64,000 nucleotides of DNA from an uncultured Pelagibacteraceae bacterium (lineage in GTDB: Bacteria; Pseudomonadota; Alphaproteobacteria; Pelagibacterales; Pelagibacteraceae), in NCBI GenBank assembly GCA_902551985.1, contig CACDFI010000001.1, positions 164,376-228,375 on the forward strand, read 5' to 3'. Shown one piece after another: positions 1 to 64,000 of this stretch. Within the stretch, counting starts at the first letter, position 1, and the number at the start of each line of letters is the position of its first letter. The notes below the pieces were generated by a model, which was not told the DNA's origin, did no database searches, and worked only from the letters and a program-made list of their open reading frames with translations. A program made the translations under genes and the position numbers.

Positions 1-230
1 TCAGGATAATAAAGCTTTACATAAATAACAGGTATAACAGCTTTTAAAATATCTAGTATTAAGGTTAAATATCCTAATCTTTTATTTCCTGTTCTTAAAA
101 CATTTGTTGCTCCTATATTTCCAGACCCCACATCTCTTATATCTTTTTTAAGAAATATTTTTGTAAATATGTATCCAAAAGGAATTGAACCAAATAAATA
201 AGATATTAAAGCTGTTATTATATAATCCAT
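1..230 (-). CDS. plsY: Glycerol-3-phosphate acyltransferase PlsY (partial, N-terminal part)
   Basis: Only the first 76 codons lie in the window; the gene runs off the left edge with no stop. It begins ATG at 230, sharing one base with the pyrC stop (TAATG). The translation opens with a hydrophobic segment, then FGSIPFGY, then [17 protein letters not shown], which is the PlsY signature including the GSGNIGATN glycerol-phosphate loop. PlsY is an inner-membrane enzyme that moves an acyl group from acyl-phosphate to glycerol-3-phosphate, the first step of phospholipid synthesis. Its partner PlsX is encoded at 55966-56973. Its one-base overlap suggests cotranscription with pyrB and pyrC. Identification is firm although the C-terminus is unseen. 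Confidence 0.92.
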
Positions 231-1519
231 TATTCAGCTTTAAATAATTCTTCTCCATTAACAAAAGTATTCATTACTTTACCTTGCAATTTTTTATCTT
301 CTATTGGAGTATTTTTTGATTTTGATATTAATTTTTCTTTTCTCACTACCCATGGTTTGTTTATGTCTACAATACAAAAGTCAGCATCATTACCTATTGA
401 TAAATTACCTTTGTTAATTTTAAGTATTTTCGCAGGACTAGATGTTAAAGCCTTTATAATAGTTTCTAAATTTACTGATCCATTGTGATATAACTCTAAA
501 CTTAAAGGTAATAAAGTTTCGATACCTGATGCACCAGTTTCTGCTTGTGCAAAAGTTAATCTTTTATTTTCCTCGTCTTCAGGTTTATGATCTGATACTA
601 TTACATCAATCGTTTCATCAACCAACCCTTGAACTAGAGCATTTCTATCATCTTCGGTTCTTAAAGGTGGAGACAACTTTAAAAATGTTTTGAAATCACC
701 AATATCATTTTCGTTTAAAGATAAATTATTAATTGAAACACCGCAGCTAAAATTAACTTTTATCTTTCTCTCTCTAATTATTTCAACTGAACTCGCTGAT
801 GAAATTTGTGATATATGATATCTACAATTGTTATACTCTAATAAAGTTAAATCTCTTTCTAAGATTAACAATTCTGCACTTACAGGAATTCCCTGCAAAC
901 CAAGTTTTGTAGCAATTATGCCATCATTAATCATTCCATCTTTTGATAACTCTGCATCTTCTGCATGTTGTATAATTAAAGAATTTAAATCTGAGGCTGA
1001 ATTCATAATTCTATTCATTATTCTTGGGTTTTGAATAGTTTTAATTCCATCTGTAAATCCAATAATCCCTTTTCCTTGCAATAACCCAAATTCAGTCATG
1101 TTCTCTCCCTCTGTATTTACAGTTAATGCAGCAGTTGGAAAAATATTTATTTTAGATTTATCTCTTCCTCTTCTTCTAAGAAAATCAACAATCGAAACAT
1201 TATCAATCACTGGATTTGTGTTAGGCATTGTTACAACGGATGTCACTCCACCTGATAAAGCAGCTTCGCTTAATGTTCTAAAATTTTCTTTATATTCAAA
1301 ACCAGGCTCACCAACAAATACACGCATATCTACCAAACCAGGGAATATATGCTTACCTTTTAAATCGATTACTTTTTCTCGAGATGGAATATTATTAGTA
1401 TTTACTTTTTTACCAACACCTTCAATTTTTCCATTTTCGTCAATTATTAATCCACCTGTCTCATTTAATGAATTATACGGATCAATTATATTTGCATTTA
1501 TAAAGTATTTTTTTTTCAT
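230..1519 (-). CDS. pyrC: Dihydroorotase-like protein PyrC (metal-binding HxH motif missing)
   Basis: 429 residues of the class I dihydroorotase/amidohydrolase fold, in the pyrB-pyrC order. Dihydroorotase cyclises carbamoyl-aspartate in pyrimidine synthesis. Several family positions are visible: EPG (71-73), MPNTNP (98-103), QHAED (184-188), a conserved His near RYHISQ, and SDHKPE. However the first metal motif, normally DxHxH, reads D64-M-R66-V-F68, so both zinc-binding histidines are replaced. Families with this substitution include non-catalytic partners of aspartate transcarbamoylase; similar alphaproteobacterial proteins are common. It may be a structural partner of PyrB, with the true dihydroorotase elsewhere. 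Its stop overlaps plsY and its start directly follows pyrB. Confidence 0.85.
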
Positions 1520-2461
1520 TTATTCACAAAATATCTTTAAGCAAGCCATTCTTACTGCTACTCCTAATTCAACTTGTTCTTTAATTACACTTTTATTAAT
1601 ATCGTCTGCTAAGTTTGTATCAATTTCAATTCCTCTGTTCATTGGACCTGGGTGCATTATAAGCGCATCTTCCTTAGCAAATTTTATTTTGTCTGGTGTT
1701 AAACCGTAATATTCATAGTATTCTCTGTTAGAAGATAGAAAAGAACTTGTCATTCTTTCATTCTGAAGTCTTAACATCATCACTATGTCACAGTCTTTAA
1801 CCCCTTTTTTCATATCTGAAAAAATATTGACACCAAATCTTTCTATTTCATTTGGCATAAGATTAGTTGGAGCTACTATATTTACTTCAGCACCTAACAT
1901 GTTTAGTAAATAAATATTTGATCTTGCTACTCTTGAATGAAGAATATCTCCACATATAGCTATTTTAAGACCTTCTATTTTTTTTCTTCTATTTATTATA
2001 GTTAACGCATCTAGTAAAGCTTGAGTAGGGTGTTCTCTTCGTCCATCTCCTGCATTTAGAACTGCACAATTAACTTTTTGAGATAACAAATTACAAGCAC
2101 CTGAATCTTGATGCCTTATAACGATGATATCTGGATGCATTGCATTTAATGTCATTGCTGTATCTATTAGAGTTTCACCTTTTTTTATAGCAGAGTTTGT
2201 AATATTCATTGACATTACATCTGCACCTAATCTTTTTCCTGCTAATTCAAAAGAACTTTGAGTCCTGGTCGAAGGTTCAAAAAATAAATTTATTTGCGTT
2301 TTACCTTTTAAAATATCAAGCTTTTTGTTTTTGCTTTTGTTTAACTCAATGAATTTCGAGGCTTCATTCAAAATTATATTTACATCATTGACTGATAAGT
2401 CTTGAATACCTAACAAATGTTTTTGGGAAATTTTAATAGCTTTTTTAGATTTAATTGCCAT
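1520..2461 (-). CDS. pyrB: Aspartate carbamoyltransferase catalytic chain
   Basis: 313 residues, the usual length. PyrB joins carbamoyl phosphate and aspartate, the committed step of pyrimidine synthesis. The carbamoyl-phosphate loop [13 protein letters not shown] is at 60-72 with the STRT core, [10 protein letters not shown] is near 144-153, and HPGPMNRG is at 270-277. All the usual catalytic features appear intact. It abuts pyrC without a gap and lies 42 bp downstream of ruvX on the same strand, so the operon order is ruvX-pyrB-pyrC-plsY. No pyrI is present, and the dihydroorotase-like neighbour suggests the type of ATCase that assembles with a PyrC-like protein; that is inference. Confidence 0.96.
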
Positions 2462-2503
2462 TAAAATTAACTCTATAACTAATTAGAGTTAACTATGCAA
2501 GCA

Positions 2504-2959
2504 TTAATTCTGTAAATAATCTAGGGCTCCTTGTAAAATAAATGCTGCAGCAAATTTATCTATATCTTTCTCTCTTTTGCTAACGTTTATATCCAATTCA
2601 CTGGACAAATTAAAAGCTCCAACTGTAGATAATCTTTCATCCCATAGACAAACAGGAATGTTAATTTTATCTGCAAGATTGATTGCTATGTCTTTAGCTG
2701 ATTGTGATGATTTTCCATATGAACCATCCATATTTATTGGATTCCCAACTATTATACCTTTGACATCGTTCTCCTTGATTATACTCTTAATATCTTCAAT
2801 TAATTTAGAAGACTTTATTTTTTCTAAAGTTTTATAAGGTGTAGCAATTTTTTGATTGCCATCGCTTATTGCAATTCCAATCCTTTTTGAACCCAAATCT
2901 ATACCTATAATTCTTGATCCATCTGATACTTTTAATTTGAATTCGTTAATTGTGATCAT
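2504..2959 (-). CDS. ruvX: Putative pre-16S rRNA nuclease / Holliday junction resolvase-like protein RuvX (YqgF)
   Basis: 151 residues with an RNase H-like fold. The first catalytic strand is GIDLGSKRIGIAISD (19-33) with D21. WDERLST (106-112) carries the second acidic residue, and a C-terminal DIDKFAAAFIL segment supplies the third. Members process the 5' end of 16S rRNA precursor in E. coli and resemble Holliday junction resolvases. It is the first gene of a minus-strand run into pyrB and lies divergent to gatC. Upstream on the minus strand there is a TTGTCG box 17 bp from TAAAAA, a weak promoter candidate. Start ATG at 2959. Confidence 0.9.
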   Translation of the reverse strand: MITINEFKLKVSDGSRIIGIDLGSKRIGIAISDGNQKIATPYKTLEKIKSSKLIEDIKSIIKENDVKGIIVGNPINMDGSYGKSSQSAKDIAINLADKINIPVCLWDERLSTVGAFNLSSELDINVSKREKDIDKFAAAFILQGALDYLQN

Positions 2960-3009
2960 ATTGTATATTTTTAACTTAAGTGGTAGTTTGCGACAATATT
3001 TTTTACCAT

Positions 3010-3297
3010 ATGAGTATAGATCTTAAAACTGTAAAACACATATCAAAATTAGCTAGAATCTCACTAGATGAGAAAAAAGCAGAAAAACTAGCGACTGATA
3101 TGAATTCAATATTTGAATTTATTGAAAAATTAAATGAATTAAATACAGATAATGTTGAACCATTAACTTCTATAGCTGAAACAACGTTAAGATTTAGAGA
3201 TGATAAAATAACAAGTGAAAATATAAGAGAAAAAATATTAAAAAATTCACCAGAAAAAAATGATGATTTTTTTGTTGTACCGAAAGTTGTTGAGTAA
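3010..3297 (+). CDS. gatC: Aspartyl/glutamyl-tRNA amidotransferase subunit C
   Basis: 95 residues from the ATG at 3010, the normal GatC length. A GTG 30 bases upstream would add ten residues with no family match and is rejected. The start [17 protein letters not shown], the middle EPLTSI and the FVVPKVVE end are typical. GatC is the small subunit that clamps GatA and GatB together; the complex converts Glu-tRNA(Gln) or Asp-tRNA(Asn) to the amide form. Its TAA overlaps the gatA ATG by one base (TAATG), so gatCAB is translationally coupled. Confidence 0.95.
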
Positions 3298-4754
3298 TGT
3301 CTGAAATAACATCTTTAACACTTTATGAATTAATTAAAAATATTAAAGAGAAAAAAATATCTTCAAATGAAGCTGCAAAATCTTTTGTTGATAGAGCTGA
3401 AAAGTCAAAAAAAATAAATGCATATGTAACTGAAAATTTTGAAAATTGTCTTAAACTCTCAAAAGAGTTTGATGATAAACCAAATTTTGATTTAAAACTT
3501 CCAGGCATTCCAATTGCTGTAAAAGATCTCTTTTGCACAAATGAAGTAAGAACAACAGCTGGAAGCAATATCTTAAATAATTTTGTACCAACCTATGAAT
3601 CTACTGTAACACAAAATATATGGAACGAAGGAGGCATATTGCTTGGCAAACTTAATTGTGATGAATTCGCAATGGGATCATCTAATGAAACAAGTTTTTT
3701 TGGCAATGTTCAAAACCCAATCGCAGAAGATTTAGTTCCTGGTGGATCATCTGGTGGTTCTTCAGCGGCTTTAGCAGCTAATTTAACGCCTGTAACAATA
3801 GGAACTGACACTGGTGGATCTATTAGGCAACCTGCCTCCTTTACTGGTACAGTAGGACTAAAACCTACTTATGGCAGCTGTTCAAGATATGGAATTGTTG
3901 CTTTTGCATCATCTCTAGATCAAGCAGGTCCAATGAGCAAAGATGTCAAAGATAGCTCCATTCTTTTAGAGGTGATCTCATCATTTGATAAAAAAGATTC
4001 AACCTCAATTGATTTTAAAAGAAATAATTATTCATCAGAGCTAACTAGAAATATTAAAGGTTTAAAAATTGGTATTCCAAAAGAATATAGAGTTGATGGG
4101 ATGCCAGACGAAATTGAGAAACTTTGGAAAAAAGGTATTGATTATGCAAAAGATTGTGGAGCAGAAATAATTGATATTTCATTACCTCATACTAGCTATG
4201 CTTTACCAACTTATTATATTGTAGCGCCAGCTGAAGCATCATCTAATTTAGCAAGATATGATGGTGTTAAATATGGTCTAAGATCTTCCGGGAAAAATTT
4301 AATTGATATGTATGAAAAAACTAGATCAGAGGGATTTGGTGAAGAAGTAAAGAGAAGGGTAATGATAGGTACCTATGTTTTATCTTCTGGATATTATGAT
4401 GCTTACTATCTTAAAGCTCAAAAAGTTAGACAATTAATTAAACAAGATTTTGACCAAGCTTATAATAAAGTAGATGCTATTTTGACACCTTCAACACCTA
4501 GTTCTGCATTTAAAATAGGAGAAAAATCTAATGATCCAGTTTCAATGTATTTAAATGATATATTTACTGTTCCAGTAAATCTTGCAGGTTTACCTGGAAT
4601 TTCAATACCTGCAGGTGTAGATAAAAATAATTACCCATTGGGTTTACAAATAATAGGTAAATCGTTTGATGAACAAACAGTTTTAAATATTGCTTATTCA
4701 ATGGAGGAAAAAATCAATTATAAAAATAATATAACTGATTGGTGGATGAAATAA
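3297..4754 (+). CDS. gatA: Aspartyl/glutamyl-tRNA amidotransferase subunit A
   Basis: 485 residues with a complete amidase signature. The Ser-cisSer-Lys triad is visible as K76 in PIAVKDLF, S151 in [10 protein letters not shown] and S175 in [10 protein letters not shown]. GatA is the glutaminase that releases ammonia, which is channelled to GatB for amidation of misacylated tRNA. The gene overlaps gatC and gatB by one base on each side. Length and motif spacing match characterised GatA proteins closely, with no sign of decay. Confidence 0.97.
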
Positions 4755-6229
4755 TGTCTAAAAATAATTCGGAATATTTAATTGAAAGAAATGATAATGT
4801 TTATGAAGTTGTTATAGGACTTGAAGTTCATGCTCAAGTAACATCAAATTCAAAACTTTTTTCATCTTCTTCTACAAAATTTGGTGCTGAACCTAATACT
4901 CAAGTAAGCTTAGTTGATGCAGCTTTTCCAGGCATGCTTCCAGTAATTAATGAATTTTGTGTTAAACAAGCTATAAAAACTGGCATTGGTTTAAGAGCTA
5001 AGATCAATAATAAGTCTGTTTTTGATAGAAAGAATTATTTTTATGCAGATTTACCTCAGGGTTATCAAATTTCACAATACAAATACCCAATCGTGGGTGA
5101 GGGTAATGTTATTTTGGATATGCCTGAAGGTCAAAAACAGGTTGGAATAGAAAGATTACATTTAGAGCAGGATGCAGGTAAAAGTATTCATGATATTGAT
5201 CCTAGTAATACACTAGTTGATCTTAATAGATCAGGTGTAGCTTTAATGGAGATTGTCAGTAAGCCTGATCTAAGATCACCAGATGAAGTGAATGCTTATA
5301 TAAAAAAACTTAGATCTATTATGAGATATTTAGGAACTTGCGATGGGAACATGCAAGAGGGATCCTTAAGAGCTGATGTTAATGTGTCTGTAAGAATAAA
5401 AGGCTCAACAGATTTAGGAACAAGATGTGAAATAAAAAATGTTAATTCTATCAAATTCATGCAAATGGCAATTATTTATGAAGCAAATAGACAAGTCGAT
5501 TTAATAGAAGAAGGTCAAGAAATAGATCAAGAAACAAGGCTTTTTGATACAAAAAAAAATGAAACAAGATCAATGAGGTCGAAAGAAGATGCTCATGATT
5601 ATAGATACTTTCCAGATCCAGATTTACTTCCATTAGAAGTTACGGATGAATTTATTGATAAACTAAAATCTGAAATTCCTGAATTACCAGATGATAAAAA
5701 GAAAAGATTTATTGATGAATTTAAAGTCTCACTTTATGATGCAACAATACTGGTCTCTGATATCGATATAGCTAAATATTTTGAAGAAGTTGTTGCCAAA
5801 ATGGGTAAAAACCGTGACATGAAACTAGCCGTAAATTGGATTACAGGAGAATTATTTGCAGTTTTAAATGAAAAAAATATTGAAATTGCTCAAAGTCCAA
5901 TAAGCGCAAAAAATTTGGCAAAATTGATTAATTTAATTAAAAATGGAACAATCTCAGGAAAAATTGCTAAGACAATATTTGAGTTAATGTTAGATGGTGA
6001 CATAGACCCTCAAATAATTGTTGAGGAAAAAGGGTTAAAGCAAGAAAGTGATCCAAAAGCATTAGAGGCATTAATTGATAAAATAATCAATGATAACAGA
6101 GAAAAAGCTATTGAGTATAAACAAGGAAAAGAAAAGCTATTTGGCTTCTTTGTTGGACAGGCAATGAAAGCTTCTGGTGGAAAAGCTAACCCTCAATTAA
6201 TTAATGAAATATTAAAGAAGAAACTTTAA
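4754..6229 (+). CDS. gatB: Aspartyl/glutamyl-tRNA amidotransferase subunit B
   Basis: 491 residues from the ATG at 4754, which shares a base with the gatA stop; a TTG upstream is in frame but would lie inside gat[13 protein letters not shown] near residues 19-30 is the GatB N-terminal signature, followed by the catalytic cradle ([39 protein letters not shown]) and a C-terminal helical YqeY-like tail that contacts tRNA. GatB activates the tRNA-bound acid with ATP and transfers ammonia. It ends the gatCAB operon; the next start is 37 bp downstream. Confidence 0.97.
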
Positions 6230-6266
6230 TTTAACTAAACCTATAGTCATTATATAATTAATATAG

Positions 6267-6917
6267 ATGGGAAAGAATATTGAAATTTCTGAAAAAATCG
6301 AAAAATATATTAATAATTTTAGTTTTAAACTAAACTCAGTTCAAAAAGAAATCATAGATTATAATAATACTCTTGGAAATGAAAAAAGAATGCAAGTAGC
6401 AATATCTCAATGTCATTTTCTCCATTTAATAATAAAAATATCTAATATAAAAAATGTGCTTGAGATTGGAACTTTTACTGGATTAAGTGCACTTTCTATT
6501 GCCCTTGCACTTCCTGATGATGGAAAACTTACAGCACTTGATAAAGACCTAGAGACAAACAAGATCGCAGTAAGTTTTTTTAAGAAAGCTAATCAAGATA
6601 AAAAAATTCAAACGATTGTGAAACCTGCGCTAGATAGTTTAGATGAATTAAAAAAACAAAAATATGATATGGTTTTTATTGATGCTGATAAGCTCAACTA
6701 TAAAGAATATTATGAAAAATCATTAAAAATAATAAAAAAAGGTGGTTTGATCATTATTGATAATGTTTTATGGCATGGTGAAGTTGCAGATGAAGATAAT
6801 ATGGATAAATTTACATTAAATATTAGAGAATTTAATGAGCATGTATCAACTGATAAAAGAGTAGAACAAATAATTATCCCATTAGGAGATGGAATGACTG
6901 TTTGTAGGGTTTTATAA
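6267..6917 (+). CDS. Class I SAM-dependent O-methyltransferase (caffeoyl-CoA OMT family)
   Basis: 216 residues. The SAM-binding loop VLEIGTFTGLSALS is at 64-77 and the acidic metal-binding segment MVFIDADKLNY near 135-145. IIIDNVLWHGEVAD is the conserved strand after it. These place it in the cation-dependent O-methyltransferase family that methylates catechol-like hydroxyls; the substrate cannot be read from sequence. A TATAAT box at 6253-6258 sits nine bases before the ATG, so if used the transcript would have almost no leader. The stop overlaps the trhO start by one base, suggesting coupling. Confidence 0.85.
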   Translation: MGKNIEISEKIEKYINNFSFKLNSVQKEIIDYNNTLGNEKRMQVAISQCHFLHLIIKISNIKNVLEIGTFTGLSALSIALALPDDGKLTALDKDLETNKIAVSFFKKANQDKKIQTIVKPALDSLDELKKQKYDMVFIDADKLNYKEYYEKSLKIIKKGGLIIIDNVLWHGEVADEDNMDKFTLNIREFNEHVSTDKRVEQIIIPLGDGMTVCRVL

Positions 6918-7819
6918 TGTTCAATATTTTTGGTTTTTATAAATTTAAAAAACTTAATAATCTTAAAAAATTGAAAAATAGATTAGAAAATAATCTTAAA
7001 GATTATGAAATTAAAGGAACAATAATAATTTCACCCGAAGGTGTTAATGGAACAATTTCAGATAAAAAAAATAACCTTTTAAAATTCAATAAAATTCTTA
7101 AAAAAATATTATCTATAAAAAAATTTAATTCAGAAAATAATTCTAATAGTAAATTTAATCCATTTCATAAACTTAAAATTAAAATCAAAAAAGAAGTTGT
7201 TCCAATGGGTTTTAAAGTTAGAAACTATAATTTTCCTAAGAACAACCTAAATCCAAGGGAATGGAATAAAATAATTAAAAAAAAGGATACAGTTTTGATA
7301 GATGCACGGAAATCTTTTGAGTATGATGTGGGTACTTTCAAAAAATCTTTAAATCCAAATATAGAAAACTTTCGTGAATTTCCTAAATATTTAAATCAAT
7401 TTAAAAATATCGAAAATATAGCAATGTTTTGTACAGGTGGTATCAGGTGCGAAAAAGCAAATATTTATTTGAAAAAAAAAGGATTTAAAAATGTATATGT
7501 TTTAAAAGGCGGAATTATTAACTATCTGAATAATATTGATAAAAAAAATAGTCAATGGAACGGCGAATGTTTTGTTTTTGATAATAGAGTTTCAATAAAA
7601 CATGGCTTGAGGCAGGGGAGTTATTCAATTTGTAGTGGTTGCAGAAAACCTGTTTCTATCAAAGAAAAAAAATCTTCTAAATATTTAGAAGGCATTCATT
7701 GTCCAAAATGTCACGATTCTTTAACAGATGATCAAAAATCAAGATTTGCTATGAGGCAAAAACAGATATTACTTGCAAAAAAATTAGGTAAGAGACATAT
7801 CTTCAAAAAAGAATATTAA
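6917..7819 (+). CDS. trhO: tRNA uridine(34) hydroxylase TrhO (rhodanese-like, UPF0176)
   Basis: 300 residues. An N-terminal acylphosphatase-like domain (SPEGVNGTIS, 39-48) is followed by a rhodanese domain with the active-site loop FCTGGIRCEK (171-180), in which C172 is the presumed catalytic cysteine. A C-terminal zinc-like cluster shows CSGCRKPVS and HCPKCH. TrhO hydroxylates uridine 34 of several tRNAs in an oxygen-dependent reaction. Starts in a TAATG overlap with the methyltransferase gene. The protein is unusually rich in Lys and Asn in its N-terminal third, which fits the AT-rich codon use of the genome. Confidence 0.92.
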   Translation: MFNIFGFYKFKKLNNLKKLKNRLENNLKDYEIKGTIIISPEGVNGTISDKKNNLLKFNKILKKILSIKKFNSENNSNSKFNPFHKLKIKIKKEVVPMGFKVRNYNFPKNNLNPREWNKIIKKKDTVLIDARKSFEYDVGTFKKSLNPNIENFREFPKYLNQFKNIENIAMFCTGGIRCEKANIYLKKKGFKNVYVLKGGIINYLNNIDKKNSQWNGECFVFDNRVSIKHGLRQGSYSICSGCRKPVSIKEKKSSKYLEGIHCPKCHDSLTDDQKSRFAMRQKQILLAKKLGKRHIFKKEY

Positions 7820-7836
7820 AATAATAATTAATTTAT

Positions 7837-9198
7837 ATGGACTTGCTTAAAGAAAATATTCCTGTGCTTGTAAGAAAACTTGCAATACCAGCAAGTGTTG
7901 GAACGCTCTTTCAAACTCTATACAATATTGTAGATACATTTTATTCTGGACTAATTTCACCAGAGGCTCTATCAGCTCTGAGTAAATCTTTTCCAATATA
8001 CTTTATAATTGTTGCAACATCTATTGGTGTTACTGTAGGTGGAACTTCATTGATAGGAAATAGTATTGGAGAAAAAAATGAAAAAAATGCTTCGTACTAT
8101 TTTACTCATATTATAATTTATGGTTTACTAATTTCAGTTTTTATAACATTTATAGGACTCTATTTTTCAGAAAAGGTATTTAATTTGATGGGATCAACTC
8201 AAGAAATTACAAATTTGGGTCTCCAATATACAAATATAATGTTTTATGGATCATTCCTATTTTTCCTTGTTGTTTCACTAAATTCACTTTTACATGCAGA
8301 AGGAGATACAAAAACATACAGAAATGTTTTAATCCTTAGTTTTCTTTTAAATATAATTTTAAATCCTATTTTAATATTTGGGTTTTTATTTATTCCTGCA
8401 ATGGGAATGACGGGAATAGGTTTATCAACAATTATTGCACAATTAATAGCATTTCTAATTATTCTTTTTAAAGTTTTACAAAATCCACGTGTTAAAAAAA
8501 TTACAATTGAATATTTTAATGTAAAATTTATTTTTTTAAAAAATATTTTCTTTCAATCAATGCCAATATCTATTGCAATTTGTGGATATGCTGTAGCAGC
8601 TACATTTATTTTCACTTATGTTGGTCAGACAAGTGAACTAGCAGTTGCTGGGTATGGTGCAGCTACGAGAATAGAGCAGGTTGTTTTACTGCCAATACTG
8701 GGAATAAATACTGCAATAATCTCAATTATAGCTCAAAACTTTGGTGCAAATAACTTTGATAGAGTTAAAGAGACTTACTTCGTTTCAATTAAATATGGCC
8801 TTATCTTGATGGTTTTTTCAGGGATATTAGTTTATTTAACAGCCGATATAGTTCCAAGGTTTTTTTCTAGCAACGAAGTGGTATTAGAATATGGAAGAAG
8901 GTATTTAAAAATTGCAGCTTTTATATTACCGGCTTACCCAATTTTCTTTCTATCTAATGGATTTTTTATGGGTTTGAAGAAGTCAAATTATGCAATGGTC
9001 AATAATATGATGAGAAATGTACTAGTGCCAATATGTGTTTTCTATTTAGCTAAATACTTATCAGCAGACTTTGATACTTTTTTTTGGCTATGGTTTATTT
9101 TCCAGTGGTCTCTATCTATACTTTTATTTACGTATGTTAGTTATTATATAAAAAAAAAATTAGATAAATCTAGCACTGTCCTTAATCCACAACCATAA
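7837..9198 (+). CDS. MATE family multidrug/sodium efflux transporter
   Basis: 453 residues with about twelve hydrophobic segments in two similar halves, typical of MATE exporters. Recognisable are the N-terminal IPASVGTLFQTLYNIVDTF-like helix, HAEGDTKTYRNV in the first half and AGYGAATRIEQ in the second. MATE proteins expel cationic organic compounds across the inner membrane using sodium or proton gradients; the substrate is unknown. The last 39 bases overlap the 3' end of soxG on the opposite strand, so the two transcripts converge. Confidence 0.88.
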   Translation: MDLLKENIPVLVRKLAIPASVGTLFQTLYNIVDTFYSGLISPEALSALSKSFPIYFIIVATSIGVTVGGTSLIGNSIGEKNEKNASYYFTHIIIYGLLISVFITFIGLYFSEKVFNLMGSTQEITNLGLQYTNIMFYGSFLFFLVVSLNSLLHAEGDTKTYRNVLILSFLLNIILNPILIFGFLFIPAMGMTGIGLSTIIAQLIAFLIILFKVLQNPRVKKITIEYFNVKFIFLKNIFFQSMPISIAICGYAVAATFIFTYVGQTSELAVAGYGAATRIEQVVLLPILGINTAIISIIAQNFGANNFDRVKETYFVSIKYGLILMVFSGILVYLTADIVPRFFSSNEVVLEYGRRYLKIAAFILPAYPIFFLSNGFFMGLKKSNYAMVNNMMRNVLVPICVFYLAKYLSADFDTFFWLWFIFQWSLSILLFTYVSYYIKKKLDKSSTVLNPQP

Positions 9199-9705
9199 AT
9201 CTTCAGAAAAAGATCTTCTTACAAAAAGATTAATTTCATTGATTTCTTTATGGTGGATAATCACATCTGTATGATTTAACAGGGTTTGTGTAACTGAGTT
9301 TTTAGTTTTTTTGAAACTTTCATAATTAAATGGCGATCCAGAGGAAAGAAGATCAAACGTCTTATTGCCTTTTATATTAATACAAATCCATTGATTTGAG
9401 ACATCAACGACTGAACCAAAATTGAATTTTGAAATTTCATTAAAAAGGTTATTGAATAATTGTCGATCTTCACCGTTAAAATATACTAACCATTCGTCTG
9501 GACTTAGCCAAAGTGTATTGTATTGTTGATTTGATGAACTTGTATTCGGCTCAATAGGTAAAATTATAGATAAGATTTTCCCTATTTTGGTAAAAAATTC
9601 TTTCTTTTTTCCTCTTAAATTTATTTTTACATTTGGTTCAGATAATGAAATTTCGATACCTTCAAATGAACTTTTTTCAAATTTAGGGTATTCTTGATTA
9701 AGCAT
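9160..9705 (-). CDS. soxG: Sarcosine oxidase gamma subunit
   Basis: 181 residues. Features include LWLSPDEWLVYF, DVSNQWICINIKG, and a C-terminal SEDLWLWIKDSARFI-like end, all found in SoxG, which structurally resembles the folate-binding aminomethyltransferase fold. In heterotetrameric sarcosine oxidase the gamma subunit helps form the tetrahydrofolate site with the alpha subunit. It overlaps soxA by 8 bases and ends inside the convergent MATE gene. The soxBDAG order and the overlaps support a single operon. Confidence 0.9.
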   Translation of the reverse strand: MLNQEYPKFEKSSFEGIEISLSEPNVKINLRGKKKEFFTKIGKILSIILPIEPNTSSSNQQYNTLWLSPDEWLVYFNGEDRQLFNNLFNEISKFNFGSVVDVSNQWICINIKGNKTFDLLSSGSPFNYESFKKTKNSVTQTLLNHTDVIIHHKEINEINLFVRRSFSEDLWLWIKDSARFI

Positions 9706-12700
9706 TAATCCTCTTATTTTCTTTATCTAGAAAAACAGAGTCAGAAACTGTTACATTTATGTTTTTATTTTCCATTGGTACAATAAGCTTTTGGCCATTC
9801 ATTGTTTTTCCACTTTTTACGACAGCTAGTGCAATTGATTTATTTAAATTTGGGCTAAAATAACTCGATGTTACATGCCCAATCATTTCTATAGGTTTTT
9901 TGCTCATATCAGAAACAATCTGAGCTCCTTCTTCTAATATTTCATTTGGATCATCTGTGAGTAATCCTACAAGTTGCTTTCTATCTTCTCTAATAGTATC
10001 ACTTCTATAAAGTGATCTTTTTCCAATAAAATCATATTTTTTTTTGCTAACTATCCAATCCATTTGAAGATCAATTGGAGTCATTGTTCCATCTGTATCT
10101 TGACCGACAATAATAAAACCTTTTTCAGCTCTTAATAAATGCATGGTTTCTGTTCCGTATGGTGTAATCTTAAATTCTTTTCCTGCCTCAATGCATTTTT
10201 CCCATAACGATTTTCCATATTTTGACTCTATGTTAATTTCATAGCTAAGTTCGCCAGTAAAACTTATTCTCATTATTCTACAATTTATCTCATCAATTTT
10301 GCCATTTTGATAAGACATATGTGGAAAAGCATCATCACTAAAATCTTTATCTGGAAATATTTTTTTTAATATTTTTTTAGAGTTTGGACCACATATACTT
10401 GCTGTCGAGTAGTGGTCTGTGACTGAAGTTAAGTAAACATCTAACTCAGGCCACTCTGTTTGTAAATAATCTTCAAGTTTTGAAAGAACATTAGCTGCTC
10501 CTCCTGTTGTGGTAGTCATTAAATAATGATTTTCACCTAATCTTGTCGTAACACCATCATCATAAACCATGCCATCTTCATTTAACATCAATCCATATCT
10601 GCATTTTCCAATTCCTAATTTTGACCATGCATTTGTGTAAATTCTATTTAAAAATTCAGATGCATCAGTTCCTTGAATATCTATTTTTCCAAGTGTAGAA
10701 GCATCTAAAATTCCTGCACTATCTCTAGCTGCCTTACTTTCTCTTTGAACAGCTTCATGAAGACCTTCGTTATTAATAGGGTAGTACCAAGGCCTTTTCC
10801 ATTGTCCAACATTTTCGAATTTAGCTTTATTTTGAATATGCCATTCATGAATTGACGTTTTTCTTATTATATCAAAAAAATTACCTACACTTCTTCCAAC
10901 TATTGATCCAAAAGTTAATGGTGTGAACGGAGGTCTAAATGTTGTTGTTCCTAGTGTACCCATTTTAACTCCAGCTGTATCTGCAATAATACCCAATGCA
11001 TGCATGTTTGATAATTTGCCTTGATCAGTAGCCATACCAGTAGTTGTGTAACGTTTTACATGTTCAATAGATTTAAAACCTTCTCTGAGAGCAAGTTTTA
11101 TATCTTTTGCTGTAGAGTCATTTTGAAAATCAATAAAAGATTTGCATTTACCCTCTGATATATAATTTGGTAATAGCCATATATTTCTTTTATCTAATTC
11201 TTTTGAGTTTAGTACAGAAGTGTTATCAAATTCAGTTTCACTGACCTTCAAAAAATTCTTTACCTTTTTATTTGTAATATTAATTATTTCTTCAAGTTCA
11301 AAGTCACCATTACATGAACCAACATTAATATGATTTTTGTCGATTTCATTTGGTATAAAAGTTTGATCAATTTCTCTAAAATCTAACTTTCCACCAGATT
11401 GTGTGTGCATGTGGACCATCGGTGTCCAACCACCACTTATCGCCAAACAATCACAGTTAATTCTAATTTTATTTCCAACAACATTTGATCCATCCTCTGA
11501 TAAATTCATTATCTCAATAGAATATATTTTTCTAAGACCAAAAGTGTTAACCACTGTTGAGTTCCAATAGATTTTAACTCCAAGTTGTTCAGCATTTTTT
11601 ACAATTTTTGAATTAGATTTTTTTCTTATATCTATCATTTCGACAGATATTCCTTTTTCTTTCAAGGAAACAGCAGTTTCATAAGCGCTATCATTATTAG
11701 TAAATATCACATTCTTGAATCCACAAGACACACCATAAAAGTCTAAATATTTTTTTACGGAGTTAGAAAGCATTATTCCTGGTCTATCGTTATTATTAAA
11801 CACAAGGGGTCTTTCTATAGCGCCAGTTGCTACTATTACTTTATCAGCTCTGATTTTCCATAATCTCTGTCTGATACCACCATTTCTTTTATCCAATGGT
11901 AGATGGTCTGAAATATTTTCTTTTGCCAAAAGGTAATTATAACTATGATAAGCTGCTAAGCTTGTTCTAGTTTTGATTGTTAAATTATCTAATTTTTTAA
12001 GTTCTGCTATCTCCTCATCTATCCATTCACCTGAATATTTATCATTAATTTTATAATTTTCATTCTTTTGAAATATTGTTGACCCTCCAAGAATATTTTT
12101 ATCTTCAATCAATATAGTTTTTAAATTATTTTTAGCAGCAATTTTTGATGCTATAATTCCAGAAATACCACCACCTATAATCAATACATCACAATGGACA
12201 TGTTTATGGTCATACAATTCAGGATCGGGTTTTGTTGGTGATTTCCCTAGTCCCGCGGACCATCTTATCAAAGGTTCATAAATTTTTTTCCAGAAACTTT
12301 TAGGCCACATAAAAGTCTTATAATAAAAACCTGCAGGTATAAATGGAGATATAAAATTGTTAATTCCTCCTATATCAAAATTAACACTGGGCCAACAATT
12401 TTGACTTGAGGCTTGTAAACCTTCATACAATTCAATCTCTGTAGCTCTAACATTAGGTTCTGTTAAATCTGTATCTTCGTTTATTTGGCATATCGCATTA
12501 GGTTCTTCTGATCCACTAGACATTATTCCTCTTGGTCGATGATATTTAAAGCTTCTACCAACTAAATGAACTCCATTTGAAAGTAGGGCAGATGCCAAAG
12601 TATCACCCTCAAAACCGTGATAAGATTTTCCATCGAAATCAAATGAAACCGTCTTAGTTTGATCTACATGTTTTGTCTTATTAACTCTATATTTTGTCAT
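9698..12700 (-). CDS. soxA: Sarcosine oxidase alpha subunit
   Basis: 1000 residues. The N-terminal 120 residues form a ferredoxin-like domain without the cysteine cluster, as is usual for SoxA. DVLIIGGGISG (171-181) binds a dinucleotide, followed by a central oxidoreductase region. The last roughly 380 residues are an aminomethyltransferase-like (GcvT) tetrahydrofolate domain, with DASTLGKIDIQG, YGLMLNEDGMVYDDG and ETMHLLRAEKGF. The complex demethylates sarcosine to glycine, giving hydrogen peroxide and 5,10-methylene-THF. It abuts soxD and overlaps soxG. In SAR11 it links use of methylated glycine compounds to one-carbon metabolism. Confidence 0.97.
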   Translation of the reverse strand: MTKYRVNKTKHVDQTKTVSFDFDGKSYHGFEGDTLASALLSNGVHLVGRSFKYHRPRGIMSSGSEEPNAICQINEDTDLTEPNVRATEIELYEGLQASSQNCWPSVNFDIGGINNFISPFIPAGFYYKTFMWPKSFWKKIYEPLIRWSAGLGKSPTKPDPELYDHKHVHCDVLIIGGGISGIIASKIAAKNNLKTILIEDKNILGGSTIFQKNENYKINDKYSGEWIDEEIAELKKLDNLTIKTRTSLAAYHSYNYLLAKENISDHLPLDKRNGGIRQRLWKIRADKVIVATGAIERPLVFNNNDRPGIMLSNSVKKYLDFYGVSCGFKNVIFTNNDSAYETAVSLKEKGISVEMIDIRKKSNSKIVKNAEQLGVKIYWNSTVVNTFGLRKIYSIEIMNLSEDGSNVVGNKIRINCDCLAISGGWTPMVHMHTQSGGKLDFREIDQTFIPNEIDKNHINVGSCNGDFELEEIINITNKKVKNFLKVSETEFDNTSVLNSKELDKRNIWLLPNYISEGKCKSFIDFQNDSTAKDIKLALREGFKSIEHVKRYTTTGMATDQGKLSNMHALGIIADTAGVKMGTLGTTTFRPPFTPLTFGSIVGRSVGNFFDIIRKTSIHEWHIQNKAKFENVGQWKRPWYYPINNEGLHEAVQRESKAARDSAGILDASTLGKIDIQGTDASEFLNRIYTNAWSKLGIGKCRYGLMLNEDGMVYDDGVTTRLGENHYLMTTTTGGAANVLSKLEDYLQTEWPELDVYLTSVTDHYSTASICGPNSKKILKKIFPDKDFSDDAFPHMSYQNGKIDEINCRIMRISFTGELSYEINIESKYGKSLWEKCIEAGKEFKITPYGTETMHLLRAEKGFIIVGQDTDGTMTPIDLQMDWIVSKKKYDFIGKRSLYRSDTIREDRKQLVGLLTDDPNEILEEGAQIVSDMSKKPIEMIGHVTSSYFSPNLNKSIALAVVKSGKTMNGQKLIVPMENKNINVTVSDSVFLDKENKRINA

Positions 12701-12976
12701 TTATTCTACCGGTGGTTTTTCACCCATTTTATAAACCGCATGTATCTTGTCATTTGATGTGTCTCTAACCATATTAAACCACTTCCTACATCCATGAGCA
12801 TGGTTCCATCTTTCGAACTGAACCCCTTTAATATTCTTTCTCATAAATAGATATTCTGCCCATTGATCATCACTTAGTTCAGTTGGTTGTTTCGGTCTAA
12901 CTATGTGAGCTTCACCTCCACATGAAAATTCACTTTGGTCTCTTTCACCACAATATGGACAATTAATTAAAAACAT
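12701..12976 (-). CDS. soxD: Sarcosine oxidase delta subunit
   Basis: 91 residues, the usual size. The zinc ligands described for the family, Cys6, Cys9, His59 and Cys63, are all at the expected positions (INCPYCGERD at the start, NHAHGCRKWF at 58-67). SoxD stabilises the heterotetramer. Its ATG at 12976 shares a base with the soxB stop (overlap of one), and its stop abuts soxA, so it is embedded in the soxBDAG operon. Confidence 0.96.
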   Translation of the reverse strand: MFLINCPYCGERDQSEFSCGGEAHIVRPKQPTELSDDQWAEYLFMRKNIKGVQFERWNHAHGCRKWFNMVRDTSNDKIHAVYKMGEKPPVE

Positions 12977-14229
12977 CAGTGTGCTACAGCAGCTGCACCA
13001 TGTTCATCAACTAGATCTCCACTCACAAATCGATTAAGATTAAATGCAGCATTTAATTTATGTGGTTCATCATTAGCAATAGTGTGTGCAAATAAATCAC
13101 CAGATCCAGGTGTTGCTTTAAAACCTCCAGTGCCCCAACCACAGTTAAAATACAGTCCTTTTATATTTGTTTTACTAATTATTGGACTTGCATCAGGACA
13201 TATATCAACAATCCCACCCCATTGTCTCAACATTTTCATTCGGCTAAAAATAGGGTAAAGCTCCAATATTGCTTTTAATGTTCCTTCGACAACATCGTGA
13301 CTACCTCTTTGAGTATAAGAAACATAAGCGTCGGTACCAGCGCCAATCACTAGTTCACCTTTGTCAGACTGACTAACATATGCATGTACAGCGTTGGACA
13401 TTACTACAGTATCAATTATTGGTTTGACTGGTTCTGAAACTAATGCCTGTAAAGGTTTGCTTTCCAGTGGTAATTTTAATCCTGCCATGTCAGCAATTAC
13501 ACTTGAGTGTCCTGCTGCAACAACACCGATTTTTTTTGTTTTAATAAATCCTTTTGATGTTTCAACACCTTCAACTTGATCTCCATTTCTTTTTATACCT
13601 TTAACTTCACAATTTTGAATTATATCAACTCCCATTTCATTAGCACCTCTTGCATAACCCCATGCAACAGCATCATGTCTAGCAGTTCCCGCTCTTCTTT
13701 GTAATGTTCCACCAAGAACAGGGTATCTTATATCTGGAGAAGTATTTATTATTGGACAAAATTCTTTTACTTGATCTGTATTTAACCACACTGCATCAAT
13801 ACCATTAAGTCTGTTTGCATGAGTTCTTCTTTTTAAATCCCTTACATCTTGAAGGTTATGGGCTAAATTCATAACTCCTCTTTGACTGAACATTATATTG
13901 TAATTTAATTCTTGAGATAAGTTTTCCCAAATCTTTAATGCATGGTCGTATAATCCGGCACTTGCATCCCACAAATAATTTGATCTTATAATGGTAGTAT
14001 TTCTTCCTGTATTTCCTCCACCAATCCAGCCTTTTTCTAATACAGCAATATTTCTCATGTTATGCTTTTTAGCTAGGTAGTAAGCTGTTGCTAACCCGTG
14101 GCCACCACCACCAATTATAATGGCTTCATATTCTCTTTTTGGCTCAGGATCTCCCCAGGCTTGCTTCCAGTTTTCATGCTGCGAAAAAGCATTTTTAATA
14201 AGTGAGAATATCGAATATTTGTTTTTCAT
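12976..14229 (-). CDS. soxB: Sarcosine oxidase beta subunit
   Basis: 417 residues of the DAO (glycine/D-amino-acid oxidase) fold. The FAD-binding loop [18 protein letters not shown] starts near 36. H185 in [16 protein letters not shown] matches the histidine that carries covalent FMN in characterised enzymes. The C-terminal [18 protein letters not shown] is the usual FAD-contact segment. The beta subunit oxidises sarcosine to an imine. It is the first gene of the operon; the 64 bp between its start and the divergent tRNA-Ser should hold the promoter, though no strong consensus was seen there. Confidence 0.97.
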
Positions 14230-14293
14230 AATTGCCAGAAATTACTTGATTAATATTGAATATTCAATGATTTCAAGTTACACATCTACGTAC

Positions 14294-14388
14294 GGAAGGA
14301 TGGGTGAGCTGGTTGAAACCAGCGGTTTGCTAAACCGCCGTACGCTTGAAAAGGTGTACCGAGGGTTCGAATCCCTCTCCTTCCGCCA
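14294..14388 (+). tRNA. tRNA-Ser (anticodon GCU)
   Basis: A class II tRNA with a 7-bp acceptor stem (GGAAGGA 14294-14300 with TCCTTCC 14378-14384), discriminator G, and encoded CCA (14386-14388). The anticodon loop TTGCTAA reads GCU, and the long variable arm follows (about 14338-14360). The T arm is GAGGG-TTCGAAT-CCCTC at 14361-14377. It decodes AGC/AGU serine codons. It lies head-on to slt, whose stop codon starts one base after the CCA. Confidence 0.97.
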
Positions 14389-16584
14389 TTAATATAGTGG
14401 CTTATTTTTAAAAAAATCGCTGAGATAAATTGGTTTTTGAGACAATATGTACCTATAAACATTATAATTCTCTAAAACTCTTTGTACGTAATTTCTGGTC
14501 TCTTTAAATTTTATTAGTTCAACCCAATCCACATAATCTATTTGATTTTTTTGTGGATCCTTGTTTAATTTCTTCCAGTACTTAACTCTTTTGGGTCCTG
14601 CATTATAAGCAGCTGTAGCAAAAGGGTAAGAGCCTTTATAATTACTAATCAACCCAGCTATATAATGAGATCCTAAATTTATATTATATTCAGGATCAGT
14701 TGTTAATTTTGACTTAGAGTACCCAAGTTTTGCTTGTTTTGAAACTGTTTTAGCAGTGTATGGCATTAGCTGCATTAATCCTTGAGCACCAACTCTGCTT
14801 TTAGCTGAAGTATCAAACTCACTTTCCTGTCTTATAATAGATAATATTAAAGCTGGATCAGGAATTTTCCTGCCACCAACAAATTTTGGCACACTCATGA
14901 TTGGGTAATTAAATTGGTTATGAAATCTTTTTTGATATGAGGCTATTTTAGAAACTTGTATTGCAAAATCAAATCGTGAAATATCGGATGCCAGTTTCGC
15001 AGCCAAAACTTCGCTTCCTTTTTCTATATTATCATTAGCTAAATGTCTTAATATATGTTTGGTGTATTTATCTTTATTTAAATAATCAAGTAGATCCACA
15101 ATTGCGACAAGTTTTTTTAAATAAAATTCTTGCTCATATTTATCATCAACAAACATTAATTTATCTAATTCAAATTTTTCTTGCGGTTTAACTTTCATAT
15201 GTGAAAGTTGTCCATAATAAGTTGTTAAATATTTTGATCCTTCAAAATACCATTTGTTAGAATTTTCTTTATCACCAATTTTTTCATAAGTTCTTCCCAA
15301 CCAGTAAGCACCTCTTGAGAGACTAATCGGGTAGTTAACACTGTAATAAAAATTTTTAAAATGGTTTTCTGCAAGCTCAGGTTTTTTTAAAAAACTTAAT
15401 GCTATCCAACCGCTCATCCATTCGGCCTCTGCATATTCAGGGCCATCTGACATTGCATGTTTTGAAACTATTTTATAAGCAGTATTATATTTTTTTTTAT
15501 ATAATAAAGATCTTCCAATTATTGATCTTTCTTTCCACCATTTATCAGGTCTAACTAAATATTCTTTTGTATTTTGAATATTATTTAATATTTCTAATGA
15601 ACTATCTACTCGACCTTTTTTTCTTCTCCATTTCAATCTGTCATATTTTAATCCAGGGTCTTTTTTTAATTTTTGTGGTACTTTTTTTATTGCCTCATCA
15701 ACACCATAGCCTCTACTAATTAATATTTGTCTAGCTGTATAAAGTAATTGATAATCCTTTGGTAAATATCTAATAATTCTTTTAAGGTCCCAGTGTTTCC
15801 CTTCCCACGCATAATAATCTGCTCGTTTAATATAATCTGATGTATCTAAAGTATTTTTAAATTTCTTCCTAAAATATTTTAAGCTGTTAGTATTTAAGTC
15901 AGCATTTACAAAGCCTTCTTTTACAAGTTTAATACCTTCTCCAGATCTACCAACCCTTATCAAACTTTCACCTAGCATCATTTTTCCATATCCACTTAAG
16001 GGTTCATTTTTTGTAAACCAATTAACTATTTCTGAAGGTGATTGATTTTGTAAATTGATCTTATGTTCTGCTAGATATTTAATTCTATCAAATCTTGGAT
16101 AATTTTTAACTTTTTCAATAAAACTCTTATATTCAGAAAATGATGCATTATTTCCTGATGTTAATAAATGTCTCCATTCAATAAAATTGTAAATTGATGG
16201 CGCTCTAGCTTTTTTTGCAACTATTTTTGCATCTTTCCAATTAGACTTTTCCATAAATTTAATTGCTTGTTTTGCGTATTCAAAATCTCTTTCACTATAA
16301 TATTTTGTTTTTTTTGCAGTTCTTAATAACTGTTTTTTAACAACAAGTGGTTTTTTTGGAGGTAATAAAATTCCAAATATTTCTTTAGGTAGATCTTTAT
16401 CATTTTTTAAGGTTTGTTTTTCAATTACAGTGCCTGGTTTTAAAGGAGGAATTATTAACTTGTTATTAAAAGAAGGTTTTTTTTTTGGTATTATTAATTC
16501 ATTTGAATATGATGATTGAAAAAAGCTTAAAAAAAATATAATTGTAAATAGGAATTTAGATTTTCTAAAAATCATTTCTAACAA
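14389..16584 (-). CDS. slt: Soluble lytic murein transglycosylase (SLT family)
   Basis: 731 residues. A hydrophobic N-terminus ending near SSYSNE suggests Sec export. A long alpha-helical superhelix follows, then a C-terminal goose-type lysozyme domain with IIRQESEFDTSAKS (the ES pair carries the catalytic Glu), GAQGLMQLMP, AAYNAGPKRV and RNYVQRVLENYNVYR. Such enzymes cleave peptidoglycan to anhydromuropeptides in the periplasm. ATG at 16584; a second ATG three codons on is equally possible. The start lies only 18 bp from that of divergent dapA, so the two promoters must overlap or lie inside the genes. Confidence 0.92.
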   Translation of the reverse strand: MLEMIFRKSKFLFTIIFFLSFFQSSYSNELIIPKKKPSFNNKLIIPPLKPGTVIEKQTLKNDKDLPKEIFGILLPPKKPLVVKKQLLRTAKKTKYYSERDFEYAKQAIKFMEKSNWKDAKIVAKKARAPSIYNFIEWRHLLTSGNNASFSEYKSFIEKVKNYPRFDRIKYLAEHKINLQNQSPSEIVNWFTKNEPLSGYGKMMLGESLIRVGRSGEGIKLVKEGFVNADLNTNSLKYFRKKFKNTLDTSDYIKRADYYAWEGKHWDLKRIIRYLPKDYQLLYTARQILISRGYGVDEAIKKVPQKLKKDPGLKYDRLKWRRKKGRVDSSLEILNNIQNTKEYLVRPDKWWKERSIIGRSLLYKKKYNTAYKIVSKHAMSDGPEYAEAEWMSGWIALSFLKKPELAENHFKNFYYSVNYPISLSRGAYWLGRTYEKIGDKENSNKWYFEGSKYLTTYYGQLSHMKVKPQEKFELDKLMFVDDKYEQEFYLKKLVAIVDLLDYLNKDKYTKHILRHLANDNIEKGSEVLAAKLASDISRFDFAIQVSKIASYQKRFHNQFNYPIMSVPKFVGGRKIPDPALILSIIRQESEFDTSAKSRVGAQGLMQLMPYTAKTVSKQAKLGYSKSKLTTDPEYNINLGSHYIAGLISNYKGSYPFATAAYNAGPKRVKYWKKLNKDPQKNQIDYVDWVELIKFKETRNYVQRVLENYNVYRYILSQKPIYLSDFFKNKPLY

Positions 16585-16602
16585 CTTATGATATAAATAT
16601 TT

Positions 16603-17490
16603 ATGTTTAAAGGTTCAAATGTGGCTTTAGTAACACCTTTTAAAGGCGATAGTCTTGATGAGGAAACTTATATTAAAATTATTAACTTTCATTTAGAAAA
16701 TGGTACAAATGGACTTGTGCCAGCTGGTACAACAGGCGAATCTCCAACTTTATCACATAAAGAACATGAAAAAGTTATTGAGCTTTGTATCAAAGAAGCA
16801 AAAGGAAAAATACCTGTTATAGCTGGCACAGGATCAAACTCAACAGTTGAAGCAATTTCACTAACAAAGCATGCCGAAGAAGCCGGAGCTGATGGTGCAT
16901 TGATAGTTACCCCATATTATAATAAACCTACTCAGGAGGGCTTATATGCACATTATAAAGCTATTAATGACAGCTGTGGAATTCCTATAATAATTTATAA
17001 CATTCCTGGAAGATCTGTGATCGATATGACGGTAGACACAATGGCTAGATTATTCGAACTTAAGAATATTGTTGGAGTTAAAGATGCCACTGGAGATCTG
17101 AATAGAGTTGATGAGACTTTCAAAAAAATTGGAAATGAATTTATTCAATTAACTGGTGAAGATGGACTTGCTTTTGAATACAACAAAAGAGGTGGAGTAG
17201 GATGTATTTCAGTCACTGCTAATATTGCTCCAAAAATGTGTTCAGACATGCAAAAATTTTCTAAATCAAGTGATAAAGATGAATTAAAAAAAGCAGAAGA
17301 AATTGATCAAAAACTACAACCTGTTCATAAATCATTATTTATTGAAAGCAATCCGTCTCCAGTAAAATATGCAGCAAAACTTATTGGTTTATGTGACGAT
17401 AAAGTCAGGCTACCATTAGTGACAGTTTTAGACAAAACTAAAAGTGAAGTTAAAAAAGCTCTCATATCAGCCGAATTAATTAATGAATAA
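16603..17490 (+). CDS. dapA: 4-hydroxy-tetrahydrodipicolinate synthase
   Basis: 295 residues, the standard length. [10 protein letters not shown] (42-51) binds pyruvate, Y132 lies in YNIPGR, and K160 in GVKDATGDL is the Schiff-base lysine. DapA condenses pyruvate with aspartate semialdehyde, the first step committed to lysine and diaminopimelate. The gene overlaps smpB by 8 bases at its 3' end and starts 18 bp from divergent slt; both serve the cell wall. Confidence 0.97.
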
Positions 17491-17953
17491 CAAAACCAAT
17501 ACTGGTTTTAAAATTATTACAATAAATAGAAAAGCATCTTTTAATTATTTTTTTAAAGAATTATTTGAAGCAGGAATTGTCTTAAAAGGATCAGAGATAA
17601 AATCTGTTAGATTAGGAAAGATTAATATAGCAGACTCATACGCTGTTGACAAAGAGGGAGAAATATTTCTGATTAATTCACATATACCTATCTATAAACA
17701 AGCAAGTTATTCAAACCATAATCCATATTCTGAAAGAAAATTATTACTTAATAAAAAAGAAATTAATAAGATAATCGGTAGAATTCATGAGGATGGACTA
17801 ACCATTGTACCTACAAAAATGTATTTTAAAAAAGGAAAAGCTAAATTAGAAATTGCTGTTGCTAAAGGTAAAAAACAATTTGATAAAAGACTTACAAAAA
17901 AAACAAGAGATTGGAACCGTGAAAAAGCAAGATACATTAGGAAATCAAGTTAA
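17483..17953 (+). CDS. smpB: SsrA-binding protein SmpB
   Basis: 156 residues. The beta-barrel signature appears as [39 protein letters not shown] and [20 protein letters not shown], with a basic C-terminal tail ([16 protein letters not shown]). SmpB delivers tmRNA to stalled ribosomes for trans-translation. It overlaps dapA by 8 bases and the likely folK start by about 35. No tmRNA gene was found in this window. Confidence 0.96.
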
Positions 17954-18449
17954 TCTGGTTTATCTAGCTTTTGGGTCAAATTTAGGGGATAGAAAAAATA
18001 ACTTAAATAAAGCACTTAGCTTATTAAAAAAAGATAATATCATCATAAAAAAGATATCAAAATTGTATAGATCAAAATCTTGGCCAAATGAAAATTTCCC
18101 AGAATTTATCAATTTTGTGGTATTAATTGAAACAAGATTTAATTTAAAAAAATTATTTACCAAAATTAAAACTGTTGAATCTCGAGTTGGAAGAATTAAG
18201 TCAAAAAGAAATTTTCCAAGAGTTTGTGATATTGATATTATTGATTTTAATGGCCAAATAATTCAAAAAAAAATTGGTAATAATAAAATCAATGTGCCTC
18301 ATGAAAGAATGCACAGTAGAAATTTTGTATTACTTCCTTTATTTGAAATAAATAAAGATTGGTTTCACCCTAAACTTTGCAAAAATATAGTATTTTTGTT
18401 ATCAAATTTATCTTCTGAGCAGTTATTGGGTATTAAAATTGTTCAATAA
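17919..18449 (+). CDS. folK: 2-amino-4-hydroxy-6-hydroxymethyldihydropteridine pyrophosphokinase
   Basis: HPPK transfers pyrophosphate from ATP to the pterin in folate synthesis. [15 protein letters not shown] is the family opening; later come [35 protein letters not shown] (the DID metal site) and [16 protein letters not shown]. The start is uncertain. No ATG lies close to the conserved core; GTG at 17919 (overlapping smpB by 35 bases) is preferred. CTG at 17955, directly after the smpB stop, or an ATG far inside smpB at 17853, are alternatives. About 176 residues with the chosen start. Confidence 0.88.
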
Positions 18450-18465
18450 AGTGATATAAATAATT

Positions 18466-20208
18466 ATGCTTAAATCTGAGGAATTAATAAACAAGGTTAA
18501 AAATTATAATAAATTTTTAAACCCTGAAACTTTATCAAAAGCTTACGATTTTGCTTTAAAAGCCCACGAAAAACAAAAAAGAGATGAAGGTTCTCCATAT
18601 ATTATTCACCCAATTGCAGTTGCAGATATTTTAACAGAGTTAAAACTCGATAGCGCAACAATAGCAACAGGACTACTTCATGATACAATTGAGGATACTT
18701 ACGCAACATACAACACTATAGAATCAGAGTTCGGCAAAGAAGTTGCTGATCTTGTAGATGGTGTTACAAAAATATCAGTGTTTGAAAATCAAGCAATATC
18801 AAATTCTAAAGCTGAAAACTTTAGAAAGCTTATTTTAGCAACATCAAAAGATATAAGAGTTTTACTTGTTAAGCTAGCAGATAGATTACATAACATGCGA
18901 ACAATTAAAGTTGTTGAGAAAGAAAAACAAATTAGAAAAGCAAAAGAGACCATGGAAATTTATGCCCCACTTGCCGATAGAATGGGGATGCATCGAATAA
19001 GAGATGAATTGGAAGATCTTTCGTTTGAAGTTTTAAATGAGGATGCACGAAAACTAATCAAAGATAGGTTGGATAAAATTAAAGAAAATAACCTTATAAA
19101 TTTTAATAATATTTCTGATCAATTCTCTGAAATTTTAAAAGATAAGAATATAAATCCTCAAATTGTTGGAAGAGAGAAAACACCTTTTTCAATTTGGAGA
19201 AAAATTCAAAAGAAAAGGACTTCACTCGAACAAATTACTGATATAATCGGCTTTAGAATTATTTTAGAGAATATCGACGATTGTTATAAATCATTAGGTA
19301 TTTTTCATAGCAAATGGAATTGTATTCCAGGTAAATTTAAAGATTACATTTCGTCACCAAAAATTAATAAATATCAATCGCTACATACTGCAATAATTGG
19401 ACCAAACAAAAGACCTATAGAAATTCAGTTAAGAACTAAACAAATGCATGAGTTTGCAGAAAGAGGTATTGCTTCACATTGGAAATATAAATCATCTGAA
19501 AAATTTAATTCTTTGACTTGGAAAGAATATGATTGGTTAGCAGATTTAGTTGAAATTATCGATAAGAATGAAAATCCGGATGATTCTTACGAGTATACAA
19601 AACTTCAAATGTTTCAAGAAAATGCTTTTTGCTTCACACCCAAAGGATCTATCATAAAACTTCCAAAGGATGCTACTCCAATTGATTTTGCTTATGCTGT
19701 GCATACACAAATAGGTGATGCGGCAATTGGTTGTGAAATTAATGGAAAAGACAGTGCTTTACAATCTATATTGAGAAATGGTGACGTTGTAAAAATAAAT
19801 ACTTCAAAAAAAGCTTCACCTTCATTACATTGGTTATCAAGTACAAAGACTGGAAAAGCGAGAGCTGCGATAAGACGTTATTGGCAATATCGCGAAAATA
19901 ATAAACCAATTAAAGAAAAAAAATATAATACTACACTATGGATATCTCTTCCTGATGAACCGGGTAAAATGGGTGATGTAACAACGATGATTGGAGAAAA
20001 CTTTGTAAATATTTCAAGTGTAGAAATGGTTGAAAAACTTAATGGAAGAATTAATTTTAAATTTAATTTGATTATTCATGACCTTAAAAACTTTACAAAA
20101 TTGATAAGTGAACTAAAACAAAAAGAATATAAATTTAAAATTATAAGACATAAAAATAAAAAATATGCTTTCTTTAAAAAACTCTTTAGCAGTTTTAAGA
20201 AAAACTGA
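18466..20208 (+). CDS. spoT: Bifunctional (p)ppGpp synthetase/hydrolase (RelA/SpoT family), short form
   Basis: 580 residues against roughly 700-750 in most relatives. Domains in order: HD hydrolase (H48, LHDTIEDT at 71-78, ADRLHNMRT), synthetase (TDIIGFRIIL, KYQSLHTAI, IEIQLRTKQMHEFAERG), TGS (CFTPKGSIIKLPKDATPIDF), and a C-terminal ACT-like segment beginning near LPDEPGKMGDV. The stretch between TGS and ACT is only about 55 residues, so the helical and zinc-finger regions seem deleted. It makes and removes the stringent-response alarmone. The end overlaps pyrE by 44 bases, unusually long for this window. Confidence 0.93.
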   Translation: MLKSEELINKVKNYNKFLNPETLSKAYDFALKAHEKQKRDEGSPYIIHPIAVADILTELKLDSATIATGLLHDTIEDTYATYNTIESEFGKEVADLVDGVTKISVFENQAISNSKAENFRKLILATSKDIRVLLVKLADRLHNMRTIKVVEKEKQIRKAKETMEIYAPLADRMGMHRIRDELEDLSFEVLNEDARKLIKDRLDKIKENNLINFNNISDQFSEILKDKNINPQIVGREKTPFSIWRKIQKKRTSLEQITDIIGFRIILENIDDCYKSLGIFHSKWNCIPGKFKDYISSPKINKYQSLHTAIIGPNKRPIEIQLRTKQMHEFAERGIASHWKYKSSEKFNSLTWKEYDWLADLVEIIDKNENPDDSYEYTKLQMFQENAFCFTPKGSIIKLPKDATPIDFAYAVHTQIGDAAIGCEINGKDSALQSILRNGDVVKINTSKKASPSLHWLSSTKTGKARAAIRRYWQYRENNKPIKEKKYNTTLWISLPDEPGKMGDVTTMIGENFVNISSVEMVEKLNGRINFKFNLIIHDLKNFTKLISELKQKEYKFKIIRHKNKKYAFFKKLFSSFKKN

Positions 20209-20755
20209 CGCATTATTAGACGGCCATTTTGTATTATCTTCAGGTCTACATTCACCATCTTATGTACAGTGTGCAAAATTACTAAGTTTGCCAAATAAGT
20301 CAGAAAAATTTACAAAATCTTTGGCTAACAAAATTAAAAAAGCTTTTAAAAATATTGACTTAATTCTTTCTCCTGCAATGGGTGGAATTGTTATCGGATA
20401 TGAAATTGGAAGAGTTTTAAAAAAAGAAACAATTTTTTGCGAACGAGTTAATGGAATTTTTAAATTAAGAAGAGGTTTTAATATAAAAAAAAAATCAAGA
20501 GTTTTAATTATTGAGGATGTCATAACAACAGGAAAATCGAGTTTAGAATGTGTAAAATTAATAAAAAAATCTAATGCTATTTTATTAGGGTTCGCTTGTT
20601 TAATAGACAGATCTAATAAAAAAACCTTAAAAATTAAAGGAAAGAAGATTGTCTCACAAATCAAATTAAAAATTCCAGTATATAAAGAAAAAAATATTCC
20701 TGAAACTTTAAAGAGAATTCCAATTACAAAACCTGGAAGTAGATTTATAAAATGA
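20165..20755 (+). CDS. pyrE: Orotate phosphoribosyltransferase
   Basis: 196 residues. GHFVLSSGLHSPSYVQ (20-35) and the PRPP-binding loop VLIIEDVITTGKS (113-125) identify it. PyrE joins orotate to PRPP, giving OMP. The ATG at 20165 lies 44 bases inside spoT; the next in-frame Met is too far on to preserve the conserved N-terminus, so the overlap is real. It overlaps pdxJ by four bases (ATGA). pyrB and the pyrC-like gene lie some 18 kb away. Confidence 0.95.
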   Translation: MLSLKNSLAVLRKTDALLDGHFVLSSGLHSPSYVQCAKLLSLPNKSEKFTKSLANKIKKAFKNIDLILSPAMGGIVIGYEIGRVLKKETIFCERVNGIFKLRRGFNIKKKSRVLIIEDVITTGKSSLECVKLIKKSNAILLGFACLIDRSNKKTLKIKGKKIVSQIKLKIPVYKEKNIPETLKRIPITKPGSRFIK

Positions 20756-21471
20756 AAAAAAGGCTAGGGGTAAACATAGATCATGTTGCAACATTAAGAA
20801 ATGCTAGAGGTGAAATACATCCTGATCCCTATACTGTAGCTTTAGAAGTTTTAAAATCTGGAGCAGATTCTATTACTGTTCATTTAAGAGAGGATAGAAG
20901 ACACATTAAAGATATAGATTTAAAGGTTTTATCTTCTAACAAATCAATTCCAATTAATTTAGAAATAGCTTCAGACCCAATTATGGTTAAAATTGCACTT
21001 AAATATAAACCATCTTATATTTGTCTTGTTCCAGAAAAAAGAAACGAAATTACTACAGAGGGAGGACTAAATTTAAAAAAAAATAAAAATAAAATTAAAA
21101 AAATTTTAGAAATCTTTAATAGTAATAGTATAAGAACTAGCTTATTTATAAATCCTTCTTTACAAGATATAAAATTATCAAAAATTTTAGGAAGTAAATG
21201 TATAGAAATTCACACAGGCAAGATTTCTAATCAAATAAAGTATAATAAAGATTATTCCAAAGAACTTATTAAAATTCAAAAATGCGCTTTTTATGCAAAA
21301 AAAATAGGTTTAGAGGTTCATGCTGGTCATGGAATGGACTATAAGACAGCAAAAATACTTAATAGAATAAAGCAAATTGAGGAATTTAATATAGGGCATT
21401 TTATAATTGGAGAATCTGTTTCGTATGGCATTTCAAAAGTAGTTAAAAAATTTATAAATATATTAAGATAA
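20752..21471 (+). CDS. pdxJ: Pyridoxine 5'-phosphate synthase
   Basis: 239 residues. The opening GVNIDHVATLRNARG (5-19), VHLREDRRHI, and LEVHAGHGMDY near 190 are PdxJ signatures. It forms the pyridoxine ring from 1-deoxyxylulose 5-phosphate and aminoacetone phosphate. In the order pyrE-pdxJ-acpS-lepB-rnc-recO, pdxJ-acpS-lepB-rnc is a familiar alphaproteobacterial run. ATGA overlap with pyrE and one-base overlap with acpS. Confidence 0.97.
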   Translation: MKKRLGVNIDHVATLRNARGEIHPDPYTVALEVLKSGADSITVHLREDRRHIKDIDLKVLSSNKSIPINLEIASDPIMVKIALKYKPSYICLVPEKRNEITTEGGLNLKKNKNKIKKILEIFNSNSIRTSLFINPSLQDIKLSKILGSKCIEIHTGKISNQIKYNKDYSKELIKIQKCAFYAKKIGLEVHAGHGMDYKTAKILNRIKQIEEFNIGHFIIGESVSYGISKVVKKFINILR

Positions 21472-21860
21472 TGGATATTATAGGTAATGGTGTCGATATT
21501 ATTAAAAATAGTAGGATTAATAAGTCATTAAAAATTAAAGGTTTTATAAATAGGATATTCACTAAAAAAGAGATTAAACAAGGCAAAAAATTAAAAAATA
21601 AAATTAATTTTTATGCAAAAAGATTTGCTGCAAAAGAAGCATTTGTCAAAGCAATTGGATCAGGGTTTAGATCCGACATAAATTTTATTGATATTGAAAT
21701 CAATAATTATAAGAGTGGAAAACCATATATATTATTATCAAAAAAATTAAAAACTTTTCTAAAAAAAAAATTTAAAATTCAAAAATATAAAGTATTTTTA
21801 TCACTTTCAGACGAAAAGGATTACTCAATTGCATTTGTAGTTATAGATAAAAAAATATGA
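21471..21860 (+). CDS. acpS: Holo-[acyl-carrier-protein] synthase
   Basis: 129 residues. IIGNGVDIIKNSRI carries the conserved Asp9, and RFAAKEAFVKAIG (51-63) carries Glu56; both coordinate magnesium. AcpS moves the phosphopantetheine arm from CoA to acyl carrier protein. It overlaps pdxJ by one base and lepB by four. Confidence 0.95.
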   Translation: MDIIGNGVDIIKNSRINKSLKIKGFINRIFTKKEIKQGKKLKNKINFYAKRFAAKEAFVKAIGSGFRSDINFIDIEINNYKSGKPYILLSKKLKTFLKKKFKIQKYKVFLSLSDEKDYSIAFVVIDKKI

Positions 21861-22585
21861 AAAAAATAATAATCGAAAATCTTAAAACTATAATTTATGC
21901 ACTTATTATTGCTGTTTTAATTAGATCTATTTTGTTACAACCATTTTATATTCCATCCTCGTCTATGGAACCAAATTTGTTAGTTGGAGACAGACTTTTT
22001 GTAACAAAATATACATATGGTTATAGCAAGCATTCTTTCCCATTTAGTCCACCAATTATTAATAATCGTATTTTTACCAAAAACCCTGAAAGAGGCGATG
22101 TTGCCGTATTTAAAACACCAGCAGATAACAGGACTGATTATATAAAGCGTGTTATTGGTCTACCTGGCGATACAATTCAATTTATTAATGGCGATCTTTA
22201 TCTTAATGGAAATCAAATTTTAAAAACTATTAAATCAAAAAATATCACCAACTATTGCGGAAAAGCAAAAATAAATGTTAATACATTTGAGGAAAAATTA
22301 CCAAATGGCAAAGTATATTTAGCGTCTTATAGAACAGACATTACTTTTGCCAACACTGACAAGTATATTGTTCCAAAAAACCATTTATTTTTCTTGGGAG
22401 ATAATAGAGATTGTTCAAAAGATAGCAGATTTCTCTCCGAGGTAGGCTATGTTCATAAAAATAACCTTGTAGGAAAAGCTCAAATTTTATTTTTTTCATC
22501 TGACCCATTTATTGGAAGTATCGTAAAATTTTGGAAATGGAATGAGATATTAAGATTAAATAGATTTTTCAAAATAATTGAATAA
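21857..22585 (+). CDS. lepB: Signal peptidase I
   Basis: 242 residues. One N-terminal membrane segment (about 11-28) precedes YIPSSSMEPNL, with catalytic Ser36, and DYIKRVIGLPGD with catalytic Lys97; LGDNRDCSKDSR is box E. The enzyme removes signal peptides on the outer face of the inner membrane. The ATG overlaps the acpS stop (ATGA), and rnc starts two bases after its stop. Confidence 0.97.
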   Translation: MKKIIIENLKTIIYALIIAVLIRSILLQPFYIPSSSMEPNLLVGDRLFVTKYTYGYSKHSFPFSPPIINNRIFTKNPERGDVAVFKTPADNRTDYIKRVIGLPGDTIQFINGDLYLNGNQILKTIKSKNITNYCGKAKINVNTFEEKLPNGKVYLASYRTDITFANTDKYIVPKNHLFFLGDNRDCSKDSRFLSEVGYVHKNNLVGKAQILFFSSDPFIGSIVKFWKWNEILRLNRFFKIIE

Positions 22586-22587
22586 TT

Positions 22588-23253
22588 ATGGATAAAATAA
22601 AAACTCTTCAAAAAAAAATTAAAATAGATTTTAAAAATGAAAAAATTCTTTTGCAGGCTATTACTCATAAAAGTTTTGACCCAAATAATAATTATGAAAA
22701 CCTTGAATTTTTAGGTGACAGAGTGCTTGGCCTGGTTGTTTCTAAAAAACTGTTTGAGCTCTTTCCAAACAATAAAGTAGGATCTTTAGATAAAAAATTG
22801 GCTTCTTTAGTGAATAAAAATAAATGTTTAGAAGTTGGTAATAAACTAAATCTTAAAGAGTTTGTTATCACAGGTAATTCTAAATCGAGCAAAAATATTG
22901 TAGAAAATAAGATTATCTCAGATTGTTGTGAGGCAATAATCGGAGCAATTTATTTAGACAGAGGATTTGAAATTTCTCAAATTTTTATTCTTAAACAATG
23001 GAAAAATTTTATAAATGATGCTGAAACAACTTTTATTGATGCCAAAACTAGACTTCAAGAATACTCTTTAAAAAACTTTAAATTATTGCCCATCTATAAA
23101 CTAGTCTCTAATACTGGCCCAAGACACAAACCTAAATTTAAAGTAGGCGTAAAACTTGAAAATAGTACCTATATTTATGCAATAGGATCTTCAAAGAAAA
23201 TTGCAGAACAATTTGCTGCTGCTGAACTTCTAAAAAAAATAAATCAAAAATGA
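22588..23253 (+). CDS. rnc: Ribonuclease III
   Basis: 221 residues. The catalytic signature NLEFLGDRVLGLVVS holds E40 and D44, with D112 and E115 in SDCCEAIIGAIY. A double-stranded RNA-binding domain covers about 150-221. It cuts double-stranded rRNA precursors and mRNAs. The next gene, recO, starts four bases before its stop. The era GTPase gene that often sits between rnc and recO in relatives is not present here. Confidence 0.97.
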   Translation: MDKIKTLQKKIKIDFKNEKILLQAITHKSFDPNNNYENLEFLGDRVLGLVVSKKLFELFPNNKVGSLDKKLASLVNKNKCLEVGNKLNLKEFVITGNSKSSKNIVENKIISDCCEAIIGAIYLDRGFEISQIFILKQWKNFINDAETTFIDAKTRLQEYSLKNFKLLPIYKLVSNTGPRHKPKFKVGVKLENSTYIYAIGSSKKIAEQFAAAELLKKINQK

Positions 23254-23924
23254 ATTGGCAAGATAAAGGGTATTTATTGTCTTTAAACAAATATAATGAA
23301 AATTCGTCTATAGCTGAATTTTTTACAGAAAATAATGGAAAAGTAGTAGGCGTAATTTTTGGGTCAACATCAAAAAAGATTAAAAGTTATTTATTAATAG
23401 GCAATAAATTTCACATAAATTCAAAACTTAGAGAGGATGGTAGATTAGGTTATCTTAAAGTTGAAATCGATGAAATTAAAACACCACTTTATTTAGAAGA
23501 TAAAAAAAAATTATTTTGTATTATTTATTGCATGAACCTAATTAAAATTCTTACTGTTGAAAATGAAAGTAATATGGAAATTTACTCTCTTTTAGAAAAA
23601 TTTTTTAAAATTATTGATTTTGATGTCTGGTTGGTTGAATTTTTATATTTAGAGTTAAATATACTTAAATCTATTGGATACGATATTAATTTTAAAGATT
23701 ATGTGATTAATAAGAATATTAATGGTCAAACTAAGTATGTTGTAGACTCAAGTCAAAAAATTATACCCAATTTTTTAATAGATAAAACAATCATTCCTGA
23801 TAATACTAATGATATTTACAGGGGCTACTCTATAGTTGGAGATTTTCTTGATAAAACGATTATCAAACCTAATAACAAAAGTTTCCCTTCCTCAAGGAAT
23901 GATTTTATTAATTTACTTAAATAG
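23250..23924 (+). CDS. recO: DNA repair protein RecO
   Basis: 224 residues. The N-terminal OB-fold opens with WQDKGYLLSLNKYNENSSIAEFFT and NGKVVGVIFGSTSKK; a helical C-terminal domain follows (EFLYLELNILKSIGYDINF). The zinc cysteines of some RecO proteins are not evident. RecO loads RecA on SSB-coated DNA with RecR. The position directly after rnc supports the call. The stop abuts that of hemB on the other strand. Confidence 0.88.
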   Translation: MNWQDKGYLLSLNKYNENSSIAEFFTENNGKVVGVIFGSTSKKIKSYLLIGNKFHINSKLREDGRLGYLKVEIDEIKTPLYLEDKKKLFCIIYCMNLIKILTVENESNMEIYSLLEKFFKIIDFDVWLVEFLYLELNILKSIGYDINFKDYVINKNINGQTKYVVDSSQKIIPNFLIDKTIIPDNTNDIYRGYSIVGDFLDKTIIKPNNKSFPSSRNDFINLLK

Positions 23925-24905
23925 TCAAAGATCAATCTGGTCTGCAAAATAAGTTACAATACTATTTGCTCCAGCTCTTTTAAAAGAAATAAGTGACTCT
24001 TTTATAGATTCTTTGTCAATTAGTTTCTTATTAATTCCATTCATTAATAAACTATACTCACCTGATACTTGATATGCAAATACCGGTATTTGAAAATTAT
24101 CTTTAACCTTCTTGATTATATCAAGGTAGGGCATACCTGGTTTAACCATTATCATATCAGCACCTTCTTTGATATCTAATGAAACCTCTCTCAATGATTC
24201 ATTAGAATTTCTAAAATCCATTTGGTATGTTTTTTTATCACCTTTTAACAATTTTTTTGATCCAACAGCATCTCTAAATGGCCCATAAAAGCTAGAAGAA
24301 AATTTAACTGCGTATGATAATATCTGAACATCTTTTAAACCATCTTTATCTAATGCTTTTCTAATTTTGCCAATTCTTCCATCCATCATATCTGACGGTG
24401 CAATCACATCACATCCCATTTTAGCTTGGAGCACAGCTTGTTTTGTAAGTATTTCCAAGGTTTCGTCATTTAGAATATCTCTTTTTTTTAACAATCCATC
24501 GTGGCCATGTGACGTATAAGGATCAAGTGCTACATCACACATGATTCCAATTTTATTTTTAAATTTTTTTTTTATAAATTTTATTCCTCTACAAACTAAA
24601 TTATTTGGATTTAATGCCTCTGAACCATATTCATCTTTTTTTTTTGTTTCCGTATAAGGAAATAAAGCAACCATTGGAATTCCTTTTTTTACAGCTTTGC
24701 CAACTACAGAATTTAATTTGTCTATGCTGTATCTAAAAACATTTGGCATAGATTTTATCGATTCTTTTTTATTTTTTCCTTCTATTAAAAAAATAGGTAA
24801 TATTAAATCACTGTATGACAATGAATTTTCCTGAATAAGTCTTCTAGACCATGAATATTTTCTTGATCTTCTAAGCCTTAAACTTGGATATTTTCCTGTA
24901 ATCAT
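23925..24905 (-). CDS. hemB: Delta-aminolevulinic acid dehydratase (porphobilinogen synthase)
   Basis: 326 residues. Active-site lysines are K201 (SYAVKFSSSFYGPFR) and K255 (MIMVKPGMPYLD). The metal site reads CDVALDPYTSHGHDG (123-137), rich in aspartate rather than the three-cysteine zinc type, as in many alphaproteobacterial magnesium-using enzymes. HemB joins two aminolevulinates in heme synthesis. It is a single gene here, convergent with recO. A TATAAT box lies upstream on the minus strand near 24941-24946. Confidence 0.96.
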   Translation of the reverse strand: MITGKYPSLRLRRSRKYSWSRRLIQENSLSYSDLILPIFLIEGKNKKESIKSMPNVFRYSIDKLNSVVGKAVKKGIPMVALFPYTETKKKDEYGSEALNPNNLVCRGIKFIKKKFKNKIGIMCDVALDPYTSHGHDGLLKKRDILNDETLEILTKQAVLQAKMGCDVIAPSDMMDGRIGKIRKALDKDGLKDVQILSYAVKFSSSFYGPFRDAVGSKKLLKGDKKTYQMDFRNSNESLREVSLDIKEGADMIMVKPGMPYLDIIKKVKDNFQIPVFAYQVSGEYSLLMNGINKKLIDKESIKESLISFKRAGANSIVTYFADQIDL

Positions 24906-24973
24906 ATTATATTTTTATAATGCGACAAATGTATTATACAAATATATATAGAAATGAGTAGAAAACAATCATC

Positions 24974-25615
24974 ATGACACCAATTAAAGATAAAATTGTA
25001 AATTTAAATCTCCATAACGATAATGATAGAGTATTAGATTTCAGTGATTTTCAAAAGCAAACTATTCGATTTGATATAGATAAACTTCAAGATGCTTATA
25101 ATCAAATTGTAAAAATTAAAAAATTTGAAGACGCAGGTGTAACAAATTTTGGAGCAATATCTTTAACTCAAATACCAGGAGATCCAGATTCTATCAAAGG
25201 AAATAAAGCAAGAGGTGTTTACTGGACAAAGCCAGATAAATCTGGAAAAGAAGTTTCAAGAGATGTGAGTATTGATGAGTCGAGTTATTCGGAATTTATT
25301 AAGGATTATGAGAATACTTACTTTAAAGAAGTCTATGATGTTCTCTCATCAAAGTATAAATTAGGAAGAATAAGAATTTTATTAAAAGAACCCAGATCAA
25401 CTTTAAGTTGGCATAGAGATCCAGAACCAAGATTACACATACCTATAATAACGAACCCAGGATGTTTAATGGTAATAGATAATGTAGCAATGCATATGCC
25501 GGCAGATGGTTCTGTTTGGGTAACTAATAATACCAAATATCACAATGCATTTAACGGTGGAGAAGAAAATAGAATTCACCTCGTGGCGTGCGTTTTAGAT
25601 TATAAGTTTAACTAA
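24974..25615 (+). CDS. Aspartyl/asparaginyl beta-hydroxylase-like 2-oxoglutarate dioxygenase
   Basis: 213 residues. The C-terminal half shows an iron site H147-x-D149 (LSWHRDPEPRLHIPI) and H190, with R200 in NRIHLV as the presumed 2-oxoglutarate partner; PADGSVWVTN lies between them. This matches the double-stranded beta-helix core of aspartyl/asparaginyl hydroxylases. The first 125 residues match nothing I recognise. The substrate is unknown. It stands in front of rpiB-glyA, whose TTG start is one base after its stop. Confidence 0.78.
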   Translation: MTPIKDKIVNLNLHNDNDRVLDFSDFQKQTIRFDIDKLQDAYNQIVKIKKFEDAGVTNFGAISLTQIPGDPDSIKGNKARGVYWTKPDKSGKEVSRDVSIDESSYSEFIKDYENTYFKEVYDVLSSKYKLGRIRILLKEPRSTLSWHRDPEPRLHIPIITNPGCLMVIDNVAMHMPADGSVWVTNNTKYHNAFNGGEENRIHLVACVLDYKFN

Positions 25616-25616
25616 T

Positions 25617-26039
25617 TTGAAAAATATATACATAGCATCTGATCACGCAGGATTTAATCTTAAAGAAAGTATTAAAAAAAAATATTCAAAAAAATATAAT
25701 TTATTTGATCTAGGACCAGAGAAATCATCTAGATCTGTAAATTACCCTGATTATGCTCATAAATTATCTAAAAAAATAAATAAAAAACAAAATATTGGTA
25801 TTTTAGTGTGTGGATCAGGAATGGGCATGTCAATGTCTGCCAATAAGCATAAAAATATTAGAGCTGCATTATGTTATTCAGTAAAAAACGCCAAATTATC
25901 TAGATTGCATAATGATGCAAATGTTATTACATTGGGAGAGAGGTTGATTAGTAAAAATTTAGCCTTTAAATGTATAAATGCATTCTTAAATACTAAATTT
26001 GAGGGAGGCAGACATTTAAAACGAGTAAAGAAAATATAA
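25617..26039 (+). CDS. rpiB: Ribose-5-phosphate isomerase B
   Basis: 140 residues from a TTG start at 25617, immediately before the family opening [15 protein letters not shown]; no ATG is available. C65 in [17 protein letters not shown] is the catalytic cysteine. The protein interconverts ribose and ribulose 5-phosphates. The rpiB-glyA-nrdR-ribD order is common in alphaproteobacteria. glyA starts four bases after its stop. Confidence 0.95.
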
Positions 26040-26043
26040 ATTT

Positions 26044-27354
26044 ATGTCGATTGAAACAAAATATTTAAACACCGAATATAAAGACTTTTTCGAAAAAAGT
26101 TTGTTAGATAGCGACCCTGAAATTTATAAAGCTATAAACGATGAGCTAGTTAGACAACAAAATCATATAGAGTTAATAGCATCTGAAAATATAGTATCTC
26201 AAGCAGTTCTTGAAGCTCAGGGATCAGTTTTAACTAATAAGTATGCTGAAGGTTACCCAGGAAAGAGATATTATAATGGCTGCGAACATGTTGATGTAGC
26301 TGAACAACTTGCAATAGACAGACTTAAAGAACTATTTAATTGTAAATTTGCTAATGCTCAACCTCATTCAGGAGCACAAGCAAATGGAGCGGTATTTTTA
26401 GCTTTGTTAAAACCAGGTGATACTTTTATGGGAATGAGCTTAAATTCAGGAGGTCACATTACTCATGGTTTAAAAATTTCTATGTCAGGAAAATGGTTTA
26501 ATGCAATTGGATATGAAGTTGATAAAGAGTCTGAACTTATTGATTATGATAACGTTGAAAAACTTGCTCTAGAACACAAACCTAAACTTATAATTGCTGG
26601 TGGAAGCGCTTATTCTAGAGTAATAGATTTTAAAAAATTCAGAGAAATCGCAGATAAAGTAGGAGCTTATCTAATGGTTGATATGGCGCACTTTTCAGGT
26701 TTGGTTGCAGGTAAGGGGTATCCAAATCCTTGTGATTATGCTCATGTTGTTACATCAACTACTCACAAAGTGTTTAGAAGTGCAAGAGGTGGAATAATAT
26801 TAACTAATCACGAAGATCTATCTAAAAAATTTAATACTGCTGTTTTTCCAGGATATCAAGGAGGACCTTTGATGCATATTATAGCTGCTAAAGCTGTGGG
26901 CTTCAAAGAGGCTTTAAAACCTGAGTTTAAAGAATATATCAAAACTGTTTTAGCTAACGCAAAAATTTTAGCTGAAACTTTAAAAAATAATGGATTTAAA
27001 ATTTATTCAGGAGGTACTGACACACACTTAATGTTAGTCGATTTAAGACCTTTTAAAGTAAAAGGAAATGCTGCTGCTGAAAGTTTGTCAAGAGCGAACA
27101 TTACATGTAATAAAAATGGTATTCCATTTGATACCGAAAGCCCGATGGTAACATCTGGAATTAGACTAGGATCTCAAGCTGCTACTACAAGAGGGTTTGG
27201 CTTAAAAGAATTTCAAAAAGTAGGTGACTTAATAACAAAAAATATTCAAGGCCTATCAGAAAACCCAGAGGATAACTCTAAAATTGAGGATGAAGTAAGA
27301 AAAGAAGTTGTTAGCCTATGTTCAAATTTTCCTATATATAAGCACTTAGGTTAA
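26044..27354 (+). CDS. glyA: Serine hydroxymethyltransferase
   Basis: 436 residues. [12 protein letters not shown] (41-52), [15 protein letters not shown], and the PLP lysine K242 in [14 protein letters not shown] are visible. GlyA interconverts serine and glycine with tetrahydrofolate. Paired with the sox operon in this window it can convert sarcosine-derived glycine and methylene-THF to serine. Full length and intact. Confidence 0.97.
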
Positions 27355-27363
27355 TTTAATCAT

Positions 27364-27822
27364 ATGATATGTCCTATATGTAAAAAAGGAGATACTTCAG
27401 TTGTCGACTCTAGACCCACAGAGGATGGAACAACTATAAGAAGAAGAAGACTTTGCACATGTGGAGAGAGATTTACTACATTTGAAAGAGTACAATTCAG
27501 AGAGCTTATAGTAGTCAAAAAAAATGGAAGAAAATCATCATTTGATAGGGAAAAACTTTCAAAATCAATATATGTTGCGTTGAAAAAAAGACCCATTGAT
27601 ACAGAAACAACTGAAAAATTTATTTCAAAAATTAGTAGATCTTTAGAAGAACTAGGTCAGAGTGAAATTTTATCTAATACGATTGGAACCATGGTCATGG
27701 AAGGACTTAAAGAACTTGATCCTGTGGCATATGTTCGTTTTGCATCTGTTTATAGAAATTTTAGAGAAGAAAAAGACTTTGTTCAATTTGTGGATAGAAT
27801 AGATGTCTTTAAAAAAAGATAA
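27364..27822 (+). CDS. nrdR: Transcriptional repressor NrdR
   Basis: 152 residues. A zinc ribbon with C3, C6, C31 and C33 ([19 protein letters not shown]) is followed by an ATP-cone domain beginning near [21 protein letters not shown]. NrdR represses ribonucleotide reductase genes when dATP is bound. It overlaps ribD by 20 bases if ribD uses its first ATG. Confidence 0.97.
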
Positions 27823-28900
27823 TTATAAATCCCTAGATAAAAAAATTATGAACTTTGCTATTAACTTAGCAGAGAATAACAAATATTTGACAGGGACTAA
27901 TCCATCAGTTGGTTGTGTTATAGTAAAAAAAAAAAAGATATTGTCATTTGCAACTACTTATAATGGAGGCAGGCCACACGCAGAAAGTATCGCTTTAAGT
28001 AAAAATAAATATAACAATGGATCAACATTATATTCAACTCTAGAACCATGCTCTCACCATGGAAAAACACCACCATGTACAAATGCAATAATTAAAAATA
28101 AAATTAAAAAAGTTTATTACTCAATAGAGGATAAAGATTTTCGAAGTTTTAATAAAACAAAAAAAATATTAAAAACAAAAAATATACAAGCAGAATCAGG
28201 TCTTCAAAAAAATAAAGTTTATAACCTCTACAAAGAATATAATTATATAAGATCTAACAAATCACCCTACATTATAGGAAAAATTGCAAGTTCATCAAAT
28301 TTAAATATTTTAAGAAACAATTCTCCAATAACAAACGAGCATTCAAGAAATGTGTCGCATCTTTTAAGATTTCAAAACCATGCAATATTAACTTCTTACA
28401 AAACAATAAATACAGATAATCCAAAACTTAATTGTAGATTAAATGGATTAGAAAAATTTTCACCAGTAGTAATTGTAATTGATAAATACCTTAAAATAAA
28501 AGCAAACTCATTTGTAATTAAAAATTCAAAAAAGAATAAATTAATTATATTTCACTGTTCTAAAAATATATCAAAAATTAAATTTTTAAAAAAAAGGGGA
28601 GTGAAACTTATTTTCCAAAAATGTGAGAATAACTCTTATTTAGATTTAAAAAAAATTTCTAAAAAAATTTATAAGTTGGGGCTACACAGACTATTGGTTG
28701 AGACTGGAAGAGATTTAATGATTAACTTTCTTAAAGAAAATTTATTAAATGAATTTTATTTTTTTAAAAGCGACAAAATAATCTTAAATAAACATAAAAT
28801 TAATATATCATCATTAGTTAAAATGATTAATAAATACTACAAAAATAAGAATAAAATAAATACCTATTTAGGCGACGATAAACTTACTCATTATTATTAA
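27803..28900 (+). CDS. ribD: Bifunctional diaminohydroxyphosphoribosylaminopyrimidine deaminase / reductase
   Basis: 365 residues. The deaminase zinc site is H59-x-E61 (GGRPHAES) with C83 and C92 ([13 protein letters not shown]). The C-terminal reductase half is lysine-rich and diverged: the usual VEGG reads [10 protein letters not shown]. RibD performs the second and third steps of riboflavin synthesis. The start may be 27803 (overlapping nrdR) or the second Met at 27848, 26 bp past the nrdR stop, which fits the usual N-terminus better. Confidence 0.93.
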
Positions 28901-28901
28901 A

Positions 28902-29495
28902 ATGTTTAATGGAATTATATTTGACACAGGAAAAATAAGCAGTATCAAAAAAAGAGCTAAAGGAATTAATTTATTCATTAGGTCTTCTTTAAAAATATCA
29001 AATAAAAATCTAGGTATTTCAATTTCTTGTGACGGTGTTTGTCTTACTTTAATCTCGTATAAAAAAAAAATTTTAGAATTTTATTTATCTAATGAAACAT
29101 TAGCTAAATCAAAATATAAAAATATAAAAATTGGTGATGAAATTAATTTAGAAAAACCATTAAAATTTGGCGACAATATTTCAGGTCATATTTGTCAGGG
29201 TCACGTGGATACAGTCTGTTCTTTAAAAAGTATAAAAAAAGTAGATAAATCAAATATATTAGAGTTTAAAATAAGTAATTTATTTAAAAAACAATTAGTA
29301 GAAAAAGCATCTATACTTATAAATGGAGTATCTCTTACTATTTCCAAAATTAAAAAAAATTCTTTTGAAATATGGGTTATACCTCACACATTAAAATTGA
29401 CAAATTTAATTAATTTAAAGAAAAATGATTTAGTAAATGTTGAAATAGATATTATGTCCAAATATGTAAAAAAGTTTGTTAATGAAAAAAAATAA
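28902..29495 (+). CDS. ribE: Riboflavin synthase alpha chain
   Basis: 197 residues in two lumazine-binding repeats, each with its GH/VS signature: MFNGII at the start, CDGVCLTL, GDNISGHICQGHVDTV in the linker, and ILINGVSLTISKI in the second. It makes riboflavin from two lumazines. The gene starts one base after ribD and overlaps the ribBA ATG by 14 bases. Confidence 0.95.
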   Translation: MFNGIIFDTGKISSIKKRAKGINLFIRSSLKISNKNLGISISCDGVCLTLISYKKKILEFYLSNETLAKSKYKNIKIGDEINLEKPLKFGDNISGHICQGHVDTVCSLKSIKKVDKSNILEFKISNLFKKQLVEKASILINGVSLTISKIKKNSFEIWVIPHTLKLTNLINLKKNDLVNVEIDIMSKYVKKFVNEKK

Positions 29496-30597
29496 TTTTA
29501 GTTCAATAGAGAGTATTATTAAAACAGTAAAAAAAAATGGAATGTATATTCTTGTTGATGATGAGAGTAAACACGAAGAAATGGAAAATGAGGGCGATTT
29601 AGTAATTTCTACATCTGCTGTCAGCCCTAAACATATAAATTTTATGGCAAAACACGCAAGAGGATTAATTTGTTTAGCAATGGATAGTGCGCAATCAAAA
29701 AAAATAGGGCTAACTTTAGCTTCACCAATAAATCAATCTAGAAGCAAAACAGCTTTTACATACTCTATAGAGGCTAAAAAAGGTGTTACAACTGGAATAT
29801 CAGCTTATGATCGTGCAAAAACAATTAAAGTTGCATCTAACAAAAATGCAAAAAAAAACGATATTGTATCACCTGGACATATATTTCCTGTTATAGCAAG
29901 AGATGGGGGTGTTCTTGTTCGAGCAGGTCACACAGAGGCATCGGTTGATATATCAAAACTTGCCAAAAAAAATAATTCTGCAGTTATTTGTGAAATAATG
30001 GCTGATGACGGAAAAATGGCTACAGGAAAAACATTACATAATTTTGCTAAAAAACATAAACTTAAAATTGGAAAGATTGAGGATTTAATTGCTTATAGAT
30101 TAAAGAGAGAAAAATTAATCAAATTAAAGAAAACATCTTCAATTATTGTACAAAATCAAAAATTTAAAATTAAAGTATTTGAAAATATTCTTGATGGGTC
30201 TGAAAACTTTGCATTGATAAAAGGGTCTTTAAAAAAAGGCATCATCCCAAGATTAAGAGTAATATCATCTAATGTAGTTCAAAATTATCTTATTAACCAG
30301 AAATTGCCTAATTCATTTGATAAAACAATAACTTATTTCAAAAAATACAATAATTGCGTTCTTGTATTTATTAGAGATCCTAATTTAAAATCAGTCACAC
30401 AAACACTTAAGCAGTATAAAAGTAAAACTTTTTATAAAAAAGGTCATGATAAATTAATTAGAAACTATGGTATTGGAGCTCAAATTATTAAATCTTTAAA
30501 AATTAAAAATATGATACTTGTTACTAGATCAAAAAAAAAAGTGATAGGATTAGACGGTTATGGAATTAAAATTAAAAAGCAGGAGATTATAAAGTGA
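29482..30597 (+). CDS. ribBA: DHBP synthase RibB fused to degenerate GTP cyclohydrolase II domain (RibBX-like)
   Basis: About 371 residues from the ATG at 29482; a TTG two codons upstream is less likely. The N-terminal half is an intact DHBP synthase (VDDESKHEEMENEGDL at 25-40, TGISAYDRAKTI, GHIFPVIARDGG, RAGHTEASVD). The C-terminal half keeps the family end (NYGIGAQIIKSL) but lacks the cysteine zinc motif of GTP cyclohydrolase II and most catalytic positions. So it probably supplies the four-carbon unit only. GTP cyclohydrolase must then come from elsewhere. GTGA overlap with ribH. Confidence 0.92.
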   Translation: MKKNNFSSIESIIKTVKKNGMYILVDDESKHEEMENEGDLVISTSAVSPKHINFMAKHARGLICLAMDSAQSKKIGLTLASPINQSRSKTAFTYSIEAKKGVTTGISAYDRAKTIKVASNKNAKKNDIVSPGHIFPVIARDGGVLVRAGHTEASVDISKLAKKNNSAVICEIMADDGKMATGKTLHNFAKKHKLKIGKIEDLIAYRLKREKLIKLKKTSSIIVQNQKFKIKVFENILDGSENFALIKGSLKKGIIPRLRVISSNVVQNYLINQKLPNSFDKTITYFKKYNNCVLVFIRDPNLKSVTQTLKQYKSKTFYKKGHDKLIRNYGIGAQIIKSLKIKNMILVTRSKKKVIGLDGYGIKIKKQEIIK

Positions 30598-30980
30598 AAA
30601 AAAAAATTTTAATTGTTGTTGCAAGTTATTATGAAAATATTGCCAGTTCCTTATTAAGGAGTGCAAAAAATAAAATAAAAAATAAGTGTAATATTAATGT
30701 AATTAAAGTGCCTGGTGCATTTGAGATTCCAGTTACAATATCAAAAAATTTGAAAAAATTTAATGGATTTATTGCATTAGGATGTGTGATTAAGGGACAA
30801 ACACCACATTTTGATTTTATATCCAAATCTACTACAGACGCATTAATGACGTTATCGATTACTTCTAAGAAACCTGTTGGAAACGGTGTGATCACATGCT
30901 TAAATAAAAAACAAGCTGAAGAACGTGCTAAGAAAGGATCTGAGGCAGCCGAAGCAGTATTATCAGTTCTTTTTCAATAA
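30594..30980 (+). CDS. ribH: 6,7-dimethyl-8-ribityllumazine synthase
   Basis: 128 residues from GTG at 30594, overlapping the ribBA stop. Family motifs are VPGAFEIPVT, FIALGCVIKGQTPHFDFI and KKPVGNGVITCLNKKQAEERA. It is about 20-30 residues shorter than many relatives at the N-terminus. RibH builds the lumazine from DHBP and the pyrimidine. nusB starts three bases later, an order typical of proteobacteria. Confidence 0.95.
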   Translation: MKKKILIVVASYYENIASSLLRSAKNKIKNKCNINVIKVPGAFEIPVTISKNLKKFNGFIALGCVIKGQTPHFDFISKSTTDALMTLSITSKKPVGNGVITCLNKKQAEERAKKGSEAAEAVLSVLFQ

Positions 30981-30983
30981 GTT

Positions 30984-31388
30984 ATGACAGTTCAATTTTC
31001 TCCGCAAAGAAATCCTAGAGTAATAATTATACAAAAACTTTATGGCAAACTTTATAATAATGAAGAAATTATCACATTTCCAAAACACAGGTTTAAAAAA
31101 TTTATTAAAGATATTGTCAATGGCACCATAGAGAGAGAAGAATTGATAAATGCAGAGATCAATAACCATTTAAATCAGGATTTGAAAATCAAAAATATGG
31201 ATAAAGTTTTTCAAATAATTATCAAAAGTGCGATTTTTGAATTTTTATATAAACCTAATACATCTATCAAAATTATTATTAATGAGTATCTCAAAGCATC
31301 AAATTTTTTTATCGATAACTCACAAACTAAATACTTAAATGCATTATTAGATAAAATTTCAAAAAAAATAAGAATTAGCGATGAATGA
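30984..31388 (+). CDS. nusB: Transcription antitermination factor NusB
   Basis: 134 residues, all-helical and basic. Recognisable are RVIIIQKLYGKLYN at the start and MDKVFQIIIKSAIFEFLYKP then KIIINEYLKASNFF in the second half, matching the NusB RNA-binding fold. NusB binds boxA with NusE for rRNA antitermination. Positioned after ribH and overlapping thiL by 8 bases as in many proteobacteria. Confidence 0.9.
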   Translation: MTVQFSPQRNPRVIIIQKLYGKLYNNEEIITFPKHRFKKFIKDIVNGTIEREELINAEINNHLNQDLKIKNMDKVFQIIIKSAIFEFLYKPNTSIKIIINEYLKASNFFIDNSQTKYLNALLDKISKKIRISDE

Positions 31389-32343
31389 ATTTGCACTAAT
31401 TCACAAGTATTTTAAAAAATTAACTTATAATAACCCATCAGCATTAAATTTAAATGATGATGTTTTTTTTGACAAAAGAAATAATGTTGTTGTTTCGTCT
31501 GATACTTATGTTGAAGGTGTTCATTTTATAAATTTTAAAAATCCTGATTTAGTAATTAAAAAAATAGTAAGATCATCAATATCAGATTTATATTGTAAGG
31601 GCGTAAAGCCTAAATTTATTTTTATTGGAGCTAGTGGAAATAGCAAATCTTTTTCAAAAAAAAATATGGATATTGTTTATAAAAGTTTAAAACAAGAACA
31701 AAAAAAATATAAATTTAAATTATCAGGTGGTGACACAACAAAATCAAATAAAACAGTATTCACAATTACTAGCTTAGGATACTCAAACAAAATAGTCCGA
31801 AGAAATAAATGTAAAAATAATGATGATATTTATGTGACTGGAAACCTCGGTGATAGCTATTTGGGTTTATTAATTTTGAGTAAAAAATTATTTTTAAAAA
31901 ATATTAAACAAAAAAAATATTTTATTAAAAAATATTATATGCCAGATTTACCTACAAAAATTTGTTCAAAACTTATTAAATTTGCCAATTCATCAATTGA
32001 TATATCTGACGGTTTATTTGGTGATTTAACTAAATTAATTAATACAAGTAAATTATATTTTAGATTGGATGTTGAAAAAATACCTATTTCACCAAAACTT
32101 AAAATTCATCTCATTAAAACCAACAAAAAAAAAATAAATTTTATTTCCAAAGGAGATGATTATCAAATTCTATTCACTTCATCAAAATCAAATAGGAGAT
32201 ATATCAAATCTTTATTTAAACGAATGAATCAAAAAGTTACTTTAATAGGAAATATAACTAATGAAATCAAAAGTAATCAAATAATCTCTAATAAAAACTT
32301 AATAAAACACAGCTATAATGAGGGATATTCCCATAATTTCTAA
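31381..32343 (+). CDS. thiL: Thiamine-monophosphate kinase
   Basis: 320 residues. MNEFALIHKYFK, NDDVFF, VSSDTYVEGVHF, LSGGDTTKSNK and SIDISDGLFGDL are the ThiL segments, with aspartates for magnesium. ThiL makes thiamine diphosphate from the monophosphate. The C-terminal third is lysine-rich and diverged. SAR11 is known to need an external thiamine precursor, so a retained ThiL fits a partial pathway; no other thi genes are visible here. Confidence 0.92.
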   Translation: MNEFALIHKYFKKLTYNNPSALNLNDDVFFDKRNNVVVSSDTYVEGVHFINFKNPDLVIKKIVRSSISDLYCKGVKPKFIFIGASGNSKSFSKKNMDIVYKSLKQEQKKYKFKLSGGDTTKSNKTVFTITSLGYSNKIVRRNKCKNNDDIYVTGNLGDSYLGLLILSKKLFLKNIKQKKYFIKKYYMPDLPTKICSKLIKFANSSIDISDGLFGDLTKLINTSKLYFRLDVEKIPISPKLKIHLIKTNKKKINFISKGDDYQILFTSSKSNRRYIKSLFKRMNQKVTLIGNITNEIKSNQIISNKNLIKHSYNEGYSHNF

Positions 32344-32416
32344 CGAAGTTAAACATTGCGTTTTATAATATTTTTTGTATTACATTGTCTCCATAAATAT
32401 TTTAATAAAGGATCTA

Positions 32417-34522
32417 ATGAATTCATCAACAGAAACAATACTATTATACATTATAGCGGCTGGAATTATATCAATCATTTACGGTTTTTTTACTGGTCGA
32501 AATATTTTAAATTCAAGTTCTGGTAATGCTAAAATGATTGAAATAGCTTCAGCTATTCAAGTAGGTGCACGTGCATATTTAAACAGACAATATAAAACGA
32601 TTGCAATAGTTGGTGTTGTTGTTTTAATTATTATTTCTATTGCATTTAGTCCTTTAGTAGGTCTAGGTTATTTAATTGGAGCTGCATTGTCTGGAATAGC
32701 TGGATATGTTGGAATGCTTGTTTCGGTGCAAGCCAATGTGAGAACTGCTGAAGCTTCAAGAAAAAGCCTAGCAAACGGTTTGTCAATTGCTTTTAAATCA
32801 GGAGCAGTAACTGGGATGCTTGTCGCTGGATTAGCCTTATTGTCAATTGCAGTCTATTATTATTTTCTTGTAAAGATTGGAATAGATGAAAGAGAAATAG
32901 TTAATGCTTTAGTTGCGCTTGGTTTTGGTGCTTCTTTAATTTCTATTTTCGCAAGATTAGGTGGAGGAATTTTTACAAAAGGTGCGGATGTTGGTGCTGA
33001 CTTAGTTGGAAAAGTAGAAGCAGGTATACCTGAGGATGATCCTAGAAACCCAGCTGTAATTGCTGATAATGTTGGCGACAATGTTGGAGATTGCGCAGGT
33101 ATGGCAGCAGATTTATTTGAAACTTATGCTGTAACAATTGTTGCTACAATGGTTCTGTCGTCAATATTTTTTATTGGAGATCTCAGTATGATGATTTATC
33201 CTTTGGCTATTGGGGGTGCATGCATACTTACATCTATTTTAGGTACTTTTTTTGTAACACTTGGAAGTGACAAGAATATAATGAAGGCTATGTACAAAGG
33301 CTTTGTGATAACCGCTATAAGTTCTCTAATCATTTTGTATCCTATAACAAAATATGTAATTGGTTTCACTACTGAATATATTGTAAATGAAAAATCATTT
33401 ACTGGATTAAGTTTATATTTTTGTGGAATTATTGGTCTTGTGATTACAGGATTAATTATATGGATTACTGAATATTACACAGGCACAGATTATAGACCAG
33501 TTAAAAGTGTAGCTCAATCTTCAACAACAGGTCATGGAACGAATGTCATTCAAGGGTTAGCAGTTTCTATGGAAGCAACTGCTATTCCAGCATTAATTAT
33601 TGTTGGTGGAATATTGTTAACTAATCATATTGCTGGTTTATATGGTATTGCAATTGCAGTAACCACAATGCTTGCACTTGCAGGTATGGTTGTGGCTTTA
33701 GATGCATACGGTCCAGTTACTGATAATGCTGGAGGAATTGCAGAAATGTCCAATCTTCCAAAAAATGTTAGAAAAACTACAGATGCATTAGATGCAGTTG
33801 GAAATACAACTAAGGCAGTAACAAAAGGTTATGCAATAGGGTCAGCTGGTCTTGGAGCTTTAGTTTTATTTGCAGCTTATACTGAGGATATTAAACATTT
33901 TTCTAAAGTTGCTGGTTCGAATTTAGAGGGAATTATAGTTACTTTTGATTTATCTAATCCATTCGTTGTTGTTGGCTTATTGATTGGTGGAATGCTTCCA
34001 TATTTATTCGGATCTATGGGTATGCAGGCAGTAGGTAGAGCAGGGGGCGCTGTAGTAATCGAGGTAAGAAGACAGTTCAAAAAAATACCAGGTATTATGA
34101 AGCGTAAAGCTAAGCCAGATTATGGTAGACTAGTAGACTTATTGACAAAGGCTGCAATAAAAGAAATGATTATCCCATCATTATTGCCAGTATTATCTCC
34201 TATAGTTCTTTACATAATCATTTACTTTATTGGCGGACAAGTTGCTGCTTTATCAGCAGTTGGGGCTATGCTTTTAGGTGTTATTATAACAGGACTATTC
34301 GTAGCTGTATCAATGACTGCTGGTGGTGGAGCTTGGGATAATGCTAAAAAATATATTGAAGATGGTAAATTTGGTGGAAAAGGGTCTGAAGCACATAAAG
34401 CAGCGGTAACTGGTGACACAGTTGGTGATCCTTACAAGGACACAGCTGGTCCAGCAGTAAACCCAATGATTAAGATTACAAATATTGTTGCGTTGCTTTT
34501 GCTAGCTGTTATTGCAGGTTAG
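32417..34522 (+). CDS. hppA: Proton-translocating inorganic pyrophosphatase (K+-independent type)
   Basis: 701 residues from ATG 32417, preceded by AAAGGA; the upstream Met would add 14 residues before the membrane segment. About sixteen membrane helices. Substrate loop motifs [19 protein letters not shown] and [19 protein letters not shown] are complete. In [10 protein letters not shown] the Lys and Thr at the two diagnostic positions mark the potassium-independent class. The pump uses pyrophosphate to move protons out of the cytoplasm. A TATAAT box is at 32364-32369. Its end overlaps the convergent glycosyltransferase by 14 bases. Confidence 0.97.
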
Positions 34523-35489
34523 CTTTATAGTTTAAATATTTTTTGTAATTTTCATTCCAAAGGTCTTCCCAGTTTTCCGTAAGAGCTGGTACACCTCTTG
34601 AGATGTGATAGCATAGTGAATTAATAGGAGCTATACAAATTTCTTTTTTATATAATTCATGAAGTGGTTTTTCGAATGGGTTATTTTCTTTTTCACCAAC
34701 TAATCTAATTGTATCTTTGTAATTATTAAAAATCGATTTAGAAAAAATAAATGTAAGTAAAGATTCGTTAACAATTCTCCATTTATAATTTTTTCCAACC
34801 AATAAAGATGTTTTATATAAAGAGTCGTAGAAAAAACTGTAATCAGATGGACACATAATTATGTCTGTATTTAAGATAGTTGAAATTCTAGAGTATGAAA
34901 TCAATATTTCTTCTATACTATTCTTTTCAAATAAATAATCATCTTCTATAAAAAAAATTAAATCATCAGCCTTTTCTGCTTGATCACAACATTCTAAATA
35001 AGATCCTCTATTTCCAGTTATTTTGGTTTTATGAATTGAAACAGTAATATTATAATCTTTAGTTATCTTTAATAAATTTTCATCAAATTTTTGATATGAA
35101 TTGTCAGGAATAAGATGTAAATTTATATCTAAGCTGTTATTTTTTTTAAAAAAATTAATAGACTCCATTAAACTTATTAAGGATGTGTATATAAGGTCTG
35201 CTTTATCTATGTTTGGAACTATTCTTTTCCATTCTTTACTGGAATTCCACAAATTTACATTTGGGGTATATCTAAAATAAATATCTAGCTTGTTAATTTT
35301 TCTGGTTAAATTTAAATAACCTTGACTAAAATTAAAAGATTTATCGTTAAATTTGGCAAAGTTTCTATGTTGATTTTTGTAATCTGGATTTACAATATTT
35401 AATGTTTCTTTTTCAAATGCATAAACATTTAACAGTTTAAGCAAAATTCTTTTAAATTTATTTTGTTTAATTATTTTTCTTGGAAACAT
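34509..35489 (-). CDS. Glycosyltransferase-like protein (GT-A type, EDD motif)
   Basis: 326 residues without a signal peptide. [18 protein letters not shown] looks like the metal- and nucleotide-binding acidic motif of GT-A glycosyltransferases. [32 protein letters not shown] follows in the acceptor half. No close family can be named. It begins the surface-glycan island but runs opposite to it, and its end overlaps hppA. The start is 64 bp from the next gene, divergent. Confidence 0.6.
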
Positions 35490-35553
35490 ATTTTTATTAT
35501 TATTAATTGCTAAATAGTTTATAATTATTTAATTGTAAATTTGAAGAAATTTC

Positions 35554-35838
35554 ATGAGTCATTATATTTATTTATTAATAGCAAAGAGTTTTAATAGATA
35601 TATTACTTACGCTGGTTATGCTAAGAACGTTGAGAAAAGATTAATTTTGCACAATATATCGAAAGGAGCAAAATTTACAAAAGGAAGAAAATGGACAATC
35701 ATCTATAAAAAAAGGTTTTCATCAAAAAAAAAGGCGATGAAAGAGGAATATATATTAAAAAATAATTATAAATTTAGGAAATTTCTTAAAGATAAATATT
35801 TAAAAAAAAATGAAAATAGCAATTTTACTTCCGTATAA
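35554..35838 (+). CDS. GIY-YIG nuclease family protein (YhbQ-like)
   Basis: 94 residues. YIYLL at 4-8 and the diverged YAGYA (GIY-YIG equivalent) open a single-domain nuclease, followed by R29, HN, GAKFTKGRKW and the catalytic-region Glu in AMKEEYILK. These small proteins resemble the UvrC nuclease domain; their role is unclear. The last 29 bases overlap the next gene, so it is coupled to the glycan island. It may be a passenger there. Confidence 0.85.
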   Translation: MSHYIYLLIAKSFNRYITYAGYAKNVEKRLILHNISKGAKFTKGRKWTIIYKKRFSSKKKAMKEEYILKNNYKFRKFLKDKYLKKNENSNFTSV

Positions 35839-37912
35839 AGAGAATTATTCACCAAATTTATCAGGTGCTGTCTCAATACATGTTTCCAATCTTTATGAAT
35901 ATTCAAAATTTAAAAAAAATATTGTTATATGGGGTAATACAAAAAGCAAAAAATATTTATCAAAAAATTATAAAAACATTTCTATTGAAAAAAGATTTTT
36001 ATCTAGCAACAATAAAAAATATTTATCAAAATTTATTGAATTACAAAAAAAAGAAGAGTCAAAAATTATTGAAATACATAATAGACCAAATTATGTTGGT
36101 GAAATATCAAATAAACTCAAATCAAAGGTTATTCTTTACTTTCATAACAATCCACTAGATATATCAGGATCAAAAACTGTTAATGAGAGAAAAGAGCTTT
36201 TAAATAAATGTGAATATATTTTTTTTAATAGTAAATGGACCAAAAATCAGTTTTTCCAAAAAATTGATGAGGACAATTATATTTCAAAATTTGGTCTTTG
36301 TTTTCAATCAACAAAAAAAATTAAAGTAAATTTAAATTCAAAACAAAAAATTATCACATTTGTTGGAAAACTTAATTCAGCAAAAGGATATGATATATTT
36401 GGACAATCTATTATTAAAATACTTGATGAATTTCCTGATTGGAAATCTATTGTTGTTGGAGATGAGCCACGAGAAAAACATATTTTTAAACATAAAAACT
36501 TACATTCATTCAGTTTTAAGGGTAATAATTTTGTTCTCAATCTTTTAAAAAAATCAAGTATTTCTGTAGCTTGCTCAAGATGGGAGGAACCTTTTGGAAG
36601 AACAAGTCTAGAAGCTTGTAGTTTAGGATGTGCCACTATCATTACAAATAGAGGTGGCTTAATAGAGACAACTAAATATCCAATTATTTTAAATAATTTA
36701 GATACAAATTCATTATATAAATTAATAAAAAAACTAATCTTAAATGCAAAATATAGAAAAAAAATTCAAAAACTTAATTATAAATCATTTTTTTTATCGC
36801 ACGAATATGTTTCAAAAATAATAGACAAAGTAAGAGAAAAATTAGTAGATAATTTTAAATTTAATATTAATAAACACTCTAGGTTAAAAATTTTACATAT
36901 TACAAATTTTAATTACAGATACTTTGGCAGATTACAATACAATACAGGTATAAGAATTAATAATGGTTTAATCAGAGAAGGTCATAATGTTCTAAGTTTA
37001 TCAGATAGAGATTTAGTTAGTTATACAAAAACAATTAGAGATCCATCGGGATCAAAATACTTAAATACATCAATTAAAAACACTATAGAAAATTTTATTC
37101 CTGATATTGTAATACTTGGTCATGCAGATAGAGTTCAGGTCAATACTTTATTGGATGCTAAGAATAAGTTTTCTAATTTAAAAATATGTCAATGGTTTTT
37201 AGATCCACTTTCTAAAAAGGGACCTGACTATCTCAAAAATAAAGCAAGAATTTTGGATAAAAGTTCAATTTGTGATGCAACTTTTGTCACTACATCACCA
37301 GATGCTCTTGATTTTAAAATTAAAAACTCTTTCTACATGCCTAATCCTTGTGATAAATCGTTAGATCATTTAATGAATTTTAAAGGGAATCATGAGTTTG
37401 ATATTTTCTATGCTATTAGTCATGGTGTTCATAGAGGAGAACTAAGACCAGGCAAAAATGATGAAAGAGAATTATTTATTTCTAAATTAAAAAGATACGC
37501 AAAAGGTATTAAATTTGATACTTATGGGATGTTTGGTGTTCAGCCAGTATGGGGACATCAATTTCTTAATAAGTTATCAAATTCAAAAATGGCTTTAAAT
37601 TTAAGTAGAGGTAAACCAATTAAGTACTATAGCAGCGATAGAATAGCACAACTCATGGGCAATGGTCTTCTTACGTTTATTCACAAAGACACAAAATATA
37701 ATGATTTTTTTAATAATGATGAGATGATTTTTTATAAAGATATTAATGATCTCTCTAATAAAATTTTAAAATATTCTAAAAACGATAAGGATTGGCGTAA
37801 AATTGCAGAGAAAGGTCATAAAAAGTATCACAAGTATTTTAATTCATCTTTAATAGCCAGATATATTATAGATAGATCAATAGGAATAAATTCAAAATAT
37901 TATTGGGAATAA
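35810..37912 (+). CDS. Two-domain glycosyltransferase (GT4 domain plus CgeB-like domain)
   Basis: 700 residues. Residues 1 to about 345 are a GT-B glycosyltransferase of the GT4 type; FVGKLNSAKGYDIF and WEEPFGRTSLEACSLG carry the nucleotide-sugar motif (E-x7-E). From about 350, KILHITNFNYRYFGRLQYNT starts a second domain resembling CgeB/DUF3880-like glycosyltransferases, ending with KYYSSDRIAQLMGNGLLTF. A single polypeptide with two transferase domains may add two sugars in turn. The substrate is unknown. It lies inside the island, directly before a heptosyltransferase-like gene. Confidence 0.8.
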   Translation: MKIAILLPYKENYSPNLSGAVSIHVSNLYEYSKFKKNIVIWGNTKSKKYLSKNYKNISIEKRFLSSNNKKYLSKFIELQKKEESKIIEIHNRPNYVGEISNKLKSKVILYFHNNPLDISGSKTVNERKELLNKCEYIFFNSKWTKNQFFQKIDEDNYISKFGLCFQSTKKIKVNLNSKQKIITFVGKLNSAKGYDIFGQSIIKILDEFPDWKSIVVGDEPREKHIFKHKNLHSFSFKGNNFVLNLLKKSSISVACSRWEEPFGRTSLEACSLGCATIITNRGGLIETTKYPIILNNLDTNSLYKLIKKLILNAKYRKKIQKLNYKSFFLSHEYVSKIIDKVREKLVDNFKFNINKHSRLKILHITNFNYRYFGRLQYNTGIRINNGLIREGHNVLSLSDRDLVSYTKTIRDPSGSKYLNTSIKNTIENFIPDIVILGHADRVQVNTLLDAKNKFSNLKICQWFLDPLSKKGPDYLKNKARILDKSSICDATFVTTSPDALDFKIKNSFYMPNPCDKSLDHLMNFKGNHEFDIFYAISHGVHRGELRPGKNDERELFISKLKRYAKGIKFDTYGMFGVQPVWGHQFLNKLSNSKMALNLSRGKPIKYYSSDRIAQLMGNGLLTFIHKDTKYNDFFNNDEMIFYKDINDLSNKILKYSKNDKDWRKIAEKGHKKYHKYFNSSLIARYIIDRSIGINSKYYWE

Positions 37913-37920
37913 CATTTTTA

Positions 37921-38943
37921 ATGTCAAAGATTCTTATACTTAAAAATGATAGAGCAGGGGATTTATTCACATCTTTAAAATTAATTTCATCATTAATAAG
38001 AGATTATAAGGATGTAAATATTTATTTATCCGAATTAAATATTGCATTTAGTTTTTTTTTTCAAAAAAAAAAAATAAGAAAAGTTAATTATAATTTAACC
38101 ATTAATGACAAAATTAGAATTTTATATGATATTTTTATAAATAATTATGACAAAATATATATTTTATCACCTAAAAGTTTTTATTTTTGGCTACCCTTTT
38201 TTTTTAGAAAAACTCAATTTTATGCAATTGTATATGAAGGAAAAAAAAGAAATCGTCCTATTAATTATCTTAGAAAATATCTATATAAATTCAGATTAAT
38301 AAGTAGAAAGAAAATCAATAAATACAGTTATAGACAATCTCAGAACCAATTAATTGACAAAAATAAAAAATTAGATGAAAACTATAGTGGCCTTCTATTA
38401 CCAGAGATTGACGCAAATTTAATAAAACTATTACCAGAGAAATACATTTTTTTTCAGTTTAGATATAAATTTTTTAATGAACTAAATTGGTCAGAGGAAG
38501 ATATAATTATTTTTTTAGATTTTCTAAAAAGTAAATATGAATATGTTTTGTTCTGTTCTGATTATGAAGATAACGAAACAAGTAACTACTTTAAGAATTT
38601 TTTTTTGAACAATTTTTCATATTTGGATTTAAATCTTAATAAAAAGTATCAAAATTCAAAATATAATGGCATCTATTATTTAAAAGATTTGTCTGGTGTT
38701 AGTATGTTTAATGTAATAAAAAAATCCACAATGTGTATAGCAAAAGAAGGTATTGTTAGCCACATTTGTTTTTTTCATAAAATTAAATGTCATAATCTTT
38801 TTAATTTTAAAATAAAAAATACTAATGACTTCATACATCAGAAAATTAGCTATTCAGAATGGTGTAAAGATATGAAATTTAGTTTTTCTTTTTTAGATCA
38901 TAATATTAAAAAAGCATTGAAAAAAATTAAAAATCAAATCTGA
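37921..38943 (+). CDS. Glycosyltransferase family 9 (heptosyltransferase)-like protein
   Basis: About 340 residues from ATG 37921, nine bases past the previous stop. KILILKNDRAGDLFTSLKLI resembles the start of lipopolysaccharide heptosyltransferases, and GVSMFNVIKKSTMCIAKEGIVSHI resembles the C-terminal donor loop before a conserved His. Similarity is weak, with many Lys and Phe residues. If true it would transfer heptose made by the genes just downstream. The TGATG junction couples it to the next gene. Confidence 0.55.
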   Translation: MSKILILKNDRAGDLFTSLKLISSLIRDYKDVNIYLSELNIAFSFFFQKKKIRKVNYNLTINDKIRILYDIFINNYDKIYILSPKSFYFWLPFFFRKTQFYAIVYEGKKRNRPINYLRKYLYKFRLISRKKINKYSYRQSQNQLIDKNKKLDENYSGLLLPEIDANLIKLLPEKYIFFQFRYKFFNELNWSEEDIIIFLDFLKSKYEYVLFCSDYEDNETSNYFKNFFLNNFSYLDLNLNKKYQNSKYNGIYYLKDLSGVSMFNVIKKSTMCIAKEGIVSHICFFHKIKCHNLFNFKIKNTNDFIHQKISYSEWCKDMKFSFSFLDHNIKKALKKIKNQI

Positions 38944-39938
38944 TGAAAAAGATATATTTTGTTGAAAAAACAATTCCTTTTAATTCACTTGATATTAACG
39001 AGCCATTTATTAGTGGATCAGAAAAAACTTTGATTAATATTACTAATGAGCTAAGTAAATTTAAAAATTTTACAATCAAAGTATTCAATTTAACAAATAA
39101 TAAAAAAATTATTAACAATGTTGAATGGAACAACTTAAGCGATATTAACCCAAATGATCAACCAGATGTATTAATAAGTATGTCTGATGCAAATTTGTTA
39201 TCATTATTTAAATGCAAAAAAAATTATTTATGGTCACATAGTGTACAACCATTTGAAAAGTTTTTAAGAAAAAAACAATTATTTTCATTTATCAAAAATA
39301 AGCCTATTATGATTCTTGAGGGAAAATATCATTATGACAATAGAAGTTTCCTAACGTCTTTATTTGGTAAAAAAATATTACCTATTGCAGTAGATTATGA
39401 GTTCATTAACTATGATATAAATGAAAAATTATTACCAGAAAAAAATGCAATATTTACAACTAGATCAGATAGAAATTTAGATTTTTTACTTAATTGTTGG
39501 ACATCAATAAAAAAACAGTCAGTGAATTCCTATCTATATATTAACCCACCTTTTGATTTATCAAAAGAACATCTTAATAATGGTGTAAAATTAAGAGTAA
39601 AATCGGATAAAAATGATTTGATAAAAGAAATTTCCTCAAAAAGAGTAATGTTGAATCCTGGGCATAAAGGAGAGGTTTTTTGTTTAGCTGCAGAGGAGGC
39701 TAGAGAACTATGTGTCCCAATAATTACTATGGGTATAGGTGCTTTAAAGGAAAGAGTTGACCATGGAAAAACAGGATTTGTTGCAAAAAATAAAAACGAA
39801 TTTATTGATTACACAGTTAAAATATTAAATGATGATGATTTATTTATGGAGTTAAGAAAAAATCTTTTAAAAAGAAGAAATATAAGATCATATAAGGATG
39901 TTGCAGATGATTTTATAAGCATTGTCAATGAAAATTAA
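38943..39938 (+). CDS. Glycosyltransferase, GT4-like
   Basis: 331 residues. The C-terminal half has NPGHKGEVFCLAAEEAR, ITMGIGALKERVDHGKTGFVAKN and a final helix, typical of the GT-B nucleotide-sugar domain; the N-terminal half has SGSEKTLINITNELSKF. Donor and acceptor are unknown. Its ATG overlaps the previous stop (TGATG) and its end overlaps the fusion gene by 11 bases. Confidence 0.75.
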   Translation: MKKIYFVEKTIPFNSLDINEPFISGSEKTLINITNELSKFKNFTIKVFNLTNNKKIINNVEWNNLSDINPNDQPDVLISMSDANLLSLFKCKKNYLWSHSVQPFEKFLRKKQLFSFIKNKPIMILEGKYHYDNRSFLTSLFGKKILPIAVDYEFINYDINEKLLPEKNAIFTTRSDRNLDFLLNCWTSIKKQSVNSYLYINPPFDLSKEHLNNGVKLRVKSDKNDLIKEISSKRVMLNPGHKGEVFCLAAEEARELCVPIITMGIGALKERVDHGKTGFVAKNKNEFIDYTVKILNDDDLFMELRKNLLKRRNIRSYKDVADDFISIVNEN

Positions 39939-41115
39939 AGATATTGTAATTCTTGTAGGTGGTTTAGGAACGAGATTAGGTAATCTTACTAAAAACATAC
40001 CAAAACCACTAATTATGATAAATAAAATATCTTTTTTAGATCAATTAATTTGCAAAATAATTAAATACAATTTTAAAAATATATTTTTACTTTGCTCCTA
40101 TAAAAAAGAAAAGTTTTTTATAAAATATAATAATAAATATATTCATAATACAAAAATTAAATGCATTAACGAGGGCAAGCCAAAAGGTACTGGCGGGGCT
40201 TTATTTAAACTAAAAAATAAAATTAAGAATGATTTCATCCTTTTAAATGGAGATACTTTTTTTGATATTGATTACAATAGTTTAATTAGCAAGAAACTTA
40301 AAAAAAAAAGAATTTTTATGTGTATAACAAAAAAAGAAAACACTTTTAATAATGAAAAATTGAATAATTTATCACTTAGAAAAGAACAAATTTATTTTTC
40401 AAAGAAATCAACAAATTTAACTAATGGTGGAATTTATCTTGTTAAAAAAAATGTTTTGAATAAGATAGAGAATAAATATACCTCATTTGAAGATGATATT
40501 TTAAAAAATGAGATTATCAACAAAAGAGTTATAGGAAAATATTTTAATAGAAATTTTATAGATATTGGATCTAAACAGAAATTAAAATTCATAAAAAAAA
40601 AACCTTATATAATTCAAAATAAATGTTTTTTTTTAGATAGAGATGGAGTTGTTAATAAAGAGTGTGGTTATGTAACAAAATTTAAAAGTTTAATTTTTTT
40701 AAAGGGAGTTGATACGGCTATAAAATACTTAAATAAAAAAGGATATTTGGTTATAATAATCACTAATCAGGCAGCAGTCGGAAAAGGTCTTATTACTGAG
40801 TTAAAATTAAATAAAATCCACTCAAAAATGAGAAATAAATTGTATAAAAAAAATGGAGCAATAATTGATGATATTTTTTATGCACCTTACTATAAATACT
40901 CAAAAAAATTAAAATACACAGAAAATCTATATGATAGAAAGCCAAATCCAGGCATGTTTCTAAAGGCTAAAAAGAAATGGAACATAGATCTATCCAAATC
41001 TTTCTATATTGGAGACAAATTAAGTGACAAAATAGCGGCCAAAAGAAGTAAAGTAAAATTTTACTATAAAAACAAATTTTCTTTATATAGACAAATTAGA
41101 AATATTATTAAATGA
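39928..41115 (+). CDS. Fusion: sugar-1-phosphate nucleotidyltransferase (HddC-like) plus heptose-bisphosphate phosphatase (GmhB-like)
   Basis: 395 residues from ATG 39928. Residues 1 to about 225 are a nucleotidyltransferase: IVILVGGLGTRLGNLT, KPKGTGGAL, LLNGDTFFDID. From about 230 comes a HAD phosphatase: FFLDRDGVVNKE (D237 and D239), IITNQAAVGKG, KPNPGMF, FYIGDKLSDK. Together they would dephosphorylate heptose 1,7-bisphosphate and load the 1-phosphate on a nucleotide, two consecutive steps of GDP- or ADP-heptose synthesis. The Cys/His zinc loop of GmhB is absent before KPNPGM. It overlaps hddA by 4 bases. Confidence 0.85.
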   Translation: MKIKDIVILVGGLGTRLGNLTKNIPKPLIMINKISFLDQLICKIIKYNFKNIFLLCSYKKEKFFIKYNNKYIHNTKIKCINEGKPKGTGGALFKLKNKIKNDFILLNGDTFFDIDYNSLISKKLKKKRIFMCITKKENTFNNEKLNNLSLRKEQIYFSKKSTNLTNGGIYLVKKNVLNKIENKYTSFEDDILKNEIINKRVIGKYFNRNFIDIGSKQKLKFIKKKPYIIQNKCFFLDRDGVVNKECGYVTKFKSLIFLKGVDTAIKYLNKKGYLVIIITNQAAVGKGLITELKLNKIHSKMRNKLYKKNGAIIDDIFYAPYYKYSKKLKYTENLYDRKPNPGMFLKAKKKWNIDLSKSFYIGDKLSDKIAAKRSKVKFYYKNKFSLYRQIRNIIK

Positions 41116-42095
41116 TAATTTCAAAAACCCCTTTTAGACTCTCATTATTTGGCGGAGGAACTGATTTTCCCTCATATTATCTTAAAAATGGAGGTTGTGT
41201 AGTAGGGGGTACTATAAATAAATATTGTTATGTCACAGCACGATACCTACCAAATGTCTTTGATTACAAACATCGCATAGTGTGGTCAAGAAACGAAACT
41301 GTTAATAATTATAAACAAATATTCCATCCAACAGTTAGGTCTGTGTTTAAGTTTATGAATATTAAGAAAGGTCTTGAAATTCATTATCAAGGAGATTTGC
41401 AAAAAAATTCTGGACTAGGTACAAGTTCCGCATTTTGCGTTGGTTTATTTAATGCTTTATACAATCTTGAAAATAAACAAGTTTCACGAAAAAAACTTTC
41501 TTTAAATGCAATTCATGTTGAACAAAAAATGTTAAAAGAAAATTGTGGTTCACAAGATCAAATTTGGGCTTCTTTTGGTGGTTTCAATATAATTAGATTT
41601 AAAAAAAACGGAAGTTTTACAGTAAATACAATTAAAAAATCAAAAAAAAATTTAGATAATTTGGACACTAATATGTTTCTTGTTTACACGGGTATAAATA
41701 GATTTTCTGAAGATATTGAAAAGGATAAGATTAAAAATCTTGATAAAAATTTTAAAAATTTAGATAAAATTACTCAAATAACAAATTCTTTTATTAAACA
41801 AATAGATAATAATTTTACTATAGATTTATGTGGTGATTTAATGAGCGAGTATTGGAATATAAAAAAAAAATTATCTAATAAAGTTTCAAACCCTTTTATA
41901 AATGAACTATATGACGAGGGAATAAATAATGGAGCTATTGGAGGTAAAATTATTGGCTCAGGAGGAGGTGGTTTTTTATTATTTTGTTGTAAAAAAAATA
42001 AACAAAAAAAATTTCTTAACGGTTTCAAAAAATTACCTATAATAAGATTTAAATTTACTAACAGAGGATCTGAAATTATTTTTAAGAATAAGTAA
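41112..42095 (+). CDS. hddA: D-glycero-D-manno-heptose 7-phosphate kinase (HddA-like GHMP kinase)
   Basis: 327 residues. GHMP kinase motifs: SKTPFRLSLFGGGTDFPSYY at the start, the ATP loop KNSGLGTSSAFCVGL, and the C-terminal GGKIIGSGGGGFLLF. HddA phosphorylates heptose 7-phosphate at C1, the step before the phosphatase and nucleotidyltransferase encoded upstream. The isomerase gmhA is not visible here. ATGA overlap with the fusion gene. Stop is three bases from that of the convergent integrase. Confidence 0.87.
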   Translation: MIISKTPFRLSLFGGGTDFPSYYLKNGGCVVGGTINKYCYVTARYLPNVFDYKHRIVWSRNETVNNYKQIFHPTVRSVFKFMNIKKGLEIHYQGDLQKNSGLGTSSAFCVGLFNALYNLENKQVSRKKLSLNAIHVEQKMLKENCGSQDQIWASFGGFNIIRFKKNGSFTVNTIKKSKKNLDNLDTNMFLVYTGINRFSEDIEKDKIKNLDKNFKNLDKITQITNSFIKQIDNNFTIDLCGDLMSEYWNIKKKLSNKVSNPFINELYDEGINNGAIGGKIIGSGGGGFLLFCCKKNKQKKFLNGFKKLPIIRFKFTNRGSEIIFKNK

Positions 42096-42097
42096 TT

Positions 42098-43051
42098 TTA
42101 TATTTTTATTTTATTTAATGCGTTATTTTTAAATAAATTTGCCTCTCTAATATATCTTCTAACCATTTGAGTTGATTTATGACCTGTCATAGCCATTATG
42201 CTCCTCTCATCAGCACCAGATTCGGCGGCAACAGTTGCAAACCCTGATCTTAAACTATGGCCTGCAAAATGTTTATTTTCGATACCTGCTAAGTTCAAAT
42301 ATTCTTTCATTAATAATACTACAGATTGGTCTGTTAATCTTTTATGTGACAGTGATAAGCCCTTAGAAAATCTTCTAAAAATAGGTCCAGAATTAATTTT
42401 AGATATTTCTAACCATTTTTGTAAGTTTTTAACAGGACAATAAATTTCATTATTGAAGTAGGGCAGTCCTTTAATCATTCCTTCACCAAATTGGTCGGTT
42501 TTTGATCTTTTAATGGTGATTTTGAGCCCCTCCGGAACAAATTCTAAGTCTTCATGATCAATTGAGATAAGCTCCGTTCTTCTAAAACCACCCCCAAAAC
42601 CAATTAATATTATTGACTTGTCTCTTAATTTTTTAATTTCATCAATTTTTTGTTCATTTATTACATTAATAATTAATTTTAAATGATTGATTAATAACGG
42701 TTTTTTTCCTTTTTGTATGCTACCTTTTACTCTTCTTATGCCCATTAAATTCTCAACAATTATTGGATGTTTTGTATCTAAATAATGCCCTTTAAACTTA
42801 TGAACCATGCTTATAGATACAAGTCTTCTACGTAAAGTACTAATTTTTGAATTTTTAGATAGATGGGTTATGTATAAAGAAACAATTTTTGGGTCAGATG
42901 GCAAAGATTTAAACCCATGTTTTGCACAAAAAGCCCCAAAATCTTTAAAATCTGATTTATATGCTCTTAATGTGTTATTTGCTTTAGAGCTTTTGAGATT
43001 ATTTAAAGTTGCCTCATGAAGTGTTTTTATATCTGTAGTTAGTTCACTCAT
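42098..43051 (-). CDS. Tyrosine recombinase / site-specific integrase
   Basis: 317 residues. An N-terminal SAM-like core-binding domain (TLRAYKSDFKDFGAFC) precedes the catalytic domain with R157 (GFRRTEL), K184, H265 and R268 (GHSLRSGFA), H291 (GHKS) and nucleophile Y300 (VRRYIREA). All active-site residues are present, so it may work. It is not XerC or XerD, which read HxLRHTFAT. It sits at the edge of the glycan island and just downstream of a 13-7-13 bp inverted repeat that may be its site. The target is unknown. Confidence 0.92.
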   Translation of the reverse strand: MSELTTDIKTLHEATLNNLKSSKANNTLRAYKSDFKDFGAFCAKHGFKSLPSDPKIVSLYITHLSKNSKISTLRRRLVSISMVHKFKGHYLDTKHPIIVENLMGIRRVKGSIQKGKKPLLINHLKLIINVINEQKIDEIKKLRDKSIILIGFGGGFRRTELISIDHEDLEFVPEGLKITIKRSKTDQFGEGMIKGLPYFNNEIYCPVKNLQKWLEISKINSGPIFRRFSKGLSLSHKRLTDQSVVLLMKEYLNLAGIENKHFAGHSLRSGFATVAAESGADERSIMAMTGHKSTQMVRRYIREANLFKNNALNKIKI

Positions 43052-43055
43052 ATAT

Positions 43056-43088
43056 TTACTATTGATAACAATTAATTATCACTAGTAA
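43056..43088. other. Inverted repeat resembling a tyrosine-recombinase core site (or integrase operator)
   Basis: TTACTATTGATAA (43056-43068), spacer CAATTAA (43069-43075), TTATCACTAGTAA (43076-43088). The arms match at 12 of 13 positions when the right arm is reverse-complemented. Paired 11-13 bp arms around a 6-8 bp spacer, with inner ends ATAA and TTAT, are the layout of attP-core and dif-like sites. It lies five bases upstream of the integrase start, so it could instead be an operator for that gene. No second copy was found in the window. Confidence 0.5.
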
Positions 43089-43136
43089 TAATATAACTCA
43101 TTTTACATGTCAAGCATTTAATGTAAAAGATTTTTA

Positions 43137-43301
43137 ATGCCTAAATATGTAATTATAGGTCTTATTGTTGTAATTGGAACGTTCCTAATTATGAATTACT
43201 GGCCGAAACTAACAGAACAAACTAAAAATCGAATTTTAATGGTTATTTTTGGCATCTTTTTCATAAGCATATTTATTCTATTATTTTTATTAATGTTTTG
43301 A
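43137..43301 (+). CDS. Small two-helix membrane protein
   Basis: 54 residues from ATG 43137. Hydrophobic segments cover about 5-20 and 34-54, joined by NYWPKLTEQTKNR, a topology with both ends on the same side. No family is recognised. It is followed after six bases by the DUF2938-like gene, whose ribosome site GAGG overlaps its stop, suggesting coupled translation. Supported by ORF position and hydrophobic pattern only; it could be non-coding. Confidence 0.5.
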   Translation: MPKYVIIGLIVVIGTFLIMNYWPKLTEQTKNRILMVIFGIFFISIFILLFLLMF

Positions 43302-43307
43302 GGTAAA

Positions 43308-43781
43308 TTGATCGATATTTTAAGCATTCTTGTAGCTGGTATATTTTCTTGCATAATTTTGGATATTCTGGGTTATTTACTTAAATTATTAGGTATTCCT
43401 GAGCCATCCTGGGGAATTGTTGGTAGGTGGACCTATTATATGCTTAAAAATGGATCCTTTAACAATCCAAATATAGCCCAAATGCAAACTATTAAATATG
43501 AGGTTTTATTGGGATGGATTTTTCACTACTATGTATCAATTTGTTGGGCTTTGATATATTATTTTTTCTTTATACAAATAGGCTTAAAAATGACCTATTT
43601 TTCAGGCTTTATTTTTGGAGCTCTTACAACTTTAGCACCATTACTAATATTTTTGCCTTTTACTGGACAAGGTATATTTGCAATAAATACAGATATACCG
43701 GTTAAAACCTCTATTATGTTCTTGATACGTCACTCAATTTATGGAATTGCTATGTATGAGGGTTTTAGATGGTTTACTTAA
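43308..43781 (+). CDS. DUF2938 family membrane protein
   Basis: 157 residues from TTG at 43308 with GAGG five bases before. Hydrophobic segments near 5-28, 70-92, 98-118 and 135-150. Motifs IPEPSWGIVGRWTYYMLKNGSF, EVLLGWIFHYYVSICWALIYY and RHSIYGIAMYEGF match the pattern I associate with DUF2938. Function is unknown. It lies between an integrase and a structured RNA, in an accessory segment. Confidence 0.65.
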   Translation: MIDILSILVAGIFSCIILDILGYLLKLLGIPEPSWGIVGRWTYYMLKNGSFNNPNIAQMQTIKYEVLLGWIFHYYVSICWALIYYFFFIQIGLKMTYFSGFIFGALTTLAPLLIFLPFTGQGIFAINTDIPVKTSIMFLIRHSIYGIAMYEGFRWFT

Positions 43782-43857
43782 AGCTTTAGATTTAGTTATC
43801 CCCACTATTCTACCCTGTTAAAAACGCACAAAATTCAACAATAAAGTGATACATACA

Positions 43858-44070
43858 ACCTACTCTATCTGATAATGTTTAAAATGAATTAAGAGGCAAC
43901 TCTTAACTGACCAGCTGGGGAAAAACCGAGAGGTTCAAGCCCAGAGGGCAGAAAGCTCTACAGAGTAGCGCTAAAATAGTAGAGTGGAAGGCATGGCGGT
44001 AGCGCATAAAACGACGTGCCAAAAACTACTGTTCTTTGTGCCTGAAAAGGTACAAGGAAACAGGGTTTTC
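43858..44070 (+). ncRNA. Candidate structured RNA of unknown family, upstream of ogt
   Basis: A GC-rich stretch without an ORF in a very AT-rich region. Visible structures: TTAAGAG-GCAA-CTCTTAA (43889-43906), a 7-bp stem with a GNRA loop. Stem CTGGG/CCCAG (43915-43919 with 43940-43944) encloses AACC-GAGA-GGTT (43924-43935), a second GNRA loop. AGTAG/CTACT (43978-43982 with 44026-44030) encloses GGCATG/CGTGCC (43990-43995 with 44015-44020). GCGCTA (43968-43973) can pair with TAGCGC (44000-44005) as a pseudoknot. CTACTCT (43860-43866) matches AGAGTAG (43962-43968), an alternative pairing. GNRA loops exist only on the plus strand. Ends are approximate. It does not match tmRNA, RNase P, SRP, 6S or riboswitches I know. 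Confidence 0.6.
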
Positions 44071-44077
44071 TCGTGTT

Positions 44078-44353
44078 ATGATTCTTAAAGGCACTAAATT
44101 TCAATTGAAAGTTTGGAATTATCTTAAAAAAATACCAAAAGGCCAGATACGGACTTATTCTGATATAGCAAAGGCTATAAATAAACCAAAATCAGTGAGA
44201 GCTGTGGCAAATGCAGTAGGAAAGAACCCATATGCCCCAAAAATACCTTGTCACCGGGTAATCAGGTCGGACGGTTCATTGGGCGGCTATTCAGGTAAAG
44301 GTGGGATAAATACTAAGAGAAAATTACTCAAATCTGAAGGTATTTTGCTCTAA
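44078..44353 (+). CDS. ogt: Short Ogt-like methylated-DNA-protein cysteine methyltransferase (C-terminal domain only)
   Basis: 91 residues from ATG 44078. It covers just the DNA-binding/active-site domain: GTKFQLKVWNYLKKIPKG, TYSDIAKAINKP, RAVANAVGKNP and the alkyl acceptor C58 in IPCHRVIRSDG. Full Ogt proteins are about 160-180 residues. The N-terminal domain is missing, and the preceding DNA is the GC-rich RNA-like region rather than coding sequence. Upstream in-frame codons from 44036 give no family match. It could repair O6-alkylguanine or be a degenerate form. Confidence 0.83.
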   Translation: MILKGTKFQLKVWNYLKKIPKGQIRTYSDIAKAINKPKSVRAVANAVGKNPYAPKIPCHRVIRSDGSLGGYSGKGGINTKRKLLKSEGILL

Positions 44354-44355
44354 AA

Positions 44356-44386
44356 ATGTTGAAAAACAACGTCTTTTGTTTGTTTT
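44356..44386 (+). terminator. Weak intrinsic terminator after ogt
   Basis: ATGTTG-AAAAA-CAACGT (44356-44372), a 6-bp stem with one wobble pair, starts two bases after the ogt stop codon and is followed by CTTTTGTTTGTTTT. The stem is AT-rich, so termination would be modest. Confidence 0.45.
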
Positions 44387-44428
44387 ACTATATTTAGTAA
44401 TTTTTTTTTAATATCACCTATAAGTTGC

Positions 44429-44476
44429 ACCACAAAATCGAAAATACTTAAATTAGAGGGTATTTTGGCCTTTTAA
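44429..44476 (+). pseudogene. Remnant of a second Ogt C-terminus
   Basis: Reading from 44429 the translation TTKSKILKLEGILAF ends at TAA. It parallels the Ogt tail NTKRKLLKSEGILL at about ten of thirteen residues, and the DNA around 44441-44467 closely resembles that near 44325-44350. It has no start and no upstream body, so it looks like a decayed tandem copy. It is too short to exclude chance entirely. Confidence 0.45.
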
Positions 44477-44865
44477 ATGCTATATTCTATTTTTGCAGAG
44501 CTAATAAAAAATCCCCGTTGGTTAAAAAAAAATATTGATTTTAGTATTTAAATAATTGCAAAGAAATATTCTTTAAATGTTAGATATTAATAAAATTAGC
44601 ATATTTACTTACTTTTTTAAGGGTCTAAATTATTAAATTTAAGGTTTTATAATATTAGCAAATAAATAAGATAAATTCCCTACTCTATTTAATTAAATCC
44701 TATGAATCATAAGAAAAAATAATATATTTAATTATTATAAATAAATTCAATCAATGTGTTATTAATATTTAAGATAAACATTTTTAAAATATAAATAAAA
44801 ATATACAATAATAACAATAGTTTATATTAATTTATTTAAGTATTAGTTGAATATATTAGTAAGTT
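44477..44865. other. AT-rich gene-free stretch
   Basis: About 390 bases between the ogt remnant and the convergent permease gene. Base composition is extremely AT-rich with many short A and T runs. I see no ORF of note, tRNA, repeat array or clear promoter. It may be decayed island sequence. Confidence 0.6.
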
Positions 44866-45726
44866 TTACTTACCTAAATAAAGCTTGGATAAATAATACT
44901 CTCTTCTTGATATATATAAACCACAAAGAACAATTATAAAAAGGCCTAAATAAGTCCAATTATCTGGAAATTCATTAAATATATAAAAACTAAGCAAAAT
45001 ATTAGTGATAATTTCAGTATAGCCAAGAGGAGCCAATTTAGAGGCATCTGCTAATTTTAAAGATAAAATTATAAAAAGATGTGCAATTGCAGCTATAAAA
45101 CCAATTAAAACCATCATAATCCATTGGCTATTAGATGGTTGTATCCAGACACCTGGCATAAAGAAAGTCATTACTATAGTCCCTACTGTTCCAGCAAATA
45201 ACAAAGTCAGAAGAGAGTTATCAGAAGAGCTTAATTTTCTAGTGATGATTAAATAAAAACCATAACAAATACCATTACCTAAAGCAGCTAAAGTTGCTAA
45301 ATTAATCTCTATAAATCCAGGTCTGATTACGATTAAGGTGCCTATAAAACCCATTGATACTGCAGTCCATCTTCTTAAACCCACCTTTTCATTAAGAAAA
45401 AAAGGTGACATTGCAGTAACACATATAGGAGCAACAAATGCTAGCGTAAGTGCTTTTGGTAATGAAATTTCAGAAATTGCAAAAAAGAATAAATAAGTAG
45501 AAAAGACAAAAATCAACCCTCTTATCAATTGGAGTAAAGGTTTTTTACTCCAAACTAAAGATTTTCTATCAAAAATAAGCATTATTAAAAGAGCAAAAAC
45601 AACTGTAAAAAAATATCTAGCCCAAGTAATTTGCAAAACATCCATAGAAGAGCTTAAATATTTAGCAAAAGCATCCATAAAAGGAACAATCATCCAAGCA
45701 GATGCATTGAGTATCACAGCCTTCAT
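44866..45726 (-). CDS. EamA/DMT superfamily transporter
   Basis: 286 residues, about ten membrane segments in two EamA repeats. ITWARYFFTVVFALLIM and KALTLAFVAPICVTAMSPFF in the first half and KLADASKLAPLGYTEIITNI in the second are characteristic. These permeases export or import small metabolites; the substrate is unknown. The gene precedes two other minus-strand membrane and biosynthetic genes, separated from the next by 16 bp. Confidence 0.88.
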   Translation of the reverse strand: MKAVILNASAWMIVPFMDAFAKYLSSSMDVLQITWARYFFTVVFALLIMLIFDRKSLVWSKKPLLQLIRGLIFVFSTYLFFFAISEISLPKALTLAFVAPICVTAMSPFFLNEKVGLRRWTAVSMGFIGTLIVIRPGFIEINLATLAALGNGICYGFYLIITRKLSSSDNSLLTLLFAGTVGTIVMTFFMPGVWIQPSNSQWIMMVLIGFIAAIAHLFIILSLKLADASKLAPLGYTEIITNILLSFYIFNEFPDNWTYLGLFIIVLCGLYISRREYYLSKLYLGK

Positions 45727-45742
45727 AAGTGAAGCATAGCTC

Positions 45743-46642
45743 TTAATTAAAGTATTTTAAAGCGAAGAATACAGTTATTGGGACTGTTACTAAAGACATC
45801 AAAGTTGAAACAACAATTGTACTAGAAATATTATCTACAATTTCTTTTGGAGAGTACATAGAAGCAACTAAATAACAAAGAATGGCACTAGGCATCGATG
45901 ATTGTATTAATAAAACTCCTGCTGCAAAGCCAGATAAATTAAAAAAAGATATCAGAGCAAAACCAATTAAAGGACCTATAATAACTCTTCCAGTGGATGT
46001 AATTAAAGCGTCCTTAAATGAAAAAACTTTCATTTGTGTTAGAGAGACACCTAGAGACATTAAAATCATTACAATCATTCCGTAAGCTAAAAGCATAACA
46101 GTATTCAAAATAAATATTGGTAAAGGTATTTCGTAATATAGAAATAGGATTGTTGCAATTATTGCATAAAATGATGGGCTTTTAACTATTACATTTAGAT
46201 CAAATTCTCTTTTAGCCAGAAAAATATTCAGAGTGAAATGCAGTAAAACAACTAATGATGATATAGCAGCGGCTATTCCCATACCAAGTTTTCCATATGC
46301 AAACAAACATATTGGGATACCCATATTACCAGTATTAGGTAGAAAAAATGTTGGTAATTCTCTAAGATAATCTTTTTTCATTAATAATAGAAAAATTAAT
46401 CCAACGATCAAAAAAGAAGTCAAAAGAATAATAGCGTATAAAAAATACTCAGAGAACATTGCAAAAGTTACACCACTAGCTGATATAGAAAATATTACTA
46501 TAGATGGTGTACCGAAATTAGCCGAATAAGTCGTTATAAAAGATGTATCAAAATTTGGATTTTTTTTACCAAGAAAGTAACCAATACCTACAATAAAAAA
46601 AACTGGAAATAGAACTTCAAAAAGTTTGATATAAAGTTCCAT
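45743..46642 (-). CDS. AEC (auxin efflux carrier) family transporter
   Basis: 299 residues, about ten membrane helices. FFIVGIGYFLGKKNPN at the start, FFLPNTGNMGIPICLFAYG, and IQSSMPSAILCYLVASMY near the end are AEC/Mem_trans features, including the broken-helix NTGNMGIP and SSMPSA motifs. Relatives export malonate or other organic acids. Its start shares a base with the hom stop (TAATG), so it is likely in the hom operon; an amino-acid-related export role is possible but unproven. Confidence 0.85.
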   Translation of the reverse strand: MELYIKLFEVLFPVFFIVGIGYFLGKKNPNFDTSFITTYSANFGTPSIVIFSISASGVTFAMFSEYFLYAIILLTSFLIVGLIFLLLMKKDYLRELPTFFLPNTGNMGIPICLFAYGKLGMGIAAAISSLVVLLHFTLNIFLAKREFDLNVIVKSPSFYAIIATILFLYYEIPLPIFILNTVMLLAYGMIVMILMSLGVSLTQMKVFSFKDALITSTGRVIIGPLIGFALISFFNLSGFAAGVLLIQSSMPSAILCYLVASMYSPKEIVDNISSTIVVSTLMSLVTVPITVFFALKYFN

Positions 46643-47937
46643 TAAAATAATCTTATTAATACTGGATTTTTAATTATGTTTCGATTTAATTTAAAAGATT
46701 TAATACATTTCTGAGAACTTAATTCATTTGCATTGTGAGTAATAATTACAATTGATGCTGTTTTTTTTTTACTATTTGGTATCTGGATAATTCTTTGAAT
46801 TGATATTTTATAGTTTGCAAAAATTTTTGTAATAGATGACAGAACTCCAGGTTTATCTTTAACTTCTAGTCTTACATACAGTGAATTGGATGAAATATCT
46901 TTGTTAAAAATTTTTGGTTTTTGTCTTTTTGTTCTAGTAATTCCAAAAGGAAATTTTATATTTCCTCTTAAAATAGACAACAGGTCTGACATTATCGCAG
47001 ATGATGTTGGTCCAGGCCCTGCCCCTTCACCTTGTAAAACACTTTCGCCTATTGGTGATCCATTTAAAATTACAGCATTCATCACACCACTAACATTTCC
47101 GATATAAGTGTCTTTATTAACCATGCAGGGATGAACTCTCTCAAAAATACTATTTTTAATAATCTCTGTAATGCCAAGCAATTTAATTCTAAAGTTTAAC
47201 TGATTGGCTATTTCAATGTCTTTTAATTCAATATTTTCTATACCTTCCATCAAACAGTTTGATTTTGAAATTTTTTTATTAAATGCTAATGAAGAAAGTA
47301 TTTTTATTTTTGCCAAAGCATCGTATCCATTTAAATCTAATTTAGGATTTCCAGGTTCAGCATAACCGAGGTTCTGAGCTTTTTTTAATACACTAACAAA
47401 ACTATCTTTAGTTTTTTCCATCTCTGATAAAATATAATTACATGTGCCATTAAGAATTCCATATACTTTTGTTATTTTATTAGTTGCAAGACCTTCTTTT
47501 ATAGTTCTAATTATTGGTATACCTCCAGCCACAGATGCTTCGAATTCTAAATTTACTTTATTTTTTTCAGCTAATTCACCAAGCTTATCTCCATGTTTAG
47601 ATATGAGTGCTTTATTTGGTGTAATAACATGAATTTTATTTTTTAAAGCGGTTTCAATAACTTTCTTTGATATTCCATCTGATAAACCGATTGCTTCGAT
47701 TATTATATGAAGATTTTTTATTTTTAAAATATCTAAAGGGTTTGAGTAAAATATTTTTTTGTTTATTTTAAATTTTCTTTTTTTGTTTTTATTTTTAGCC
47801 GAGATCCCAACAACTTTTATTTTCTTTCCAGTCTTAATTTCAATATCTTTTTTTTTAATATTTAACTCATTGTATACATATAATCCTATTTGACCTAGAC
47901 CGATTACAGCAATATTTATATTTTTACTCATTTTCAT
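46642..47937 (-). CDS. hom: Homoserine dehydrogenase
   Basis: 431 residues. The NAD(P) loop GLGQIGLY (13-20), ITPNKAL (105-111) and NGTCNYIL (163-170), with a long GEGAGPGPTSSAIMSDLL-like catalytic segment, identify it. A C-terminal ACT domain starts near 350 (LYVRLEVKDKPGVLSSIT), suggesting allosteric control. It reduces aspartate semialdehyde to homoserine, the precursor of threonine and of O-acetylhomoserine used by the MetY enzymes in this window. Start ATG 47937 in a TAATG overlap with the small lipoprotein. Confidence 0.95.
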   Translation of the reverse strand: MKMSKNINIAVIGLGQIGLYVYNELNIKKKDIEIKTGKKIKVVGISAKNKNKKRKFKINKKIFYSNPLDILKIKNLHIIIEAIGLSDGISKKVIETALKNKIHVITPNKALISKHGDKLGELAEKNKVNLEFEASVAGGIPIIRTIKEGLATNKITKVYGILNGTCNYILSEMEKTKDSFVSVLKKAQNLGYAEPGNPKLDLNGYDALAKIKILSSLAFNKKISKSNCLMEGIENIELKDIEIANQLNFRIKLLGITEIIKNSIFERVHPCMVNKDTYIGNVSGVMNAVILNGSPIGESVLQGEGAGPGPTSSAIMSDLLSILRGNIKFPFGITRTKRQKPKIFNKDISSNSLYVRLEVKDKPGVLSSITKIFANYKISIQRIIQIPNSKKKTASIVIITHNANELSSQKCIKSFKLNRNIIKNPVLIRLF

Positions 47938-48143
47938 TAATCTAATTTAGGAAAATCACTTAGTTCTCCATATTTAATTACATTACTTTTAAAATCATCA
48001 AAAGAGGTTTCATTTTCAAAATTTAATTTTGTAATATCTGAATTTGTGTTTTCCTCTTCAACATTCCACATTGAAACAGGATGATTCAGAGAACAATGTG
48101 ATAAAATAATTAAAAATAATATCATTAGTATTTTTTTATACAT
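47937..48143 (-). CDS. Small predicted lipoprotein
   Basis: 68 residues. A hydrophobic signal (about 4-16) leads to LSHC17, a near-lipobox with His at -1 instead of Gly/Ala/Ser. The rest is acidic and polar. No family is recognised. It lies between argC (8-base overlap) and hom (one-base overlap), so it is cotranscribed with amino-acid genes, which gives little clue to function. Its position in an overlapping operon supports it as a real gene. Confidence 0.65.
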   Translation of the reverse strand: MYKKILMILFLIILSHCSLNHPVSMWNVEEENTNSDITKLNFENETSFDDFKSNVIKYGELSDFPKLD

Positions 48144-49161
48144 TTAGTCCTTCACCTTCATTAAATTTAAAATAATAATTCATATTTTGCACAGCTTGTC
48201 CCCCACCACCTTTAATCAAATTATCAATTGCAGACAATATTATTATTTTATCTTTATATTTGCTATTACATACTGAAATTAAACAATTATTAGTATTAAT
48301 TACATCGTTAGTGCTTAAAAATGTATTTATTTTAGAAATTTTCACAAACTTATGACTTTTGTAATGATTGGTTAAAACATTTTGAATTTTTCTTAGGGAA
48401 GCACCCTTTTTTATATCAACATATATAGTGCTTAAAATTCCTCTAAACATTGGTGTAAGATGTGGAGTAAAATGAAATTTATTTTTTTTTCCAGTTTTTA
48501 AATCTAATTCTTGTTGAATTTCAGAATTATGTCTATGATTTGCTAATCCATAAGCACTAAGGGACTCGTATAGATTTTTATTTTTATATCTTTTATGTAC
48601 ACTCCTCCCGGCTCCTGAATAACCAGATTTAGAGTCTATGATAATTGTTTTGTTATTAATTAGGTTTCTTTTTATTAATGGAATTAGTGGAATTAATACC
48701 GTAGTTGGATAACATCCAGGACAAGATATAATTTTAAATTTTTTTATTAATTTTCCACTTATTTCAGGTATAGAATAAATACTGTCTTTAATTAGATTTG
48801 AGGCGCTATGTCTAATTTTATACCATTTTTCATATTCATTTTTAGTATTGAGTCTAAAATCTGCAGCAAGATCTATAAGCAGATTATTTTTGTTTAGATA
48901 TTTTGATATAGATTGAGCTTCACCATTTGGAAGTGCTGTAAATATAATATCTACATCTGATAGGTATTTTTTGTTAAACTTAGATATCTTTGGTAGTTTA
49001 AACTTTTTTAAATCCTTATCATAAAAATCAATTTTTTTTCCAACTGATGAACTACCACATAAATATTTTATATTTATATGTTTATGTTTGCAAAGGAGCT
49101 TTGTTAATTGTAAACCAATATATCCAGTTGCTCCACAAATAAGAATATTTTTCTTAAGCAT
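48136..49161 (-). CDS. argC: N-acetyl-gamma-glutamyl-phosphate reductase
   Basis: 341 residues. ICGATGYIGLQLT (8-20) binds NADP, TALPNGEAQ is the second motif and C150 in SCPGCYPTTV is the catalytic cysteine. GYSGAGRSVH and FTPHLTPMFRGIL support it. It reduces acetylglutamyl phosphate in arginine synthesis. It follows rpsI by 33 bp in the same direction and overlaps the lipoprotein gene. Confidence 0.96.
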   Translation of the reverse strand: MLKKNILICGATGYIGLQLTKLLCKHKHINIKYLCGSSSVGKKIDFYDKDLKKFKLPKISKFNKKYLSDVDIIFTALPNGEAQSISKYLNKNNLLIDLAADFRLNTKNEYEKWYKIRHSASNLIKDSIYSIPEISGKLIKKFKIISCPGCYPTTVLIPLIPLIKRNLINNKTIIIDSKSGYSGAGRSVHKRYKNKNLYESLSAYGLANHRHNSEIQQELDLKTGKKNKFHFTPHLTPMFRGILSTIYVDIKKGASLRKIQNVLTNHYKSHKFVKISKINTFLSTNDVINTNNCLISVCNSKYKDKIIILSAIDNLIKGGGGQAVQNMNYYFKFNEGEGLNV

Positions 49162-49194
49162 AAATTAATATAACAGTTGAAAATTAAAAAGAAA

Positions 49195-49626
49195 TTATCT
49201 TTTAGAGAATTGAAAGCTTCTTCTTGCTTTTGCTCTACCTGGTTTTTTTCTCTCTACAGATCTAGAGTCTCTGGTTGTAAGTTTTTCCTTACGTAGAGTT
49301 GATTTTAGTGTTTCATCAAATTTAAGTAGAGCCCTTGAAATACCATGTACTAATGCACCAGCTTGACCAGTTTGACCCCCTCCAACAACTTTAGATCTAA
49401 CATCGTAATCAGTGGATTGGTTTATTATTTCAAATGGTCTTAAAATTTGCATTTTGTGGTTTGCTCTAGGAAAATAATCATCAAGTGATTTTCCATTTAC
49501 ATAGAATTTCCCCGTACCCTTTTTTAACCAAACTTTGGCTACTGATTTTTTTCTTCTCCCTGTAGCATACTTACTATCTTTAAAATCTAATTTTATCTTT
49601 GGTGATGATGTTTGATTGTTTTCCAT
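49195..49626 (-). CDS. rpsI: 30S ribosomal protein S9
   Basis: 143 residues. ATGRRKKSVAKVWLKKGTGK, VVGGGQTGQAGALVHGISRAL and the conserved end KKPGRAKARRSFQFSKR are diagnostic; the final Lys-Arg reaches the P-site tRNA. It follows rplM by one base, the universal L13-S9 pair. Confidence 0.98.
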   Translation of the reverse strand: MENNQTSSPKIKLDFKDSKYATGRRKKSVAKVWLKKGTGKFYVNGKSLDDYFPRANHKMQILRPFEIINQSTDYDVRSKVVGGGQTGQAGALVHGISRALLKFDETLKSTLRKEKLTTRDSRSVERKKPGRAKARRSFQFSKR

Positions 49627-49627
49627 A

Positions 49628-50086
49628 TTAATTTCTAACTATATTTTTCTCATTAAGCTTGCTGATTTCAATTACTTTTGGATTTTGTGCACTATGAGGA
49701 TGATCGGCTCCAGAGTAAATCTTAAGCTTTGACAATTGTTTTTTAGCTAGAGCGCCAGATGGTAACATTCTTTTGACAGCTAATTTTAAAACTTCACCAG
49801 GCTTCTTCTCACTCAACTTTTCTGGCGTTATTTCTTTTATTCCTCCAGGATAACCAGTATGTCTATAGTACTTTTTGTTTTGAAATTTGTTTCCGGTAAA
49901 TTTTATTTGGTCTACATTTTTGACAACAACAAAATCTCCATCATCCATGTGAGGAGTATATTTTGTTTTATTTTTGCCTCTTATAATTTTAGATACTACT
50001 GTTGCAAGTCTACCAACTACAGCACCTGTAGCGTCAATTTCAAACCACTCGCTATTTATCTCATCTTTTTTAACAAATTTCGTCAT
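49628..50086 (-). CDS. rplM: 50S ribosomal protein L13
   Basis: 152 residues from ATG 50086. An upstream ATG at 50125 would add 13 unmatched residues and is rejected. Typical features are WFEIDATGAVVGRLATVV, GDFVVVKNVDQIKFTGNK, YYRHTGYPGGIKE and VKRMLPSGALAKKQL. Heads the rplM-rpsI transcript, divergent from the methionine locus. Confidence 0.98.
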   Translation of the reverse strand: MTKFVKKDEINSEWFEIDATGAVVGRLATVVSKIIRGKNKTKYTPHMDDGDFVVVKNVDQIKFTGNKFQNKKYYRHTGYPGGIKEITPEKLSEKKPGEVLKLAVKRMLPSGALAKKQLSKLKIYSGADHPHSAQNPKVIEISKLNEKNIVRN

Positions 50087-50160
50087 GAATGCGGGATTAA
50101 TACTTATAATTACATATATTGTCAATTTATTATATTTTTTTAGGACTTAATGGTTGATTG

Positions 50161-50228
50161 AATTATTAGCATTTATTAGTAATAATAACTCGTTAAAAAG
50201 GAATTCTCTAAGCTAATAATTAAAGGAG
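50161..50228 (+). promoter_or_regulatory. 5' leader with 10-bp inverted repeat before the first MetY gene
   Basis: AATTATTAGC (50161-50170) and GCTAATAATT (50212-50221) are perfectly complementary around 41 bases that contain a smaller TTATT/AATAA hairpin. The 3' arm ends directly before AAAGGAG, the ribosome site of the next gene (start 50233). The geometry suits translational or transcriptional control, perhaps by methionine or SAM, but I recognise no known riboswitch in it. Confidence 0.45.
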
Positions 50229-50232
50229 CCAA

Positions 50233-51564
50233 ATGAGTGATAAAAAAAAAGAATTAAAACCAAATACCTATAAATTCGATACATTAAGTTTGCATGCTGG
50301 TTATCAGCCACATAAAAATGCTGGGTCAAGACAAGTGCCAATTTACCAAACTACATCATACTTGTTTGATGATGTTGATCATGCTGCTGCTCTCTTTAAT
50401 TTAGAAAGAGGTGGTCATATTTATAGCAGAATTTCAAATCCAACAGTTGGAGTATTAGAAGAGAGAGTTGCTTCACTTGAAGGTGGTACAGCTGCATTAG
50501 CCACATCTTCAGGAATGAGTGCAATATTTTTAGCTGTCATGACATTATGTGAAGCAGGTGATCATTTAGTTGTATCATCACAATTATATGGAGGTACTGT
50601 TAACTTGTTCAGATTAACATTACCTAAATTTGGCATTAAATGTACGTTCGTTAAACCAAGAGATACTGAAGGTTTTAAAAAAGCAATTCAAAAAAACACA
50701 AAAGGAATTTTTGGAGAACTTGTTGGAAATCCAGGTAATGAAATAATGAACATGCCTGAAATTGCTAAAATTGCACATGAAGCAGGTATACCATTAATGG
50801 TTGATGCAACCTATCAAACTCCATATTTATGTAAACCATTTGAACATGGTGCTGATATAGTTATTCACTCATTAACTAAATGGATGGCTGGACATGGATC
50901 CTCAATGGCAGGAATATTAGTTGAAGGTGGAAAATTTGATTGGATGCAAAATGATAAATTTCCAACTATGACTAAACCTTACGAAGGTTATCACGGTTTG
51001 TCTTTTGCTGAAGAATTTGGTCCAACAGCTTTTACTATGAAAGCTAGAGCTGAAGGCATGAGAGATTTTGGACCTTGTTTAAGTCCTCAAAATGCATGGA
51101 ATGTTTTACAAGGTATTGAGACTTTATCTGTTAGAATGAAAAAACATTGTTCTAACGCAGAAGAAATGGTCAAATATTTAATGGGTCATGAAAGTGTTGC
51201 ATGGGTATCGCATCCAAGTGTTCCTGATCACCCTGATCATGAATTAGCAAAAAAACTTTTACCTAATGGAAGAGGTTCAATGATAGCATTTGGCATTAAA
51301 GGTGGGAAAGAAGCAGGTGTAGCATTTATCAATAATGTTAAACTAGCTTCTCACCTAGCAAATGTGGGAGACACTAGAACTTTAGTCATACATCCTGCAT
51401 CTGGAACTCATTCACAAATGGACGAAGCAACTTTAAAGTTTGCTGGACTTTCGCATGATATGATTAGATTGTCTGTTGGTATTGAAGATATTGATGACAT
51501 CAAAAATGATTTCGAGGTTGGTTTTAGAGCTGCAAGAAAACCAAGACTTGTATCTAATCAATGA
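50233..51564 (+). CDS. O-acetylhomoserine sulfhydrylase-like PLP enzyme (first MetY paralogue)
   Basis: 443 residues of the Cys/Met metabolism PLP family. Segments include VPIYQTTSYLFDDVDHAAALF (34-54), YSRISNPTVGVLEERVA, and PLP lysine K216 in IHSLTKWMAGHG. Loop GELVGNPGNEIM is OAH-sulfhydrylase-like. Members add sulfide or methanethiol to O-acetylhomoserine. It differs widely from the second paralogue, so its nucleophile may differ. AAAGGAG lies five bases before the ATG. ATGA overlap with the hydrolase. Confidence 0.88.
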   Translation: MSDKKKELKPNTYKFDTLSLHAGYQPHKNAGSRQVPIYQTTSYLFDDVDHAAALFNLERGGHIYSRISNPTVGVLEERVASLEGGTAALATSSGMSAIFLAVMTLCEAGDHLVVSSQLYGGTVNLFRLTLPKFGIKCTFVKPRDTEGFKKAIQKNTKGIFGELVGNPGNEIMNMPEIAKIAHEAGIPLMVDATYQTPYLCKPFEHGADIVIHSLTKWMAGHGSSMAGILVEGGKFDWMQNDKFPTMTKPYEGYHGLSFAEEFGPTAFTMKARAEGMRDFGPCLSPQNAWNVLQGIETLSVRMKKHCSNAEEMVKYLMGHESVAWVSHPSVPDHPDHELAKKLLPNGRGSMIAFGIKGGKEAGVAFINNVKLASHLANVGDTRTLVIHPASGTHSQMDEATLKFAGLSHDMIRLSVGIEDIDDIKNDFEVGFRAARKPRLVSNQ

Positions 51565-52379
51565 AATTTAAAGTAGATAATAACGAAGTTTATGCTTCGA
51601 CGGGTGGACGACCGTTTGATAAAAAAAAACCTCTAATAATATTTGTTCATGGTAGTGGATTAACCCATATGACATGGGTTCTTCAAACCAGATATTTTGC
51701 ATTTCATGGATATAACGCTTTAGCAATAGATTTACCTGGTCACGGTCTTTCAGGAGGTGAAAGTCTTAAGTCGATTGAAGAAATGGCTGATTGGGTAAAT
51801 TCAGTAATTGATGCAGTTGGTCACAAAGAAGCCTCTTTGGTTGGTCACTCTCAAGGATGTTTAGTTACAATAGAATGTACTGCAAGATATCCAAATAAAA
51901 TTAAAACTTTAAGCTTAATGGGTGGGGCTGGGGCAATTCCTATGAATCCTCAATTACTCTCGCTAGCAGAAAACAATGACCCAAAAGCTGTAGATTTAAT
52001 GATGGACTGGGCTCACGGTCCAGCCGGTCATTTTGGTGGTCATCCAGTGCCTGGACTATATCATATAAACACTGGTACAATGCTTGCAAAGTCACGTACT
52101 ATACAGAATACTCTTGGTGTTGATTTTAGAGCCTGCGATAACTACAAAAATGGTTTTGAGGCTGCAAAAAAAGTTAAATGCCCTACTCTATCAATTTTAG
52201 CAACTGATGACAAAATGTGTCCTGTTAAAGAAGGAAAAAAATTGGCGGCATTAATTGATGGTAGTCAAGTAGATATAATCGATAATTGCGGTCATATGAT
52301 GTTATTAGAAGAAGCCGATAGAGTTCTAACAGTACTAAAAAAATTTATAACTACTAATTATCCCCCATTATCAAGTTAA
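51561..52379 (+). CDS. Alpha/beta hydrolase
   Basis: 272 residues. Oxyanion motif FVHGSGLTH (28-36), nucleophile S97 in VGHSQG, an Asp near LATDDKMCP and a final His in CGHMMLLEE complete the triad. The lid region (about 120-180) is rich in His, Gly and Pro. It is too short and lacks the sequence expected of homoserine acetyltransferase MetX, but it sits between two MetY-type genes and is coupled to the first, so a role in sulfur-amino-acid or thioester metabolism is possible. Substrate unknown. Confidence 0.85.
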   Translation: MKFKVDNNEVYASTGGRPFDKKKPLIIFVHGSGLTHMTWVLQTRYFAFHGYNALAIDLPGHGLSGGESLKSIEEMADWVNSVIDAVGHKEASLVGHSQGCLVTIECTARYPNKIKTLSLMGGAGAIPMNPQLLSLAENNDPKAVDLMMDWAHGPAGHFGGHPVPGLYHINTGTMLAKSRTIQNTLGVDFRACDNYKNGFEAAKKVKCPTLSILATDDKMCPVKEGKKLAALIDGSQVDIIDNCGHMMLLEEADRVLTVLKKFITTNYPPLSS

Positions 52380-52437
52380 ATTAAAGCTTGATTGTATTTT
52401 TTCATTAAAGTTAAATACTGATTTAAACAGAAGGGGA
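52380..52437 (+). promoter_or_regulatory. SAM-V/SAM-II-like riboswitch candidate before the second MetY gene
   Basis: A stem GTATTT/AAATAC (52394-52399 with 52413-52418) closes a 13-base loop containing TTAAA (52405-52409), which can pair with TTTAA (52422-52426) downstream, giving an H-type pseudoknot. It is followed by AAGGGG (52431-52436), the ribosome site for the ATG at 52442. SAM-II and SAM-V riboswitches have this architecture, and SAM-V is known from SAR11 methionine genes. I judged the match by eye from memory of the class; not computed. Confidence 0.6.
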
Positions 52438-52441
52438 AAAT

Positions 52442-53767
52442 ATGAGCAAAAATAAAAATCCAGAAACAATCGCTTTACACGGAGGAGATTACAGAAGTGA
52501 TCCAGCTACTACTGCAGTAGCAGTGCCACTTTATAGAACAACATCTTATCAATTTAATGATACTGATCATGCCGCGAATTTATTCGCACTCAAAGAATTT
52601 GGAAACATATACACAAGAATTATGAATCCGACAAATGACGTACTTGAAAAAAGAGTAGCAGCACTTGAGGGTGGACTTGCAGCTGTCACCGTTGGTTCAG
52701 GACAAGCAGCATCTACATTTGCAATTATGAATGTTTGTCAATCTGGTGATAATTTCATTAGTTCAACTGATTTATATGGAGGAACAGTTAATTTATTTAC
52801 ACACACACTTAAAAAATTAGGTATAGAGTGTAGATACGCTGATCCTTCAGATCCAAGCAATTTTGAAAAATTAATTGATGAAAAAACAAGATGTTTTTAT
52901 GCTGAAACACTACCAAATCCTTATTTAAGGGTTTTTCCAATTAAAGAAGTTTCAGACATTGGAAGAAAACACAATATTCCATTAATCATGGATAACACTG
53001 CATCACCAGTAATTTGTAAACCAATTGAACACGGCGCAGCAGTAGTTGTGCATTCACTAACTAAATTTATAGGTGGACATGGTACTGTTATAGGTGGATG
53101 TTTAATAGATGGTGGTAATTTTGATTGGACTAAAGATCCAAAAAGACAACCTTTATTTAATGAACCAGATGCAAGTTATGGTGGGGCTAAATGGGGTGAA
53201 GTGGTGCCACAATTAACAGGAGCCAATGTTTCTTTTGCTGTTAGAGCTAGAGTATGTCTTTTAAGAGATTTAGGAGCTCCTCTTGCTCCAGATAATGCTT
53301 GGGGAATAATACAAGGACTAGAAACTGCTCCTTTAAGGATGAAGCAACATTGTTCTAATGCTGAAAAAGCTGTAGCATTTTTGCAAAAACATAAAAATGT
53401 TGAAAGAGTTATATACCCTACTCTTCACGAAGGTGAAATAGCTGCAAGATCTAAAAAATACCTAAAAGGTGGAAATGGTGCATTAGTTGGTATTGAGGTT
53501 AAAGGTGGAGTTGAGGCTGGTAAAAAATTTATAGAGTCTTTGAAAATGTTTTACCATGTAGCAAATATTGGAGATGCTAGAAGTTTAGCAATTCATCCTG
53601 CTACAACAACCCATAGCCAATTAACAGAGGAAGAACTATTAGCGGCTGGTGTTACACCGGGATATGTAAGGTTGTCTATAGGTATAGAACATCCAGATGA
53701 TATAATAGCTGATTTAGATCAAGCCCTTGGTGCTTCAGGTAAACCAAGTTTAAAGGCTGTTAGTTAG
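52442..53767 (+). CDS. metY: O-acetylhomoserine aminocarboxypropyltransferase MetY
   Basis: 441 residues. ETIALHGGDYRSDPATTAVAVPLYRTTSY-type opening, IYTRIMNPTNDVLEKRVAALEGG, AETLPNPYLRV and PLP K208 in HSLTKFIGGHG match classic MetY. It makes homocysteine from O-acetylhomoserine and sulfide, or methionine from methanethiol, which suits an organism using reduced organosulfur. Preceded by the SAM-riboswitch-like leader. Its last 8 bases overlap convergent ctaA. Confidence 0.94.
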   Translation: MSKNKNPETIALHGGDYRSDPATTAVAVPLYRTTSYQFNDTDHAANLFALKEFGNIYTRIMNPTNDVLEKRVAALEGGLAAVTVGSGQAASTFAIMNVCQSGDNFISSTDLYGGTVNLFTHTLKKLGIECRYADPSDPSNFEKLIDEKTRCFYAETLPNPYLRVFPIKEVSDIGRKHNIPLIMDNTASPVICKPIEHGAAVVVHSLTKFIGGHGTVIGGCLIDGGNFDWTKDPKRQPLFNEPDASYGGAKWGEVVPQLTGANVSFAVRARVCLLRDLGAPLAPDNAWGIIQGLETAPLRMKQHCSNAEKAVAFLQKHKNVERVIYPTLHEGEIAARSKKYLKGGNGALVGIEVKGGVEAGKKFIESLKMFYHVANIGDARSLAIHPATTTHSQLTEEELLAAGVTPGYVRLSIGIEHPDDIIADLDQALGASGKPSLKAVS

Positions 53768-54776
53768 ACCTGGTATTTATAAATAAGAAATAGATACAAG
53801 AACTTACTAAAAAGATTGAACTTATTTGGTGCATAGATGCGATATAAATCTGTGCACCATACAATACGGTAAATATTCCTAATATTATTTGCAAAATAAT
53901 AAATAAACCTAAAACATTAATTGATTTGTATAAACTGTAAATTTTATTTTTATAAATTTTAATAAAGATATAAATATAAAATATACCAATAAAATAAGCT
54001 AGATTTCTGTGAATAAATTGCACTAAAGACGGGTCGCTAAAAGCAGAAATCTTAAAAAGATTGATTATATCGTTATCATCTGGAAAAAAAGTACTACCCA
54101 TTAGAGGCCATGAATTATAAATTTTGCCAGCATCCATTCCAGAAACAAATGCACCTACAGTAATTTGTAAAAAAATTAAAATCAAAAAAAATAATGGAAA
54201 GAATAAATTTATTTTTATATAATAATCTCTTTTCACATTTATTTTTAAATAATTCCAAAAAATTAATGATAAAATAATAAATGCAATTAATAAATGAACA
54301 GATAATCTGAAATGACTTACATCAACTCTATTAACAAGTCCACTACTTACCATGTACCATCCTATAAATCCTTGAAAACAAATTAATATAAATATGAAAT
54401 ATAAACCTATTAGTTTTAAAAACTTAATCTTAAAAGTAAAATATAACAGCGGGATTAAAAAAGATATGCCAATAAGTCTACCTAAAAACCTATGGGCCCA
54501 TTCCCACCAAAAAATTACTTTAAATTCATTCATAGTCATATCAAAATTTTGAAGCTTAAATTCTGGAATTTCTTTATATAAATTAAAATACATAACCCAA
54601 TCTGAGCTACTCAAAGGAGGCAAGAAGCCTGAAAATAACTGCCATTGTGTAATAGATAATCCTGAGTCAGTTAACCTTGTAAGGCCGCCTACAATAATCA
54701 TAATAGAAATTATTAAAAACATTGATATTAACCAAGCAGATATTTGCTGGTTTACTTTGAGATTTTCACTATACAT
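53760..54776 (-). CDS. ctaA: Heme A synthase (CtaA/COX15)
   Basis: 338 residues with about eight membrane segments. GGLTRLTDSGLSITQW and EWAHRFLGRLIG near the N-terminal heme-binding half, then FVSGMDAGKIYNSWPLM and QFIHRNLAY, the second His pair, are characteristic. It oxidises heme O to heme A for cytochrome oxidase. Convergent with metY and 43 bp from divergent aroQ. No ctaB is seen here. Confidence 0.95.
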   Translation of the reverse strand: MYSENLKVNQQISAWLISMFLIISIMIIVGGLTRLTDSGLSITQWQLFSGFLPPLSSSDWVMYFNLYKEIPEFKLQNFDMTMNEFKVIFWWEWAHRFLGRLIGISFLIPLLYFTFKIKFLKLIGLYFIFILICFQGFIGWYMVSSGLVNRVDVSHFRLSVHLLIAFIILSLIFWNYLKINVKRDYYIKINLFFPLFFLILIFLQITVGAFVSGMDAGKIYNSWPLMGSTFFPDDNDIINLFKISAFSDPSLVQFIHRNLAYFIGIFYIYIFIKIYKNKIYSLYKSINVLGLFIILQIILGIFTVLYGAQIYIASMHQISSIFLVSSCIYFLFINTRSN

Positions 54777-54819
54777 GAATGCATAAATATAATATTTTTT
54801 AAATTATCCAATTATATAA

Positions 54820-55110
54820 ATGTCGCCATTAAAAAAACAAAAACTCAATAAAATCAGATATGAGCTGGATAAACTTGACAATTCTTTAATAAAAATAATT
54901 AAAAAAAGAACTAGTTTAGTAAAAAAAGTGCTTGCTCTTAAGGAAAGAAAAAATCAAATTGTTGACCAAAAAAGAATTAGTATTATTCTAAAAAATATTA
55001 AAAGGAAATCCATTAAAAACAAAATCGATCCAAAAATAACAAATAAAATTTGGAAGAATATGATCTTAGCTTATATTGATTTTGAAAAAAGAAATTTTAA
55101 AAAAAAATAG
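54820..55110 (+). CDS. aroQ: Chorismate mutase (AroQ type)
   Basis: 96 residues, entirely helical. IRYELDKLDNSLIKIIKKRTSLVKKV-like first helix holds the catalytic Arg and Lys, and VDQKRISIILKN follows, as in AroQ. It converts chorismate to prephenate for Phe and Tyr. Lysine-rich and single-domain. It ends one base before convergent rpmG. Confidence 0.85.
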   Translation: MSPLKKQKLNKIRYELDKLDNSLIKIIKKRTSLVKKVLALKERKNQIVDQKRISIILKNIKRKSIKNKIDPKITNKIWKNMILAYIDFEKRNFKKK

Positions 55111-55111
55111 A

Positions 55112-55303
55112 CTATTTGCTGTGTGGTGGTAATTTTTTTTCAACAAACATTTCGTGTTTTCTAGTTGCTGGATTATATTTTTTTGCTTTTAATTTAACTT
55201 TAGCTTTTTCTCCACCTGCTGGTTTTTTTACATAATAAAAAAAAGGACTATCTGGTTTTTCCTCAGGAACAAGTCTTACTTTAATATGTGTTTTTTTAGC
55301 CAT
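55112..55303 (-). CDS. rpmG: 50S ribosomal protein L33
   Basis: 63 residues. MAKKTHIKVRLVPEE, FFYYVKKPAGGEKAK and KYNPATRKHEMFVEKK follow alphaproteobacterial L33 (IKIRLV, FFY, RKYDPVVRKHVMFKE). It has extra residues around PEEKPDSP and at the C-terminus. It overlaps the merR-like gene by 8 bases. Confidence 0.9.
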   Translation of the reverse strand: MAKKTHIKVRLVPEEKPDSPFFYYVKKPAGGEKAKVKLKAKKYNPATRKHEMFVEKKLPPHSK

Positions 55304-55676
55304 TTTTTTCCTTAATATTAGTTATCAAATTCTTAATTTTCTTCAATTTAGTTTTAATTATATTTTTTTGTTTTATAGATGTATTCAACAATTCGTCAAT
55401 GTCTGAATTTTTAGAATTTAAGGCTTTTTTAACACCTTTTAGGGTCATACCTTTGTCTTTTAACAAAAATTTTATTTTTTTTAATAAGTTAATTGTGTCC
55501 TCATCATAATAGCGCCTTCTACCATTGAATAGCTTTGGTTTAACTTGTCTAAACTCTTTCTCCCAAAACCTAATTGTATGGGTTGAATATGTACCCTTTT
55601 TTTTATCTATTAAGTTTAATATTTGGGCTACTTCACCAATAGTTTTATATTTACTATCTTCTTTAAATTGATCCAT
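55296..55676 (-). CDS. MerR family transcriptional regulator
   Basis: 126 residues. YKTIGEVAQILNL is the winged helix start, HTIRFWEKEF the second helix and FNGRRRYYDEDTINLLKKIK the wing; LLKDKGMTLKGVKKAL follows. The C-terminus is a short lysine-rich coil without metal-binding cysteines. This regulator follows ihfA in many alphaproteobacteria, as here (14-base overlap). Its targets are unknown. Confidence 0.9.
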   Translation of the reverse strand: MDQFKEDSKYKTIGEVAQILNLIDKKKGTYSTHTIRFWEKEFRQVKPKLFNGRRRYYDEDTINLLKKIKFLLKDKGMTLKGVKKALNSKNSDIDELLNTSIKQKNIIKTKLKKIKNLITNIKEKNG

Positions 55677-55965
55677 TATTATTTATATAAGCTTTAAACT
55701 CTTTCGATGCTTTAAAAAGAATAACGTTTCGTTCTTTTATAATTTTTCTCTCTTTAGTTTTGGGATTTCTTCCAATACGTTGTTTTTTATTTCTTAATGA
55801 AAATGTTCCAAAATTTGTAATCTTAACTTTTTTGTATTTAATTATATTGTTTAAAATAATTTCAAATATATCCTCTAATAAATTTTCACTAATTTTTTTG
55901 GAAAATCCTATTTGCATATATATAGAATTTACAATTTCTTTTTTTGTTAAATTAATTCTTGTCAC
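55663..55965 (-). CDS. ihfA: Integration host factor alpha subunit
   Basis: 100 residues. TRINLTKKEIVNSIYMQIGFSK and the DNA-bending arm GTFSLRNKKQRIGRNPKT with the intercalating Pro are clear. IHF bends DNA in recombination and regulation. It directly follows plsX, without the fabH often found between them. An integrase that might use IHF is at 42098-43051. Confidence 0.94.
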   Translation of the reverse strand: MTRINLTKKEIVNSIYMQIGFSKKISENLLEDIFEIILNNIIKYKKVKITNFGTFSLRNKKQRIGRNPKTKERKIIKERNVILFKASKEFKAYINNNGSI

Positions 55966-56973
55966 TTAACTTAAATTATCTTTTATTTGATTTATTAATC
56001 TACCTTTAATGGTTTTTTCACAAACTTTTAATGAGTTTGCAAATCCAACTGAGTCTGTAGATCCATGACTTTTAATTACAGGTTTGTCTAATCCAAGTAA
56101 TATTGCGCCATTATAAAGTCTAGGATCTAACTTTTTTTTAAAATTTTTTAAATTATTGTAATTCAATAATGATGAAATTTTACCGATTAATGTGCTACTT
56201 AAGGCTCTTTTTAACTCACTAATTATAAAGTTTGATGTGCCTTCTGCAGTTTTTAAAGCAATATTTCCAGTAAAACCATCTGCAACAATTACATTCACAT
56301 TTCCTTCCATAATATTATTTCCTTCTATATATCCATTAAACTCAAAAAGTTGAAATTTATTATTGTTTAAATATTGATAAGTATCTTTAATAATAGCATT
56401 TCCTTTTAATTCTTCAGATCCTATATTCAGTAATGCAACTTTGGGAGTTTCATTATCAAATAAAGCCTTTAATAAAGCAGAGCCCATTATCGAAAAATCA
56501 ATTAAATTTTTTGAACTACATTCTATATTTGCACCTAAATCCAAAACAACATTCATTCCTTTTTTACTAGGCCAAAGAGCAGATAAGGCTGGTTTATCGA
56601 TATTTTCAATCATTTTCAAATTTAATTTAGATATTAAAAAAAGTGCTCCAGTATTTCCAGCAGAAACAATTGCATCAGCCTCATTTTTTTTTAAAGAGTC
56701 TATAGCAAGCCACAAGCTAGTATTTTTTCCTCTTTTGGCTGCAGATAATGCTGTGTCTTCTCCTTCAACAACTTGGTCTGTGTGAGTTATTTCAAAAATT
56801 TTTTCTGAAAGTTTATTTTTTTTTGTTAATGGATATATTATATCTTTATTACCAAAAATTTTGTATTTTATGTTGCTGCTAATTTTTGAATGAATGCTTA
56901 TACCTTCAATTACTTTTGTAGGAGCATTATCACCACCCATTGCATCTACAGCAATAATTATTGGGTTGTTCAT
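55966..56973 (-). CDS. plsX: Phosphate acyltransferase PlsX
   Basis: 335 residues. IIAVDAMGGDNAP (5-17), SAGNTGALF, GANIECSSKNLIDFSIMG and VADGFTGNIALKTAEGTS are standard. PlsX turns acyl-ACP into acyl phosphate, the donor for PlsY at 1-230. It follows rpmF by six bases, a conserved pair. Stop abuts the ihfA start. Confidence 0.97.
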   Translation of the reverse strand: MNNPIIIAVDAMGGDNAPTKVIEGISIHSKISSNIKYKIFGNKDIIYPLTKKNKLSEKIFEITHTDQVVEGEDTALSAAKRGKNTSLWLAIDSLKKNEADAIVSAGNTGALFLISKLNLKMIENIDKPALSALWPSKKGMNVVLDLGANIECSSKNLIDFSIMGSALLKALFDNETPKVALLNIGSEELKGNAIIKDTYQYLNNNKFQLFEFNGYIEGNNIMEGNVNVIVADGFTGNIALKTAEGTSNFIISELKRALSSTLIGKISSLLNYNNLKNFKKKLDPRLYNGAILLGLDKPVIKSHGSTDSVGFANSLKVCEKTIKGRLINQIKDNLS

Positions 56974-56979
56974 AAAAAA

Positions 56980-57159
56980 TTATTCTTTGGGATCTAAAAC
57001 TTGTCTTCCCTTATAAAATCCTGTTTTTAAGTCTAAGTGGTGAGAAAGTCTATATTCGCCAGATTTTTTATCTTCAATAATATTTTTTGAAGATGTTCTT
57101 AAGTGTGAGCGTCTTTTCCCAGATCTTGATTTTGTTGTTTTGCGTTTTGGTACAGCCAT
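56980..57159 (-). CDS. rpmF: 50S ribosomal protein L32
   Basis: 59 residues from ATG 57159. [19 protein letters not shown] is the universal opening; the C-terminal half ends [11 protein letters not shown]. The zinc cysteines of some L32 proteins are absent, as in many alphaproteobacteria. It lies before plsX as in most bacteria and two bases after the CBP3-like gene. Too short to be obvious among longer ORFs but unmistakable. Confidence 0.95.
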
Positions 57160-57161
57160 AA

Positions 57162-57635
57162 TTAAAATTTAAGTTCTAATATATCTTTTGTAAAGATTTT
57201 TAAAGTGTTTTTTGACAAAAAATCACTATATTTATTGAAATAATCAACAAAAAAATCATTATCCTCTTTAATATTCATCAAATTGTCTATTACTACTTTT
57301 TTTTCTAAATTTGATAATCTATCCCAATCGTCTATTTTTTCAATTATTGAAAAAAACAAATTTACATAATCTTTCATTTTTTTATTTACAGAAACATCTC
57401 CATAACCAATTTCTCTTATAGAAAGTTCAATTTGTCTTATAAAAAAATCAAATAATTCTTGAGCCTCATTTTTTGTTAACTTGCTTTTATAATGTTTAAG
57501 AAAAAAACCAAAATGAAATAAAAGTACGATTAATCTGTCAGAAAAAGTATCTTTATTTTTAAGATTAAAATATAAACTTTTATTTCTAGTTAATTTAATT
57601 AAATTATTGTAAATATTTAGATATTCTGCATTCAT
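57162..57635 (-). CDS. Ubiquinol-cytochrome c chaperone (CBP3-like)
   Basis: 157 residues, helical. [41 protein letters not shown] and VNKKMKDYV match the chaperone domain that assists cytochrome bc1 assembly. Its ATG directly abuts the bamE ATG on the opposite strand, forming CATATG with no spacer, so each promoter lies in the other gene. The 5' neighbour order bamE / CBP3 is typical of alphaproteobacteria. Confidence 0.83.
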
Positions 57636-58088
57636 ATGAAATATATATTTTTACTTTTTTTCTTTTTATTTACACTTAATTGCTCATTAAATAAAGTTTC
57701 TAATAATCACGGATCTAGATTTATCGAGTCTAAATATGATAAAATTATAGTAAATAAATCTAATAAAAACGACGTCAGAAAAATAATTGGACCCCCTTCT
57801 TCTGTAAGTGAATTTGATAATACTTGGTTTTTCATAGAAAGAAAAAAAGTTAATCAATCATTACTAAAACTTGGTAAAAAAAAAATTGCTTCAAACAATA
57901 TTATAATTTTAGAATTTAACGTAATGGGTTTGGTTTCAAAGAAAAATTTACTAAATCTTAATGATATGAATGATGTAAAAATTGTTGAAAATATAACAGA
58001 GAAAAAATTTGGGCAAGATAATGTGCTATATGATGTGTTGTCCTCACTAAGAGACAAAGTAAACGCTCCGAGTAAAAGATCAAAATAA
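57636..58088 (+). CDS. bamE: Outer membrane assembly lipoprotein BamE (SmpA/OmlA)
   Basis: 150 residues. A lipoprotein signal ends at LNC16. The domain after it has VRKIIGPPSSVSEFDNTWFFIERK, matching BamE. BamE supports the beta-barrel assembly complex. The start abuts the divergent chaperone gene. The C-terminal tail DKVNAPSKRSK is short. It is followed immediately by tRNA-Glu on the other strand. Confidence 0.88.
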   Translation: MKYIFLLFFFLFTLNCSLNKVSNNHGSRFIESKYDKIIVNKSNKNDVRKIIGPPSSVSEFDNTWFFIERKKVNQSLLKLGKKKIASNNIIILEFNVMGLVSKKNLLNLNDMNDVKIVENITEKKFGQDNVLYDVLSSLRDKVNAPSKRSK

Positions 58089-58089
58089 A

Positions 58090-58164
58090 TGGCGGTCCCT
58101 AGGGGAATCGAACCCCTCTTTCATGGATGAAAACCATGTGTCCTAACCGATAGACGAAGGGACC
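58090..58164 (-). tRNA. tRNA-Glu (anticodon UUC)
   Basis: On the minus strand the 5' acceptor GGTCCCT (58164-58158) pairs with AGGGACC near 58094-58100, discriminator G and encoded CCA at 58092-58090. The anticodon loop GTTTTCATC reads UUC. T arm AGGGG-TTCGATT-CCCCT is intact. It starts one base after the bamE stop codon, in convergent orientation. Confidence 0.97.
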
Positions 58165-58199
58165 AGTGGAGGATCTTTTATTGTAATTCTTTCAATTAA

Positions 58200-59144
58200 T
58201 CAAGTAATCGAAATCTCTTTTTTTACTATTTGTAAAGCTGATTTTTCGTAAGTAAAAATTGTCTCTGTAACATATTTATCATTTTTTCTGACAATTCCAT
58301 TCATAAATTCACACCGAGTAATTCCTGTAGCACAAAAAATACTATCACCTTTAACTATCTCATTTATTTCATATTTTTTATTTAAATCCTTGACACCCAT
58401 TTTTTTGGCTCTATTTTTTTCTTCTTTTGAACTAAATAGAAATCTACCTTGGAATTTACAATTCAGTTTATCTAGAGCAGCAGCAGCTATCACTCCCTCC
58501 GGACCTCCTCCAATTCCCATAAATATATCTACCCCAAATTTTTTATCTGCTACCAATAAAACTCCAGAAACATCACCATCAGATATAAATTTGATATTTA
58601 CATTTAACCTTTTTAGTTCATCAATTATATTTGTATGCCTAGGTCTGTCCAGAATACAGACTGTTATTTCGTTTGGTTTTTTCCTTGTTTCGTCACAGTA
58701 ATTTTTAATGTTTTGCTCTATAGAATAATCAAGATCAACTGTGTCCTTTGGTACATGGTTTCCAGTTGCAATTTTTTGCATATACGTTTCTGGTGAATTA
58801 AAAAGGTTTCCTTTTTCAGAAATTGCTATTACTGACATTGCACCAGGGAGATTTTTGGCAACAAAATTAGTACCCTCTACTGGGTCAACAGCAATATCAA
58901 TTTTAGGTCCATTTCCATTACCAAGTTTTTCACCTATATAAAGCATTGGTGCCTCATCTAATTCTCCCTCACCGATAACTACTTCACCTTTTATGTTTAA
59001 ATTATTAAGCTGAAATCTCATTACATCTGTTGCGGCCTTATCAGCTAGAACCTTTTCGTTTTTGCCAATGTAAGGATAGCAAGCAATTGCTGAGTTTGAT
59101 GTTATTTCAATAAGATTATTTAATAAATCTTTTGATAGTTTCAT
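58200..59144 (-). CDS. glpX: Fructose-1,6-bisphosphatase class II (GlpX)
   Basis: 314 residues. KAATDVMRFQLN, VVIGEGELDEAPMLYIGE and DPVEGTNFVAKNLPGAMSVIA hold the metal and phosphate sites; GIGGGPEGVIAAAAL is the second half. It serves gluconeogenesis. Two bases separate it from the SbmA-like gene upstream. Confidence 0.96.
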   Translation of the reverse strand: MKLSKDLLNNLIEITSNSAIACYPYIGKNEKVLADKAATDVMRFQLNNLNIKGEVVIGEGELDEAPMLYIGEKLGNGNGPKIDIAVDPVEGTNFVAKNLPGAMSVIAISEKGNLFNSPETYMQKIATGNHVPKDTVDLDYSIEQNIKNYCDETRKKPNEITVCILDRPRHTNIIDELKRLNVNIKFISDGDVSGVLLVADKKFGVDIFMGIGGGPEGVIAAAALDKLNCKFQGRFLFSSKEEKNRAKKMGVKDLNKKYEINEIVKGDSIFCATGITRCEFMNGIVRKNDKYVTETIFTYEKSALQIVKKEISIT

Positions 59145-59146
59145 TC

Positions 59147-60145
59147 TTAATAAGTTTTAATTTTGTCAGAAATTTCTTCATTTTCGAGTCTATGTTCAAA
59201 TTCTCTTAATCTTTTATAAACACTTGCAAGTTCAATAATTGTAGGCCATGCCTTTAAGATATATTGCATTGATCCTTCTACTCTACCAAAAGCTCTTATA
59301 ATTTGTTGCATGACACCTAATGTGACTGCACCAGCAACAATAGCTGGCGCGAGAAATACGTATGCAGAAAGCACATTAGCTTGCAAGTATGCAATTCTAC
59401 CAATATTAAAATATAAATACCTTATATAACTCAAAAAATGAATATTACGTACACCATCAAAAAGTTCCTCAATTGTTTTTGGTCTAACTGTTCCATCATC
59501 TTCAGCAATAACTAAGATTTTTCTATAAGCTGCTTCTTTTTTTTGAAGATCATACTCAACACCAACTAATCTTAATATTAATCCTAGAACTATTAAAAAA
59601 ATAGTTCCACCAACTGACCATATAAGCGCCCCAACAATCAAACCATAATCCCAATCTCCAAAAAAGAAAATTGGTATGCCAATACTTAAACCAAATAATA
59701 TTGGCATAAATTCAACAAGTATCATAATAGCTTCTATTAGACTTGTACCTAAAGACTCCATAATTCTTGAAAATTTTATTGTATCTTCTTGGACACGTTG
59801 CGAAGCACCTTCAATTTTACGAGCTTTTTCATATACACTGTGATAATACTCAACCATAGCTGTTCTCCATCTAAATAAATAATGTGAAGTAAAGTAACTA
59901 ACAACTACAGCAACACCTACATACATCGCAGCTAAAGTAATAAATGAAAAAAGACTTGCCCAATATTCATCAATTGTAATAGCATTTGGAGCACCTAATG
60001 CCTTCTGTATCATATCATAAAACTCACCAAACCATTCATTAATTTTAACATCAATCTTAACTTGAACCCAAAGAGAAGATAGAATTATTAGTGAACCTAT
60101 CCAAGACCATAAATACCATTTTTTAATTGTGAAAAATCTAAACAT
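59147..60145 (-). CDS. SbmA/BacA-like transporter, short form
   Basis: 332 residues. FRWRTAMVEYYHSVYEKAR, IEGASQRVQEDTIKFSRIMESLG, YDLQKKEAAYRK and SVYKRLREFEHRLENEEI are closely like SbmA/BacA. E. coli SbmA has about 406 residues; here the first roughly 70, including the first membrane pair, are absent. SbmA/BacA import peptides and other compounds using the proton gradient. No ATPase domain is fused. Overlaps the NDUFS4-like gene by one base and precedes glpX. Confidence 0.87.
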   Translation of the reverse strand: MFRFFTIKKWYLWSWIGSLIILSSLWVQVKIDVKINEWFGEFYDMIQKALGAPNAITIDEYWASLFSFITLAAMYVGVAVVVSYFTSHYLFRWRTAMVEYYHSVYEKARKIEGASQRVQEDTIKFSRIMESLGTSLIEAIMILVEFMPILFGLSIGIPIFFFGDWDYGLIVGALIWSVGGTIFLIVLGLILRLVGVEYDLQKKEAAYRKILVIAEDDGTVRPKTIEELFDGVRNIHFLSYIRYLYFNIGRIAYLQANVLSAYVFLAPAIVAGAVTLGVMQQIIRAFGRVEGSMQYILKAWPTIIELASVYKRLREFEHRLENEEISDKIKTY

Positions 60146-60426
60146 TATTTTATAAAATTATCAGCATACGATTTTTTTGAGATTTTTCTTTTTTTAGGTT
60201 CAATAATTTCGAAAATGATATTATTTTTTTTTGCATATTCAATAGCTAAATCTTTTGATTTAAATTCTAATTTTATTTCAGAATATGTATCAGTTGAACT
60301 TTCCCAACCCATAAGTGGGTTTTTACCAGGATCTTTTGTGATAAATTCTATTATCCATTTTTCAAATTTCTTTATACCTGACTGCATTGCAGTTTTGGAT
60401 GGTTTGTAAATTTTAGCTTTTTTCAT
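60145..60426 (-). CDS. NDUFS4-like accessory subunit of complex I (ETC_C1_NDUFA4 family)
   Basis: 93 residues. [24 protein letters not shown] and [21 protein letters not shown] with AIEYAKKN are characteristic. Alphaproteobacteria and mitochondria share this NADH dehydrogenase accessory subunit. Last gene of a minus run into sbmA-like and glpX; the start lies close to tRNA-Pro. Confidence 0.92.
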
Positions 60427-60432
60427 AAATAC

Positions 60433-60509
<77 letters not shown>

Positions 60510-60604
60510 AATGGTGTACTAATACAGCAGATAAAACAAAATTCAAAGGTTATAATAGTTACAAATTTCTAATATATTTGATATTTAGTGCTATAAGAGA
60601 TTTT

Positions 60605-61189
60605 ATGATCATAGAATGTCCAAATTGTAATAAAAAATTCAATATAGCGGATAATTTAATACCTGAGGGTGGTAGAGATTTAAAGTGTAGCAACTGTGGT
60701 AATATTTGGCGCTATGAGGTCGATACTAACTTTGAAAATAAAAAAAGCAAATTATTAAATGAAGCTAATAAAGAAATTGAGATAGCAAAATCTGAAATAG
60801 AAAATGAAGAAATAGAAACAGATGTATCTGAAATTAATAGTAAAGAAATAGATGCAAATGAGCCTGAAATTGTTAATAAAAACACTGTAATAAAAAATAG
60901 AGTCATTGAAGAACAAAAAGAAAAAATTAATAAAAAACAACAAATATTAAAGAAAAATAAGAAATCAATTATTAAAGATAAAAAAGAAAATGAAAAAACC
61001 AATCAAGTATTTAAAAATATATTGGTATATTTTTTAGTTATAATTATATCTTTATTAGCAATTGTATTGTTAGCCGATACTTTTAGATTACAAATAATAA
61101 ACTTATTTCCTAATCTAATACCTTTATTTGATAGTTTTTATGAAACTTTACTTGATTTAAAACTATTTTTAATAGATTTAACTAATTAA
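60605..61189 (+). CDS. Zinc-ribbon (MJ0042-type) membrane protein
   Basis: 194 residues from ATG 60605; longer readings into the tRNA-Pro are not credible. CPNCNKKF at 5-12 and CSNCGNIWRYE (about 29-39) form the N-terminal zinc ribbon found in alphaproteobacterial proteins of this type. A long acidic and lysine-rich coil (about 45-135) precedes one membrane helix near 143-165. Function unknown; often near cell-division and export genes. It is followed one base later by nhaA. Confidence 0.78.
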   Translation: MIIECPNCNKKFNIADNLIPEGGRDLKCSNCGNIWRYEVDTNFENKKSKLLNEANKEIEIAKSEIENEEIETDVSEINSKEIDANEPEIVNKNTVIKNRVIEEQKEKINKKQQILKKNKKSIIKDKKENEKTNQVFKNILVYFLVIIISLLAIVLLADTFRLQIINLFPNLIPLFDSFYETLLDLKLFLIDLTN

Positions 61190-61190
61190 A

Positions 61191-62363
61191 ATGATTCAAA
61201 AAATTACAAAAGGATTTATATCTTTTTTTAAATTAGAGGCGGCTAGTGGAATAGTTTTACTATTTGCTGCAATCATTGCGTTAATAATAAGTAATTCTGA
61301 ATTATCTGATTTATACTTTTCTACCTTAGATAAATACTTGTTTATTGGAATTAATAACTTTGGACTGAAACTTTCAGTATTACATTGGATTAATGATGCC
61401 TTGATGGCAATATTTTTCTTTTTTGTAACACTTGAAATTAAAAGGGAGTTTTTACAAGGTGAATTATCTAATATCAAACAAGCACTTCTTCCTATTATTG
61501 CCGCTGTTGGTGGGATGGTTGTTCCTGCACTAATATATGTATTTATAAATTTAGGTGATGGTGAAACACTAAAGGGCTGGGCAATTCCATCAGCTACAGA
61601 TATTGCATTTTCTTTAGGTGTTTTGTCATTGTTAGGAAGCAGAGTCCCTCTTTCATTAAAAGTATTTTTAACAGCTTTAGCAATTATTGATGATTTAGGA
61701 GCAATTGTAATAATAGCTTTATTTTATTCTGGTGATTTAAGCTTTAAATATTTATCATTGATGCTGTTAGCATTTATAGTCTTATTGATTATAAATAAAT
61801 TTAATATAAAAAAATTTCTACCCTATTTAATAGTAGGAATTTTCTTATGGGATTTTACTCATAATTCAGGCATTCACGCTACAATTGCTGGTGTATTGCT
61901 TGCAATGACAATCCCTCACAGAAAAAAAGATAAAGATTTCTCACTCCTTATCAAAGTGGAGCATATGATAAGTCCTTATGTTGCGTTTGGAATAATGCCT
62001 ATTTTTGCTTTTGCAAATGCAGGTGTTTCTTTAGAAGGATTATCGTTATCATCATTATTAGATAAAGTGCCCCTAGGTATAGTTTTAGGTTTGTTTGTTG
62101 GAAAGCAATTAGGAGTGTTTATTTTTTCATATGCATCAATTAAATTAAAAATTGCTCAAATGCCAAGTAATACGAGCTGGTATAATTTTTATGGAGTTGG
62201 AGTTTTAACTGGAATTGGTTTTACAATGAGTTTATTTGTTGGAAATTTAGCTTTTGCAGAAAACTTGCAATACATGGATGGTGTTAAAATTGGAGTTTTG
62301 ACTGGGTCATTATTATCCACTTTATTTGGTTACTTTCTAATATTACTTACACCAAATAAATAA
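61191..62363 (+). CDS. nhaA: Na+/H+ antiporter NhaA
   Basis: 390 residues, about twelve membrane helices. SATDIAFSLGVLSLLG (134-149) and AIIDDLGAIVII with D167 and D168, the ion-binding pair, are intact. GVLTGIGFTMSLFVGNLAF near the end is also typical. It extrudes sodium using the proton gradient, in keeping with a marine life style. Confidence 0.97.
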   Translation: MIQKITKGFISFFKLEAASGIVLLFAAIIALIISNSELSDLYFSTLDKYLFIGINNFGLKLSVLHWINDALMAIFFFFVTLEIKREFLQGELSNIKQALLPIIAAVGGMVVPALIYVFINLGDGETLKGWAIPSATDIAFSLGVLSLLGSRVPLSLKVFLTALAIIDDLGAIVIIALFYSGDLSFKYLSLMLLAFIVLLIINKFNIKKFLPYLIVGIFLWDFTHNSGIHATIAGVLLAMTIPHRKKDKDFSLLIKVEHMISPYVAFGIMPIFAFANAGVSLEGLSLSSLLDKVPLGIVLGLFVGKQLGVFIFSYASIKLKIAQMPSNTSWYNFYGVGVLTGIGFTMSLFVGNLAFAENLQYMDGVKIGVLTGSLLSTLFGYFLILLTPNK

Positions 62364-62371
62364 TTTTAATA

Positions 62372-62920
62372 ATGAAAAACTTAATAATATTTGGATTAAC
62401 TATAATTATGATATTTTTTAAAAATTCATCCCACGCTGAATATGAAAAAATATTCTTTGATTTTAAAATAAATAGTATTTCAGGTGGTATAATTGATTTA
62501 AGTGAATTTAAAGGAAAACTTGTTCTAGTAGTAAATACAGCCAGCTATTGTGGATTTACTAAACAATATGAAGATATGCAAAAACTATGGGAAAATTATC
62601 GAGAAAAAGGTTTAATTGTACTAGGCATTCCATCAAATTCCTTTAATCAGGAAAAAAATAATAACAATGAAGTAAAAGAATTTTGTGAAATTAATTTCAA
62701 TATTAATTTTCCAATTACTGAAATAACAAATGTTAAAGGTGATGATGCACATGAAATTTATAAATGGGCCAAAGATAACTATGGAAAATCTGCTGTTCCA
62801 AAATGGAATTTTTATAAAATATTAATTAATAAAGAAGGTAAAGTTGAAGACACATATGCATCTTTGACAAGCCCAACATCAAAGAAAGTTATAAAAAAAA
62901 TTGAAAGTTTGCTAGATTAA
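62372..62920 (+). CDS. Glutathione peroxidase family protein, exported
   Basis: 182 residues. An N-terminal hydrophobic signal ends near HAEYEK. Peroxidatic C60 is in NTASYCGFTKQY, and W145-N146 in PKWNFYKIL complete part of the active site. The usual catalytic Gln of NQF reads Ser (IPSNSFNQE, S90), seen as a departure from the standard tetrad. It likely reduces peroxides in the periplasm with a thiol donor. Convergent overlap of 9 bases with the MBL gene. Confidence 0.9.
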   Translation: MKNLIIFGLTIIMIFFKNSSHAEYEKIFFDFKINSISGGIIDLSEFKGKLVLVVNTASYCGFTKQYEDMQKLWENYREKGLIVLGIPSNSFNQEKNNNNEVKEFCEINFNINFPITEITNVKGDDAHEIYKWAKDNYGKSAVPKWNFYKILINKEGKVEDTYASLTSPTSKKVIKKIESLLD

Positions 62921-63685
62921 AATAGTTAAACCATCATGTGCTGGTATCACATTTTTTGGTAATTTTTTTTTTATTTCGTTATAATCTATTTCATTACTTA
63001 AATTTGTAAGTATTGTTTTCTTTGGTTTTATTTTATGAATTAGATCGAATACATCTTCTAAATTAAAATGTGTGGGATGAAAATTATACCTTAAACAATC
63101 CACAATTAGATATTTTAAGTTTTCTAGTTTCTTTAAATCCTTATCATCTATCTTATTAACATCAGGAGCATAAGCACATTTATCATTAATGATGTAGCAG
63201 ATACTTTTAATTGAACCATGATGAACCTTTAATGATTTGATAATAATATTTCTATTTACATCTCTCACTATATGCTTTTTTTTTAATATTTTAGCATCAA
63301 GTATAGATGGATAATTTTTATAATCCTTAAAACAATAACTAAAGGTATTTTTAAGATTTTTGTATGTAATTTTGTCTGCATAAATGGGAATTTTTTTTTT
63401 ATTTTTTAATGAAAAAACCCTCAATTCGTTAATTCCATGTGTTTGATCAGCATGTGAATGAGTATAAAAAACTTTATCGATATTTTTAACTTTATTTTTA
63501 AGTAATTGAGATTTTAAATCTGGAGAACTATCAATAAGGATATTTATATTTTTAGATCTAATTAAAGCTGAGCATCTTGATCTAATATTTTTCTTATTAT
63601 TTGGATCACATTTACCATAGTAACCATCAATACGAGGAATGCCTAAAGAACTTCCACAGCCTAAAATAGTTAATTTTAGACTCAT
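62912..63685 (-). CDS. MBL-fold metallohydrolase (PhnP-like)
   Basis: 257 residues. Metal motif H76-x-H78-x-D80-xx-H83 (THSHADQTHG), then KVHHGSIKSICY and a final PAHDGLTI. GCGSSLGIPRIDG opens the protein. PhnP-like members act on cyclic phosphates; the exact substrate is unknown. It overlaps tatD by four bases, an order found widely in proteobacteria. Confidence 0.88.
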   Translation of the reverse strand: MSLKLTILGCGSSLGIPRIDGYYGKCDPNNKKNIRSRCSALIRSKNINILIDSSPDLKSQLLKNKVKNIDKVFYTHSHADQTHGINELRVFSLKNKKKIPIYADKITYKNLKNTFSYCFKDYKNYPSILDAKILKKKHIVRDVNRNIIIKSLKVHHGSIKSICYIINDKCAYAPDVNKIDDKDLKKLENLKYLIVDCLRYNFHPTHFNLEDVFDLIHKIKPKKTILTNLSNEIDYNEIKKKLPKNVIPAHDGLTILI

Positions 63686-64000
63686 GTATTAAAAAATAGT
63701 CTATTAAAATTATCTGTAGTTATTCTATCAAGTTTTTCAAAATCAACGTTTTTTAATTCTGACAGTTTTTTTAAAGTGTATCTTACAAAAGACGGTTCAT
63801 TTTTCTTTCCTCTCATGGGTTCTGGTGACAAAAATGGACTATCTGTTTCTATTAGCAATCTTTCTAAAGGTATTTCTTTAAAGGTATTTTGAAGCTCAGT
63901 GCTATTCTTGAATGTTATAATACCACTAGCTGAAAAATAAGTATTAAGTTCCATTAATTTTAATGCAAAAGGTAATGACCCAGTAAAACAATGCATTAAT
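63682..64000 (-). CDS. tatD: TatD family hydrolase (partial, C-terminal part)
   Basis: About 106 C-terminal residues; the reading frame stays open through the right edge of the window. MHCFTGSLPFALKLMEL, YFSASGIITFKN, RLLIETDSPFLSPEPMRGKKNEPSF and DNFNRLFF are TatD landmarks with D in ETDSP as a metal ligand. TatD proteins are metal-dependent DNases. The N-terminal metal sites lie outside the window. Confidence 0.94.
   Translation of the reverse strand, partial: LMHCFTGSLPFALKLMELNTYFSASGIITFKNSTELQNTFKEIPLERLLIETDSPFLSPEPMRGKKNEPSFVRYTLKKLSELKNVDFEKLDRITTDNFNRLFFNT

Follow-up and report, generated by a model that had tools for sequence, protein, structure and literature searches.

The window analyzed here, a stretch of 64,000 nucleotides from an uncultured Pelagibacteraceae bacterium, contains a short inverted repeat directly in front of a tyrosine recombinase gene, and the locus raises the question of whether this repeat serves to move an island, to control the gene or to maintain the chromosome itself. 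Our analysis indicates that it is very probably the place of crossover on the chromosome for a dif-like dimer-resolution system with a single recombinase in SAR11 (Pelagibacteraceae), and that it overlaps the promoter of the recombinase as well. The site and its gene consist of the following features.

43056..43088, no strand: predicted dif-like 13-7-13 recombination site with the inner core GATAA-N7-TTATC, overlapping the promoter region of the recombinase
43056..43068, + strand: site arm on the side of the ATG
43069..43075, no strand: 7-bp central region, TTAATTG in the direction of the gene, identical in 75 of 81 distinct sequences
43076..43088, - strand: site arm on the promoter side, beside or over the presumed -10
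42098..43051, - strand: single-copy tyrosine recombinase of 317 aa (PF00589, 72.6 bits) with conserved R157, K184, H265, R268, H291 and Y300
43108..43113, - strand: TTGACA, a -35-like element of the recombinase promoter (+ strand: TGTCAA) whose start is 33 bp ahead of the GATAA core, with the same placement in relatives

The repeat reads TTACTATTGATAA-CAATTAA-TTATCACTAGTAA. A sequence-only reading of the window had reported it at exactly these coordinates with arms matching at 12 of 13 positions, and had recognized in it the layout of a tyrosine-recombinase core site; we reproduced the former and the 13-7-13 structure bears out the latter. The gene that it placed five bases away is separated from the repeat by four (43052-43055), its minus-strand ORF having the ATG at the 43051 end. 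With its 33 bp and 18% GC, the site is an AT-rich inverted repeat of intergenic position, outside all the nearby ORFs of at least 60 aa that were listed. We counted two inverted repeats in the window with at least 12 of 13 matching positions and a spacer of 4-9 bp, compared with 1.93 on average across 30 Markov resamplings, and one with a 7-bp spacer, compared with an expectation of 0.23 per window. As the latter number makes the repeat alone nonsignificant, we dismissed significance from the window as evidence and turned to conservation. The window's own genome contains one copy of the site (at most three mismatches).

The site lies upstream of the recombinase gene in 110 of 110 loci (at most four mismatches), a set in which the locus of the window is itself counted and a few genomes apparently appear twice under two names. 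The gap between site and ATG is 4 bp in 109 of these and 2 bp in one. Across 81 distinct 83-mers from the same loci, the mean column conservation was 0.97 in the promoter-side arm, 0.99 in the spacer and 0.99 in the ATG-side arm, compared with 0.75 in the 50 bp upstream. A perfect GATAA-N7-TTATC core was present in 52 of 52 further loci, with recombinase identity down to 52%; 28 of these loci come from genomes chosen mainly for being divergent or on a single contig (six genera), and a 53rd, L248, was excluded as it holds only an end fragment of the gene. The seemingly bigger gap at L227 arises because the alignment misplaced the start codon. Among the genomes with a diverged recombinase, we found a second arm class, exactly TTCCGATAA-N7-TTATCGGAA, in 15 of 15, and an earlier blind inverted-repeat pass had placed this class in the top three for 14 of them; some duplicates are contained in these sets of loci. 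The arm classes TTACTAnnGATAA/TTATCnnTAGTAA and TTCCGATAA/TTATCGGAA switch jointly while GATAA-N7-TTATC stays constant, a pattern that the binding of both arms by one protein would produce. Searched across 201 genomes of the genus, mostly drafts, the class A site pattern (at most three mismatches) matched in 108, with a maximum of one match per strand, and the reversed control pattern in 3; a single genome, G003, had a match to the site pattern and none to the recombinase. The sequence-only reading had proposed that the recombinase and its site go together, and had named a lack of conservation beside the same recombinase in relatives as evidence to the contrary; the association is kept in all three sets of loci and across the whole bacterial family.

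The gene itself is a single-copy gene of the family. It was the sole PF00589 gene found in the window's genome, which is 97% complete, and it was present exactly once in each of the 22 genus genomes with at least 97% completeness. The proportion is lower in drafts: we found the recombinase in 141 of the 201 genus genomes (25 of the 30 with completeness of at least 90%) and, order-wide, in 187 of 248 genomes and six of nine genera, or in 120 of 150 when genomes at least 90% complete were considered with the sister family included. The frequent lack of the gene in less complete genomes counts against the dimer-resolution reading; we interpret the gaps within the family, without proof, as assembly gaps beside a variable region. 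Matches to PF00589 in 36 genus genomes numbered one in 29, none in 4 and more than one in 3, and in G039 and G056 the single match was a different gene, no recombinase being found in either. This recombinase was the sole PF00589 gene in 8 of 11 single-contig genomes of the family. In the sister family, 11 of 12 genomes carry a pair of PF00589 genes with much higher scores, presumably XerC and XerD.

The recombinase also matches PF02899 (24.6 bits), and its residues R157, K184, H265, R268, H291 and Y300, which we take to be the catalytic set, are invariant in 16 aligned proteins. The protein scored far below the cut-offs of the known equivalogs: 65.7 bits for XerC (TIGR02224, cut-off 335.15), 74 bits for XerD (TIGR02225, cut-off 329.6) and 42.8 bits for XerS (NCBIfam model, cut-off 267). 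An AlphaFold2 model (pLDDT 83.6, pTM 0.66) gave Cre-loxP complexes as the closest structural matches, with a TM of about 0.7, and also matched XerH on the palindromic difH.

A dif site is expected close to the maximum of the cumulative GC skew. For G012, 1.30 of 1.34 Mb were read, and the site at 617,602-617,634 is located 1.8 kb from the GC-skew maximum (615,773), and the TA-skew minimum is at 620,846. Three further genomes were sampled as twenty 20-kb stretches each, one of them placed on the site. The GC-skew maximum was at 770.5 k with the site at 773.65 k in G246 (about 3 kb) and at 1,015.5 k with the site at 1,013.4 k in G325 (about 2 kb); in G231 it was at 879.5 k with the site at 920 k, and this distance of 40 kb counts against the dimer-resolution reading. 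A combined two-breakpoint fit of GC and TA skew, which we tried before the plain GC-skew maxima, placed the switch close to the site in G246 and G012, but at a distance of 40-50 kb in G231 and of about 105 kb in G325, which likewise weighs against that reading; the two approaches agree in G246 and G231 and differ in G325. The skew within the window shows no clear switch, its local maximum at 53,853 being away from the site, a further point against. One gene neighborhood is common to the window, G012 and G231 and another to G246 and G325, and as these two genus groups have only 2-4 ORFs in common within about 10 kb, the genomes provide about two independent contexts for the terminus position. 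A site at the replication terminus suggests chromosome-dimer resolution rather than island movement.

The terminus position is accompanied by a polar heptamer. GAGTAGG was the top scorer of ten G-rich heptamers listed in G012, where the strand-skewed words are mostly A-rich, and it is oriented towards the site in 51 cases and away from it in 7. The same polarity was seen in the held-out genomes, with 13 of 14 copies pointing to the site in G246, 16 of 19 in G325 and 14 of 15 in G231 (43 of 48 in total); no position in them outscored the site, and 0.8-2.7% of positions equaled it. The signal was weaker in 80 short host loci (20 of 26, duplicates included). In the window, four of the four copies to the right of the site and two of the three to the left point to it.

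43859..43865, - strand: GAGTAGG polar heptamer (CCTACTC on the + strand), right of the site and pointing to it
44679, 52182 and 53417: other GAGTAGG copies right of the site in the window

FtsK with a gamma domain was found in 15 of 16 genomes, including 11 of 11 single-contig genomes of the family; the exception is the draft genome of the window, a result that counts against the dimer-resolution reading. Both an FtsK of this type and polar motifs converging on the site are thus present, and GAGTAGG is a candidate for the FtsK-orienting sequence of SAR11.

The dimer-resolution reading draws on the conservation of the site, the joint change of its arms across the family, its single copy and terminus position, the polar motif, FtsK-gamma and the catalytic residues. 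In the mechanism that we propose, each 13-bp arm would be bound by one recombinase monomer. Once sister chromosomes have been joined into a dimer by homologous recombination, the two terminus sites would synapse and recombine across the 7-bp center, giving monomers before division; the sites would be brought together by FtsK, for which polar GAGTAGG-type motifs are the probable guides. In all 28 genomes inspected, a TTGACA-like -35 box (at most one mismatch) starts 32-34 bp ahead of the GATAA core. This puts the site over or right beside the presumed -10 and start region, so that self-repression is likely in addition to recombination: because the site overlaps the promoter, the bound recombinase would dampen its own synthesis. 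The sequence-only reading had offered an operator as the alternative to a crossover site; the operator position of the repeat is borne out by this register, and the autorepression would follow from it.

Sites of the same kind occur in viruses. Our first site patterns matched 29 viral contigs, none with a recombinase in the stretch examined, and wider scans matching 17, 30, at least 120 and 21 viral contigs gave a total set of 195 viral loci. As all 195 were selected by the site motif, the presence of the motif is by construction and its place is not. A permuted control palindrome had no viral-contig matches, compared with at least 120 for the real class B motif. We identified a TerL homologue in 98 of the 195 loci, and 95 of the 97 exact-arm sites in TerL-bearing contigs precede terL by 100-1500 bp (median 404). 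The two exceptions include L432, the sole contig carrying these sites that has a recombinase homologue. Class A and class B sites are adjacent in 11 viral contigs (L316, L351, L357, L359, L361, L367, L371, L378, L379, L384 and L385). The isolated HTVC010P-type phages HTVC100P (L338), HTVC035P (L339) and Greip (L346) have a dif-like site upstream of terL. We compared partial sequences of 12 isolate records of the HTVC010P group, three chosen by site match and the rest by terminase, with shuffled sequences. The best site exceeded all 200 shuffles in five isolates (HTVC100P, HTVC035P, HTVC204P, HTVC024P and Greip) and gave P values of 0.015-0.025 in four further ones, and the parts of HTVC010P, Skadi-3 and HTVC028P examined contained no site above chance (P values 0.47, 0.32 and 0.42).

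Among the phage sites, a center equal to a common host center was seen in only 3 of the 25 from class A and 8 of the 72 from class B, and the Greip site, TTACTAATGATAA-TAAAAG-TTATCACTAGTAA, has a center of 6 bp. Homologues of TerL (two queries), portal protein (one query) and head-tail connector (one query) were not found in 162 host loci. Given the mismatched centers and the lack of a phage gene or second site in the host loci, the monomerization or circularization of the phage's own genome appears at least as likely a role for the phage sites as integration into the host. Phage P1 circularizes and monomerizes its own genome by Cre/loxP. We lean towards the view that HTVC010P-like pelagiphages borrow the SAR11 dimer-resolution recombinase: the site that they carry a few hundred bp ahead of terL, in some contigs of both classes and thus for hosts of either class, would serve either for integration at the host terminus or for circularization and monomerization of the phage genome. 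Some HTVC010P-like pelagiphages have been called exclusively lytic because they lack lysogeny genes. Buchholz et al. 2021 (PMC8163748) describe Greip and HTVC010P as without such genes; their abstract states that the dynamics suggest lysogeny, chronic infection or host bistability for most isolates. A provirus cluster that includes the prophage PNP1 and has proteins in common with HTVC010P is described in a 2023 survey (PMC10533544), so the idea of lysogeny among HTVC010P relatives is not new. Our literature search found no report of a host-recombinase route for HTVC010P-like phages.

The fixed promoter register would suit an operator alone and counts against the dimer-resolution reading. If the palindrome were an operator only, the recombinase or another protein would repress the gene and recombination would occur elsewhere or be absent; the constant distance to the -35 box and a start codon within a few bp of the site in nearly all loci agree with this. 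Such an operator leaves unexplained the terminus position with convergent polar motifs, the conservation of the 7-bp center and the occurrence of the site ahead of terL in phage contigs whose examined stretches lack a recombinase, and we consider it improbable. An even simpler origin, an AT-rich palindrome that arose by chance and was kept only through conservation of the promoter, fits the 0.23 such repeats expected per window; it is barely credible for a site conserved far above its flank, with arms that change symmetrically between classes and a motif whose one permuted control found nothing in the viral contigs.

An attachment site of a mobile island, with the neighboring gene as its integrase, was implied by the sequence-only reading, and several observations are of the kind expected from an island: the gene encodes a tyrosine recombinase, sugar- or glycosyltransferase-like genes are found to its left (by eye; a GHMP kinase by Pfam), and plasmids and viral contigs carry homologues that have similar palindromes. 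An island should be an insert flanked by two copies of the site, and split copies at island borders were the check suggested there. We found no split or second copies in the 201 genomes, mostly drafts, none of which had more than one match on a strand. The 162 host loci, which are of limited length, likewise lacked a second site-like sequence and contain no TerL, portal or head-tail connector homologue. With the gene a single-copy gene of the family and the site at the terminus, we rejected the mobile-island integrase as highly improbable and retain the dimer-resolution system as the explanation.

The proposed system resembles several known ones in part. The likeness to Cre/loxP of phage P1 lies in the structural matches to the recombinase model and in the 13-bp arms, which loxP has as well; the loxP spacer is 8 bp, and Cre/loxP serves a phage-plasmid whereas the SAR11 site is on a bacterial chromosome. 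With XerC/XerD/dif it has in common the proposed job, the terminus position and FtsK-gamma, and it differs in its one divergent recombinase, nearly symmetric site and 7-bp center. The closest precedent is XerL/dif of Legionellales, which by its published description also has a single tyrosine recombinase and a near-terminus site with long symmetric arms, was overlooked by homology searches, and is exploited by a mobile element with a dif mimic (PMC9765430). The description differs in that xerL of L. pneumophila is more than 400 kb from dif, whereas the SAR11 site is 4 bp from its gene (PMC9765430). XerH/difH of Campylobacter and Helicobacter likewise involves one recombinase and a site that is mostly gene-linked and near the GC-skew peak, and XerH-difH was among our structural matches; the difH consensus is TGAAAAC...TTTTCAAA, and XerH has 353-363 aa in contrast to the 317 aa of the SAR11 protein (PMC2731167, PMC5357621). 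The gene and site of XerS/difSL in streptococci and lactococci similarly form one module, but the difSL arms are described as asymmetric with a center of 11 bp (PMC5357621), and the SAR11 protein reaches 42.8 bits with a cut-off of 267 for XerS.

The survey by Carnoy and Roten 2009 gives Pelagibacter ubique as without dif/Xer (PMC2731167). A term count found no mention of Pelagibacter in the review by Castillo (PMC5357621), "Pelagibacter" and "SAR11" have no occurrences in the main text of the XerL paper (PMC9765430), and no report of a SAR11 dif was found in our search of mainly open-access literature. If our reading is true, Pelagibacteraceae carry one divergent recombinase and its site, contrary to the survey, and the machinery was missed because both are divergent, as in Legionellales. 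It would then mark the replication terminus in the ocean's most abundant bacteria and supply a candidate for the motif that orients FtsK in SAR11.

The relatives of the recombinase offer a hint of its origin. We found a homologue in 15 of the 195 viral loci (23-40% identity, several near-duplicates), and with start codons chosen by us, the TTCCGATAA palindrome was 2-410 bp upstream of it in 14 of the 15 and within 53 bp in 12. The recombinase and palindrome of L432, L453, L456, L417, L499, L409, L412 and relatives are possibly Cre/lox-like phage-plasmid modules. Ten plasmid homologues were examined from the 40 listed of 1,971 records, and three of them have a CCGATAA-type palindrome upstream, one perfect over 11-bp arms: L523 (Agrobacterium rubi plasmid pW2_73_4) and the Sphingomonas plasmids L517 and L520. 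Viral and plasmid homologues with upstream palindromes suggest, as a guess, that the SAR11 system derived from a plasmid- or phage-type recombinase family. The window also contains an IMES-2 RNA motif (RF02035, 161.6 bits) at 43882-44022 on the + strand, at a distance of about 0.8 kb from the site and adjoined by a methylguanine-DNA methyltransferase-like ORF (PF01035) at 44036-44353 on the same strand.
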